Shown: piece after piece, positions 1-43,482 of the stretch
Layout of the letters: each line of letters opens with the position of its first letter
Position numbering within the stretch: the first letter of the stretch is position 1
Assembly: GCA_019894855.1 (NCBI GenBank)
Contig: JAGXNS010000007.1
Location: forward strand, 1 to 43,482
DNA: 43,482 nucleotides
Reading direction: 5' to 3'
Source of the DNA: Promethearchaeota archaeon
Lineage (GTDB): Archaea; Asgardarchaeota; Lokiarchaeia; Sigyniarchaeales; SOKP01
Notes under the pieces: model-generated
Told to the model about the DNA's origin: nothing
Database searches by the model: none
Seen by the model: only the letters and a program-made list of their open reading frames with translations
Program-made: the position numbers and the translations under genes

Positions 1-577
1 GCCTTTGAGTCCCTAAGTCTTCTCTAGACATGAAACATCCATATGAGGGATGAGAATGATACCAACCACAGATAAATTGCTTACTTTTTACAATATCTTC
101 ATAAGCTCGAGTAAAATTGTTATAATCTTTAATTTCAGCATAGACTGCCGTACCGTGCCCCATTGGATATGCATCTTCTAAATATAATATTCCATTGTCA
201 TATCTTCCAGCGAGTAACCCTATCACCTCAACCCAGTTCTCTTTCTTAATTTTAGAATTCGCATATTTTAAAGCATGACTTGAGATCTTGAGGATTGCTT
301 TTACCGTTATTTTTATCTTTGCAGAAATTTTATCACTTTTATTACCTTTAGCGACAGTTATTACAGGTTCCATAGGAATTGGTTCTAATTTGGTTTTTAT
401 ACCTTCTGAATGGTTTAAAGATTTCGCATCAAAAATTTCGGCAGTTATTTCTTCCTGTAATTCTTCGAGCTGTAATTCGGTATATACTTCCTCAAGTATT
501 TCTTTTTTGATCTTTTCCTTTATTTTTTGTTTAATTGCATCTCTAATTTTTTCACCATTCTTATCGTCAATGTTCAT
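1..577 (-). CDS. JAMM/MPN+ metalloprotease, Rpn11-like deubiquitinase (3' end outside window)
   Basis: Zn-dependent isopeptidase of the Rpn11/CSN5 family, expected to remove or process the ubiquitin-like proteins encoded upstream. The ATG at 577 lies 4 bases past the E2 stop; 192 codons are visible before the window edge. Residues 1-60 are charged and probably helical. The MPN domain starts near residue 88. The JAMM signature is intact: E117 in VEVIGLLAG, H174 and H176 in WYHSHP, then S184 and D187 with the canonical spacing H-x7-S-x2-D. The tight spacing says it is co-transcribed and translationally coupled to E2. Family assignment is firm. Whether it acts on conjugates or on the ubiquitin precursor is inference. 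The missing C-terminus cannot be judged. Confidence 0.9.
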   Translation of the reverse strand, partial: MNIDDKNGEKIRDAIKQKIKEKIKKEILEEVYTELQLEELQEEITAEIFDAKSLNHSEGIKTKLEPIPMEPVITVAKGNKSDKISAKIKITVKAILKISSHALKYANSKIKKENWVEVIGLLAGRYDNGILYLEDAYPMGHGTAVYAEIKDYNNFTRAYEDIVKSKQFICGWYHSHPSYGCFMSREDLGTQR

Positions 578-581
578 AAAA

Positions 582-1109
582 TCACCATTTATCCTTGGCA
601 TACTTCTTTACTAAATTTTTAACTTTTTTATCAAAATATTTCGGATCTTTCATCATTTCTATAGCTGCCTTTTTATTAAACACATCAGTCGGATTAACAA
701 ATTTTCCTCGAGTGTTTAACATGGCAATTATTGCTTGAACAACTGTAACCGCTGTTTTTGAAGGACTCCATCCTCCCTTTTTGCCAATTAGAGACGGATC
801 TACTAAAGATAAGCAAATATTTCTTTGTCCTTTATATTCACTAGGTTTTGGCCAAAAATTTGGATGCCATATTGGTGTATGCAATCTAACAAAAGGAGGT
901 TGTTTAGGATATTGCGCAGGAAATTTCATTTCTAATCTAAATAAGCCCCCTGCATACGCTGTTCCTTTAGGCCCTTTAATCGTAATTGCTAAATGATCAA
1001 TACTCTTCTTTTTCGGATTAAAAGGTTTTAATTGAACAATACTTCCATTTTTTGCCATTTTCTTCAACCCCGCAAAATCTCGAGAAACTCGACTACTTCT
1101 TATACTCAT
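582..1109 (-). CDS. E2 ubiquitin-conjugating enzyme (UBC fold)
   Basis: 175 aa, the usual size of a single-domain E2. It accepts the ubiquitin-like protein from E1 on a cysteine and passes it to a target or E3. The UBC core runs from about residue 7 to 165. Visible hallmarks are YPKQPPFVRLHTPIWHPN (the HPN at 82-84), the active-site Cys99 in RNICLSLVD, W114-S-P after the catalytic loop, and the helix VVQAIIAML. An insert of about 8 residues separates HPN from the cysteine, and a lysine/glycine-rich loop precedes W114. The C-terminus is a lysine-rich helix. A GGGGTTG stretch about 6 bases before the ATG may be a weak SD. The gene sits 59 bases after E1 and 4 bases before the JAMM gene, which supports one ubiquitin operon. 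Confidence 0.95.
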   Translation of the reverse strand: MSIRSSRVSRDFAGLKKMAKNGSIVQLKPFNPKKKSIDHLAITIKGPKGTAYAGGLFRLEMKFPAQYPKQPPFVRLHTPIWHPNFWPKPSEYKGQRNICLSLVDPSLIGKKGGWSPSKTAVTVVQAIIAMLNTRGKFVNPTDVFNKKAAIEMMKDPKYFDKKVKNLVKKYAKDKW

Positions 1110-1168
1110 ATTTTCAACCCCGTTTTTTTTTATTTTTTTTTACGTATTTTAATTTTTATTATATTTTT

Positions 1169-2404
1169 CTATTTTAATTTCAGGGTAACAAAAATCTCCC
1201 CATTTTTAAAACCTGCTACGGTTAAATATTCGAAATTTCTTAAATTATTTTCAGCAACACTCTTTTCCAAATCTAATATTAGGATATCGTTAAAATCTAA
1301 TAATGTTATAATCGGTTCAAGATCAGGCTCCAATTGGAATCCATTTTTTTCTAATGTTTTAATTATATTCATGCAAATTGAGTTAGGGTTCATTTTTATC
1401 ACAACTCTTCTTCTTTTTTTCCCGCATTGAATACACTCTGGATTTCTTTCCTTTTCAATATGATATAATTTCATGGTCATTGCATTAAAAATAACGTAAT
1501 TTGTTACAGGTTCTCCTAATCCTTTATGTCCTTTTTTCCAGTGAATTATTTTCACTACTTCATGAGATTGTAATGCAGAAATAACTGAATTAATAGTAAT
1601 GATACCAGGATCGTGACGATCAATAATTATTACGATATCATCTTCAGTAAATTCGGGTAAGAAATTATGTTTATTTACTAATTCATTTGTGACTTTCTGA
1701 ATATATCTTATATCGTTTATATTTTTGGGACTAGGATCCCTATCAAATTTCTCTTTGAAAGCCATATCTCCCTTAAATAAGCAATGAATTCTTTTTCGAG
1801 GGATACCCACCACAGTACAAGCTGCCATTTCATCGTTTTCTAATTCTGGTAGTGGATTACATTCATAACATGCATTTCTATAAGGAAAAATCGTATATAC
1901 ATGACCATGATAACCAGAAACTCCTCCATCTACTAAAGGTTTTCTAAATCTTACACTTTGAACGTTCAAGTTTAATCGAGCGTTCATCGAATCAAGACCC
2001 CCTACAATAACATCCGCTTTATTATATAATGAGGGGTCTAATCTTTCTAAGGATGTGTGATATCCTTTTACTGTGATATTTGGATTAATTTCACGTAATT
2101 TTTTTGCAGCTGCAAGAGCTTTAGGGGAACCTAATTTCGCACCAACAAAAAGTAGTTGCCTATTAAAATTGGAATGCTCAATAATATCTAAGTCAACAAG
2201 ATCTAAATGACCAACACCTAACATTGCTAAGTTTTTAGCAATTTCACAGCCTAAACCACCCACTCCAGCGATTAATACTCTGGAGTTTTTGATTAGTTTT
2301 TGGGACCAACCTTCTAAGCGAAATTGCCGATCATATAAATCTCTCTCTTCTTCTGACATTCCTTTTGCAAAAAAATCTGAATCTTTACGCAATATTATCA
2401 CCAT
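1169..2404 (-). CDS. E1 ubiquitin-activating enzyme, UBA2/UBA3-like
   Basis: 411 aa. It adenylates the C-terminal glycine of a ubiquitin-like protein and holds it as a thioester. The Rossmann nucleotide-binding motif GVGGLG is at 47-52, followed by DLDIIEHSNFNRQ (ATP/Mg site). Cys196 in AACTVVGIPRKRIHC matches the catalytic cysteine of UBA2/UBA3-type E1s. CxxC pairs at 179/182 and 324/327 would bind the structural zinc. Residues about 335-411 look like a small C-terminal ubiquitin-fold (E2-recruiting) domain. A real Cys domain sets it apart from MoeB/ThiF, and the sequence does not resemble UBA5. Met16 (MSEEERDLYDRQ) is an alternative start. No clear SD precedes Met1, unlike the ubiquitin gene upstream. 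Confidence 0.94.
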   Translation of the reverse strand: MVIILRKDSDFFAKGMSEEERDLYDRQFRLEGWSQKLIKNSRVLIAGVGGLGCEIAKNLAMLGVGHLDLVDLDIIEHSNFNRQLLFVGAKLGSPKALAAAKKLREINPNITVKGYHTSLERLDPSLYNKADVIVGGLDSMNARLNLNVQSVRFRKPLVDGGVSGYHGHVYTIFPYRNACYECNPLPELENDEMAACTVVGIPRKRIHCLFKGDMAFKEKFDRDPSPKNINDIRYIQKVTNELVNKHNFLPEFTEDDIVIIIDRHDPGIITINSVISALQSHEVVKIIHWKKGHKGLGEPVTNYVIFNAMTMKLYHIEKERNPECIQCGKKRRRVVIKMNPNSICMNIIKTLEKNGFQLEPDLEPIITLLDFNDILILDLEKSVAENNLRNFEYLTVAGFKNGEIFVTLKLK

Positions 2405-2423
2405 TAATTTTAATTGAAAAAAT

Positions 2424-2451
2424 AAAAAAAAATGAAGGGCTTATTGCCCTT
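2424..2451 (-). terminator. Hairpin plus T-run between the ubiquitin-like gene and E1
   Basis: Read on the minus strand, AAGGGC, a 5-base loop (AATAA) and GCCCTT form a perfect 6-bp GC-containing stem. It is followed after CA by nine T, then ATTTTTT. It lies between the ubiquitin-like stop (2499) and the E1 start (2404). Archaeal RNA polymerase terminates at T-runs, so partial termination here would give more ubiquitin mRNA than E1/E2/JAMM mRNA. The structure is seen directly; its function is inferred. Confidence 0.55.
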
Positions 2452-2498
2452 ATCATATATTATATTTTATGAAAAGAATTATTTAAAAGTATCCAGCT

Positions 2499-2828
2499 TT
2501 AATTTCCAGCTGTACTCGCTGGAATTAACAAAATATCGTCGCCGTCGCTTACATTATAGTCTTTTAATTGACTCCCTTCATCCATTGTTCTTCCACCGGA
2601 ACTAAGGTGAAATTCATCGGGATCAAGGCCAAATAAATTTCCTAATGTTTGTTTGATATCACTTACGTGATTAGCGTCATTTACGGTTAACTTTTCCTTC
2701 TTTTCACCAGGACCAATAGTTGACATGAAATATAAAGTCAATTTCTTGCCTGTTGAGGGTACTTTGCTTGATGGGGTTTTAGACTTAACTGGCTCTAATT
2801 CTTCATCAAAATCTTCATCAAAACTCAT
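2499..2828 (-). CDS. Ubiquitin-like protein with acidic N-terminal tail (ends Ala-Gly-Asn)
   Basis: 109 aa. Residues 1-27 are an acidic, Ser/Pro-rich tail. Residues 28-105 form a beta-grasp ubiquitin-like domain: KKLTLYFMSTIGPGEKK, then a helix VSDIKQTLGNLFGL, then SSGGRTMDEGSQLKDYNVSDGDDILLI, corresponding to ubiquitin's KI-x-DKEGIPPDQQ-to-LxDYNI portion. It lies upstream of E1, E2 and JAMM on the same strand, so it is the probable substrate of that cascade. The C-terminus reads IPASTAGN: one glycine plus one residue, not the usual Gly-Gly. Removal of Asn would expose Ala-Gly, exactly the end of the paralogue at 4684-5070. A strong SD (AAGGAGTG) stands 8 bases before the ATG, suggesting high expression. 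Confidence 0.92.
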   Translation of the reverse strand: MSFDEDFDEELEPVKSKTPSSKVPSTGKKLTLYFMSTIGPGEKKEKLTVNDANHVSDIKQTLGNLFGLDPDEFHLSSGGRTMDEGSQLKDYNVSDGDDILLIPASTAGN

Positions 2829-2855
2829 TCAAATCACTCCTTTATTTTTTTAATT

Positions 2856-2875
2856 TAAGTTTTTTTTAAAACTTA
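2856..2875. promoter_or_regulatory. Perfect 8-bp inverted repeat upstream of the ubiquitin-like gene
   Basis: TAAGTTTT and AAAACTTA flank a 4-base T loop, about 28-47 bases before the ubiquitin-like start, in the 266-bp space shared with the divergent winged-helix gene. It could be an operator or a 5' UTR hairpin. The AT-rich background makes chance plausible. Confidence 0.3.
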
Positions 2876-3010
2876 ATACTATCATGAATTAGATGATATT
2901 AAAAACCCATTGGAATGATTTTGAAGTTTTTTAAGTTTTATTTGAAATGTAAGTATCTATATTATAAAGCCTAATAAAATATATTTATAAATTAAATGAA
3001 CGTCTATCAA

Positions 3011-3020
3011 TATATATAAG
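3011..3020 (+). promoter_or_regulatory. Candidate TATA box for the winged-helix gene
   Basis: TATATATAAG lies about 75-84 bases before the ATG at 3095, which would imply a 5' UTR of roughly 50 bases. It is assigned by sequence and position only. Confidence 0.35.
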
Positions 3021-3094
3021 TAGGAAAATATCGTTTTAGAGAGAAGATTTGATTATACAAATCAGTTAATTCAACACGTTAAAATAAATTGCTC

Positions 3095-3772
3095 ATGAGC
3101 ACTACGGATAGCCTTCAATCTATTGTTTGCGAAATAATAAAGGAATACTTACAAAAGAAACCTTTCTTTTCAATAGAAGATATTGTAGTGTTCATCAATA
3201 ATAGAGTAAGAACTAACCCTAATTTAAACAGAAACAGCATTGAACTCATCATTAAAAATCTCATTAAAAAAAGAATTCTGATCCCTGGAACCAAATTAAT
3301 GAAGAATAACATCATTGAGCATCCAATAAGAAATGAAATCTATAATTATATAAGAAAGAATCCATCTAACATTAACGATATAATGAAAGCAATCAATATT
3401 GGAAGTAATCAAGCGTTATGGCATTTATCCTGTTTAGAAAAATTTAGATTTACACGATCAAAAAAAATCGATAATCAAAGAATGATTTTTGAATATGAAT
3501 CAAATTCAGATTTAGATGAGTTGTATTACTATTTAAAACAGGATATTGTACGAGATATTATCAACTTTCTGAAAAAAGAACGCAATGCCTTTAAAATCAC
3601 GGATATAGTTGCTAACATAAAAAGAAATTACAATACAGTAAAGAAATACCTTGAAATATTAAGAAATCTCAAAATAGTAAAAATTGAAAAAAATAAAAAA
3701 AGAGTGCTATATAGATTAGACATCGAGAAATATGATAAAATTAGGAAATCAATTATTGAAGGGGAATTATAA
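3095..3772 (+). CDS. Winged-helix DNA-binding protein with three HTH-like segments
   Basis: 225 aa from the ATG at 3095; a TTG two codons upstream is possible. Three consecutive helical/winged segments are visible: about residues 5-68, 72-137 (HPIRNEIYNYIRKNPSNI, with a QALWHLSCLEKFRF recognition-like helix) and 148-215 (DIINFLKKERNAFKITDIV, with YNTVKKYLEILRNLKIV). Each ends in a basic wing-like strand. The middle and last segments resemble archaeal MarR/ArsR-type winged helices. No ligand-binding domain or metal site is seen. It is divergent from the ubiquitin operon and 79 bases ahead of the membrane-anchored ubiquitin-like gene, so control of this locus is a reasonable guess but untested. 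Confidence 0.8.
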   Translation: MSTTDSLQSIVCEIIKEYLQKKPFFSIEDIVVFINNRVRTNPNLNRNSIELIIKNLIKKRILIPGTKLMKNNIIEHPIRNEIYNYIRKNPSNINDIMKAINIGSNQALWHLSCLEKFRFTRSKKIDNQRMIFEYESNSDLDELYYYLKQDIVRDIINFLKKERNAFKITDIVANIKRNYNTVKKYLEILRNLKIVKIEKNKKRVLYRLDIEKYDKIRKSIIEGEL

Positions 3773-3851
3773 AAATTACGAATTTATTCCAATGGAATTT
3801 ATATTTTGAATTATATATTAGAAAATTAGAGAATACTATACTCAAAAAATC

Positions 3852-4640
3852 ATGAAGAAAAAATATAGAGTTTTAAATATCATAACTCTTTATGTTGTTT
3901 TCGCTTTAGTTTATTTGGTTTTCTTCCTATTACAATTAGATAGTTTACCATTATTTCTCTTTCTAACTATTGGGAGTGTTGCTGTATTATCTACAGGCAC
4001 GATTTATACCGTTGTTCAATCTAAAAGCAGTCCAGGGAGGAGGATAAAAAAGGATAAATATTATCAAAAACCAAAATCAATCAAAAGAACTTCGAGTGAT
4101 CTGATTGAGGATTACATCGAAGCCATGCCATTAATAGATCAATACGCTGATACTGATGAAACTTTTGAAAATATTGAATCAATCGACGATTATATTTTTA
4201 CTTTTTTCACTCAGGAAGTATTAGATAAAATCGATTTGTTAGGGTTTTCAAAAATGGATAAAATCTTTTTTATCAGAGAGATGTTGTATTTTGATCCTAA
4301 CGAGAGAAAGCAACTAATTGAAGATATTTTAAAAAATAAAGATATCACTGATGAACAGATAAAATACAACCCTCCATTAAACGCGATTGGAATGGATGAC
4401 AAAATACGCGTTTATATAAGATCGTTAGTCGAACCGGGTGAGAAAACCAAGATAAATATTATTGAAACCTCTGAATTAATAGATATAATCAAGGAACAAA
4501 TTGGAATTCTATTTGATTATAGCTTAGAGGATTTTCTCTTATCCACAGGAGGGATATTATTAGACGAGACTAAGCAAATAAAGGACTATTTTATTGATGA
4601 TGATGACGAAATTGCTTTGATTCCATCGAGAAAAAAATGA
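3852..4640 (+). CDS. Membrane-anchored protein with C-terminal ubiquitin-like domain
   Basis: 262 aa. Two hydrophobic helices (about residues 8-29 and 34-54) form an N-terminal hairpin anchor, followed by a basic stretch (SSPGRRIKKDK) that predicts a cytoplasmic remainder. Residues 70-185 are a charged, mostly helical region of unknown fold. Residues 183-262 are a ubiquitin-like domain clearly related to the two free ones here. It shares the PGEK turn (LVEPGEKTK against TIGPGEKKE), the helix (LIDIIKEQIGILF), LSTGG, a DY turn and DDEIALIPS. It ends in RKK with no glycine, so it cannot be conjugated through its C-terminus. It may act as a membrane docking domain for E1/E2 or for binding partners. 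Confidence is high for the domain layout and low for function. Confidence 0.88.
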   Translation: MKKKYRVLNIITLYVVFALVYLVFFLLQLDSLPLFLFLTIGSVAVLSTGTIYTVVQSKSSPGRRIKKDKYYQKPKSIKRTSSDLIEDYIEAMPLIDQYADTDETFENIESIDDYIFTFFTQEVLDKIDLLGFSKMDKIFFIREMLYFDPNERKQLIEDILKNKDITDEQIKYNPPLNAIGMDDKIRVYIRSLVEPGEKTKINIIETSELIDIIKEQIGILFDYSLEDFLLSTGGILLDETKQIKDYFIDDDDEIALIPSRKK

Positions 4641-4683
4641 AATAGAAAAAATATTTTTAAAATTTTTTGTCCTTCCAATATAT

Positions 4684-5070
4684 TCAGCCAGCAATGCTAG
4701 CTGGAATTATTAAAATGTCATCTCCATCAGTTACGTTGTAATCACTTAGCTGGTTATTCTCATCCATAGTTACTCCTCCAGAAGATAAATGAAAATCAGA
4801 TGGATCTAAAGCAAATAAATTTGCTACAGTATCCTTGATGTCTCCAACTTTATTCCCTGTGAATACAAGCAATTTTTGTTTTTTCTCCCCTGGGCCTATA
4901 GTGGACAGAAAAAAAACTGAAATCTTTTTTCCTTCAGAAGAAATTTTGTGTTCTGGAGTCTTGGCTCTAAAATCTTTCGTAGGGTGCTTTGTAGAGGGCT
5001 CGTCATAATCTTCCTCCAAGTTTTCATCAAAATCCTCATCAAATTCTTCGTCAAACCCATCTTCATCCAT
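4684..5070 (-). CDS. Second ubiquitin-like protein, highly acidic N-terminal tail (ends Ala-Gly)
   Basis: 128 aa. The first 25 residues are almost all Asp/Glu/Phe (a DFDE-type repeat), then a Lys/Thr/Pro linker. Residues 47-126 form a ubiquitin-like domain very close to the one at 2499-2828: STIGPGEKKQK, DIKDTVANLFALDP, FHLSSGGVTMDE, LSDYNVTDGDDILII. The C-terminus is IPASIAG with the stop directly after glycine, so no processing is needed. It is convergent with the membrane-anchored ubiquitin-like gene (43 bases apart) and outside the E1/E2 operon, which allows separate control. It is a likely alternative modifier for the same E1. Confidence 0.9.
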   Translation of the reverse strand: MDEDGFDEEFDEDFDENLEEDYDEPSTKHPTKDFRAKTPEHKISSEGKKISVFFLSTIGPGEKKQKLLVFTGNKVGDIKDTVANLFALDPSDFHLSSGGVTMDENNQLSDYNVTDGDDILIIPASIAG

Positions 5071-5249
5071 TAGATTAACACCATAAATATAGATTACTTA
5101 ATTTTATATTTCTTTTAAAAAATAATGAAATTTATGTTATATAAATAGACTTCACAAAACAAAATAATTTCTCAAATTGAAATTACAAACACTTTAGAAT
5201 TTGAGTCAATATAATATTATTAATAATTTACGTAAGGTTAAGAACTGCC

Positions 5250-6353
5250 ATGAAAGAGAAGCCTATTCCAAAGTATCAAATTCGAGAAAAAACGCCCGAA
5301 GAGCAACTAGATACCCTCCCTAATGCGAAATTACTCAAAAAAATTAAGGAAGAAAGAATTAAATTAAATAGAGAGAAAACTGAATGGGAGCGAATTATTA
5401 ATAAAATTGATGGTTATCAAGATAACATTCAAGATTTAGAAAAAAAAAGAAAAGAAAAAGAACTTCAAGTAAGGGGTCTTCAAAACCAACACGAACAACT
5501 AAAAGGCAAATTAGACAATATGAGAAACGAAATAAAAGAAAGTAAAAATAATCTCAATGAGAAAGAAAGGGAGTTAGACCAGAAAAATGCTGACCTAGAG
5601 CGGAATCAAGAGAGATTAGAAGGATTAAGAGACGAATTAGAAAGTGAGAAGAAATATATAAAAAGAGAAAAAGAAAAAGCAACAGAAAGAATTAAAGAAA
5701 TTAAAACCAAGTTGCCCGGAATGGAACGGAGAGAGAGTGCGTTAGAGAGAACAATTGAAAAGTTGGAAAACAATTTAATGGATTTAAGAAACGAAGCTAA
5801 GAGTTTAACTAGAGAAAGAGATAACTTAAACACAGAAATCAATGGTTTGAGAAGAGAGATAGTAGATGAAAAAAATCGAATTGATGACGAGAAGAGGAGA
5901 TTAAAAGATGAAAAGGAAAAGGTTCGCTATAAGAAAAACGACTTAAGTCTTCAAGCTCGTGATATTGAGAAAAAAAAAGAAAAATTGGGAAAATTTAAAG
6001 AAAATGTAGATCACGATGTAAAAGATTTAGAAAGAAAGAAAAAAGGGCAGGAAGTAAGATTAAAAGAATTAGATAGGAAGGTACCTAAGGCAGAAGATAC
6101 TTATTTTTCCTTAGAACATAAAATTCGTAATTCAGAAAATAAACTGAAAAGTTTAAGAAATGAAATTAAAAAATTAGAAAGGGAAAAATCGAAAATAGAG
6201 GATGAAAAATTTTCAATTAGAAAGGAGAGGCAAAGATTAGGCAGCGATAAAGAGAGATTTCTTAAAGAAAAAAGAGATTTTGAGAGAGAATTAAAAAAAA
6301 CAAAGGAAATACCAAAATATAAAATCAAATCAAAAACACCTTCGAAATATTAA
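5250..6353 (+). CDS. Long coiled-coil protein with matching terminal motifs
   Basis: 367 aa, almost entirely Lys/Glu/Arg/Leu heptads from about residue 25 to 350, so a long, probably dimeric, coiled coil with no membrane segment. The two ends carry the same short motif: IPKYQIREKTP at residues 6-16 and IPKYKIKSKTP at 354-364, each followed by only a few residues or by the coil. The coil therefore looks like a rod or spacer with identical hooks. The same K-T-P core occurs in the linkers of both free ubiquitin-like proteins nearby. The nucleotidyltransferase gene starts 20 bases downstream, so they are probably co-transcribed. No family was recognised. Confidence 0.85.
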   Translation: MKEKPIPKYQIREKTPEEQLDTLPNAKLLKKIKEERIKLNREKTEWERIINKIDGYQDNIQDLEKKRKEKELQVRGLQNQHEQLKGKLDNMRNEIKESKNNLNEKERELDQKNADLERNQERLEGLRDELESEKKYIKREKEKATERIKEIKTKLPGMERRESALERTIEKLENNLMDLRNEAKSLTRERDNLNTEINGLRREIVDEKNRIDDEKRRLKDEKEKVRYKKNDLSLQARDIEKKKEKLGKFKENVDHDVKDLERKKKGQEVRLKELDRKVPKAEDTYFSLEHKIRNSENKLKSLRNEIKKLEREKSKIEDEKFSIRKERQRLGSDKERFLKEKRDFERELKKTKEIPKYKIKSKTPSKY

Positions 6354-6373
6354 TTAGTAAAGTTGGGGGACTT

Positions 6374-7411
6374 ATGAAGATTCCAGAAGGAATTGAAGGG
6401 GATTACCTTGAAACAAAAGAAAACCACCTTTTTTTCGATATAAAAGGTTATCACCACCCCCAAGACCGAAAAATTTGTTTTTTAAGATTTTACCCAGATC
6501 AAAATGGGGAAAGAATAAAGGAAGGCAAAAACTATAAAAAAATCTATTCCTTGGACGAAAGATATTTGAAATTAAAAGAGGAATACCCCCAATATCTTTT
6601 TTATTCAAACGAACTTGATTTAGAACTTCAAGGCGTTAAAATCGGAGACATTAAAAAAATATACACGCCAAGAGACTATTACAACGCACTAATCATGAAG
6701 AAAAAATTAGTAGGCTTCGAACTGGTTTTAGTACAGTTGTGTGAACTGTTTATCAAGAAAGGCAAAGTGCTTGAAAACTCAATAGGAATATCTGGGTCAC
6801 CTATGGTCGGATTAAATAAAGAGAAGTCTGATTTAGATATTTTAATTTACGGTACTCGCGAAAGTTTAGAATTTCAAGACAATTTAAAAAAAATCTTTAG
6901 CGTATCAAAGAGTTTAAGGAAATATAATATACAAGAATATGAAACTCACTACGATTGGAGATTTGGAGGTTCTAACTTTAGCTTTGACCATTTTCTTAAA
7001 AGTGAAAAAAGAAAGCTCCATCAAGGAAAATTTCAAGGAAAAGATTTATTTATTAGGTATATCAAAAGTCCGGAAGATTGGAATGGAAATTTTTACGATT
7101 ACAAATTTAAGAATTTAGGAAGGATTGAAATAAAAGCAAAGATTGTAGATTCAACCGATTCCATTTTTACTCCCTGCTCTTATAAAATTAAAGTTATAGA
7201 AATCGCGGATAAAAATCTAATTATAAATGAAGTAAATTTAAAAGATATTACTGAAGTCAACTCATTTCGCGGTAGATTTTGTGAACACGCTAAAGATGGA
7301 GAAACCGTGTTAGTTAAAGGAAAACTAGAAGAAGTAATTTTCAAAGGTAATCAAAAACATCTAAGAATTTTACTTACGGATCAAACTCAAGATATTTTTT
7401 GCGTAATATAG
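6374..7411 (+). CDS. Predicted archaeal nucleotidyltransferase (Pol-beta fold)
   Basis: 345 aa. The nucleotidyltransferase motif is clear: G141-S142 in GISGSPMVGL followed by SDLDILIYG, with the metal-binding acids D153 and D155. The region before it (1-130) resembles the N-terminal part of archaeal proteins annotated as predicted nucleotidyltransferases (COG1665-like). Residues about 255-345 look like a beta-rich, OB-like domain (VKGKLEEVIFKGN) that could bind nucleic acid. A GGGGGAC stretch 4 bases before the ATG serves as ribosome binding site. The substrate is unknown. It lies 20 bases after the coiled-coil gene. Confidence 0.75.
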   Translation: MKIPEGIEGDYLETKENHLFFDIKGYHHPQDRKICFLRFYPDQNGERIKEGKNYKKIYSLDERYLKLKEEYPQYLFYSNELDLELQGVKIGDIKKIYTPRDYYNALIMKKKLVGFELVLVQLCELFIKKGKVLENSIGISGSPMVGLNKEKSDLDILIYGTRESLEFQDNLKKIFSVSKSLRKYNIQEYETHYDWRFGGSNFSFDHFLKSEKRKLHQGKFQGKDLFIRYIKSPEDWNGNFYDYKFKNLGRIEIKAKIVDSTDSIFTPCSYKIKVIEIADKNLIINEVNLKDITEVNSFRGRFCEHAKDGETVLVKGKLEEVIFKGNQKHLRILLTDQTQDIFCVI

Positions 7412-7473
7412 CTTTAACTATCATACTAAACTTAAAGAAACGCTTTTTTTCCTAAAACAAAAAAAATAATAGG

Positions 7474-7479
7474 TATATA
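7474..7479 (+). promoter_or_regulatory. TATA box for the TPR gene
   Basis: TATATA within AGGTATATAACA lies about 36-41 bases before the ATG at 7515, the spacing expected for a short-leader or nearly leaderless archaeal mRNA. A second AT-rich element at 7493-7501 is too close to the start to be the TATA box. Confidence 0.45.
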
Positions 7480-7514
7480 ACATTTAAGTATTTCATATAT
7501 ATCTGACTTAGAAT

Positions 7515-8585
7515 ATGATCGAGAGATATAAAAAATCAGCAGAATTAGATCCTAATGATGCTGATGCGTGGATCAATTTAGCGGATGCCTATTACGATGA
7601 AGGTAAATACGAAAAAGCGATAGAAGCGTATCAAAAGGCGATAGAACTTAATCCTTTTTTTTCGGAAGTATGGAATAATTTAGGCCTTACATTTAGTATG
7701 ATACATCAGTTCGAAGAAGCTATAGAATGTTATCAAGAAGCGCTTAAAATCGAACCTGACGACGCAATTTCTTACTATAACATGGGATTTGCATATGAGG
7801 ATTTAGAGGATTACGATAATGCGTTAAAATTTTACAAGATTGCACTAGATTATGAACCAAGCTACTCAGATGTGTGGAATAATATTGCTTTAATTTATAG
7901 AGAAAAAGAACAATATGATGAAGCAATAGAATGCTACAAAAAAGCGATAAAAATCAACCCAGATGAGCAGATGTTATATAATAATTTAGCTATCATCTAT
8001 TACGATAACCAGAACTTCGATGAAGCCATAAAGATTTATAAAAAAGCTATTGATTTAAATCCCAACAATGCTGAATTATGGTTTGATTTAGGTGATGTTG
8101 TATATGAACAAAACGATTATGAATTGGCAATAAACTGTTACACAAAAGCAACTGAGCTTAACCCTCAATTCCTTGAAGCATGGAATAATTTGGGGTTATC
8201 CTACACATTTACGGAAAAATTTGAAAAATCAATAAAATGCTATAAGGAAGCTTTAAATCTTCAAGAAGAAGATGCGGTGTTATTCGAAAATTTAGCATTC
8301 AGTTATAGTGCTTTAAATGATTTTGATAATGCCATTTTGTGTTATCAAAACACTCTTAAAATCGATCCAGATAACATCAACGCACTTAAAAAATTAGGGG
8401 TAATATTTTGCGATGTAAAAAATAATTACGAAGGAGCCATAATACTGTTTGATAAAGTTTTCTCTCTCGATCCTTCAGATGTGGATTTTTGGGAATCAGC
8501 AGCTCGTTGCCACAAGAAAGTGGGAAATTCTGAGAAAGCTAAAGAGTGGATTGAAACTGGTTCAAGATTAAAAGCAAATGATTAA
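7515..8585 (+). CDS. Tetratricopeptide repeat (TPR) protein
   Basis: 356 aa made of about ten consecutive 34-residue TPR units with the usual W-x-N-L-G/A...Y, A-I-x-x-Y and P pattern, for example AWINLADAYYDEGKYEKAIE and VWNNLGLTFSMIHQFEEAIE. Almost nothing lies outside the repeats. There is no signal peptide or membrane helix, so it is probably a cytoplasmic scaffold. Partners are unknown. The EndoQ gene follows after 27 bases on the same strand, so the pair may share a transcript without implying a shared function. Such proteins are abundant in Asgard genomes. Confidence 0.9.
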   Translation: MIERYKKSAELDPNDADAWINLADAYYDEGKYEKAIEAYQKAIELNPFFSEVWNNLGLTFSMIHQFEEAIECYQEALKIEPDDAISYYNMGFAYEDLEDYDNALKFYKIALDYEPSYSDVWNNIALIYREKEQYDEAIECYKKAIKINPDEQMLYNNLAIIYYDNQNFDEAIKIYKKAIDLNPNNAELWFDLGDVVYEQNDYELAINCYTKATELNPQFLEAWNNLGLSYTFTEKFEKSIKCYKEALNLQEEDAVLFENLAFSYSALNDFDNAILCYQNTLKIDPDNINALKKLGVIFCDVKNNYEGAIILFDKVFSLDPSDVDFWESAARCHKKVGNSEKAKEWIETGSRLKAND

Positions 8586-8612
8586 TAATAGATTCTAATT
8601 TTAAATCAACTA

Positions 8613-9923
8613 ATGGATTCATTTAATGCTGACTTACACATTCACTCACCTCATTCAATTGCGGTATCTAAAAAACTTGATTTAGATACTATGGTCGAAA
8701 CCTGTAAGAAAAAAGGGTTGGATATCCTCGGTACTGGTGATGTTTTACAACCAGATTGGTTAAAATATTTAGAAAAAAACCTGAAAAAAGATAGCGACGG
8801 AGCTTTTTCCTATAAAACGGTTTTCTTTATTTTACAAACAGAGATTGAAGATCTAGATAGTATTCATGAAGTAGTTTTTTTCCCCGATTTTTCAACTGTA
8901 AGAGAAGTCCAAAAAAAGCTTAAACCGTATTCAAAAAATATTTTGGGTGAATGGGGGGGTCGCCCAAGGGTTAATTTGCCTTCTACGGAACTAGTTGATG
9001 TTATCACAGATTTTGGAGCAGTGATAGGTCCTGCTCACGCTTTTACTCCATTTAGAGCAATTTTTCGCCAAAATAAGTACGCAACTCTCGAACAATGCTA
9101 TCAAGATGCCGTTAAAAAAGTGAAATTTTTAGAATTAGGGCTCTCAGCTAATACAGATTTAGCTGATAGATTAGATTCTCTTAAAAACATATCTTTTCTA
9201 AGCAATAGCGATGCGCATTCTGAAAGTCCTCGTTCTTTAGGGAGAGAATTTAACAAAATCAAAATGGAAAACCCTTCGTTTGATGAATTAGCGTTAGCCT
9301 TAGAAAGAAAAAATCAACGCAAAATTGAACTAAATGTAGGACTTCACCCGAAGCTAGGAAAATATTATAATATGTTCTGCAACAAATGTAGAAGAAGAGT
9401 AACCTTCGGTAAATCAGAAAAAACTAGAGATACACTATTTAATGATTATACTATTTCAGAAGAATTCATAAAAATCGTATCACAAAACCCGTTAAATGCG
9501 AGAAAAGCATATATTAACAATGTATCCAAAGGGAAAATTGTGTGTCCTGCTTGCAAAGAAAAAATTAATAAAAACATTAAAATTAAATTAGGAGTCAGTG
9601 AAAGAATTGAAGTTATTTCTACTTCAGCCGAACCAATACATCCAAATCATAGGCCCCTATACTTCAATGTAGTTCCTTTAATGGATATAATTCGCGCAGT
9701 TAAAAAAATTAAGAGCACAAATAGTGTTACAGTCTTAAAGTCATATGATAAAATGTTAAATGAACTAGGCACTGAATTTGATATTTTAATTGATAAAGAA
9801 ATTGAAGAAATCAAAAAATTTGACGAGAAAATTGCCACGGTTATCGAAGCAATAAGAAATAATAAAGTTGAATATACGCCTGGTGGAGGTGGAACTTATG
9901 GGCAAATTCAACTCGAAATATAA
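8613..9923 (+). CDS. Endonuclease Q (EndoQ), PHP-domain repair nuclease
   Basis: 436 aa, close to the roughly 420 aa of thermococcal EndoQ. The family nicks DNA 5' of deaminated bases (uracil, hypoxanthine) and abasic sites. The PHP domain opens with ADLHIHSPHS (D7, H9, H11), continues through GTGD and E78, and carries further metal ligands in GPAHAFTP (H142) and NSDAHS. A zinc module follows with CxxC at 256/259 and 311/314. The C-terminal helical part ends in the family's glycine-rich GGGGTYG. It lies 27 bases after the TPR gene. Assignment rests on the combination of PHP domain, zinc module and glycine-rich tail. Confidence 0.88.
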   Translation: MDSFNADLHIHSPHSIAVSKKLDLDTMVETCKKKGLDILGTGDVLQPDWLKYLEKNLKKDSDGAFSYKTVFFILQTEIEDLDSIHEVVFFPDFSTVREVQKKLKPYSKNILGEWGGRPRVNLPSTELVDVITDFGAVIGPAHAFTPFRAIFRQNKYATLEQCYQDAVKKVKFLELGLSANTDLADRLDSLKNISFLSNSDAHSESPRSLGREFNKIKMENPSFDELALALERKNQRKIELNVGLHPKLGKYYNMFCNKCRRRVTFGKSEKTRDTLFNDYTISEEFIKIVSQNPLNARKAYINNVSKGKIVCPACKEKINKNIKIKLGVSERIEVISTSAEPIHPNHRPLYFNVVPLMDIIRAVKKIKSTNSVTVLKSYDKMLNELGTEFDILIDKEIEEIKKFDEKIATVIEAIRNNKVEYTPGGGGTYGQIQLEI

Positions 9924-9992
9924 CTTTCTAAAGAATAATTTAAATTGCTATCAATAAGAAAAGCCTTATATATAAAAAGTTTCAAAATTTGG

Positions 9993-10232
9993 CTATATTT
10001 CAAACTCTATATTAAGATTTAAAAGTTCTCCACATTTAGAGCAAGTCATAAAATCAAAAATTTTAAATGCTACAACCATAAGTTCTAAATCTTTCCTAGG
10101 GAATCGGTTTTTAAACTTTTTTTTATAATCTCCGGAAGGACAGCTAATAATCGCTCGAACATTGATTATGTCCTCCACTTCCGGACTCTCAAAAGTTTGT
10201 TCGGTTGCGTTCTTATTCATTTCAATTTCCAT
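9993..10232 (-). CDS. Small hypothetical protein with one CxxC
   Basis: 79 aa, not recognised. It has a polar N-terminus, a middle with IINVRAIISCPSGDYKKKF that looks like a beta strand and turn, and a C-terminal FMTCSKCGELLNLNIEF with a single CxxC (residues 67 and 70). One CxxC could complete a zinc site in a dimer. A GGGGTTGAG stretch 5 bases before the ATG resembles the site before the E2 gene. Codon choice is like that of its neighbours. It is convergent with EndoQ and divergent from ftsZ. Met5 is an alternative start. Confidence 0.5.
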   Translation of the reverse strand: MEIEMNKNATEQTFESPEVEDIINVRAIISCPSGDYKKKFKNRFPRKDLELMVVAFKIFDFMTCSKCGELLNLNIEFEI

Positions 10233-10438
10233 TTTTGCTCAACCCCGGGCATATAGAACATAGTCTTCAGTCATTTAAATGTATCTATATCAAAATTTGT
10301 CATCTTTATCACACGAACAAGTGGAAATTTGATGTTTTTTCAGTGTTACCTAAATAACACCTATATTAATAATATTAATTTTGATATGTATTATTAGCGT
10401 ATTATATAGCTAATTACTCCATATTATGGTAATGATTA

Positions 10439-11581
10439 ATGAAAAACGATGAATTTGATCTAAGCGAGATTGTAAAATCGAGAGAATCTGTTAGATCTAG
10501 GTTTAATGAGATAGCGCGTCAAAATGTTAAATCAAGTAAGGTGTCAAATCTAGATGACGACACTTATCTGGCTGATCTGCTTAAAGTTTTAAAAATTAAG
10601 TCTTTAGTTGTTGGGGTCGGTGGAGCTGGGAATAACACCGTATCAAGAATGTACGATATTGAATCGGATACCATCGACACACTCACTATTAATACGGATG
10701 CTCACGATTTATATTACTCAAATTCTAACCAGAAACTTTTAATCGGAAAAGAGATTTGTAACGGACTAGGGTCTGGTAACGATCCCAGCGTCGGTAGTGC
10801 GGCTGCTGAAGAAGATGTAGAACGCCTTTCTCAGGTGTTAAACGCTGATGTAGTTTTCCTTACTTTTGGCTTGGGTGGTGGTACTGGTACTGGAGCAGCT
10901 CCTATTATCGCTAGGGAAGCGAAAAAAAATAATGCCACGGTTGTATCCTTTTGTTCTGTTCCCTTTAAATCTGAAGGAGTGGAACGAAGTTTAAGAGCAA
11001 GAAAAGGTTTAGAGGAACTAATGAAATATTCTGATACGCTAATCCCTATTCCAAACGATAATCTTCTCCGCTTTAACAAAAAATTACCTGTTCTGGCAGG
11101 TTTTAAGATTATGGATGAGGTATTAATCAGGTGTATTAACGAAATAATCAATCTAATAAATAACTGTGGTTTGATTAATATTGATTACGCAGATGTTAGA
11201 AAAGTGTTAGAAAAAAAGGGGAATTATCCTTCTGGGTTAATCGGTATTACAGAATCGTTAGGCGAAGAATTCGATTTAATAAAGAAGGCTAAATTAGCAA
11301 TACACAATCCTCTTTTAGAACCGGACACAAATAAAGTTGACAAATGCATAGTTTCTGTTTCTGGTGATCATCAATTATCGTTATCTAAAATAGATAAGGT
11401 TATCTCAACAATTTCCAGCGAAATTCCAGATAATGCGTCTCTTAAATTCGGAACCTCTTTAAATCCAGCTCTAGGATCTAAAATTAGGATTATGGCGTTA
11501 GGTCGAGGCCCAATCTCGCCATATGTTCAAGCGGCAATAGATGGGACTGACTTTCCACACTCTAACACAAGCCAACTTTAA
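10439..11581 (+). CDS. ftsZ: FtsZ tubulin-family cell-division GTPase
   Basis: 380 aa. It polymerises with GTP to form the division ring. Visible motifs are GVGGAGNN (59-66), the tubulin signature GGGTGTG (146-152), a nucleotide-sugar contact region near PIPNDNLL, and a T7 synergy loop NIDYADV with catalytic acids D249 and D252. The GTPase site is therefore intact. Residues 1-52 form a charged N-terminal extension before the Rossmann core. The C-terminus (PYVQAAIDGTDFPHSNTSQL) is short and has no long linker. The T7 loop and short tail fit FtsZ rather than CetZ. No SepF or other division partner is adjacent. Confidence 0.95.
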   Translation: MKNDEFDLSEIVKSRESVRSRFNEIARQNVKSSKVSNLDDDTYLADLLKVLKIKSLVVGVGGAGNNTVSRMYDIESDTIDTLTINTDAHDLYYSNSNQKLLIGKEICNGLGSGNDPSVGSAAAEEDVERLSQVLNADVVFLTFGLGGGTGTGAAPIIAREAKKNNATVVSFCSVPFKSEGVERSLRARKGLEELMKYSDTLIPIPNDNLLRFNKKLPVLAGFKIMDEVLIRCINEIINLINNCGLINIDYADVRKVLEKKGNYPSGLIGITESLGEEFDLIKKAKLAIHNPLLEPDTNKVDKCIVSVSGDHQLSLSKIDKVISTISSEIPDNASLKFGTSLNPALGSKIRIMALGRGPISPYVQAAIDGTDFPHSNTSQL

Positions 11582-11701
11582 TAATATTCTATATAATATC
11601 AGTAGTTAATAATCAATTTTCATCCTTCCATAACCTTTTTTAAAAAAAATCCTTCTATTTCATATTAATTGCATCAAGGTGAATCTAAAATAGGAAATCA
11701 A

Positions 11702-12139
11702 ATGCCTAAAGAAGATTTAAAAAAAGTAATTCGAGATTTTTTAGAAAAAAGAAAAATACTCGTACTCTGTACTTGTTCAGATAACACGCCTCGCGCAACG
11801 CCTATGGATTTTTACATGGATAAGGTATCTAATGATTTTAATATATATGTAGGACCTGCTCCTGGGAGAAAGGTAAAAAATATCGAAGAAAATCCAAATA
11901 TTAGTATTGGAATCTATACTCCTATGGATACTGGGAAAATACAAGGTATGCAAATTACTGCATCTGGGAAAGAGAGATTAGTCTTTTTAAGGGAAGGGGA
12001 CAAGGAATTTGATAAGGTTCAACGAATTGTCCGAGGAAAAAGAAATCTCCTCTTAAAAATAATTCCAGAAAAAATTGAACTTCTCGATTATGATTTTATA
12101 AAAAATGGATATTCACGGCTTCAAATTTTAGACCTTTAG
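11702..12139 (+). CDS. Pyridoxamine 5'-phosphate oxidase-like flavin-binding protein
   Basis: 145 aa from the ATG at 11702; an in-frame TTG at 11669 would add 11 residues with no better SD. The split-barrel fold is suggested by VLCTCSDNTPRATPMDFYMD near the N-terminus, NIYVGPAPGRKVKNIEENPNI in the middle (the usual phosphate/FMN contact segment) and QITASGKERLV. Family members bind FMN, F420 or heme as dimers and act as oxidoreductases or sensors. The ligand cannot be decided here. It stands alone between ftsZ and alaS. Confidence 0.78.
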   Translation: MPKEDLKKVIRDFLEKRKILVLCTCSDNTPRATPMDFYMDKVSNDFNIYVGPAPGRKVKNIEENPNISIGIYTPMDTGKIQGMQITASGKERLVFLREGDKEFDKVQRIVRGKRNLLLKIIPEKIELLDYDFIKNGYSRLQILDL

Positions 12140-12188
12140 GTTGGAGTTATAATAAAAAAAAGAAATATATAATATTTTTAAAGTTCTA

Positions 12189-12347
12189 TTAACCAAACAT
12201 ATATTTAATGGCATCATCTGCATTCATAAGTATCTCAATTTTAAAAGTATATCCTTCTATAGAGGCATAAAAGCCAAATCTTTTAGATAAAGCTATCATA
12301 CTTTCAATTACTTTATCGTCTGGAAACTCATATAAGTGGTACCACAT
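12189..12347 (-). CDS. Possible small protein (52 aa), antisense upstream of alaS
   Basis: An open frame beginning MWYHLYEFPDDK and continuing to EGYTFKIEILMNADD fills most of the 281-bp gap before alaS. Its amino-acid makeup (mixed charged and hydrophobic, one predicted helix then two strands) is protein-like rather than random AT-rich translation. No SD or family is recognised. The upstream limit is a stop 7 codons before the ATG. It is divergent from alaS and would share its promoter region. Confidence 0.42.
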   Translation of the reverse strand: MWYHLYEFPDDKVIESMIALSKRFGFYASIEGYTFKIEILMNADDAIKYMFG

Positions 12348-12420
12348 TTCAAATTTGAAGGATTTGATTTAGAGAAAAAGATTTTAGGAAAACATTAATT
12401 GTATAAATTAATAATATCAG

Positions 12421-15408
12421 ATGATCATCAATACTTCACTTTTGATTAACATGTTATCCGATGAAGATAGAACGCAATTAAAAAGCGCTACTAACGATAA
12501 GGAGCTCAAAAAAATATTTAAATTAATCGCATCAAAGAATCCCGACGAATTTTTTCCAACCGAGGAACTGAAACATTTAGGTTACACGAGAAGGCAATGT
12601 GAGTGCTGTGGTGCTTATTTCTGGACCACCATCCATGATAGAAAGGTTTGTGGAGATCCTGTTTGTTCTGGGGGCTTCCAAGTCACCGTTAATAATCCTG
12701 CGAAAGTAAAACTCTCCTATATTGGTGTATGGAAAAAAATTGTAGAGATACTAGAACCTCGAGGATACCTTCCAATTAAAAGGTACCCATGCGTAGCAAG
12801 ATGGAATCCTACTTCAGAATTCACTATAGCGTCAATATCCGCTTTTCAACCTTATGTTATTACTGGCGAAGTTGAACCACCTGCAAAAAAATTAATCATT
12901 CCTCAATTTTGTTTGAGGTTTAACGATATTGAGAATGTAGGATTAACCGGGTCGCATAATACAGGCTTTGTTATGATAGGACAGCATGTTTTTGTTCCAC
13001 CTGAAGAGTGGAATCAAGGAGAGCTCTTTCTAGATATTCATACTTTTATCCACGAAGGTGTAGGTTTACCAAAGGAAGAAATCACGATTCACGAAGACAG
13101 TTGGGCAGGAGGTGGATCATTTGGATGTAGTCTTGAATTTTTTAGTCGAGGAGTCGAATTGTTCAATCAAGTGTATACTATGTTTGAGCAAACTCTAGAT
13201 GGTCCTCGAGAGTTGAGTTTAAAAGTTTTAGATATGGGGCTAGGTCAAGAGCGTGTAGCATGGTTCTCCCAAGGAACCCCAAACATTTACGAAGCAACAT
13301 TTCCATATGTGATCTCTAAATTAAGAGATATTACTAAGGTTAAAACACATTTTGAGTTATATAATAAATTTTCACGATATTCGGCTTATTTAAATATTGA
13401 TGAAGTAGACGACATGGATGCTGCCTGGGAGAAAGTAGGAAATGAGCTTAATATCGATGTAACTGAGTTAAAACAAAAAATTTTACCTATGACAGCGGTG
13501 TATTCTATTGCTGACCATGCGAGAACGTTATTATTTGCAATTAACGATGGAAAACTCCCTTCTAATGTAGGTGGCGGATACAATCTTAGAGTTATTCTAA
13601 GACGTGCTCTAAACTTTATCGATAAATTTGGATGGGACATAGAAATTTCAGATGTATGCAATTGGCATGCGAAAGAACTGAAGGAACTATTTCCGGAAGT
13701 TTCTGGACGGTTAGATGAAATAAAGAAGATTTTGAGAGTTGAAAAAGAAAAGTATTATACTACAAAACAAAAAGCGGGTAAGATGTTAGAAAAATTACTT
13801 GCCGAGGGAGATATTTCTACCGAAACATTGATAGAAATTTATGATTCTAGAGGAATAAACCCAGAGATGGTTAAAGACGCTGCGGCAAAATTTGGCAAAA
13901 AAATCAATATTCCTGATAATTTTTATAGTCTAGTAGTAGAAAGACACGAGCATAAGGAAAAAATCGACGCTACATCAACCGAACTCAAGTTAGATTTAAG
14001 TAGTGTTTTAGAAACCGAATCTCTTTACTATTACGATTATACTAAGACATCTAACAATGCTACAGTTTTAAAACTAGTTGGAAACAATGTAATCCTTGAT
14101 CAATCAGTTGCTTATCCTACTTCAGGTGGTCAAGTGCACGATATTGGAACAATAGACGGTCAAAAATTCAATAGTGTGTTGAAGCAAGGTAATCATATTA
14201 TTCATGTTTTATCTGAAAAACCACACTTCAAAGAAGGAGAGATGGTAAAAGTTGAAGTTGATAAAAAATGGCGCACTCAACTTTCTCAACATCATACTGC
14301 GACTCATATTGTAAATGCTGCGGCTCGTTCTATATTGGGTGGCCATATTAATCAAGCTGGAGCTAAGAAGACTATGAAACATTCCAACTTGGACATTACT
14401 CACTACGAACAAATTTCTCGAGAAGATTTATTAAAAATAGAAAAAAAAGCAAATGAAATTGTTGATAACGCAATTGATATGAAACTATTTTTTATACCCC
14501 GTTCTGAAGCTGAACAAAAATATGGTATGGCAATTTACCAAGGAGGTGCTGTTCCTGGAAAAAATATTAGAATCGTTAAGATTCCGGGTGTGGATGTAGA
14601 AGCTTGTGGTGGCACGCATTTGAATAACACTTCAGAGACCGGAAGAATTAAAATAATTAAATCTCAAAAAATTCAAGATGGTATCGTGAGATTGACCTTT
14701 ACTGCGGGATCTGCCACTAAAGAACTTGAAGCAGAGGAATCTCTAAGCTTAACCCAACTACAATCTTTATTGGAAATTCCACAAAATAAAATTGTAGGTA
14801 GAGTTGAAGAATTACTATATAAGTGGAAAAACTTAAATAAAGCATTACAGACCGGAAAACTTGATGAAACGGATATGGTGCTGAATTCAAGTAATAATAT
14901 TGAAGTGGAAATTTTAACAGAATTATCTCGAATTCTAAATACAAAAAAAGACGATATTTTCTCGAAAGTAAAAAAATTATATGACGAATGGAACGGTGCT
15001 AAGGCAAAATTAAAAGAAGTGGAAAACTTACTTGACGAAAAATTCATCAAAACTCTTATAAATTCAGCAATTTCACTAAACGATTCTAAAATGATTCTTA
15101 GATCCTTTGAAAATCTTACTCCAAACGATCTTAAGAATCTAAGCGTGAAAATTCTCCGTAAATCTGAAGATTTAAACACAATTTTTATCAATAAAGACGA
15201 GAAAGGTATAACTATAATTGGAATGGTAGGAAAAGGACTTTTAAAAAGATCCGACTTCAATATGGGAAATTTTGTTAAAACTATCGCTTCGAGATACAAC
15301 GGTAAGGGTGGTGGCAAAATTGATTATGGACAAGTGTTTATCGGTGATAAGGAATTAAAAATTGACGATTTGGTTAACCACATAAAAGAGAAACTAACAG
15401 GCAGCTAA
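12421..15408 (+). CDS. alaS: Alanyl-tRNA synthetase, archaeal type
   Basis: 995 aa. It charges tRNA-Ala. The N-terminal archaeal-specific cysteine segment (RRQCECCGAYFWTT, then CGDPVC) leads into the class II catalytic core (DSWAGGGSFGCSLEFFSRGVE, LDMGLGQERVAW, GGGYNLRVILRRAL). The editing domain carries the zinc/catalytic set H625 and H629 in HHTATH and C729 and H733 in CGGTH. The C-terminal domain ends with the glycine-rich SRYNGKGGGKIDYGQ typical of AlaRS. It is somewhat longer than most archaeal AlaRS, mainly in the linker before the C-terminal domain. The ATG at 12421 has no SD, consistent with a leaderless mRNA. All key motifs are intact. Confidence 0.97.
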   Translation: MIINTSLLINMLSDEDRTQLKSATNDKELKKIFKLIASKNPDEFFPTEELKHLGYTRRQCECCGAYFWTTIHDRKVCGDPVCSGGFQVTVNNPAKVKLSYIGVWKKIVEILEPRGYLPIKRYPCVARWNPTSEFTIASISAFQPYVITGEVEPPAKKLIIPQFCLRFNDIENVGLTGSHNTGFVMIGQHVFVPPEEWNQGELFLDIHTFIHEGVGLPKEEITIHEDSWAGGGSFGCSLEFFSRGVELFNQVYTMFEQTLDGPRELSLKVLDMGLGQERVAWFSQGTPNIYEATFPYVISKLRDITKVKTHFELYNKFSRYSAYLNIDEVDDMDAAWEKVGNELNIDVTELKQKILPMTAVYSIADHARTLLFAINDGKLPSNVGGGYNLRVILRRALNFIDKFGWDIEISDVCNWHAKELKELFPEVSGRLDEIKKILRVEKEKYYTTKQKAGKMLEKLLAEGDISTETLIEIYDSRGINPEMVKDAAAKFGKKINIPDNFYSLVVERHEHKEKIDATSTELKLDLSSVLETESLYYYDYTKTSNNATVLKLVGNNVILDQSVAYPTSGGQVHDIGTIDGQKFNSVLKQGNHIIHVLSEKPHFKEGEMVKVEVDKKWRTQLSQHHTATHIVNAAARSILGGHINQAGAKKTMKHSNLDITHYEQISREDLLKIEKKANEIVDNAIDMKLFFIPRSEAEQKYGMAIYQGGAVPGKNIRIVKIPGVDVEACGGTHLNNTSETGRIKIIKSQKIQDGIVRLTFTAGSATKELEAEESLSLTQLQSLLEIPQNKIVGRVEELLYKWKNLNKALQTGKLDETDMVLNSSNNIEVEILTELSRILNTKKDDIFSKVKKLYDEWNGAKAKLKEVENLLDEKFIKTLINSAISLNDSKMILRSFENLTPNDLKNLSVKILRKSEDLNTIFINKDEKGITIIGMVGKGLLKRSDFNMGNFVKTIASRYNGKGGGKIDYGQVFIGDKELKIDDLVNHIKEKLTGS

Positions 15409-15590
15409 ATTATTCGTAGCATCCAATTGAAATTATAAATAATGTAATATATAGTATTTAATAATATCATACAAAGTTTGCCTTCTTCTAACTTCTACTT
15501 ATATCTTCTATCTATATAGATTCTATATACTACATCGAAATTGTTTAAATCGAGCAATAATCTTATTTTAATTAAGATAAAAAGGAAAAT

Positions 15591-15767
15591 ATGAGATTAA
15601 ATATGTTTGAAGTAATATCAGAAGATTTAACAGAAAAAAAGGAAGATTATTTAACACTCAGCAGAAATCTAACAGAAACACCGCTTGAGAAATCTATTGA
15701 TATTGACAATATAATAGACATGATTAATCTCGATATTGTTAAAATCTTAAAATATAATAGAATTTAA
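15591..15767 (+). CDS. Small acidic hypothetical protein (58 aa)
   Basis: MRLNMFEVISEDLTEKKEDY and onward, ending ILKYNRI. It is a small, mostly helical, charged protein of no recognised family. An AAGGAAAAT stretch just before the ATG is a weak SD. Its stop overlaps the next start as TAATG, so the two genes are translationally coupled, which is the best evidence that both are real. Confidence 0.55.
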   Translation: MRLNMFEVISEDLTEKKEDYLTLSRNLTETPLEKSIDIDNIIDMINLDIVKILKYNRI

Positions 15768-15943
15768 TGGTGAAATTTATAGTGAAATTAATATATCAAG
15801 AATTTTTATGCCCTAAATGCGGCCAAATTAGGTGGCTAAAGGTTAAAAATATGTGCGTAGATTGTAAAGATAAATTGTTTTTAGAGAAAATGTCTCAATC
15901 CAGAAAAGAGCAACATGTTTTTAATGAGCAAATATGTGTATAA
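15767..15943 (+). CDS. Small zinc-ribbon protein (58 aa)
   Basis: MVKFIVKLIYQEFLCPKCGQ opens the protein. CPKC at residues 15-18 and CVDC at 30-33 form a compact four-cysteine zinc ribbon, followed by a basic/polar helix. Its ATG shares one base with the preceding stop (TAATG). No family could be named. Small zinc ribbons of this size can be nucleic-acid or protein-interaction modules. Confidence 0.6.
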   Translation: MVKFIVKLIYQEFLCPKCGQIRWLKVKNMCVDCKDKLFLEKMSQSRKEQHVFNEQICV

Positions 15944-16117
15944 GAAATGGACAAATTATCGCTTTTTAAACTTATTTTGAGAGTAATTTTTTTTGTAGCG
16001 ATTTATTAGTAAAATTTTTCTAAGTCCATATTAACATTCTTTATTGTAGGTTAAAATTTAATATGTATTAAAACACCTAATATACATAATAGTTTGTTCA
16101 AGAGTGGTTGTTCTCAA

Positions 16118-16924
16118 ATGGTTAACCTCATACAAATAAGCGATTTGCATTATGGTTCTGAGTTTGTACCTGAATATATGGATAATGTTATCAAATACAT
16201 TAAATATAATTCTCCTGATGCTGTAATATGCACTGGAGATCTAATTCATAAAGGAAGAATAACTCAATTTAAGGGGATATTACCTTATATAAATAGAATT
16301 AGAGAAACTACAAAATTTTTAGCGGTACCTGGGAATCACGATGCAAAGAATAGTGGAATAATCTTTTTCGAAAGACTTATAGGTCCAAGAAGATCAAGAT
16401 TAATCCTAGATGATAAAGATACCATAATCGTAGGAATTTGCTCAGCGAGGGATGACATGAGTGAAGGAATGATTGGGGACGAACAACTCGATTTTTTGGG
16501 AAGATCCATGGATAAAAACTTAGAAAATAGGGTAATGGCACTCCACCATCATTTAATACCTGTACCTCTTTCGGGACAAAAATTCACAACCGTAAGAGAT
16601 GCAGGAGAAATTCTCGAATTTACCCAACTATTTGAGCTAGATTTAGTTTTAATGGGACATAGACACGTTCCACACGCTTATGTAATCGGACCAACAACAT
16701 TCCTCTATTGTGGTACATCAACTTCTAATAAAGTGAGAGCAGATGATAGTCCTAGCTTCAATCACATTATTTTAAATGAGGGTGATCTTGAAGTATATAT
16801 GGTAAATTCTACAAACCTCGAAAGAAATCTACTTTTAGAACGAAAGTTAGGTCGTACAAAATTTGTAAGACCGCGTCGAACGCGTATAGAACATTTATTG
16901 AGCTCAGTTGTGTGGGATGATTAA
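16118..16924 (+). CDS. Calcineurin-like metallophosphoesterase
   Basis: 268 aa from the ATG at 16118 (a TTG eight codons upstream is less likely). The dinuclear metal set is complete: ISDLHYG (D-x-H) near the N-terminus, CTGDLIHKG (GD), VPGNHDAK (GNHD), a histidine run MALHHHLIP, and MGHRHVPH (GHxH). The layout resembles cyclic-nucleotide phosphodiesterase/Icc-type enzymes. The C-terminal 45 residues are basic. The Nudix gene starts 2 bases after its stop, so a nucleotide or nucleotide-sugar substrate is plausible for the pair. Confidence 0.88.
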   Translation: MVNLIQISDLHYGSEFVPEYMDNVIKYIKYNSPDAVICTGDLIHKGRITQFKGILPYINRIRETTKFLAVPGNHDAKNSGIIFFERLIGPRRSRLILDDKDTIIVGICSARDDMSEGMIGDEQLDFLGRSMDKNLENRVMALHHHLIPVPLSGQKFTTVRDAGEILEFTQLFELDLVLMGHRHVPHAYVIGPTTFLYCGTSTSNKVRADDSPSFNHIILNEGDLEVYMVNSTNLERNLLLERKLGRTKFVRPRRTRIEHLLSSVVWDD

Positions 16925-16926
16925 TA

Positions 16927-17346
16927 ATGCCAAAACCTATAACTCCACTAGTAGCTGTTGATGCGGTTATAAAATATTCGGAAAACTCCATCGTTTTAAT
17001 TCGCAGAAAAAATCATCCTTATAAAGGAGAATTAGCTCTGCCTGGTGGTTTTGTTGAAGTAGGTGAAAATGTTGAAGACGCATGCATTAGAGAAGCTTAT
17101 GAAGAAACGAATATTAATGTAACAATTAGAAAACTAATTGGTGTTTTTTCAGCGCCCAATAGAGATCCTAGGGGTCATAACATCTCTATAGCGTTTTTAT
17201 GTGAGCCGTTAACAGGTTCAGAGAAACCACTGGCCAAGGACGACGCTCTGTCTTTAGAAATTGTAAATTTAACAGATATTTCACGGTTGAAACTAGCGTT
17301 TGATCATAAGGATATAATAAATGCGTCAGGCATTATTAAGAATTAG
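16927..17346 (+). CDS. Nudix hydrolase (ADP-ribose pyrophosphatase-like)
   Basis: 139 aa, typical for a single Nudix domain. The Nudix box is intact: G41-x5-E47-x7-R55-E56-x2-E59-E60 in a segment reading GGFVEVGENVEDACIREAYEE. The PG of ALPGG precedes it and PNRDPRGHNI follows, as in ADP-ribose/NADH pyrophosphatases. It follows the phosphoesterase after only 2 bases, which argues for one operon. Exact substrate is not determined. Confidence 0.92.
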   Translation: MPKPITPLVAVDAVIKYSENSIVLIRRKNHPYKGELALPGGFVEVGENVEDACIREAYEETNINVTIRKLIGVFSAPNRDPRGHNISIAFLCEPLTGSEKPLAKDDALSLEIVNLTDISRLKLAFDHKDIINASGIIKN

Positions 17347-17361
17347 ACAGTATATTATCAT

Positions 17362-18138
17362 TTAATCGAAAATCTTTTTATAACAATCGCAACAAGGAAT
17401 TCCAAGAGTAATTTTATTGGAGTAATCAACTCTAATTTCTTCAATATTATTAACTAATCTGATTAGGCTCTCTTTTAATCTCAATGCATCAGAATCTACC
17501 ATATTTTTATACACATTTTTTAATCCAACGTTGTTATGTATACTCTTTTTGCAGATGGGACATCGATCAAAGAAATTTTTTAACCTTATCAATTGCTCGT
17601 CTTCTTTATTAAAAGTTAAATTAAAGTGGGATAAAGTATGTCTTGGTTGTAGTGTTTTAATTAATCTCTTAAATATTTCCTCTAAATTCTCCTCTACACT
17701 TAATAGCGAAGTATACTCGATATATATAAGGTCTTCATTATTAGCAATCAAGTTAATGATCGCATCTTCAGATACTTCCCTATTTGCTAAATTGGCATTG
17801 GTCCCAATCAAAATTATTGGAAATTCTTCCATATTCTTTTTAAAAAGAGTTATCCACCTATTTAAGTCGGAGAAAGATTCTTTATTGGATAAATCAATGC
17901 ATAACAATCCTGCACAAGCACCTCGACAGAATACAGGAAAAAGAAACCTAAATCTTTCGCGATCTTTCAAATCCCAGACAATAAACTTATAAATATCTTC
18001 TTCATTAACAAGGCATTCCACAGATTTAAAAGAAACCCCAATCGGGCTTCCGTTATCTTCATTAGTATTAATAACGGTATTTTTACCCGAGGCAGGTGAT
18101 CCTCCTAGAACCAATTTTAACTTATAAGATTTGGGCAT
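17362..18138 (-). CDS. Degenerate Ras-like small GTPase with C-terminal cysteine module
   Basis: 258 aa. Residues 5-165 follow the Ras/Rab fold, but the motifs are eroded. The P-loop is GGSPASGKN with Asn20 where Ser/Thr should bind Mg. Switch I SPIGVSF lacks the conserved Thr. G3 reads WDLKDRERF instead of WDxxGQERF. G4 reads GTNANL instead of GNKxDL. It probably binds nucleotide poorly or not at all. Residues 190-258 add CPIC (193/196) and CCDC (249-252), a likely zinc site, in a helical domain. Lokiarchaeia encode many small GTPases. This one looks like a pseudo-GTPase scaffold. It is convergent with the Nudix gene. Confidence 0.82.
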   Translation of the reverse strand: MPKSYKLKLVLGGSPASGKNTVINTNEDNGSPIGVSFKSVECLVNEEDIYKFIVWDLKDRERFRFLFPVFCRGACAGLLCIDLSNKESFSDLNRWITLFKKNMEEFPIILIGTNANLANREVSEDAIINLIANNEDLIYIEYTSLLSVEENLEEIFKRLIKTLQPRHTLSHFNLTFNKEDEQLIRLKNFFDRCPICKKSIHNNVGLKNVYKNMVDSDALRLKESLIRLVNNIEEIRVDYSNKITLGIPCCDCYKKIFD

Positions 18139-18225
18139 CTTAACTATACTCGTTCATTACTCGAGGACATAATATAAAGCTTCATGTTCTAATAAAATTC
18201 CACTCTAAAAAATATTACCGTTATG

Positions 18226-18606
18226 TTATTTAATTTCAAATAAATTCCCATAAGAATCTTTTAAAAATAAGTAGAAACCATCACTATTTTTTCGAGGTAC
18301 TTGAATCACTTCAAAATTTAATTTTTTCGCGCTCTCGATTAATCTAATTCGATCCTCAACGATTAAGCAAGTATGGGTAAACTTATCGAGTGCTTGATTT
18401 TTATCGTCAGTTATAAACGCTTCCACGCTCAAATCTTCATTTTCGTATCTAATAATTCTTTGTGCTTTCTTAATATTGAAAAATTGTTCCATTAGGTCTT
18501 CAGGGACAACAAAATCTCTTTCTTTTTTCAGTTCTAAAAGATTCACGAAAAATTCATCAGCCTCTTCTTCGCTATTTGAGCTTACTGCAATATGCTCTAT
18601 CTTCAA
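18226..18606 (-). CDS. VOC (glyoxalase/epimerase) superfamily protein
   Basis: 126 aa with two beta-alpha-beta-beta-beta halves: MKIEHIAVSSNSEEEADEFF starts the first, THTCLIVEDRIRLIESAKKL the second, and the end GFYLFLKDSYGNLFEIK is the usual VOC closing strand. Metal-ligand positions appear filled (H5, the histidine in HTC, E125). Methylmalonyl-CoA epimerase or glyoxalase-like activity is possible, but the substrate cannot be told. It stands alone, 87 bases upstream of the degenerate GTPase on the same strand. Confidence 0.82.
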   Translation of the reverse strand: MKIEHIAVSSNSEEEADEFFVNLLELKKERDFVVPEDLMEQFFNIKKAQRIIRYENEDLSVEAFITDDKNQALDKFTHTCLIVEDRIRLIESAKKLNFEVIQVPRKNSDGFYLFLKDSYGNLFEIK

Positions 18607-18749
18607 ACTTTACATCACTTATAATTTTGAGTTATTCTGAAATTTATTTCAGAAAATGTATTACTTATCTTAAATGAAACTTTAATAATTTTTAGTGTTT
18701 AATATTTATTGATATAAAGGTAGTAGCTAGAAAGTTAAGGGATTTATGG

Positions 18750-19616
18750 ATGACGAATGTAACTTCAGAAGAGTTTTTAACCAAACTATTTAGTGTTGTA
18801 TACAAACTTTATACGATTGCAAAAACACAATCTGATCGTTTAAAAAAAGAATGGGATGAAAATTTCGCTTCATTACCCGAACAACCTCATTTAGTTCGCT
18901 CAGTTCGAGCTGAAAAAGAAAAATTCCTAACTGATATAGATTATAGAATTAAAGTTCTAAACACTATAAAGCTATCATTTGAAGATGGGTTTCATTCAAT
19001 AAAAAAAATTCTTACAGCTCTCTATAATTCGTATTTTATGGAATCAGAAGTCTTTACACAGAATTTTGTTAGAGAGGATCAAAAAAGTCTTAAATATTTA
19101 GTAGCAAAAGAAATTTTGGGAAATCTGATTCAGTATAATCAACTCGATCATGAAACTGTACCACTAAAATATAACATACTAGCAAGAATTTACTTGTTAA
19201 TAAAATTTAAAGAACAGAGCGCCACAAGTATTAATCAGAACCTAAAAAAAATCAACATAAATCTTAAACTCCCAGCGCTGAAAAGAATTTTAAACGAGAT
19301 AGTTGCTGATGGATTTTTAAAAAAAACAAAAGTAGGCAAACACATATACTACGGTTTACCGCAGGAATTGGAATTATCAGAAAAGGGTAAACCAACTTAC
19401 AATCAAACTATACGACCGTTAGTAGATTGGCCAACTTTATTTTATCGTAGCTACTATAATGTGAGAGAATTAAATGTTACCGTGAATGGCGATTGTAAGT
19501 ACCCTGAATTTTTAAATAAAGTATTGCTTAAAGCTGCAACACAAGGGTATACTGCTTGCCACTATGTCTTCAAAAATTTAGTCAAGTATTACGAGAAATT
19601 AAAAGAAGAAGGGTAG
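18750..19616 (+). CDS. Unknown protein with winged-helix-like C-terminal part
   Basis: 288 aa, not recognised. Residues 1-150 are predicted helical and charged, with no membrane segment. Residues about 160-215 (NILARIYLLIKFKEQSATSI, then LPALKRILNEIVADGFLKKT) have the shape of a winged helix with a basic wing. The last 70 residues contain a beta-containing piece (RELNVTVNGDCKYPEF) and a helix. It could be a DNA-binding or protein-interaction factor. It is convergent with dtdA. Confidence 0.72.
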   Translation: MTNVTSEEFLTKLFSVVYKLYTIAKTQSDRLKKEWDENFASLPEQPHLVRSVRAEKEKFLTDIDYRIKVLNTIKLSFEDGFHSIKKILTALYNSYFMESEVFTQNFVREDQKSLKYLVAKEILGNLIQYNQLDHETVPLKYNILARIYLLIKFKEQSATSINQNLKKININLKLPALKRILNEIVADGFLKKTKVGKHIYYGLPQELELSEKGKPTYNQTIRPLVDWPTLFYRSYYNVRELNVTVNGDCKYPEFLNKVLLKAATQGYTACHYVFKNLVKYYEKLKEEG

Positions 19617-19644
19617 TATTTTCCGCTGTGAATATTAAGCCTCC

Positions 19645-20508
19645 TTAAATTGTTGAAAAACTTCTCGTTTTCCTAATGGGAATATCAAATTGTTCGAGCA
19701 ACGGAATAAGATGTTTCTTATCTTGAGAATTTGTACCCTTCCAATCTACTATAAAATAATCAATTTTTTCTAAGGTGTTGTCGATCATCATCTTAATTAG
19801 ATTCTCGTTTAATTCTTGGATGTAATACTTCGGGCAGATAAATGAAAGAGCAATGTTATTATTGGTTATTAACCTATTAAAATTAGGAGCGTAGTGAGTA
19901 CCACCGAATCCTAAACCTACTTGCTGAGTTTTTTCTTCTCTAAAATCAAGATATTTAAATACTGCGTTAACAATAGCATTTGCGACGAGTTCACCTGCTT
20001 CCTTAATTAACCATTCCTGTTTACTACTTCCTAGTTCCATAAATATTAAAGGAATATCGAGCGTGGTCGGGCCATGATGAGTTACTTCCATATCTAAAGA
20101 AAAATCAGGAATATTGATTTTCTCGATTTGTTCTCTTAGTGATTCAATACCCGCCTTATGTAGTAGAGCACTTGTTTTGGACAAATCTTGAGGCTTCCCA
20201 CCAAAATCCGCATTCTTTCCCCAATTTCCAGTAGAATGAGCTAAAAAAGCAGGTCTTGCTGTTTTTGATGTATGTCTACTAGCGAAAATTATTAAATCCG
20301 GAGTGAGATTAGCTTCACCCAACTTGAGGTTTTCAAGGAATATTAGGGGTTCCGTTGTCAAACCTAAAAAGATTTGATTTTCTTTAAGAAAATTATCATA
20401 TTTCCCTTCAAATGATGAATTCTCTAAACTAAATATTGGATTTTCCTGCCATATTGCACCAGTCTCTATAAAAGAATAATTTTGAGAATTTAAAAAAACT
20501 TCTCGCAT
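19645..20508 (-). CDS. dtdA: D-aminoacyl-tRNA deacylase (DtdA/DTD2 family)
   Basis: 287 aa, the normal size for the archaeal/plant family. It removes D-amino acids mischarged on tRNA. Visible family motifs are FASRHTS, LAHSTGNWG, DMEVTHHGPT and GFGGTHYAPNF, which carry the conserved histidines. A C-terminal KGTNSQDKK segment also fits the family. It is a single gene, convergent with the unknown protein at 18750. No anomalies were seen. Confidence 0.93.
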   Translation of the reverse strand: MREVFLNSQNYSFIETGAIWQENPIFSLENSSFEGKYDNFLKENQIFLGLTTEPLIFLENLKLGEANLTPDLIIFASRHTSKTARPAFLAHSTGNWGKNADFGGKPQDLSKTSALLHKAGIESLREQIEKINIPDFSLDMEVTHHGPTTLDIPLIFMELGSSKQEWLIKEAGELVANAIVNAVFKYLDFREEKTQQVGLGFGGTHYAPNFNRLITNNNIALSFICPKYYIQELNENLIKMMIDNTLEKIDYFIVDWKGTNSQDKKHLIPLLEQFDIPIRKTRSFSTI

Positions 20509-20705
20509 ATTTATAGAAGCTTTATCTTCTTTCGAATTTATAATAAAGAATTGAATTGACCAGCACCAAATATTTTTAATCTAGTTAGTTAATTAACGTA
20601 ATAAACAAAAAAACAAAATAACTGTTTTAAAAAATCAATTTTATCTTTAAAAGATATCCCTAAATTCTAAAAACCTTTTAAATTAAATTTCTATTAAATT
20701 ATGTA

Positions 20706-21668
20706 ATGCCCATTAATTTTACAATTATCGCTGTCATCTCATTGGTATTTGGCGCACTTTTTTTCGTCGTAGATTTTTACGAACGAAAACATCCTAAACT
20801 CAATATTTCTTTAATTGCGGGTATTTCTATCTCTTATTTCTTCTTAGTACTCCTACCAGAAATTGCCGAAAATATACCCATATTTCCATTTGAGCTCACA
20901 ATTTTTGAATACTTATTTGTGCTAATTGGTTTTGTATTTGTCCACACTTCTGAAAAATTAATTTTACAAAAGGTAGAGTCTAAATCGCAAAGGAGAATGC
21001 GTAAATTAATCGAGAAAGAAAAAATTGTAGCAGATGTTGAAGAAAATATTGAGAACATATTAACTAGAGAACTAGAAAAAGAAGAATTTGACAACGAAGC
21101 TCTGAGAGATATAGCCCAAACAATAGACGATTTACATAAACAAGGTAAGGGGTTCAATGAAGAAATAAATCGCTATAAGGTTAAGATTCAAACACACATC
21201 AACGAAGATTTACACAATCTACGGTTTTTTACTAATTTTTCATATCACCTCCTCGTCGGGATTATTGTAGTAGGGTTATTAGCTTTTGATATTATCAGCG
21301 GGATATTATTCTTTTTATTTGCCTGGTTTAGAGCAATTATAACAAACAGATCAGAAAAACATATCATATTTACTGATCTTGAAATTTATGAAATTTACGA
21401 TGTCGAGGCGAATATAACAAGAAAGTACGTCCTTGCTTTTTCAAATTTTATTGGAGTTGTATTTGGATTAATTTTAGATTTATTAGCGTTTGAATACTCA
21501 GAATTGTTTTATATTTTATTTTCATTTATTTCGGGAGTAATTTTGTATACTATCGTACGGGAAATCATTCCTGAAAAAGAAAAAGGAAAACCATCATATT
21601 TTCTCATTGGATTCGTTGGATTTACGCTCGTAATATTTGTTATAAACATCTTCACAAGTCTAATGTGA
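20706..21668 (+). CDS. Multi-pass membrane protein, distant ZIP-like
   Basis: 320 aa with about 7-8 hydrophobic helices in two groups (1-90 and 172-320), separated by a charged coiled segment (95-170). GISISYFFLVLLPE and ISGVILYTIVREIIPE resemble the paired ZIP-family signatures that end TM2 and TM7 (small residues, L/Y, then a Pro-Glu). The ZIP metal-binding histidines of TM4 and TM5 are mostly missing: only SYHLLVG in TM4 has a His, and no HExxH-like element follows. Transport activity is therefore doubtful. A perfect hairpin overlaps the stop codon. Confidence 0.7.
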   Translation: MPINFTIIAVISLVFGALFFVVDFYERKHPKLNISLIAGISISYFFLVLLPEIAENIPIFPFELTIFEYLFVLIGFVFVHTSEKLILQKVESKSQRRMRKLIEKEKIVADVEENIENILTRELEKEEFDNEALRDIAQTIDDLHKQGKGFNEEINRYKVKIQTHINEDLHNLRFFTNFSYHLLVGIIVVGLLAFDIISGILFFLFAWFRAIITNRSEKHIIFTDLEIYEIYDVEANITRKYVLAFSNFIGVVFGLILDLLAFEYSELFYILFSFISGVILYTIVREIIPEKEKGKPSYFLIGFVGFTLVIFVINIFTSLM

Positions 21669-21689
21669 TAAGAAAAAACCTTATCACAT
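21663..21689 (+). terminator. Perfect 10-bp hairpin overlapping the stop of the ZIP-like gene
   Basis: ATGTGATAAG, a 7-base loop (AAAAAAC) and CTTATCACAT pair perfectly. The first arm contains the TGA stop at 21666-21668. No T-run follows directly, so it may stabilise the mRNA 3' end or act as a protein-binding site rather than as an intrinsic terminator. Confidence 0.45.
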
Positions 21690-21887
21690 CCAATTCGTTA
21701 AAAATGGGAAGAAAGAACCCGATTTCTATAATTAAAAAATAAATAAGGGTTATTTCTTATTATTTGTAATTATAGCATTATAAAATTTTAAAACTATCAA
21801 ATATAAGTTTATATTATCGTATAGTTTTGAACAATATGGTATTGCGCATAAAAAGAATAATGAAAAAGATTAAATCTAAGGAGTGAA

Positions 21888-22466
21888 ATGATGATTAAAA
21901 AAACCTTCAAGGAAATATTAGGAATTGACGACGCCGATTACAAGATAATTGAAATGATGGAAAAAGATGCAGACGTGACTCATAGCAAGATAGCAAGAGA
22001 AATCGAGAAGTCTCAACCTGCGGTAGGGGCAAGAATCATTAAATTAGAACGAAAACATTTGCTCACAAAGCAAGTTGGGTTTAATATAAAGAAGGTAGAT
22101 ATCAAAGTAGCGATTGTTTTCGTGGCAACTAAAGATGTAGAGACAATTGTCAGTAAAATAACAAAATGTCCTTTCGTAAACCACGCGTTCAAAATTTCGG
22201 GCGAATTCAATCTTTTATGTTTCGTTGCCGCTTCAGATCTTCAAACTATTGAGAAATTAGTCGATTTATGTTTTAGAAAAGATCCGAACGTAATTAATGT
22301 AAAGACTAATATTCTAATCGACTCGGTGCACGATTTTGTTATTCCTATTGATTTTCAAATAGAAAAATTCGATTTCCACTCGGGAAATTGCGGTCCTGAA
22401 TGTAACAATTCAGTAAATTTACCTAAGTATAAATTTGATCTTTCATCAGAAGAAGTTGAAGAATAA
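21888..22466 (+). CDS. Lrp/AsnC-type transcriptional regulator with conserved cysteines (copy 1)
   Basis: 192 aa. The N-terminal helix-turn-helix is IDDADYKIIEMMEKDADVTH followed by IAREIEKSQPAVGARIIKLE, then an Lrp-type RAM/ligand domain. Unusual features are Cys94 (TKCPFVNHAFKISG) and a C-terminal NCGPEC with Cys168 and Cys172. All three are matched in the convergent paralogue, which suggests a metal or redox switch. A strong SD, AAGGAG at 21878-21883, precedes ATGATG at 21888. The two genes meet tail to tail with 13 bases between them. The target genes are unknown. Confidence 0.88.
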   Translation: MMIKKTFKEILGIDDADYKIIEMMEKDADVTHSKIAREIEKSQPAVGARIIKLERKHLLTKQVGFNIKKVDIKVAIVFVATKDVETIVSKITKCPFVNHAFKISGEFNLLCFVAASDLQTIEKLVDLCFRKDPNVINVKTNILIDSVHDFVIPIDFQIEKFDFHSGNCGPECNNSVNLPKYKFDLSSEEVEE

Positions 22467-22479
22467 AAAAAGAAAGTTC

Positions 22480-23037
22480 TTACTCTATATTATTAACTAA
22501 TCCTTGGAGTTTAGCCATTTGGTATTTACATTTATCCCCGCAACCTGCTTCTAAAGTGGGTATATGTTCTTCGCTTTTGAAGTCAATGGGCAATATAAAA
22601 TCTTTTGCTATTTCAGTTATCATATTCATCGAGACTAAAGTAACGTCAGGATTACTTCTAAAGTGGTAATTTACTATGTTATCTAATTTGTCAAGTTTAG
22701 AACTGGAGAGTAAAATACAAATATTATGAGCCCCACTTAACCTAAATGCGTTCAACATGAATGGACAGAACTTCGCCATTTCAAGAATCTCGTTTGGGCG
22801 TTTCGTATTCAGTTCCACGGTCGCCAAAAACAAATCCACCTTCTTAAAATTAATACCGGGCTGGAATTGAAGGATTCCCTCTTTCTCAAGCTTTTTTATT
22901 CTCATCCCAACAGTTGGCTGAGACCTATTAATTTGTTCCGCAATTTGAGTATGGGTTAGGTTCGGATCTTCTTGTACTAATGTAATAATTTTGCGATCGA
23001 TATCATCGAGTTTTAATTTGGCTGAAATCATATCCAT
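22480..23037 (-). CDS. Lrp/AsnC-type transcriptional regulator with conserved cysteines (copy 2)
   Basis: 185 aa, paralogue of the gene at 21888. The HTH is LDDIDRKIITLVQEDPNLTH with SQPTVGMRIKKLE. The ligand domain carries Cys91 in AKFCPFMLNAFRLSG and ends with GCGDKC (Cys166 and Cys170), aligned with the CGxxC of copy 1. Keeping three cysteines while the rest has diverged argues for a shared sensing site. It is transcribed away from the ferredoxin gene at 23198 but near the redox block, so a redox-regulatory role is a reasonable inference. Confidence 0.88.
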   Translation of the reverse strand: MDMISAKLKLDDIDRKIITLVQEDPNLTHTQIAEQINRSQPTVGMRIKKLEKEGILQFQPGINFKKVDLFLATVELNTKRPNEILEMAKFCPFMLNAFRLSGAHNICILLSSSKLDKLDNIVNYHFRSNPDVTLVSMNMITEIAKDFILPIDFKSEEHIPTLEAGCGDKCKYQMAKLQGLVNNIE

Positions 23038-23197
23038 TTCCTATTATTAATTTAAATTCTTTCTCTAGATAATGATTTTACAAATTAAAAATTTACTTAT
23101 AATTTATAAATTATGAAAAAAATTAACCTAACTAAATTAAAATGCCAATATAAAAGGAATTGGCGCATTTTATAAAAATTAGATTAATTTCTTACAC

Positions 23198-23437
23198 TCA
23201 ATCAATAGTTATAGCTCTTAATTTGCACGCAGTTGTACAGATATGACATTTAATGCAGTGATCTTCTCGTTCTTCTACAACAACGGACATAGGTTCAGAA
23301 TCTTTATTTACAACCTTATAGATTCCTCTAAAGCAAGCATCTTCACACGAAAAAGCTTCACATCTTTTACATTTATTAGTATCAATATGATGGAACTTAT
23401 AGCTCACAATTTTGCTTTTATCGGGTGCATCACTCAT
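23198..23437 (-). CDS. Small two-cluster ferredoxin-like protein
   Basis: 79 aa. The first group reads CKRCEAFSCEDAC (residues 23, 26, 31, 35 approximately) and the second CIKCHICTTAC followed by KLRA, the usual Cx2Cx2Cx3C of a 4Fe-4S cluster with Lys in place of the typical Pro. The first group has Cx2Cx4Cx3C spacing, so the cluster there may be atypical. It is a likely electron carrier for neighbouring redox enzymes. It is a single gene 160 bases downstream of the second Lrp-type gene on the same strand. Confidence 0.82.
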   Translation of the reverse strand: MSDAPDKSKIVSYKFHHIDTNKCKRCEAFSCEDACFRGIYKVVNKDSEPMSVVVEEREDHCIKCHICTTACKLRAITID

Positions 23438-23554
23438 TATTTAAGATTAAACTGAAACTCCTTTTATCTCTATAGTTTATACAATATAATGAAATTTTTT
23501 TAAATTAAACAAAATAACCATAATTAAATAAATCCCATTTTGAGTCGTTTTAGA

Positions 23555-24223
23555 ATGCATGCCGTCAAGGTACCTCTTTTTGAAATCCCAAATCTCAGAA
23601 AAGGAGTTTTTTTAACTCGGCCAAATAGATTTGTAAGTGAAATTAAATACAATCAGCAAGTAAAATCTGCTCATATTCACGATCCTGGGCGTTTAACAGA
23701 GTTGTTAGTTAAGGGAAGAGAAGTTTTGTTTACTGATTCTCGCGGAAAACTAGATTATTATGTAAAAGCGGTAAAAAATGGAGACGATTGGATTATAATT
23801 GATACAGCAATTCATTCTAAAATCGCTTTGAGAGTTTTTCCATATATATCTGAAATTGCGCAAGCATCAGAAATAAGAAAAGAAGTTAAAATTGGTAAAA
23901 GTAGGATAGATTTTGTGTTAGATGGCGTTCCATTGGAAGTAAAAGGAGTTACTCTCGTGAAAGAGGATTTGGCTTTATTTCCCGACGCTCCTACTGAGCG
24001 CGGAACGAGACACGTACAAGAAATTATCGACAATAATGGAATGCTTTTATTTCTGGTATTTCGTAAAGCGACTAAATTCAAACCAAATTTTGAAACTGAC
24101 CCAAAATTTTACAATAAATTATCTGAAGCGAGAAAGAAAAACATAAAAATCTTTGTAGTACAACTCAGTTTTGATGGAAAAACGATATATTACAATGGAA
24201 TTATCCCATTAGCAGACTTTTAA
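23555..24223 (+). CDS. sfsA: SfsA family protein
   Basis: 222 aa from the ATG at 23555; a TTG five codons upstream (23540) is possible. Family motifs are clear: the N-terminal RPNRFVSEI, HIHDPGRLTELL, the nuclease-like core SRIDFVLDGVPLEVKGVTL and FPDAPTERGTRHVQEI. The D-x-E/K arrangement (D in RIDF, E and K in LEVKG) is the PD-(D/E)xK-like site of SfsA. In E. coli it was named for sugar fermentation stimulation and is a putative DNA-binding protein; its archaeal role is unknown. No anomalies were seen. Confidence 0.92.
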   Translation: MHAVKVPLFEIPNLRKGVFLTRPNRFVSEIKYNQQVKSAHIHDPGRLTELLVKGREVLFTDSRGKLDYYVKAVKNGDDWIIIDTAIHSKIALRVFPYISEIAQASEIRKEVKIGKSRIDFVLDGVPLEVKGVTLVKEDLALFPDAPTERGTRHVQEIIDNNGMLLFLVFRKATKFKPNFETDPKFYNKLSEARKKNIKIFVVQLSFDGKTIYYNGIIPLADF

Positions 24224-24253
24224 GGAAGGATAAATTTTAATGGATAGAGAAGT

Positions 24254-24556
24254 TCATTTGCTCTTTTTCTTTTTTTTTTTTCGTTTCTTGCCATGATCTT
24301 CAGGTTCTGGAGTGATGTCCACATCAACTTCAGCGATAATAAAAGCTAGCAAAATAGGACCAGCGTTGGAATATCGAGGATCGGAAAAAGCGCTAAATTT
24401 TATGTCTTTTACCTTAATATTCTTGTCACTTTGTCGCAAAATCATTAAGTTTTTGTTTACCTTACGTGTAAATTCAGAAGGGTCGTTGTATGTCCCTCCA
24501 ACAGCAAAGACTTGGTCCATTCTTACTATTTGAGGAATTGGAGTTTCTTCTTCCAT
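24254..24556 (-). CDS. Small hypothetical protein with lysine-rich tail
   Basis: 100 aa, unrecognised. Residues 8-80 have a compact mixed alpha/beta look (QIVRMDQVFAVGGTYNDPSE, PILLAFIIAEVDVDITPEPE). The last 12 residues (GKKRKKKKKKSK) are nearly all Lys/Arg, so it may bind nucleic acid or membrane lipid. There is no signal or transmembrane segment. It is convergent with sfsA, leaving 30 bases between stops. Codon use resembles that of the neighbours. Confidence 0.6.
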   Translation of the reverse strand: MEEETPIPQIVRMDQVFAVGGTYNDPSEFTRKVNKNLMILRQSDKNIKVKDIKFSAFSDPRYSNAGPILLAFIIAEVDVDITPEPEDHGKKRKKKKKKSK

Positions 24557-24670
24557 ATTTTTTAACCGATTATTTGCTTTTTTTAATAAAAATTAAATTT
24601 CTTTGTCTTATAATTATTAGCCTTTTTTCACTTAGAACAAAAACTAACAATTTAATGAAAAATAAATTCA

Positions 24671-25615
24671 CTAATATTCGATATTCATTTCTTTAATATA
24701 ATCGAAGGCTGAATATGCTGCTACAACCCCTTCTGCTACTCCCGTAATAGCTTGTTTGAATGGTGCGTCTGCAACATCACCAGCAGCGAATATACCTGGG
24801 ACATTTGTTTCCGACTTTCTATTGATAATAATTTCGTCCTTTTCATTTGTTTTTACACCTATGCGTTTTGCGAGATCTGAGTTAGGTATAGATCCTACTT
24901 CGATAAAGACTCCATCTACTTCAAATTCTGTGCCATTATTGAAAATAACTGACTTAACAGTATTATCCCCTTTAATCTCTACGATATTGGTTTTATAAAT
25001 GATTTCAATTTTGTGATTTTCCTCTACTCTTTTCTTATTTATCGGTTCAGCGCGTATTTCTTCTCCACGATAAATGATATAAACTTTCTTTACATTCTGA
25101 GATAGAAATAACGCTTCTTTTGCAGCAGAATCACTTCCACCAATTACGCATACGGTTTTATCTTTGTAAAATGGACCATCGCATGTGGCACAATAAGATA
25201 CACCCCTTCCAGCAAATTCCTCTTCACCGGGGATTCCCAACTTCTTCCTTTCCGATCCTGTGGCGATAACCACACTTTTTGCTTTAAATTTTTGAAAAAA
25301 TGAGTGTAAAATAAAGTGGTCGTTCGTATTTTCTATGCTTCTTATCTCATCTGTTATGTAAGGAATGCTCAAGGAATTCATGTGTTCTTTAAACATATCC
25401 ATCAACCCTTGACCGCTTGTAGAGGTGATTCCAGGATAATTTTCTACAAGGTGAGTTGTGGCAATCAACCCTCCGAATATTTTCCCTATGACTAATACAT
25501 CCAATGCAAATCGAGCGGCATAGATAGCACAACCGATCGCAGTTGGTCCACCGCCTAAAACGATAAGATCGTAAGTCTTTTCTAAATCAATGCCTTCCAT
25601 ATCAATATTAAACAA
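24671..25615 (-). CDS. trxB: Thioredoxin reductase (FAD/CxxC type)
   Basis: 314 aa. It passes electrons to thioredoxin-fold partners. The FAD site is VLGGGPTAIGCA (residues 19-30); the redox pair is CATC at 142-145; the pyridine-nucleotide site is GGSDSAAKEA. The NADPH-specific HRR motif is replaced by YRGEEIRA, so NADPH preference is doubtful. The C-terminal FAD motif is GIFAAGDVAD. The start is TTG, decided by a strong SD (AAAGGAGGA at about 25621-25629), about 7 bases upstream. The three protein disulfide oxidoreductase genes lie directly upstream on the same strand and are its likely partners. Confidence 0.94.
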   Translation of the reverse strand: MFNIDMEGIDLEKTYDLIVLGGGPTAIGCAIYAARFALDVLVIGKIFGGLIATTHLVENYPGITSTSGQGLMDMFKEHMNSLSIPYITDEIRSIENTNDHFILHSFFQKFKAKSVVIATGSERKKLGIPGEEEFAGRGVSYCATCDGPFYKDKTVCVIGGSDSAAKEALFLSQNVKKVYIIYRGEEIRAEPINKKRVEENHKIEIIYKTNIVEIKGDNTVKSVIFNNGTEFEVDGVFIEVGSIPNSDLAKRIGVKTNEKDEIIINRKSETNVPGIFAAGDVADAPFKQAITGVAEGVVAAYSAFDYIKEMNIEY

Positions 25616-25669
25616 TTTTAAATCCTCCTTTGATGATATATCTTTTTATTCATAATTATATTTTTTTAT

Positions 25670-26323
25670 TCATAACGTCTTATTTATGAGTTCATTTAAA
25701 AGTTCATCAGCAGTTATATCGCCTATTAGCTTTTTATCTTCATTAATGATTAAAGTTGGAACAGTGGTAACATTATATTGTTCACTAATCTCAGGATAAG
25801 CCATTATGTCAATAATAACTGTTTCCATTTTACCCTCTGAGGCTAACGCGAACAGACTGCAAATTGAAATGACAGAAGAACAATACGCACAATAATCAGA
25901 AATTAGTACCTTTATAACTGTAGGATTAATTTTATTCAGATTCTCTCTTATGATGTTTTCATAGTAATTAGGAGTTCCAGTAAGCACCATTAATGACTGT
26001 ACAAACGGTTGAATTTTTGCAGCCGTAGGTATAGCTAAATAACGAATTATTACCTGATCTTTGGCATTTGTCATTAAAATCGTAGGTGCTTGTTGAATTT
26101 CATACTTTTTAACAAGATCAGAATTAGTTTCAAGCTTATATTCTTCTATCTTAAGCATGTCATTAGAGGATTTCTGATATATGTCCATCACATCCATCAT
26201 TTTTACGGATTCTTGCAGATTCTTTGACGATGTAAAGATTTTCAATGTTACTGGCTTAATTAGATTTTTAATCTCTTCACGAATCATTCTGTTATAAATA
26301 TATGATATAGGCATTTTTTTCAC
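25670..26323 (-). CDS. Protein disulfide oxidoreductase paralogue lacking the N-terminal CxxC
   Basis: 217 aa with two thioredoxin-like halves, like the two genes upstream. The N-terminal half has no CxxC: the position filled by CMDC or CMSC in the paralogues reads VMDVM here. The C-terminal half keeps CAYC (145/148) with YCAYCSS instead of CPYCP, and a cis-Pro segment TVPTLIIN. It therefore has at most one active site of slightly altered potential. It is the last of three tandem copies and the one nearest trxB. Met13 (MIREEIKNLIKP) also aligns with the start of the others. It may be a specialised or decaying copy. Confidence 0.86.
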   Translation of the reverse strand: MKKMPISYIYNRMIREEIKNLIKPVTLKIFTSSKNLQESVKMMDVMDIYQKSSNDMLKIEEYKLETNSDLVKKYEIQQAPTILMTNAKDQVIIRYLAIPTAAKIQPFVQSLMVLTGTPNYYENIIRENLNKINPTVIKVLISDYCAYCSSVISICSLFALASEGKMETVIIDIMAYPEISEQYNVTTVPTLIINEDKKLIGDITADELLNELINKTL

Positions 26324-26449
26324 ATCTTCTATATATTATTTCAAGGCTCACTATTCTCTTATTCTATATAAAAATAAAAGAAATCAAAAATCGTCTTGAA
26401 AGATTAAATAAATAATTGTTTGGTGTTGCTTTCTCTAATGTATTTTAAA

Positions 26450-27133
26450 TTAGTATTGTACTTTTATATTTCCTCCGATAAGCGCCCGGAGTATTTCATT
26501 CGCCCCAACCATACCAACTAAAGTTTTTTTATCGTTTATAACGGTATAAGGCACTCCCGAAGCATCATAATACTGTCCAATATCCGGATTCGCCATTATA
26601 TCAATGATTACGGTTCTAATCTTCCCTTCAGATGCAAGTGCAAACTGAGAGGCTGTAGCTACGACAGTAGGACAATATGGACATGTTTCTGTTATCATTA
26701 CTTTGATAATTGATGGTTGAATACGGTCGAGATTTTGTTTTATTGTGGCTTCGTAATAATTCGGCGCTCCCGCAAATGTAAAGAGTGATTGGATAAATGG
26801 TTGGATTTCACCGCCTTGTGGAGCTGCTAAATAGCGTATTAATTCTTTGCCGTCGTCATTGACAAATAAAATTGTTGGCACCCGCTGAATATCATAACGC
26901 TTTGCGAATTCGGGATTATTATCTATAGATAGTTCTTCTATCGTTAACATTCCATTCGAATTTTCTTCATAAATCCTTAGGAGTGACATAAATTGTCCAC
27001 AATCCATGCAAGCTCTTATTTTACTCCCATCTGCTTCTGTTCGTTGAGAAGTAAAAACCTTTAGTTTCACGGGTTTAGTGAGCTTCGCCATTTCTCTTTT
27101 AATAATTTCCTTATATTTATCATCTTGAGACAT
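26450..27133 (-). CDS. Protein disulfide oxidoreductase (two thioredoxin folds)
   Basis: 227 aa, the size of Pyrococcus furiosus PDO. The N-terminal active site is CMDC (42/45), the C-terminal one CPYC (151/154), with cis-Pro turns QRVPTILF and SGVPYTVI. Such proteins make, break or shuffle disulfides and take electrons from thioredoxin reductase. It lies 26 bases after the first copy (27160-27852), with a GAGGTG SD-like site, so they share an operon. N-terminal CxxC pairs of Met-Asp or Met-Ser type instead of the usual Pro/aromatic suggest a more reducing or altered site. Confidence 0.92.
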   Translation of the reverse strand: MSQDDKYKEIIKREMAKLTKPVKLKVFTSQRTEADGSKIRACMDCGQFMSLLRIYEENSNGMLTIEELSIDNNPEFAKRYDIQRVPTILFVNDDGKELIRYLAAPQGGEIQPFIQSLFTFAGAPNYYEATIKQNLDRIQPSIIKVMITETCPYCPTVVATASQFALASEGKIRTVIIDIMANPDIGQYYDASGVPYTVINDKKTLVGMVGANEILRALIGGNIKVQY

Positions 27134-27159
27134 ATTTAAAACACCTCTTAGAATATAGA

Positions 27160-27852
27160 TTATGCATACATTCCTCCAAAATCTCTTTGACCTTTTGTTA
27201 ATTTATCTAATAAATCCTGTGGAGTAAACATCCCAACAATTCGATCTTTTTCGTTCACAACAGTGAGTGGGACACCCTGAACTTCATACTTCCTTGCGAT
27301 GTCAGGATTTAAGCTAACATCAATAACTTCTGCTGTTATTTTACCTTTAGAGACAATAGCGAATAATGTTAAAACTGGAACGGTCGCTGGACAATATGGA
27401 CAAGTTGGAGTTATGAATATCTTCATCTCTGATTTATCGATCTTCTTTAGATGAGTTAGAATTTGGTCAGCATAATACGGTCTTACGCCACTAAAATATT
27501 GAATTGAATTTAGAAAGGGTACAAATTCAGATCCAGTAGGATGTGCCGAATAGCGGATTATTTCCTTACCGTCATCGTTAACGAATAAAATGGCCGGAAT
27601 TCGGGTAACATTGTATTTTTTTGCTTCATCTTGATTTTCTTCAATGGATATCTCTTCGATACTCAACTTTCCGTTTGAGAGTTCTTCAAGTGATTTTAAT
27701 AAATTATAGGCTCCCTCACATGACATGCACGCTCTTTTTTTTGAACCGTCTTCCAGAGTTTTAAAATCGGTAAACAATTTCAGCACTACTTCATGTTTTA
27801 ATTTCGTCATTTCTCTCTTAACATTATCAAGTTCATTTGGGGAAAATAACAT
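27160..27852 (-). CDS. Protein disulfide oxidoreductase (two thioredoxin folds), first of three
   Basis: 230 aa, paralogue of the gene at 26450. It has CMSC (42/45) in the first half and CPYC (151/154) in the second, with NVTRIPAILF and EVQGVPLTVV supplying the cis-prolines. The DGSKKRACMSC context is shared with copy 2, where the same segment reads DGSKIRACMDC. It is the promoter-proximal gene of the block PDO-PDO-PDO-TrxR. The 147 bases upstream separate it from the CCG-domain gene. It is expected in the cytoplasm, since there is no signal peptide. Confidence 0.92.
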   Translation of the reverse strand: MLFSPNELDNVKREMTKLKHEVVLKLFTDFKTLEDGSKKRACMSCEGAYNLLKSLEELSNGKLSIEEISIEENQDEAKKYNVTRIPAILFVNDDGKEIIRYSAHPTGSEFVPFLNSIQYFSGVRPYYADQILTHLKKIDKSEMKIFITPTCPYCPATVPVLTLFAIVSKGKITAEVIDVSLNPDIARKYEVQGVPLTVVNEKDRIVGMFTPQDLLDKLTKGQRDFGGMYA

Positions 27853-27999
27853 CAGATCACCAATTAATTTTCTTTCTATTGTGAATATTACAATTTTAAG
27901 CTCTTAAAATTTTTATCCGTTTAAATTATAAAAAACTTCATAAATAACCGATTTTAGGATAAAGTTTTTTAGATATTAGATTTAGAAAAATAAAGAATC

Positions 28000-28440
28000 C
28001 TATTCTTCTAATAGTTCACACATATCAACAAGTTTGTGTTTAGATTTTTGCTTTTTTCCAAAGAATTTTAATATCCAATACGCATCAGGGCAATATGTAG
28101 TAATATAACTAACGGTATCCCCACTTTCTGAATTAATGTCTCCGTTATCTTTAAATTCTTTCATTCTCTTAATTGCTATCATTTCAGAGATATCTGTTCT
28201 TAACTGATGTCCAACGCCTCCTCCACAACAGTTATGTGGGATTGGTATAACATTATACCCACTTTCTTCAAATAGCTTTTTTAATTCTTCTTCTAAACCC
28301 GGGAATTCTATATATTTTAGAGGACAGGCATGCTGAATTATTAGATTTCCTTTATCCTTTTCTCCCTTAACGCTAACCCTAATTTTTTTGTTGGTGAGGG
28401 TGTTTTGGTTTACTATTTTTTTTCTTACCTGTTCTTCCAT
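28000..28440 (-). CDS. Single CCG (cysteine-rich) domain protein, HdrB-like
   Basis: 146 aa with one CCG domain as found twice in HdrB/HdrD, GlpC and LutA. Cys39 (IQHACPLKY), Cys71-Cys72 in HNCCGGG, and Cys117 (TTYCPDAYW) are visible. The spacing C-x31-CC fits the family, but the final CxxC is reduced to CPDA, so one usual cluster ligand is missing. It may bind a 4Fe-4S cluster with another ligand or act with a partner carrying the second half. A strong SD (AAGGAGAG) precedes the ATG. Function in electron transfer to thiols or heterodisulfides is inferred from the family and the redox neighbourhood. Confidence 0.8.
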   Translation of the reverse strand: MEEQVRKKIVNQNTLTNKKIRVSVKGEKDKGNLIIQHACPLKYIEFPGLEEELKKLFEESGYNVIPIPHNCCGGGVGHQLRTDISEMIAIKRMKEFKDNGDINSESGDTVSYITTYCPDAYWILKFFGKKQKSKHKLVDMCELLEE

Positions 28441-28503
28441 TTTTTCTCTCTCCTTTTTGGTTTTGTTTTTAGATTAAAAAAAATTAAAATTAAAAAAAAT
28501 AAG

Positions 28504-28824
28504 TTAATTAAACTTTAGAGGGTAAAACTTCTTCCCGTTCTTTTTGCGATAATAAGAGCGAACTCTCGAATACTTCCAAATTAGTTCGCACGTGGCTTTT
28601 AGTTGGGTTTTTTGTTTCTCTAAGTGCGAATTTCGGTAGTCGCATCCTTTTATCGTCGATCTGAGCAAAACTGCAGTACCGTCAATTTGGTTATTTATTT
28701 GGATTAGTTCCCGCGAGGATATCTTATCTTTAACTAATAATAATTCTACAGGATCCATTTTTGTGAGATCTGATAAATTTATAGCAAAAAATTCGGCGTC
28801 GTCTAATTTTGTTGTTATGCTCAT
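28504..28824 (-). CDS. Unknown small basic protein (106 aa)
   Basis: Not recognised. The N-terminal third is acidic (KLDDAEFFAINLSDLTKMDP), the middle is helical with a charged QINNQIDGT segment, and the C-terminal third is strongly basic and aromatic (YSRVRSYYRKKNGKKFYPLKF). It is separated by three bases from the 40-aa gene upstream, whose end supplies its SD (AAGGAG), so the two are coupled. The pair has no visible link to the redox genes and resembles small accessory or mobile-element genes. Confidence 0.6.
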   Translation of the reverse strand: MSITTKLDDAEFFAINLSDLTKMDPVELLLVKDKISSRELIQINNQIDGTAVLLRSTIKGCDYRNSHLEKQKTQLKATCELIWKYSRVRSYYRKKNGKKFYPLKFN

Positions 28825-28827
28825 TTT

Positions 28828-28950
28828 CTATCTTCTCCTTATTCTATATTTTATCTCGTATTCTTCTGAGGTATATTCTAAATTTCTTAGGTCTTGTTCG
28901 GTAGCGTTCATCACGCACTTAATCCAATCTCTAAACTCTTCGTACCCCAT
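28828..28950 (-). CDS. Unknown small protein (40 aa) coupled to the 106-aa gene
   Basis: It opens MGYEEFRDWIKCVMNATEQD and ends in KYRIRRR. It is a single charged helix-forming chain with one Cys. An AAAGGTTGA stretch just upstream may be its SD. Its stop is three bases from the next start and its last codons contain that gene's SD. No family was recognised. Confidence 0.5.
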   Translation of the reverse strand: MGYEEFRDWIKCVMNATEQDLRNLEYTSEEYEIKYRIRRR

Positions 28951-29153
28951 TGCTCATCAACCTTTGCAACGAGTTTAGGACAAGCAGAAATGAATATTTC
29001 TATTCTCTTTTTTAATACCTTTATGAAGAAGATTAATAAATTAAATATTAAAGTGAACTAAGCTAACCTTATTAGATTGATTTATTTTTGAAATTAAAGT
29101 TGAAGACCGCAGAAAGTTCATGCGAGAAATGAAAAAAAAAAGGAGTGATAAAT

Positions 29154-29222
29154 TTGACACAAATAACAAATGAAAATATAATTCCATATCACTATGGAGG
29201 AGATTATAAAATTGAAGAATAA
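29154..29222 (+). CDS. Possible 22-aa leader peptide overlapping the SDR start
   Basis: TTG start preceded by AAAAGGAGTGA (SD, spacing about 8), encoding MTQITNENIIPYHYGGDYKIEE. It ends with TAA at 29220-29222, overlapping the SDR start by 11 bases in another frame. Its 3' half contains the SDR's SD (GGAGGAG). This is a layout that could couple or gate SDR translation. It may equally be a chance frame. Confidence 0.35.
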   Translation: MTQITNENIIPYHYGGDYKIEE

Positions 29223-30096
29223 ACAGACAATACTGATTGCTGGAGCGACTGGAAACATTGGGGGAGGTGCCGCGATCGCTTTAGCAAAACGTGGTGCTAA
29301 AGTTGTTTTGCTCGGACGTAAACAAGACAAATTAAAAGCCCGCGTGAACCATATCCGCAATGCTTTATCTGAAGCACAGATCGTTTATCAGGATATGGAC
29401 ATTGGCATGCTAGTTATCGATTTCTCTGATTTGGAGTCAGTGAAACACGCGGCAGCTGAAGCTATGGACCGATTCCCAATAATAAATGGTCTGATATTAT
29501 CTGTTGGCGTTCTTATCCAAAAAGGTCCGAACATCCTGACCAGCGGTCATGAGGTGATGTTTGCCACAAACGTGATAGGGCCGTTTTTGTTCACCCAGCT
29601 GTTGTTAAAGAGGATGCAGCAATCAGACGGATTGGTCCTTCATGTGATTAAAAAAGCCTATAAAGAAATCGACTGGGAAGATCTTGAAAGCATCAGAAAT
29701 CACGATACAGATACTGCATATAACAGGACCAAGACATGCAACTTGGTGATCGCTGCAGAGTTGGCTCGACGATATGCTGGAAAGATCTCCTCTGTAGCAT
29801 TCAATCCTTGGTTCATCATCGATAAATCAGACCCGGAATTAGCCAAAAGGTGGCCATCCGGATTCTCGGGATTCGTCTGGCGGATAGCGACAGCACTTAT
29901 TGCAAAGCCACCTGCTGTAGCGGGTGAGCCTATTGCGGATCTGATGCTGTCGTATCAAGATCGTAGTGCAATCAATGGAACCTTGTTTAAACTGGATAAA
30001 CGCATCGAAAAACCTGATAAGGCAATGAATGACGAAGTATTAGGAAAACGGTTGTGGGATGAGTTGGTTCTAATAACAGGATTAAAAGCTGAATGA
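29212..30096 (+). CDS. Short-chain dehydrogenase/reductase (retinol dehydrogenase-like), probable transfer
   Basis: 294 aa from the TTG at 29212, chosen because GGAGGAG at 29196-29202 stands 9 bases before it; an in-frame ATG at 29194 overlaps that SD. The Rossmann motif is GATGNIGGG, the catalytic pair YNRTK is present, but the usual catalytic Ser stretch is replaced by LHVIKKA and the LHPG turn by FNPWF, so activity is uncertain. Base composition and codon use are visibly more GC-rich than in neighbouring genes, and the SD is bacterial-like. This suggests acquisition from a bacterium. It is flanked by gene-poor AT-rich DNA and a decayed gene. Confidence 0.85.
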   Translation: MKNKQTILIAGATGNIGGGAAIALAKRGAKVVLLGRKQDKLKARVNHIRNALSEAQIVYQDMDIGMLVIDFSDLESVKHAAAEAMDRFPIINGLILSVGVLIQKGPNILTSGHEVMFATNVIGPFLFTQLLLKRMQQSDGLVLHVIKKAYKEIDWEDLESIRNHDTDTAYNRTKTCNLVIAAELARRYAGKISSVAFNPWFIIDKSDPELAKRWPSGFSGFVWRIATALIAKPPAVAGEPIADLMLSYQDRSAINGTLFKLDKRIEKPDKAMNDEVLGKRLWDELVLITGLKAE

Positions 30097-30253
30097 AACA
30101 AAACAAAAAAAGGAAACAAGTAGTCATAACTTTAGACTATAATTATTTTTTTTTTATTCGATATTAAATTTAATAAATCATAATTATAAAAAAGGTGAAA
30201 ATTATAAAATCAAAAATAGCGAAAAAAAAGAAGAATAAATTGGAGGGTCCCCC

Positions 30254-30518
30254 TTGAGTATCGAAACATGGTTATCTGGCTTCTTTTTTCTGTTTATTAT
30301 AATTACAAACATTTCAAGTGGTTTTTTTGTTTTTAATTAATACATGGGCAAGACTATCTAAAGAATCTCAGTGAATCCAGGAAGAATTACATACAGAAGG
30401 ATTTAAGGATGTTACCTCGTATTTTTTTATTTACGAACTGGTATGATTGCGGGATAGAACAATTACTCAGAACAAAATAAAAAAAAAACACAAGATTGCT
30501 TTCCCAAATTTCAACTAG
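30254..30518 (+). pseudogene. Decayed gene with frameshift and two UGA stops
   Basis: A TTG start at 30254 with GGAGGG just upstream reads a hydrophobic N-terminus (FFFLFIIITNISSGFFVF) and stops at TAA 30338. In the +1 frame from 30333 the sequence reads on as NTWARLSKESQ, then TGA (30372), IQEELHTEGFKDVT, then TGA (30444), LRDRT, and ends at TAG 30516. The shift falls in a T-rich run. The downstream frame looks protein-like, so this is probably a broken membrane-protein gene. A read error in the T-run could account for the shift but not for both UGAs. Confidence 0.5.
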
Positions 30519-30756
30519 ATGGAATAACTTTTGGTAGTATTAGTACCAATACCTATCCGTTTTAGTGCAAAATTGTGTAATTTAAAGTTTTTTCCAAGCA
30601 TTTTTTTATTCTAAATTTTTGTAATTTTTATTATAAATTATTAAATTTCTATTTTATGACTATATGCTCTCATGCTCTTATAAGAGCCCCAATCCATATT
30701 AAAATTATAAAAAAAAATATATAAAAAAAAAGTTCTTAAGATAAATATTAATTACT
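30519..30756. other. AT-rich stretch without recognisable gene
   Basis: Very AT-rich, with several A- and T-runs and no open frame of note, RNA gene or repeat that could be recognised. It separates the decayed gene from the 51-aa gene on the other strand. Confidence 0.5.
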
Positions 30757-30912
30757 CTATTCTTTTTTTAGCTTTGCGCCCGTTCTTTGAACTCCTACTT
30801 CTTTATTCGCAGGAATGGGACTACCACAATTGTCTTTTTTTCCATCGTTAGTCTTAAAAGCTTTATCTAATTCAGCTTCCAACTCTTCGTCTATTATTTC
30901 TTTATTTGGCAT
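30757..30912 (-). CDS. Small charged hypothetical protein (51 aa)
   Basis: It opens MPNKEIIDEELEAELDKAFK and ends GAKLKKE, with one Cys in DNCGSPIPANKE. The N-terminal half is an acidic helix; the rest is polar. No SD is obvious and no family is known. The composition is protein-like and the frame is cleanly bounded. It stands alone in a gene-poor stretch. Confidence 0.5.
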   Translation of the reverse strand: MPNKEIIDEELEAELDKAFKTNDGKKDNCGSPIPANKEVGVQRTGAKLKKE

Positions 30913-31030
30913 ATATTATTAAGAGAACTCGAAATATTTAAGGATTATATTTATAAAAAATTGATATATAATAACTGCTGATTTTTGTTTTTTGATGTAA
31001 ATTTAAAGAAGAGAATAAAAAGATTGTAGC

Positions 31031-31396
31031 CTATTTATTAAAATGTTCTGAAACGGCATTATCCTTTTCTATAGGTCTTCTTTCTGGAACATTTATATAC
31101 TCCGTTTTAAATGTATCATAAAAATCTGGACGTAAGTATAAATTGCAATAACAAGCTCCAAATTCCTTCACATCATCAGATGCATAATCACAAGGACATA
31201 TTAAATCTCTATCTAAATCTCTATTTCCTGAAGCGAGACGACATGGACAAGATTGATAACCCATTGATTTTTTATTATCAACCAACCCATTAATCAAGTC
31301 ATTAAACATACTTTGGTCTTTGATTAGAATCCAGTTGTTTTTCTGGAGAACCATTCCAATATATTCTTTCATACCTTCGGTTGTTTCCATGTCCAT
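31031..31396 (-). CDS. Ferredoxin-thioredoxin reductase, catalytic (beta) chain-like
   Basis: 121 aa from the ATG at 31396, chosen because GGAGGA ends 8 bases upstream and that ATG follows the glutaredoxin stop by one base; an ATG at 31411 would overlap. The three cysteine pairs of the family are present: CPC (C55/C57 counted from the longer start), CPC (C72/C74) and CYC (C87/C89), binding a 4Fe-4S cluster next to the redox disulfide. CYC replaces the plant-type CHC. It reduces thioredoxin or glutaredoxin with ferredoxin electrons. Direct coupling to glutaredoxin makes that its likely substrate. No variable (alpha) chain is seen, as is usual in archaea. Confidence 0.9.
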   Translation of the reverse strand: MDMETTEGMKEYIGMVLQKNNWILIKDQSMFNDLINGLVDNKKSMGYQSCPCRLASGNRDLDRDLICPCDYASDDVKEFGACYCNLYLRPDFYDTFKTEYINVPERRPIEKDNAVSEHFNK

Positions 31397-31397
31397 T

Positions 31398-31724
31398 TTA
31401 ATTTCCTCCATGATTGATTAATTCTTCATATTTATTTGGATTGTAGCCAACAACAAATTCATCATCGCACACAACAAATGGATATGATATTCTTTCTGGT
31501 TTGTAAGTTTCTCTCAAAAATGTAAGTACTTTCGATTTTTCACTAGGATCAATTTTATCAACATCTACATAACGATATTTGACATTCCTTTCATTTAACC
31601 ATCGCTTACATTTATGGCACCATTGACAAGTCGATAATGTAAAAATTGTCCACTCTTGCGAGTCATTTTCACCAACAACGCTTTGAGTTAATTTTTCAAT
31701 AAATTCTGGAAACATATCATTCAC
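31398..31724 (-). CDS. Glutaredoxin-like protein
   Basis: 108 aa, thioredoxin fold. The active site is CQWC (33/36) with a further Cys39 in CHKC, followed by RWLNERNVKYRYVDVD and the cis-Pro turn RISYPFVVCDDEFVVGY. It opens the two-gene operon with the ferredoxin-thioredoxin reductase chain; its last codons hold that gene's SD. Likely reduced by the partner rather than by glutathione. Met4 is an alternative start. Confidence 0.92.
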   Translation of the reverse strand: MNDMFPEFIEKLTQSVVGENDSQEWTIFTLSTCQWCHKCKRWLNERNVKYRYVDVDKIDPSEKSKVLTFLRETYKPERISYPFVVCDDEFVVGYNPNKYEELINHGGN

Positions 31725-31761
31725 TTTTTAATTTGTTAGTTATTAGTTAAGATAATTATTA

Positions 31762-32226
31762 TTAGATTTTACTATTTTCTGTGAGATTTTCCTTCCAATG
31801 AGGGTCTATACATTCAATAGCCTCTTCTGTGAACTTCTTTAAATCGCTTTCACACGATCTCGATAGTAATCCCAAATGTTTTAAAGCCCTTTTATCCCCA
31901 ATCTTCATCAAACTCTCAACAATCAAAAATAAAAGGCTTTTATCTTGTTCGCTTTCCTGCTTTTCTAGTTCTCTTTTCAACAACTCTACGATAACTATAG
32001 TAGCCTTAGCATCATTAACTTCTCCCATAGCTTCAACAATTCTGTTTATAACTACAGGGTCTTCTTCTGAATTTAAAGCTCTTACCAACATATTTGTAGC
32101 TCTCCCGTCTTTGAAATGTCCTATCTGCCTTGCAGCAGAGGCACGCTCCATTACCTTACCATGAAATAAATTTTTAATAGCGAGATTGTACTCGTTATCT
32201 CGAGAATTATTAGAATTAGAATCCAT
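31762..32226 (-). CDS. HEAT-repeat protein
   Basis: 154 aa from the ATG at 32226; an ATG at 32250 would add eight hydrophobic residues. Three to four alpha-hairpin repeats are visible: ASAARQIGHFKDGRATNMLV, INRIVEAMGEVNDAKATIVI, LFLIVESLMKIGDKRALKHL and KKFTEEAIECIDP. PBS-lyase-type HEAT repeats form protein-binding solenoids. No catalytic motif is seen. It lies 37 bases upstream of the glutaredoxin gene on the same strand, so it may head that operon. It is divergent from the longin-GTPase gene. Confidence 0.85.
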   Translation of the reverse strand: MDSNSNNSRDNEYNLAIKNLFHGKVMERASAARQIGHFKDGRATNMLVRALNSEEDPVVINRIVEAMGEVNDAKATIVIVELLKRELEKQESEQDKSLLFLIVESLMKIGDKRALKHLGLLSRSCESDLKKFTEEAIECIDPHWKENLTENSKI

Positions 32227-32402
32227 TATGTTAGTAAAATAGACAAGCATTAAAAAATACGATTTTTATAAATTATTAAATCTAAGCGTATTATTGGTGA
32301 ATATCTATGTAATTTTAAGGAAAAAACATTTGATATAAAACTAATCACGTCTTAAATATAATCTAGATTAAAACTAATTTCGTTTAATATTTCAATATTA
32401 CT

Positions 32403-33446
32403 ATGCCAAAAGAGGTCATCCTCTCTCTCAGTTATTTTGATTCGATCTTGGGTCCCAATCTCCTCTATAGTAGTTCCCCATTAAACCCTCAAGAACATCC
32501 CGATTTAGGTAGAATTCTGGAATTTACTGAGGAAGAAGGAAATTTTATATTTACTTTTAGAAAGTATCAAACTATTAACCACATTTTCTATATTGACTCC
32601 GAATTTGCGCGAGGAGGAAAAGAGCTCCTAATGATAACTTATATGATTAGAGCCGCTTACTTTCGTGACGAAATTACTGATGTATATAATTATTTATTAT
32701 CTAAAGCCGTTGATCTAGAATCTTATGCTTCTGAACTTAAAAAACTTCAAGCACTCACAGAGTTACTACATGGCAAAAAAAATCTTACAAACCAAAAGAA
32801 GATTCTTAATCTCGCGTCGAAAGGGTTTAAAACAATTTTTTTGAATCTTTTTAATAAATATTTAGAAAAGATGAGTCCGAAGATAGATTTAACTACTCAT
32901 TCATTAGATAAAAGAAACTTAAAGAAAATTTACGTTTTTGGACCACGAAACGCAGGAAAAACTACGTTCGTTAAAAATTTAGAGGTTATACAATTTCTTC
33001 GATATAAGAACAATGAAATGAAACGAGATCTGTCAAGTAAGATCTATGATTTTATAATTGATAACATCGAAGTTTTAACTTATGAATGTGTTGATGAAGA
33101 TACGGATGATGAAAGAACTACATTGTACGAAGATTGTATAGATAATGCTCAAGGCTTTATCTTAATCTATGATGCCTCTAATAAGGATTCTATTAAAGAA
33201 ACCATTGAAATGTTCCAGTTAGTATTAAACAGATGCCAAGATAAGGGGGATTCTATGCCAATACTTATTATTGGCAATAAATATCACGACAAAGAAGAAT
33301 TACCGCCAGATTTGATACTTGAGAATTTCGAACTGAATGAATTAGCTGAGTGTGGGTTATTGGTTCAATCTTATTCCATTAATATTCTCAGCGAGGATGA
33401 AAAAATAATTGAAGCTATTCGCTGGCTTTTAATGCGTATTATATAA
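32403..33446 (+). CDS. Longin-like domain fused to Arf/Ras-like GTPase
   Basis: 347 aa. Residues 1-115 look like a longin/roadblock-type domain: SLSYFDSILGPNLLYSSSP, then HIFYIDSEFARGGKELLMIT, then a helix. A basic helical linker follows (120-170). The GTPase domain spans 172-347. Its P-loop is GPRNAGKTT (180-188), intact. G3 has no DxxG: ECVDEDTDDER. G4 is NKYHD at 292-296, with the Asp displaced by one. QSYSIN may be G5. Nucleotide binding is plausible and hydrolysis doubtful. Longin and small GTPase domains occur together in eukaryotic membrane traffic, and fusions are known in Asgard archaea. It is a single gene. Confidence 0.82.
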   Translation: MPKEVILSLSYFDSILGPNLLYSSSPLNPQEHPDLGRILEFTEEEGNFIFTFRKYQTINHIFYIDSEFARGGKELLMITYMIRAAYFRDEITDVYNYLLSKAVDLESYASELKKLQALTELLHGKKNLTNQKKILNLASKGFKTIFLNLFNKYLEKMSPKIDLTTHSLDKRNLKKIYVFGPRNAGKTTFVKNLEVIQFLRYKNNEMKRDLSSKIYDFIIDNIEVLTYECVDEDTDDERTTLYEDCIDNAQGFILIYDASNKDSIKETIEMFQLVLNRCQDKGDSMPILIIGNKYHDKEELPPDLILENFELNELAECGLLVQSYSINILSEDEKIIEAIRWLLMRII

Positions 33447-33492
33447 ATTTATTTCCCTGAAGCTAAATGCTATAACAGATATAATTACATTT

Positions 33493-33939
33493 CTAATTGT
33501 AAGGAGATTTCCACTTTCTGAAGTAAAGATCGTATTTCTTTAACAAATTCTTGGGATCCAACTGCCGTTCTTCTTGAATTGCTTTTAGTGCTTCAAGTAC
33601 AATTTCAGTTTGTAAAAGTTGAAATTCTTGGCTCTTTAAATCACTGGTAGTAAGATACCTGTTCCCAATTTCATTTGCTTTTAGTTTATCCATAGTGTTT
33701 ATATTATAAATATCCATGAAATAACCAATTACAAATGCTCCAAGCAATAATACCGGAAATATAAGTATTAACATCCAAAAATTTATCTGAAAAGCTAAAG
33801 ATATTAATGATATAGCACTAACGGTAGATACCGCAATTCCATAATAGGATTGGCCCAACTTAAGCCGGGACAACTGCCTTCCAATAAAATGCGCGCTCTT
33901 CACTCTTTTTACAATATTTGATTTTTTCAGTCTTAACAT
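33493..33939 (-). CDS. Membrane protein with two helices
   Basis: 148 aa, unrecognised. A basic N-terminus (MLRLKKSNIVKRVKSAHFIG) precedes two transmembrane helices at about residues 32-50 and 54-75 with a short loop. The C-terminal half is soluble and helical (LQTEIVLEALKAIQEERQLD), predicted cytoplasmic by the positive-inside rule. It is convergent with the longin-GTPase gene, stops 46 bases apart. Confidence 0.7.
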   Translation of the reverse strand: MLRLKKSNIVKRVKSAHFIGRQLSRLKLGQSYYGIAVSTVSAISLISLAFQINFWMLILIFPVLLLGAFVIGYFMDIYNINTMDKLKANEIGNRYLTTSDLKSQEFQLLQTEIVLEALKAIQEERQLDPKNLLKKYDLYFRKWKSPYN

Positions 33940-34115
33940 TTTATCACATCGAATATATTAAATTGGTTTTTTTTAAGCTACTTAAATTTAAAAAATACTG
34001 TATTATTTATAAAAAAACTTCAGAAAATTACGATTTATTAATATATATTGACTTCGTCGTTTTATGAATTAGAAGCTAAACCTTTTTTATAGGAGCTAGA
34101 TATGTTATAAATATT

Positions 34116-34412
34116 ATGAGCAAAATGCAAGTTCCTATCATTATTACAAAAACTGATTGCCACCGGTGTCATGAACTTATGGAGTGGCTTGACGAGCGAA
34201 AAGTTAACTATATTGAGAAAGACATTGAAGATGAAGATTTGGTTCATAAGTTATTGCACGACAAAAACTTTTTAAAAAATTTCTGTGACGCAGATGGATG
34301 TGTTGTAAACACGCCAGTTGTAATTATGAACGGAAAATATTGGTTTAAAGAGCTCTGGGGTATCTCAGGACTTAGAGAAAAAGCAGCTAAGAAATTATTT
34401 AATGTTAAGTAA
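34116..34412 (+). CDS. Glutaredoxin-like protein with CxxC and further cysteines
   Basis: 98 aa. Thioredoxin/glutaredoxin fold with CHRC (residues 15-18), ELMEWLDERKVNYIEKDIED, and a cis-Pro-like VVNTPVVIMNGKYWF. Two extra cysteines (NFCDADGC) lie before the cis-Pro region, where a metal or second disulfide might form. It belongs to the thiol-redox set of this window but stands alone. An upstream TATA-like ATATATTG is about 75 bases away. Confidence 0.85.
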   Translation: MSKMQVPIIITKTDCHRCHELMEWLDERKVNYIEKDIEDEDLVHKLLHDKNFLKNFCDADGCVVNTPVVIMNGKYWFKELWGISGLREKAAKKLFNVK

Positions 34413-34498
34413 ACTAATAGTTTTTTTCTGCTTATTTTTTTATTCTAGGAAATAGTTTTCCAACTTTTAGCATGTATAGACAGCAAAATTCTATTCGT

Positions 34499-35101
34499 TT
34501 AAAGATCTTTTAGTTCTGCTAGTCTTTTTATAACTTTTCTAATCGTTCTTAACCCTTCTTCATCGTTTTGAACACCTTCCTTTCCTTTATCTCTACTCCA
34601 TAAGGAAGCACCTAAATTAGCCCCAAAAGCTCCACCTGAGACGGAAATAATGTGGTTTTGCTGGTAGAAATCTAGTATACTTCTTATCGCAATTTCTTGC
34701 CCACCATTTCTATCTCCTCCTACCGCAAGAGCTAATCCATATTTATCTTTAAATACATTAGGATTTTTAGCCACTAATCCACGACAGCGATCAAGAATTG
34801 TTTTAAGCTGCCCTGACATAGTTCCTTGAAAAACCGGAGTTCCTAAAAGTAAAAATTTCGATTCTTCTAATTTATTGTAAAGTTCTGAAATATCATCGTT
34901 GTTAACGCATCCTTTTTTCTCTCTGATACAATAGTCGCAGTGAGTACAAAACTTTATTTCTTTGCCTCTTACCGTCCAATATTCAATTTCAAAACTGAAT
35001 TTTTCGGTTGCGTAATTTAACGCGTATTGCACAGCAAAGTCAGTTCCTTGTTTTCTGGGGCTTCCACAAATGCCTAACAGTAAATTCTTGTTTTCCACCA
35101 T
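34499..35101 (-). CDS. Iron-sulfur flavoprotein (FMN + 4Fe-4S)
   Basis: 200 aa. The flavodoxin-like FMN site is GICGSPRKQGT. The compact cysteine motif CTHCDYCIREKKGC (C52, C55, C58, C65) is the hallmark of archaeal iron-sulfur flavoproteins. GTPVFQGTMSGQLKTILDR follows as in NADPH-dependent FMN reductases. The Methanosarcina protein of this family moves electrons from ferredoxin and has been linked to O2/peroxide handling. Here it is consistent with the other redox genes. It is divergent from the Bat-like regulator. Confidence 0.92.
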   Translation of the reverse strand: MVENKNLLLGICGSPRKQGTDFAVQYALNYATEKFSFEIEYWTVRGKEIKFCTHCDYCIREKKGCVNNDDISELYNKLEESKFLLLGTPVFQGTMSGQLKTILDRCRGLVAKNPNVFKDKYGLALAVGGDRNGGQEIAIRSILDFYQQNHIISVSGGAFGANLGASLWSRDKGKEGVQNDEEGLRTIRKVIKRLAELKDL

Positions 35102-35191
35102 AATAATAATATTACATAATTCTATCTTTAATTATTACTATTCATTTTTAATCTAAAAAATGTTTTAAATTCTTCATTACTACAAATAACG

Positions 35192-35845
35192 ATGGAATCG
35201 ACCAAATCGAGTTTAGCCAGAATTAAAATTAAATTCCCAGATCAGTTGTGGATTTCTGAGATTTTCAAAAAATTTCGAGATATCCGAATGGAAATTGAAC
35301 ATTTTCTTCCCTACGATTTTGAAAACTCGATAGGTAATTCTATAATTGAAATTTTTCACCAGAATATCGATTTAATAATGGAGGAGGTTAAAAACCATAA
35401 ATCTGTTATTGATATCAGTATTCTAGAAAAGGATGAAAAACGGGTTAAATTCAATGTCAAAACTAAGGATCCCTTTCTATTGTACGCAATAATTAATTGT
35501 GGCGTGTTAGTGAACTTCCCCGTGCGAGTTAGAGAAGGATATGCGTTTTGGCGGTTAGTTTCAAAGAGGGAGAGTATAGACAAGCTTTTGACGCTATTTG
35601 ATCAGAAAGGTATCGAATATTCACTTCTTAGAATTGGAAATTCCCCCTATGATATTGACGACGATAAAAATAAGCTAACATTAAATGAATCTACAATATT
35701 GAATAAAGCTATATCTTCAGGTTTTTTTGAGATTCCAAGAAAAATTTCTTTAGAGGAATTAGCAAACACATTAGGAAAATCAAAATCTGCTTTATCTGTT
35801 ACTCTAAGAAAAATAATAAAAAAAAAAGTCATGTTTGAGATGTAA
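35192..35845 (+). CDS. HTH-10 (bacterioopsin-activator-like) transcriptional regulator
   Basis: 217 aa. The C-terminal HTH_10-type domain is clear: STILNKAISSGFFEIPRKIS, then LEELANTLGKSKSALSVTLR. Residues 20-150 form the family's alpha/beta sensor part with no recognised ligand site. Such regulators respond to redox, light or metabolites in haloarchaea and are widespread. It is divergent from the iron-sulfur flavoprotein (about 90 bases between starts), which it may control. No SD is seen and the mRNA may be leaderless. Confidence 0.85.
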   Translation: MESTKSSLARIKIKFPDQLWISEIFKKFRDIRMEIEHFLPYDFENSIGNSIIEIFHQNIDLIMEEVKNHKSVIDISILEKDEKRVKFNVKTKDPFLLYAIINCGVLVNFPVRVREGYAFWRLVSKRESIDKLLTLFDQKGIEYSLLRIGNSPYDIDDDKNKLTLNESTILNKAISSGFFEIPRKISLEELANTLGKSKSALSVTLRKIIKKKVMFEM

Positions 35846-35858
35846 ATACGCCTAACTC

Positions 35859-36368
35859 TCAATAATACTCCTTAATTTGTTCTGCTAAGAACGCTGCTAT
35901 TTTAGAAATATTAAAAGGCCAAACGAAAGAAAACTTAATGTTAGGATTTTTCTTTTTTGCTCGTTCTATAGCTTCAGGGATGTCTTTTTCAGAATGCTCG
36001 CCTCCCTGCGTCATCATAGGAGTAATAACAATAATTTTTTCAGGATCCTGCTTAATAGCTTCTTCGAATGCATCGTCTAAAGATGGGGAACAAAATTCAT
36101 TAAATCCAACAACAACGCTATGACCTGTCTGATTTGAAAGCACAGCAGCCATTTCATTTGAAGTATAACTGTATAAATCATTTTCTTGAGTTCGCGGCCA
36201 ATTACGCATTTTACTGTCCAACTCTTCGAACTGTTGTTGCATATTTGAAGGTGGTGGTCCTGGCATATTTTCTAACCTAGAATGGAGCATAAAATAATCG
36301 AGAGTTTCTTTTTGAGGAAAATCGCTAGGTGGCATTCCATGCATAGCAAGAATTATAACAATTTTCAT
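35859..36368 (-). CDS. CbiX/SirB-like chelatase family protein
   Basis: 169 aa. Two signature histidines are visible: H10 in ILAMHGMP and H125 in TQGGEHSEKDIPEAIERA, the latter matching the G-G-x-H-x-x-x-D-I-P segment of sirohydrochlorin cobalt/iron chelatases. A Pro/Asn-rich insert (30-60, ENMPGPPPSNMQQ) replaces the usual short linker between motifs, so the substrate may differ. It is a single-domain, probably dimeric enzyme for tetrapyrrole metal insertion. No other tetrapyrrole gene is adjacent. It is convergent with the Bat-like gene. Confidence 0.78.
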   Translation of the reverse strand: MKIVIILAMHGMPPSDFPQKETLDYFMLHSRLENMPGPPPSNMQQQFEELDSKMRNWPRTQENDLYSYTSNEMAAVLSNQTGHSVVVGFNEFCSPSLDDAFEEAIKQDPEKIIVITPMMTQGGEHSEKDIPEAIERAKKKNPNIKFSFVWPFNISKIAAFLAEQIKEYY

Positions 36369-36507
36369 GATATTATTATAAACTTCAAATTAAAGTTAAA
36401 ACTTTTCAATTAGACGATAAGAAGTGTGAAAAACTTCGAAAAAAATATTATTACGCCCCAAACTGGGTTAAAATACGCTCATAAAATAAAAATAAGTAAA
36501 AAAAAAT

Positions 36508-37365
36508 TTATAGCCATTCTTCCTTTAAAATCTCTCCTTTTACGCCAATAACAACGTACTTTATAGGAACTTTTCTGGTTGCTCGCTTAGCTCCTTCTTG
36601 CGCTAAACCTATTAATCCAGAACAACATGGTACATCCATGATCGCAACAGTAAGTGTGTTTATCTTAGCTCCATCTATTAAATTTTTGATTTTCTCGATG
36701 TAAACTTCTTTACCTTGGTCAAGTTTTGGACACGCTATAGCAATAGATTTGGAACTTAAGAAATCTCTGTGAAAATCTCCGTAAGAATAAGCAACACAGT
36801 CAGCAGAAATTAATACATCAGCACCCTGATAATAAGGGGCGTTAGGGTTAATTAAATGCATTTGAACTGGCCATTGTCGTAGTGTTGAAGAAATTTTTCC
36901 AGTCACCTCAGTTTTAACCTCAGGCTCATCAAAAACCATCGTTTGAGAGGATGGGCAACCACATTGATGTGAATCCGCTTGCTTTACTTCTTTTTGAATC
37001 GTAGGTTCATCAAATTCCATCGTCTGACAACCACATTGGTGAGAATGTTCAGCAACGATTTGTTTAACTTGTTCTAATTCTACTTCTTCCTTGCTTTTTA
37101 AAGATTCTAGTCGTTTTTCAACAGCTTCCTCGTTAAATTCTGCTGCTTCTCTTTCAATTATTTCAAGCGCACCTGTAGGACATCCTTGGATACACGCACC
37201 TAACCCATCACAGAAAAGATCATTGACAACTTTAGCCTTTCCATCGATAATTTCAAGAGCGGCTTCAGCACAATCTACGATACAATTACCGCAGCCTGTA
37301 CAGAGTTCTTCGTCGATTTGAATTATTTTTCTTATAACTTTATTTTGATGTTCTATTTCAGTCAT
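36508..37365 (-). CDS. Ferredoxin-domain protein with Cys/His repeat insert
   Basis: 285 aa. An N-terminal 4Fe-4S motif CTGCGNCIVDC (22, 25, 28, 32) is followed by CDGLGACIQGCP (52, 58, 62), a family variant with only three obvious ligands. A charged helix (72-104) leads to two matching repeats: SHQCGC-Q-TMEFDEP at about 107-120 and SHQCGCPSSQTMVFDEP at about 131-147. The C-terminal domain (160-285) has an ISADCVAYSYGDFHRDF segment and DVPCCSGL. Related ferredoxins with C-terminal domains are common in anaerobes; their partner is unknown. The repeats could bind metal. Confidence 0.82.
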   Translation of the reverse strand: MTEIEHQNKVIRKIIQIDEELCTGCGNCIVDCAEAALEIIDGKAKVVNDLFCDGLGACIQGCPTGALEIIEREAAEFNEEAVEKRLESLKSKEEVELEQVKQIVAEHSHQCGCQTMEFDEPTIQKEVKQADSHQCGCPSSQTMVFDEPEVKTEVTGKISSTLRQWPVQMHLINPNAPYYQGADVLISADCVAYSYGDFHRDFLSSKSIAIACPKLDQGKEVYIEKIKNLIDGAKINTLTVAIMDVPCCSGLIGLAQEGAKRATRKVPIKYVVIGVKGEILKEEWL

Positions 37366-37485
37366 ATTTAGATCAAGTGGAGATCATTATATATTTTTAA
37401 TTTCGAACATGTTCTTAGATTTCTTACTATCTTCAGAAAGTATTATATATAATGGAACCAAAAAGAATTAGTAAAACTTGATCTA

Positions 37486-38154
37486 ATGTTTTATGTGATT
37501 AAAATGAGTGAAGACACAAAAATAAGTAGTTTAGCTAGATTGATGTTAGCTCTATGGTTAATCATAATGGTGATGCTTTGGGTATTCTTTGGTCTTACGA
37601 ATCTCGCGTTTATATTCTGGCTCGCCCTATTTGTTACAGTTGGTGGTCCTGTTCTAGCAATAACATATAAAATAAAAGAGCTAATTGCAGGTGCGTTAAT
37701 TATTGCGATTGTATTAATTTGGGTAGCATTTGGCGTGTACGGTGGTATTCTGCTTTTCGGTATTGCTTTGACTTTATCAATTGCGGGTCCTATTATTGTG
37801 ATTATACTCTCCGTAATTAAGCAAAAGAAGAGCCCAAAAACAGAAATTAAACCAATAGGAAAACTAGGTGTATTACATCCACTTGCTTGGTTAGGTAATC
37901 TAGGGTGGTTAGGGGGATTAGGAACTCTTTATGCCCCTCTATTTTGGTTATATTTCTTGTTTTTCTTAATCCTTTTAGGAATTATGCCATACAACCCTGC
38001 AGTTCCTGTAAAAAGAACAAACCGATTATGGTTATTAGGATTTTTGGGATTTATTGGATTTCTTTTTGGAACATGGTTTTATTGGACATGGGCATTTAGT
38101 AGCTTATTTACACTATTTATCTTAGGGGTATTACCAAAAAAGACTAGAGAATGA
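37486..38154 (+). CDS. Membrane protein, about six helices, internal duplication
   Basis: 222 aa. About six hydrophobic helices. Two successive stretches look duplicated: LWVFFGLTNLAFIFWLALF with VTVGGPVLAIT, and IWVAFGVYGGILLFGIALT with LSIAGPIIVII. A third helix set in the C-terminal half is Trp- and Gly-rich (LGNLGWLGGLG). A TATA-like TATATATA lies about 36-43 bases before the ATG. Met7 (37504) is an alternative start. No family or function is recognised. Confidence 0.75.
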   Translation: MFYVIKMSEDTKISSLARLMLALWLIIMVMLWVFFGLTNLAFIFWLALFVTVGGPVLAITYKIKELIAGALIIAIVLIWVAFGVYGGILLFGIALTLSIAGPIIVIILSVIKQKKSPKTEIKPIGKLGVLHPLAWLGNLGWLGGLGTLYAPLFWLYFLFFLILLGIMPYNPAVPVKRTNRLWLLGFLGFIGFLFGTWFYWTWAFSSLFTLFILGVLPKKTRE

Positions 38155-38278
38155 AAATTTAAATCCAACTTTTTTTTTTCTATTTTTTTTCAATTGCCAG
38201 TTCTTATAACCGGTTCTCCTCTCTAATTTAAGAATCATAATAAAAATCTTAAAATAATATGTTAAAAATAGTAATACT

Positions 38279-39616
38279 ATGAAGGTTGTAATCGTAGGGA
38301 ATAATGTCGCAGGCACCTTTTCTGGGCAAAACTTAAGATATTTAAACGAAGATGTTGAAATTGAAATTTTTACTCAAGAACGATATCCCTATTATACCCG
38401 GGTTAAATTGCCTGAAGTTATCTCCGGTAAAGTTCAAACTAACGATTTAATCGTTTTTAAAGATGATTGGTATAAGGATAAAAAAATTAAGTTAAACCTT
38501 AACAAAAGAGTTATAAAAATTGAGCCACATCAGAAAAAATTATTTATTGAGGGTGAAAACAAGCCTGTTACTTATGATAAGTTAATATTAGCTTTGGGTA
38601 GTGTTCCCAATATACCTCCCATTAAAAACGCACGGGAAATGGTTGGAAAAGGAGTATTTACTTTAAGAACTATAGAAGATACCGTAGATATTAAAAACTA
38701 TATTGAAAAATCCAAAGCTAAAAAGGCTCTTATTATTGGAGGGGGATTACTTGGCTTAGAATTAGCTAACCAAATAAAAGACAGCAATTTAGACACCACT
38801 GTAGTCGAATTTTTTCCAAAATTACTCCCCAGGCAACTGGATGACGAATGTAGCGCCATGCTTAAAGAAGAGATTGAAACTAAAGGTATAAAAGTAATTT
38901 TGAAAGCAGCAACTGAAGAAATCCTCGGTAATGGATATGTTACTGGAATTAAATTAAAAGATGGGCAAATCTTTGAAGCTGATATTATTTTAATCCAAGC
39001 AGGTATTAGAGCCACAATAGATCTTGCTCAGAATTCCGGAATAGAAACAAATCGTGGTATCGTTGTTGATGAATTTTTAGAAACTAGCGAAAAAGATATC
39101 TTCGCCGTAGGTGATTGCATTGAATACAAGAATCAAACATGGGGTATAATTCCTGCTTGTATGGAACAGTCTAAAATAGTTGCTGCATCTGCCTTGGGTT
39201 TAAGAAAGATTGAATACAAAGGAACGACACCTAAAAATACATTAAAAATCGTTGGTTTAGAGTTAACATCAATCGGAATTTTTGACCCTTCGCAAGAAGT
39301 AGGAGGCGGTTGGGATATTCTTAAAAAAGCAGACAAGAAAGATTGTTGTTACCAAAAGCTAGTTTTAAAAGATAACAAATTGAAAGGAGCCATACTTTTT
39401 GGAGACAATAACGCAATGTCGTTTGTATACAAGAAAATGGAACAAGATGTTACCAAGAAAGAACTAATGGAAATCCTTGAACTGTATATATACAAATGTT
39501 CCAATTGTGGTGCGGAATACGACGAAACAAAGATGGAAGTTCTTTTCAAAGATTTACCGGACGAATGGAAATGTCCAAGTTGTAAGCACTCAAAAGAAGG
39601 ATTTAATAAGAACTAA
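38279..39616 (+). CDS. NAD(P)H oxidase/rubredoxin reductase-type flavoprotein fused to rubredoxin
   Basis: 445 aa. Residues 1-330 are a pyridine-nucleotide disulfide-type flavoprotein without a redox CxxC: FAD motif VIVGNNVAGTFSG, NAD motif IIGGGLLGLELAN, second FAD motif DIFAVGDCIEY. Residues about 402-445 are a rubredoxin domain with CSNC (407/410) and CPSC (432/435) and the PDEW turn. The fusion should pass electrons from NAD(P)H through FAD to the attached iron and on to rubredoxin or flavodiiron protein, both encoded downstream. A separate rubredoxin-like gene follows 24 bases later. Confidence 0.93.
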   Translation: MKVVIVGNNVAGTFSGQNLRYLNEDVEIEIFTQERYPYYTRVKLPEVISGKVQTNDLIVFKDDWYKDKKIKLNLNKRVIKIEPHQKKLFIEGENKPVTYDKLILALGSVPNIPPIKNAREMVGKGVFTLRTIEDTVDIKNYIEKSKAKKALIIGGGLLGLELANQIKDSNLDTTVVEFFPKLLPRQLDDECSAMLKEEIETKGIKVILKAATEEILGNGYVTGIKLKDGQIFEADIILIQAGIRATIDLAQNSGIETNRGIVVDEFLETSEKDIFAVGDCIEYKNQTWGIIPACMEQSKIVAASALGLRKIEYKGTTPKNTLKIVGLELTSIGIFDPSQEVGGGWDILKKADKKDCCYQKLVLKDNKLKGAILFGDNNAMSFVYKKMEQDVTKKELMEILELYIYKCSNCGAEYDETKMEVLFKDLPDEWKCPSCKHSKEGFNKN

Positions 39617-39640
39617 GAATTAAAAAATTGTGAGAAAATT

Positions 39641-39787
39641 ATGACAATACACCGATGTAAAAGATGTAATTATGTATATATCGACGAAGAACAAGAGATT
39701 CCGTTTGAAAAAGTTAGCGAAGACTATAAATGTCCAAGGTGCCGTACTTCTAAGAAATTTTTTGTGAAAAAACAATCTCCAAAATAA
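39641..39787 (+). CDS. Rubredoxin-like protein (48 aa)
   Basis: MTIHRCKRCNYVYIDEEQEI followed by CPRC. Four cysteines (6, 9, 31, 34) form a rubredoxin-type site, but the usual Trp of DDWxCPxC is replaced by Y-K and the Gly-Tyr after the first CxxC is Asn-Tyr. It may be a weak or variant rubredoxin or a zinc ribbon. It lies 24 bases after the oxidase-rubredoxin fusion, likely the same operon. Confidence 0.75.
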   Translation: MTIHRCKRCNYVYIDEEQEIPFEKVSEDYKCPRCRTSKKFFVKKQSPK

Positions 39788-39955
39788 GATTAAGTATAAT
39801 TGCTAGGAATTGAGAAAACCTACTTCTTTTTAAATTTTAAATTCAAATCAATTAAAAATATTGAATTATAAATTTCACTAATATTATGCAAATGTCCATT
39901 AAAAAAATATATATACTAATACGTACAAATAATTATAATAGAGGATTACTAATAA

Positions 39956-40363
39956 TTGGTGAATTCAATATCAACTGAAAGTGTATCGATAAAAGAAGTT
40001 AAAAAGTATCTAAACTATAGCATATTTATTATCATTCTTGGGCCCGTTCTTGTTATTCTATTTTTTTTGCTACTTGATTTTTTACCACATATATCTAGCA
40101 TACCTTCTGATTTAATTTTTTTAGTTGGAATCCCGCTTATAATGTGGCCTATCATATTAATGGTGCAAGGAATAGTGTCATTGATTTTATATTTCATTAA
40201 TCATGAAATAATGTATGGAATGTGGAAAAAAAAAGAGAAAAATAAAGAAAAAGCCACTCGAAATATTAAAATGGGAAGAAGAATACAACTGATAATCGTT
40301 CTTCCTGGAGTATTTGTAATGGTTATTTCCATGTTTATGGTAATTTCTACTCTTATTTCTTAA
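39956..40363 (+). CDS. Membrane protein with three helices
   Basis: 135 aa from the TTG at 39956, preceded by GAGGAT at 39941; the GTG directly after it at 39959 is an alternative start. Hydrophobic helices are at about 22-45, 52-78 and 112-133. A lysine-rich cytoplasmic loop (KKKEKNKEKATRNIKMGRR) separates the last two. Unrecognised. It is followed 45 bases later by the D-aminoacylase-like gene. An ATATATATAC element 30-45 bases upstream is a likely TATA box. Confidence 0.62.
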   Translation: MVNSISTESVSIKEVKKYLNYSIFIIILGPVLVILFFLLLDFLPHISSIPSDLIFLVGIPLIMWPIILMVQGIVSLILYFINHEIMYGMWKKKEKNKEKATRNIKMGRRIQLIIVLPGVFVMVISMFMVISTLIS

Positions 40364-40408
40364 ACTCAATTTTTTTATATCAGCATTAAATAGAAATCTT
40401 TGGTTAAC

Positions 40409-42031
40409 ATGGATTTTGATATTATTATCAAGAATGGAAGAATAATTGATGGCGCGGGAAATCCCTGGCATTCCGGTGAAATTGGAGTCAAAGATGGAAA
40501 AATAGTTGAAATAAATCCAAAGATAAAAGATGACAGTAAGAAAGTTATAGATGCCAGAGGATTAATTATATGTCCTGGGTTCATAGATATCCACTCGCAT
40601 ACCGATTGGATTTTACCGGGTAGCAGAGGTCAAGAATCTACTCTATACCAAGGAATAACAACAGCAGTGGTCGGAATGTGTGGAGAAGGTATGGCTCCCA
40701 TTCCCGAAGGAAAAGAAGAAGATTTTCTTAAGCTAATCAGTAAAATAGACCCAATTCTTACTCAATTTGAGTTTCCTTATCATACATTTGCAGAATATCT
40801 GGAATACAACGAAAAGAAACGAAATTCTGCGAATTTGGTTTTTTTTGTAGGTTATGGCAATTTACAGTGGGCTAGTGGTCAGGGCGGTGAAAATCGTCCT
40901 GCTAATCCAGTAGAACTTCGTAAAATGAAGGATAATTTGCGTGAAGCAATGGAAGCTGGAGCTTTTGGCATAAGTACGGGCTTGATCTATGCTCCTCAAG
41001 TGTTTGCAAAAACAGAAGAAATAATTGAATTGGCCAAAGTAGTTGCTGAGTATAATGGACTATATTTTTCTCACATACGTGGTGAGGGAGCAACCGTTCT
41101 AAAAGCTGTAGGGGAAGTCATTGAAATCGTTGAGATTTCTGGTTGTGCTGGAGGGCAAATAGCTCATCATAAAATATCTGGTAAACCGTATTGGGGTACT
41201 AGTAAGGAAACTTTAAGTTTAATTGAAGAAGCTAACGAACGAGGTATAAGTATAACGTGTGATCAGTATCCTTATAATCGGGGCATGGCAGGACTCATGA
41301 CGGCTCTACCTCCATGGGTACGCGAAGGAAAAAATGAAGATATTTTAGATCGTATAAAGAATCCAGAAATTCAAAAAAGAATTAAAGTAGAAGTTACAGA
41401 AGGTATTGAAGGATTTGAAAATTGGATTCGTGATGAGGGTTTTCAAAATATGTATATCTCAACTGTCACTCACGATAATTGGAAAGATATAATTTCAAAG
41501 AATATCACAGAAATCACAAAAATTAAAGGATTTTCAGATGACTTTGATACTTTTTTTAACCTCTTAATTGACAACGAACTAAGTGTCATGATTACAATAC
41601 AAAGTATGGGAGAAGATGATATTCGGAGAATTTTGACGAACCCCTATCAAATGGTTGGAACGGATGGTTCTGGTGTTCCCGCTTCTTTTAGTGCTGGAGC
41701 ATTTCATCCAAGGTTTTTTGGAACATATCCTCGTATTCTGGGTAAATATGTCAGAGAAGAAAAAGTTTTGCCTTTAGAGCAAGCGATTCGCAAAATGACA
41801 TCGTTTCCAGCCCAACGACTTAGACTCCAAGACAGAGGACTTATTAGAGAAGGAAATTGGGCTGATTTAGTTATTTTTGATCCCGATAAGGTCATTGATA
41901 AAGCTACCTATGAACAACCTTATCAACTTCCTGAAGGTATTCCACATGTTGTTGTTAATGGCGTTATCGTCGTCGAAAGAGGAAAAAAAAATCGAAAAGC
42001 TCCGGGAAAAGTAATACATCGCCCTACCTAA
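40409..42031 (+). CDS. N-acyl-D-amino-acid deacylase-like amidohydrolase
   Basis: 540 aa from the ATG at 40409; a TTG three codons upstream is less likely. Metal-dependent TIM-barrel amidohydrolase: H62 and H64 in FIDIHSHTD, Cys91 in VVGMCGEGMAP (the D-aminoacylase GNCG position), further histidines in FSHIRGEG, QIAHHKISG and TVTHDN, and the acid in VGTDGSG. The N- and C-terminal pieces form the usual beta sandwich (ADLVIFDPDKV at the end). It hydrolyses N-acyl-D-amino acids or related amides. The presence of dtdA elsewhere in the window is not direct evidence of a pathway. Confidence 0.92.
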   Translation: MDFDIIIKNGRIIDGAGNPWHSGEIGVKDGKIVEINPKIKDDSKKVIDARGLIICPGFIDIHSHTDWILPGSRGQESTLYQGITTAVVGMCGEGMAPIPEGKEEDFLKLISKIDPILTQFEFPYHTFAEYLEYNEKKRNSANLVFFVGYGNLQWASGQGGENRPANPVELRKMKDNLREAMEAGAFGISTGLIYAPQVFAKTEEIIELAKVVAEYNGLYFSHIRGEGATVLKAVGEVIEIVEISGCAGGQIAHHKISGKPYWGTSKETLSLIEEANERGISITCDQYPYNRGMAGLMTALPPWVREGKNEDILDRIKNPEIQKRIKVEVTEGIEGFENWIRDEGFQNMYISTVTHDNWKDIISKNITEITKIKGFSDDFDTFFNLLIDNELSVMITIQSMGEDDIRRILTNPYQMVGTDGSGVPASFSAGAFHPRFFGTYPRILGKYVREEKVLPLEQAIRKMTSFPAQRLRLQDRGLIREGNWADLVIFDPDKVIDKATYEQPYQLPEGIPHVVVNGVIVVERGKKNRKAPGKVIHRPT

Positions 42032-42148
42032 ACTTCATATATATAAATTCAATAATAATTAACTTTTTTATCACATGTTAAGATGCTTTAACCTTTACCA
42101 TCTTTAAATTTCAAGTTTAAAGGCTATAGCTTAATTAGATTAATTTAT

Positions 42149-42169
42149 AAAATATTAAATTAATATTTT
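42149..42169. promoter_or_regulatory. Inverted repeat upstream of the rubredoxin/flavodiiron genes
   Basis: AAAATATT and AATATTTT flank a 5-base spacer, about 67 bases before the rubredoxin ATG. It could be an operator in the promoter region. The AT-rich setting makes chance quite possible. A second weak repeat, CTTTAAA with TTTAAAG (42102-42122), lies just upstream. Confidence 0.25.
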
Positions 42170-42235
42170 TAATATATATTCAATTACCAAATCCATAAAT
42201 ACAAATAAATTAAAATAAAAGAAAGGTAGATTATT

Positions 42236-42376
42236 ATGGCTAAATGGGAATGTGGCGCGTGCGGATATGTTTACGACGAAGAAAAAGAAGGAACTAAGTT
42301 TGAGGATCTCCCTGATGATTGGGTATGTCCAGTTTGCGGCGTAGACAAGAGTTTCTTTACAATAATCTCAGATTAA
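42236..42376 (+). CDS. Rubredoxin
   Basis: 46 aa, canonical but slightly short. [20 protein letters not shown] starts it; cysteines 6 and 9 (CGAC with GYVYD) and 31 and 34 (CPVCG after the DDW) are the iron site; the aromatic residues are intact. A GAAAGGTAG SD-like site precedes the ATG. It lies 179 bases before the flavodiiron protein, its classical electron acceptor. Confidence 0.93.
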
Positions 42377-42555
42377 ACTTAATTAATTTTATTCTTATTT
42401 TTTTCTTTTATATTGAGCGTATATCATTAGTTCGCTTAAATTTAACTTAAAACTTCTCCAAAATTTATAAGATAAATAAATTAAATTTATTAAAAACAAA
42501 CAAAAAAATAACTTAAATAACAACAATCAATCCAAAAATTGGTAGTTAAAAAAAT

Positions 42556-43482
42556 ATGACTCATTTAGAATTATTGAAAGACGTATGGTATGTTGGTTAT
42601 GTAGATTTTGAAGTAAGAAATTTCCATGGATACTCCACTCATAGAGGTTCTTCCTATAACGCATATATAGTTAAATCAGGAGATAAAACGGTATTAATAG
42701 ACACAGTTAAACGTCCATATTTCGAATATTATTTGGATAAAATAAAACACGTATGTGATCCAGCAGAAATTGATTATTTAATCATGGATCACATTGAGAT
42801 GGATCATTCCGGGTCTTTCCCGTTAATTTTGAAACATATCCCTAACGCAGAAATAATTGCTTCTGTTAGGGGGGTTGATGTTCTAAAGAGCCATTTCCAC
42901 CAAGAAATTAACGCTGAAGTATTCGATAGAATTCGAGCCGTTAAGAATGGAGATACTTTGGATATTGGAAATGGTAAAAAATTCACATTCGTTCCGATAC
43001 CCATGATACATTGGCCAGATAGCATGGTCGCATTTATGAGTGACGATAATGGGAAGAATATCTTGTTTTCTAGTGATGCTTTTGGGCAACATATTGCAAC
43101 CACTATGCATTGGGACGATGAGAATGACATGTGTGAGATTATGGAAGAGGCAGAAAAATATTACGCTAATATTTTACTTCATTTATCGGGACTTATTGCA
43201 AAAACGCTTCCCGTAGTTGGAGCATTGCCTATTGATGTTGTATGTACTGCTCATGGGGTTTGTTGGAGAAAAAATATCCCCGAGATATTAGAGAAGTATA
43301 GGAAGTGGTCAAGCGGAGAAATCGAAGGAAAAAGCGTTTTAATCATTTACGATACAATGTGGGAGAGTACAGCAAAAATTGCTAAAGCCTTAACGAAAGA
43401 AATCCGTCATAGAGGTATTCCAGTTAAAAGATTCAGATTGACTCAAGCAGATTATTCTGATGTCATTACTGAGGCAATGAAG
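42556..43482 (+). CDS. Flavodiiron protein (FprA-like), 3' end outside window
   Basis: 309 codons visible. It reduces O2 to water (or NO to N2O) with electrons from rubredoxin or F420H2. The metallo-beta-lactamase-like diiron domain carries the ligands H-x-E-x-D-H in DHIEMDHSGSF, a histidine in IPMIHWPDS, an Asp in SSDAFGQH and a histidine in CTAHGVCW. Near the window end the flavodoxin domain begins (VLIIYDTMWESTAKIA, the FMN phosphate loop). It lies downstream of rubredoxin and 3 kb from the oxidase-rubredoxin fusion. The catalytic ligands seen are complete. Confidence 0.94.
   Translation, partial: MTHLELLKDVWYVGYVDFEVRNFHGYSTHRGSSYNAYIVKSGDKTVLIDTVKRPYFEYYLDKIKHVCDPAEIDYLIMDHIEMDHSGSFPLILKHIPNAEIIASVRGVDVLKSHFHQEINAEVFDRIRAVKNGDTLDIGNGKKFTFVPIPMIHWPDSMVAFMSDDNGKNILFSSDAFGQHIATTMHWDDENDMCEIMEEAEKYYANILLHLSGLIAKTLPVVGALPIDVVCTAHGVCWRKNIPEILEKYRKWSSGEIEGKSVLIIYDTMWESTAKIAKALTKEIRHRGIPVKRFRLTQADYSDVITEAMK

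Follow-up and report, generated by a model that had tools for sequence, protein, structure and literature searches.

The closest described systems are archaeal ubiquitin gene clusters. In Caldiarchaeum subterraneum, the operon encodes a ubiquitin-fold protein, an E1 with a catalytic Cys, an E2, a RING-type protein and an Rpn11-like JAMM that trims pro-ubiquitin (Hennell James 2017, PMC5654768; Fuchs 2018, PMC6043591); the genes ub, E2, E1 and srfp run together, and rpn11 lies in the opposite direction (PMC5654768). Published surveys also report clustered ubiquitin genes in Loki-, Hel- and Heimdallarchaeota (PMC9192718).

We analyzed a whole contig of 43,482 nt (positions 1 to 43,482, referred to below as the window). 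Bases 2 to 5070 encode a JAMM, an E2, an E1 and three ubiquitin-like proteins (UBLs), with intact catalytic motifs. An initial annotation had proposed the minus-strand order UBL, E1, E2, JAMM with intact catalytic residues. The genes were found at those positions, each matching the expected Pfam family, and a position check recovered C196 in E1, C99 in E2 and the HSHP motif in JAMM. The features of the locus are as follows.

2 to 601, minus strand: JAMM/MPN metalloprotease, Rpn11-like (Pfam JAB, 4e-12), cut by the contig end after HSHP...SxxD
582 to 1109, minus strand: E2 conjugating enzyme, 175 aa (Pfam UQ_con, 6e-26), with HPN at 82-84, C99, and PxxPP and WSPS loops
1169 to 2404, minus strand: E1 activating enzyme, 411 aa (Pfam ThiF, 2e-57), with catalytic C196 and two CxxC pairs
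2499 to 2828, minus strand: UBL1, the probable main modifier (Pfam ubiquitin, 5.8e-8), ending S-T-A-G-N
3089 to 3772, plus strand: winged-helix (ArsR/HTH_5-like) protein (Pfam HTH_5, 2e-5), likely ATG at 3095
3852 to 4640, plus strand: mUBL, a membrane UBL (Pfam ubiquitin, 5e-3 at residues 194-256, under the curated cut-off), ending IPSRKK
4684 to 5070, minus strand: UBL2, a possible second modifier (Pfam ubiquitin, 3e-4, under the curated cut-off), ending exactly S-I-A-G
5250 to 6353, plus strand: coiled-coil partner, with KTP motifs at both ends

The coiled-coil gene belongs to the cluster too. The two further UBLs noted in the initial annotation, one of them membrane-anchored, are present, but the three UBLs differ in kind: UBL1 ends in STAG plus N, UBL2 in SIAG, and mUBL has no terminal glycine. 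The winged-helix gene sits between UBL1 and mUBL, divergent from the UBL1 operon; it and mUBL are neighbors both within this genus and in further genera of its family. Its product is possibly a regulator.

Gene order and clades among Asgard clusters

A search for the same gene order in other Asgard genomes, as had been suggested, found UBL-E1-E2-JAMM as consecutive genes in 64 of 80 related loci, which are mutually related and not independent of one another. The titles of the loci name Loki-, Hel-, Sigyn-, Borr-, Sif-, Hod- and Heimdallarchaea. The order is also kept in L119, in which E2 is broken. Six Heimdallarchaeota-titled loci have E2-JAMM-RING and then UBL-E1, as L138 probably does, and the remaining eight of the 80 start or stop inside the cluster or are broken there by an assembly gap. 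The exact order coiled-coil, UBL2, mUBL, winged helix, UBL1, E1, E2, JAMM, RING was found in 21 of the 80 loci, and JAMM was seen in 78. Because of this synteny across the 80 loci, we ruled out misassembly or chance as the source of the arrangement. Some isolates contribute two loci, several loci come from species that are also in our genome set (e.g., L101, which is G054), and 5 of the 80 include runs of N. ORFs in these loci were called by a simple script, 16 loci of the window's own family supplied the search profiles, and some HMM E-values were computed on small ORF sets.

The cluster is a variant of known archaeal ubiquitin clusters. Its core had been said to match those of Caldiarchaeum and Asgards; it is indeed a ubiquitin-type locus, but the gene order differs from that of Caldiarchaeum and marks a different Asgard cluster. 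UBL, E1, E2, JAMM and RING follow one another in that order on one strand, and the modifier ends in AG whereas that of Caldiarchaeum ends in GG. The RING is fused to a membrane domain and has one zinc ligand changed, and the cluster adds a non-conjugatable membrane UBL and a KTP-bearing coiled-coil protein. It may already be drawn in Supplementary Fig. 1 of PMC5654768 (Clusters I-III) or Supplementary Fig. 3 of PMC9192718.

Another kind of Asgard cluster was found in G056, G057, G047, G051 and G054, and in G052, where no UBL was found. In these clusters a small RING, a Gly-Gly ubiquitin, E2 and E1 lie close together in varying order and on varying strands. They share with the window's cluster a homologous RING core, a UBL, E1 and E2, but their RING is a soluble protein of 76 to 103 aa with an H-x2-H pair (6/6), their UBLs end in GG (all five found), and their E1 and E2 fall in separate clades (E2, 99/98; E1, 99/97). 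Relatives of the window's cluster have a membrane-RING protein in the place of a small soluble RING.

In trees that hold the window and 21 of the 80 loci but no Caldiarchaeum sequences, the E1 and E2 of the locus fall in a clade of their own, distinct from two further Asgard lineages, one of which occurs in the same genome. The second pair, an E1 of 525 aa and an E2 of 169 aa, lies on contig C138 (12.6 kb) and belongs to the same E1 and E2 families as the window locus, within its own clade; no RING or STAG UBL was found on those 12.6 kb. A GG ubiquitin is encoded on contig C95, and our guess is that it partners this pair. G054 carries both kinds of cluster, STAG and small-RING.

Modifier tails, E1, E2 and JAMM

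UBL1 has a ubiquitin fold and an acidic tail with SKTP (about 2772 to 2783); its STAG codons lie at about 2505 to 2516, with one residue (N) after them. UBL2 resembles UBL1 across the whole domain and has a longer acidic tail with AKTP (about 4954 to 4965). A ubiquitin fold with a C-terminal Gly, after trimming, is found in both of these proteins but not in mUBL. The Gly-Gly end typical of such modifiers is replaced by AG in the window and in its relatives. STAG followed by 0 to 5 residues ends all 77 UBLs located no more than 1.5 kb upstream of E1, and S[TIV]AG followed by 0 to 6 residues ends all 27 genes at the place of UBL2. Overall, 105 of 106 short UBLs have an S[TIV]AG-type end and the remaining one is cut; the UBL profile was built from STAG-ended members, so UBLs with another end could have escaped detection. 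To judge from their sequences, UBL1 and UBL2 can be modifiers, with UBL2 a possible paralogous second one.

Modifiers without a Gly-Gly end exist in eukaryotes, where UFM1 ends in V-G, and ATG8 and ATG12 end in a single exposed G, but they use unrelated E1 and E2 classes (UBA5/UFC1 and ATG7/ATG3/ATG10). In Caldiarchaeum, Rpn11 cut a Gly77Ala ubiquitin precursor much more slowly than a Gly78Ala one (PMC6043591), so an AG tail would need a co-adapted JAMM.

The best solved relatives of E1 are UBA2 (SUMO E1), UBA3 (NEDD8 E1) and a ubiquitin E1, all at about 1e-34, with weaker matches to MoeB (5e-28) and ThiF (2e-20). Adenylation and Cys patterns, defined loosely, were present in 72 of 72 full-length E1 relatives, and the C-terminal extension is likely UFD-like. 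Among 78 full-length E2 relatives, HPN...C and PxxPP were found in all and W[ST]PS in 68; C99 is invariant among eight aligned sequences. E1 and E2 both have the motifs and catalytic Cys of a ubiquitin-like conjugation system. With the first ATG of JAMM taken as its start, the E2 and JAMM genes overlap by 20 bp.

The window holds 200 residues of JAMM, versus 229 to 305 in 74 relatives of at least 200 aa. H[ST]HP..S..D was found in all 74, and five shorter rows are without the motif. Because the window JAMM is truncated after the motif, the structure search was done with a full-length relative (L072). Its best matches were the Caldiarchaeum Rpn11 structures (6fjv/6fju, 2.7e-16), followed by eukaryotic Rpn11 and CSN5. 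The protein is of the Rpn11 type, with E...HxHP...SxxD and Rpn11 as closest solved relative.

The membrane RING-like protein and the membrane UBL

The initial annotation had suggested that a RING gene might lie beyond base 1, and the related loci support this. What follows JAMM in 69 of 78 JAMM loci is a membrane protein whose C-terminal domain is RING-like, and in five more the contig stops after the membrane part of this protein (74 of 78 together). On the strength of these relatives, the missing E3 is probably located beyond base 1 of this contig. A profile for the membrane RING gave no matches in this genome's assembly (G000), so its presence here is deduced from synteny. For the missing JAMM end, a 73-residue tail from L067 gave no matches at an E-value of 1 in the same assembly, in a search run without a positive control. 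We take both absences as an assembly gap, not a true absence. JAMM itself has six matches in this genome: the window's own, three on C153, and the others on C17 and C115. Prok-RING_1 has five matches, three above the cut-off, and PF05743 (ESCRT UEV) has none, the controls giving none either.

Of the eight zinc ligands that a RING has in cross-brace order, seven are present in all 69 membrane-RING proteins, and the eighth position is Glu in 68 and Ala in one; the H-x2-H pair of small RINGs is thereby H-x2-E (68/69) or H-x2-A (1/69). The domain and the small RINGs of the six other Asgard clusters are homologous (profile E-values of 5e-6 to 1e-9 on a small ORF set), and the G056 small RING was matched at 5e-4 in a whole-genome search. 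When three full proteins were scanned against Pfam, two had RING matches, both under the cut-off, and one had none. The domain model has a pLDDT of 83.5. Foldseek gave 495 matches for it, none at an E-value of 0.001 or better (best, 0.017); among the 50 listed, 40 had RING/U-box or ubiquitin-ligase titles and 10 were IFT-A or GATOR2 chains. Match 31 was the RING (6f98) of HRD1, a eukaryotic membrane RING E3 that also joins a multi-spanning membrane domain to a RING-type domain and is a likely analogy. The hydrophobic-segment counts of the membrane RING overlap one another, so we claim only "several" segments. A helix Trp and the residue following the first Cys (Ile or Leu) are conserved. By comparison with known RINGs we take both to lie at the E2 contact face, for the Trp also on the basis of the Caldiarchaeum report (PMC5654768).

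mUBL has an N-terminal hydrophobic stretch (residues 5 to 55, about two helices), a helical middle and a C-terminal ubiquitin fold, and it ends IPSRKK. A terminal G was found in 0 of 28 mUBL relatives with a readable end. Without a C-terminal glycine, no thioester is expected and mUBL should not act as a modifier; it probably docks or restrains E1, E2 or E3 at the membrane, as a dock or decoy. The AlphaFold model (mean pLDDT 63; UBL part mostly 70 to 88) is too weak to name the middle domain. In the UBL tree, which has too few columns for dating duplications, the mUBL group is firm (100/99) and joins an SRVAG-ending fusion of L126 (98/96).

A candidate Ala-Gly cascade and the alternatives

From the observed sequences, gene order, motifs and clades, we think it probable that the locus encodes an Asgard ubiquitin-like conjugation cascade that uses an Ala-Gly end and acts at the membrane; conjugation and every catalytic step are predicted by homology. 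JAMM would trim the few residues past STAG where present (UBL1, STAG-N). The terminal Gly would be adenylated by E1 and then taken on C196, and E2 would receive the UBL on C99. The membrane RING-like protein, with its several hydrophobic segments, would position E2~UBL for the modification of proteins in or near the membrane, and JAMM would also remove the tag. mUBL would stay unconjugated throughout, as a dock or decoy. Points against this reading are the lack of a membrane-RING match in the assembly of this genome, the changed eighth ligand and the weak Pfam and Foldseek matches of the RING-like domain, and the slow cutting of the Gly77Ala precursor in Caldiarchaeum.

It is unlikely, in our estimate, that the zinc domain of the membrane protein is a RING-derived docking or structural domain and not an E3, in which case E2 would transfer the UBL directly and the membrane protein would serve just as an anchor for the complex. 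The loss of the H-x2-H pair (H-x2-E in 68 of 69, H-x2-A in one), Pfam RING matches that are under the cut-off or absent, and Foldseek E-values of 0.017 or worse are consistent with such a domain. However, conservation extends to the presumed E2 contact residues (the helix Trp and the Ile or Leu next to the first Cys), JAMM has this gene behind it in 74 of 78 loci, and E2 keeps PxxPP (78/78) and mostly W[ST]PS (68/78). About equally improbable is that this is an ordinary Asgard or Caldiarchaeum ubiquitin operon, the same system and modifier with trivial lineage differences. The UBL, E1, E2, JAMM and RING are homologous, and clustered ubiquitin genes are reported in Loki-, Hel- and Heimdallarchaeota (PMC9192718), but E1 and E2 are in a supported clade separate from the small-RING clusters, the UBLs of those clusters end in GG (5/5) versus STAG here (77/77), gene order and RING architecture differ, and G054 has both kinds of cluster.

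ThiF-family E1s also serve sulfur transfer, and UBL1 and UBL2 could in principle be sulfur carriers (MoaD/ThiS/SAMP-like), with E1 acting in thiolation. We rejected this as highly implausible because a dedicated E2 is present, with a catalytic Cys and conserved loops, whereas SAMP/Urm1 systems have no E2 and a MoeB/ThiF-type E1. The operon also has JAMM and a membrane RING, and E1 is nearer to UBA2 and UBA3 (about 1e-34) than to MoeB (5e-28) or ThiF (2e-20).

The Ala-Gly cascade that we favor would serve as a natural experiment on the reason for the Gly-Gly end of ubiquitin: its E1-E2-JAMM set has evolved with Ala-Gly, and a Gly-Gly ubiquitin is also encoded in some of the genomes concerned (two here, G000 and G054). 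It also raises the possibility that the archaeal relatives of eukaryotes have a ubiquitin ligase embedded in the membrane, a point relevant to how membrane-protein ubiquitylation and sorting arose. Because the pathway looks complete, with an AG tag and, in relatives, a last gene resembling a membrane ligase, the eukaryotic ubiquitin system can naturally be compared with it. Both ideas, the AG end and the membrane ligase, lend themselves to in vitro tests, since the modifiers and enzymes are small proteins that are probably soluble.

More tentatively, and with considerable doubt, we suggest that many Asgards run a second ubiquitin system beside the Gly-Gly one, the two being separated by the penultimate residue (AG versus GG). 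The AG system might be dedicated to the membrane by its built-in membrane RING-like ligase and restrained by the glycine-less mUBL, with SKTP as an address motif common to the tags and a coiled-coil organizer. In some lineages, HerA-like ATPase, vWA-like and zinc-ribbon-like proteins would carry a C-terminal conjugatable UBL and may themselves attach to targets.

The KTP motif is common to the UBL tails and the neighboring coiled-coil protein, in which it occurs as ...REKTPEEQ... and ...KSKTPSKY. It was found in 44 of 45 coiled-coil relatives, at a density of 6.75 per 1000 aa, far higher than the 0.31 of other genes; these are raw densities, uncorrected for the high lysine content of the coiled-coil protein. 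The first background for this comparison was all ORFs of at least 200 aa, antisense included, and the second was non-overlapping ORFs of at least 100 aa. Loci that lack the mUBL insert also have the coiled-coil gene next to UBL1.

Gene content and C-termini of the ubiquitin-like proteins

The initial annotation described a ubiquitin-type locus with JAMM, E2, E1 and three ubiquitin-like proteins (UBLs), and we found the genes where it had located them, on the basis of Pfam matches and alignment. The matches of UBL2 and the membrane UBL to the Pfam ubiquitin family were both below the cut-off; both proteins could be aligned with UBL1 along the entire domain. The catalytic residues that it called intact were confirmed by position. 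The contig, C148, is the window in full and belongs to a 2.5 Mb Asgard genome bin (completeness 83.65%, contamination 5.11%).

Genes of the locus
601 to base 2, minus strand: JAMM, cut by the contig end; HSHP present at residue 182 of 200
582-1109, minus strand: E2, HPN at 82, C99
1169-2404, minus strand: E1, C196 and two CxxC pairs
2499-2828, minus strand: UBL1
3089-3772, plus strand: winged-helix gene, pointing away from UBL1-E1-E2-JAMM
3852-4640, plus strand: membrane UBL, pointing away from UBL1-E1-E2-JAMM
4684-5070, minus strand: UBL2
5250-6353, plus strand: coiled-coil gene

The three UBLs end in S-T-A-G-N (UBL1), S-I-A-G (UBL2) and I-P-S-R-K-K (membrane UBL). An E2 profile search of named genomes gave 104 relatives, and the best 80 loci of these were kept. 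STAG was present in all 77 UBL genes located at most 1.5 kb upstream of E1 in the 80 loci, followed by zero (37), one (17), two (16), three (5), four (1) or five (1) residues. All 27 UBLs in the place of UBL2 had S[TIV]AG and then 0-6 residues. Over all short UBLs, 105 of 106 had S[TIV]AG with 0-7 residues after it, the remaining one being cut. The modifiers therefore have a conserved Ala-Gly terminus. The residues beyond STAG require trimming in 40 of the 77 UBLs, for which JAMM could be the enzyme.

The membrane UBL was found in 29 of the 80 loci, each with an E2 at least 77% identical to that of the window. One of these 29 was cut by a contig end and none of the other 28 ended in glycine. 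The membrane UBL is therefore not expected to act as a modifier. Where more distant loci have the coiled-coil gene, it mostly adjoins UBL1 directly.

A membrane protein with a RING-like domain downstream of JAMM

The suggestion that an E3 might lie beyond base 1 was supported by relatives, where a RING-like gene trails JAMM. In a first set of 16 loci (L047-L062), 15 reach past JAMM (L048 stops after E2), and one gene family occupies the next position in every one of them. JAMM was present in 78 of the 80 loci (L076 and L137 end upstream of it). Downstream of it was a same-strand gene with a RING-like domain in 69 of the 78, and the membrane part alone before the contig end in five (L082, L109, L110, L125, L133). 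The gene or its membrane part was at most 500 bp from JAMM in 73 of these 74 loci and 5.5 kb away in L114. Of the remaining four, L071, L074 and L092 end within JAMM, and in L139 the membrane part was seen only as a weak fragment. Profile searches of the window's own genome found no assembled copy of the membrane RING gene, and the missing end of JAMM was likewise not found in the assembly.

The protein has several hydrophobic segments and a C-terminal domain of the form C-x2-C...C-x2-C-x4-H...W...C-x2-C, whose Cys/His pattern was found in 69 of 69 rows. A profile of this domain matched the small RING protein (76-103 aa) in all six small-RING clusters among 16 loci, and the full-length profile matched the small RING of one genome, G056, at 5e-4. 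One zinc-site pair is H-x2-H in the six small RINGs; in the membrane version it is H-x2-E (68/69) or H-x2-A (1/69). For a structural model of the domain (pLDDT 83.5), Foldseek gave 495 matches with E up to 10; the best had E 0.017 and none reached 0.001. Among the 50 matches listed, 40 had RING/U-box or ubiquitin-ligase titles and 10 were IFT-A or GATOR2 chains. We read the domain as a RING with an altered zinc site, and the protein as a putative E3.

Window-type E2 (at least 59% identity) was present in 43 of the 58 genomes searched, including the window's own and one (G001) represented by a 22-residue fragment only. At 1e-10, the membrane-RING profile had a match in 57 of the 148 Asgard genomes; in at least two (G042, G097) it matched only a short frame, through its RING part. 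There were no matches at 1e-10 in the four genomes listed for genus g6, of the same family, one of which had a weak match (9e-4). The record titles of related loci name Loki-, Hel-, Sigyn-, Borr-, Sif-, Hod- and Heimdallarchaea.

In Heimdall and Hod loci, a sixth gene encoding a hydrophobic protein follows the RING gene (L134:12480-13085, L136:12474-13052, L140:12689-13234). Two of these proteins were scanned and had no Pfam hit; that of L134 matches the membrane part of the RING protein. The family was present in 12 of 45 loci examined.

Relation to other ubiquitin systems and a proposed pathway

In trees confined to Asgard sequences, the window kind was represented by 22 E2s (22 E1s), the kind on contig C138 of the same bin by 8 (5) and the small-RING kind by 6 (6), plus one other. 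In both trees a well supported branch set each kind apart from all the rest, with support, in that order, of 99/98, 99/98 and 99/93 for E2 and 99/97, 100/98 and 100/100 for E1. By these sequences, the window-kind E1 and E2 are a system separate from the other two. Contig C95 of the bin additionally encodes a GG ubiquitin, with the other E1/E2 pair being on C138, and genome G054 has both cluster types, one with a small RING and a GG tail and one with STAG. The window E1 had UBA2, UBA3 and a ubiquitin E1 as its closest solved relatives (each ~1e-34); those of the E2 profile were eukaryotic E2s, and that of a full-length JAMM relative was Caldiarchaeum Rpn11. Another compact UBL-E1-E2-JAMM cluster, L168:3899-6341 (G052), has a UBL ending in SIAG plus eight residues; its E1 and E2 are on long branches outside all three kinds.

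By homology, JAMM would trim the UBL, E1 would act on the trimmed form, E2 and then the membrane RING would be next in the cascade, and JAMM would take the tag off. The membrane UBL may be a dock or decoy, the least secure step. Fuchs et al. (PMC6043591) found Caldiarchaeum Rpn11 to be far slower at cutting a precursor with Gly77Ala than one with Gly78Ala. Given this slow cutting, a tag ending in Ala-Gly would be expected to require a JAMM that has co-adapted with it, and to tend to evade the Gly-Gly machinery. We infer that the Ala-Gly and Gly-Gly tags may be kept apart in this way.

Clustered ubiquitin genes are published for Loki-, Hel- and Heimdallarchaeota (PMC9192718, PMC5654768), and an ESCRT survey has E1/E2/E3/MPN in a figure legend (PMC10936438). 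An Ala-Gly terminus, a membrane-fused RING or a glycine-less membrane UBL was not seen in the literature searched, supplements aside.

UBL fusions and the K-T-P motif

The same UBL is the C-terminus of larger proteins in nine related genes. Six of these end in STAG plus 0-6 residues (L104, L105, L106, L108, L114, L120), and one each in SSRAG (L124), SRVAG (L126) and SRVAE (L127). If E1 accepts the fusions, attachment of whole proteins to targets would be possible.

Examples of UBL fusions
L120, 1910-3718: HerA-like (ATPase), STAG end
L124, 5032-6774: HerA-like (ATPase), SSRAG end
L106, 5058-6755: vWA-like, judged by eye on its copy in L056, STAG end
L104, 14178-15068: N-terminal Cys-pair segment, read from the copy in L055, STAG end
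L126, 10266-11048: N-terminal Cys-pair segment, SRVAG end; domain scan gave no firm domain apart from the UBL

A further UBL of the window's own genome (L066:6735-6926, on the 7.4 kb contig C168) ends in STAGCFE and is 83% identical to UBL1 across 60 residues. No E1 was found on C168, where the sequence upstream of this UBL is incomplete; the UBL may be either a paralog or a strain variant. Contig C153 of the same genome (9.2 kb; L064) encodes three JAMM-domain proteins (316, 484 and 460 aa) with long helical-looking tails. In a Helarchaeota-titled locus, a 95 aa gene (L130:9698-9985) is between E1 and E2; a Pfam scan of its copy, L062:9216-9503, gave nothing over the cut-off.

K-T-P was present in 97 of 106 short UBLs, where the N-terminal tail accounts for 152 of its 156 occurrences, in 5 of 9 UBL fusions and in 44 of 45 coiled-coil proteins, often as tandem copies; these counts come from loci that are not independent of one another, and the coiled-coil protein has a high lysine content. 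It was found in few enzymes (E1 2/75, E2 3/81, JAMM 2/79), and in no RING (0/69), cut RING (0/5) or membrane UBL (0/29). One winged-helix protein of 32 had it, as did 63 of 698 other genes. Its density was 12.2 per 1000 residues in short UBLs and 6.8 in coiled-coil proteins, compared with 0.31 in other genes. Among window ORFs above 90 aa, only UBL1, UBL2 and the coiled-coil protein have it, the last at both ends. These distributions may reflect a common reader of K-T-P in the UBLs and the coiled-coil protein. The motif was not seen for Asgard UBLs in the same literature, supplements aside, which had been searched on other subjects. A gene divergent from that of the UBL (L136:13071-13805) encodes a basic protein of repetitive sequence with many K-[IVL]-P-K units; it occupies the place that the KTP coiled-coil gene has in other lineages, and its family was present in 7 of 45 loci.
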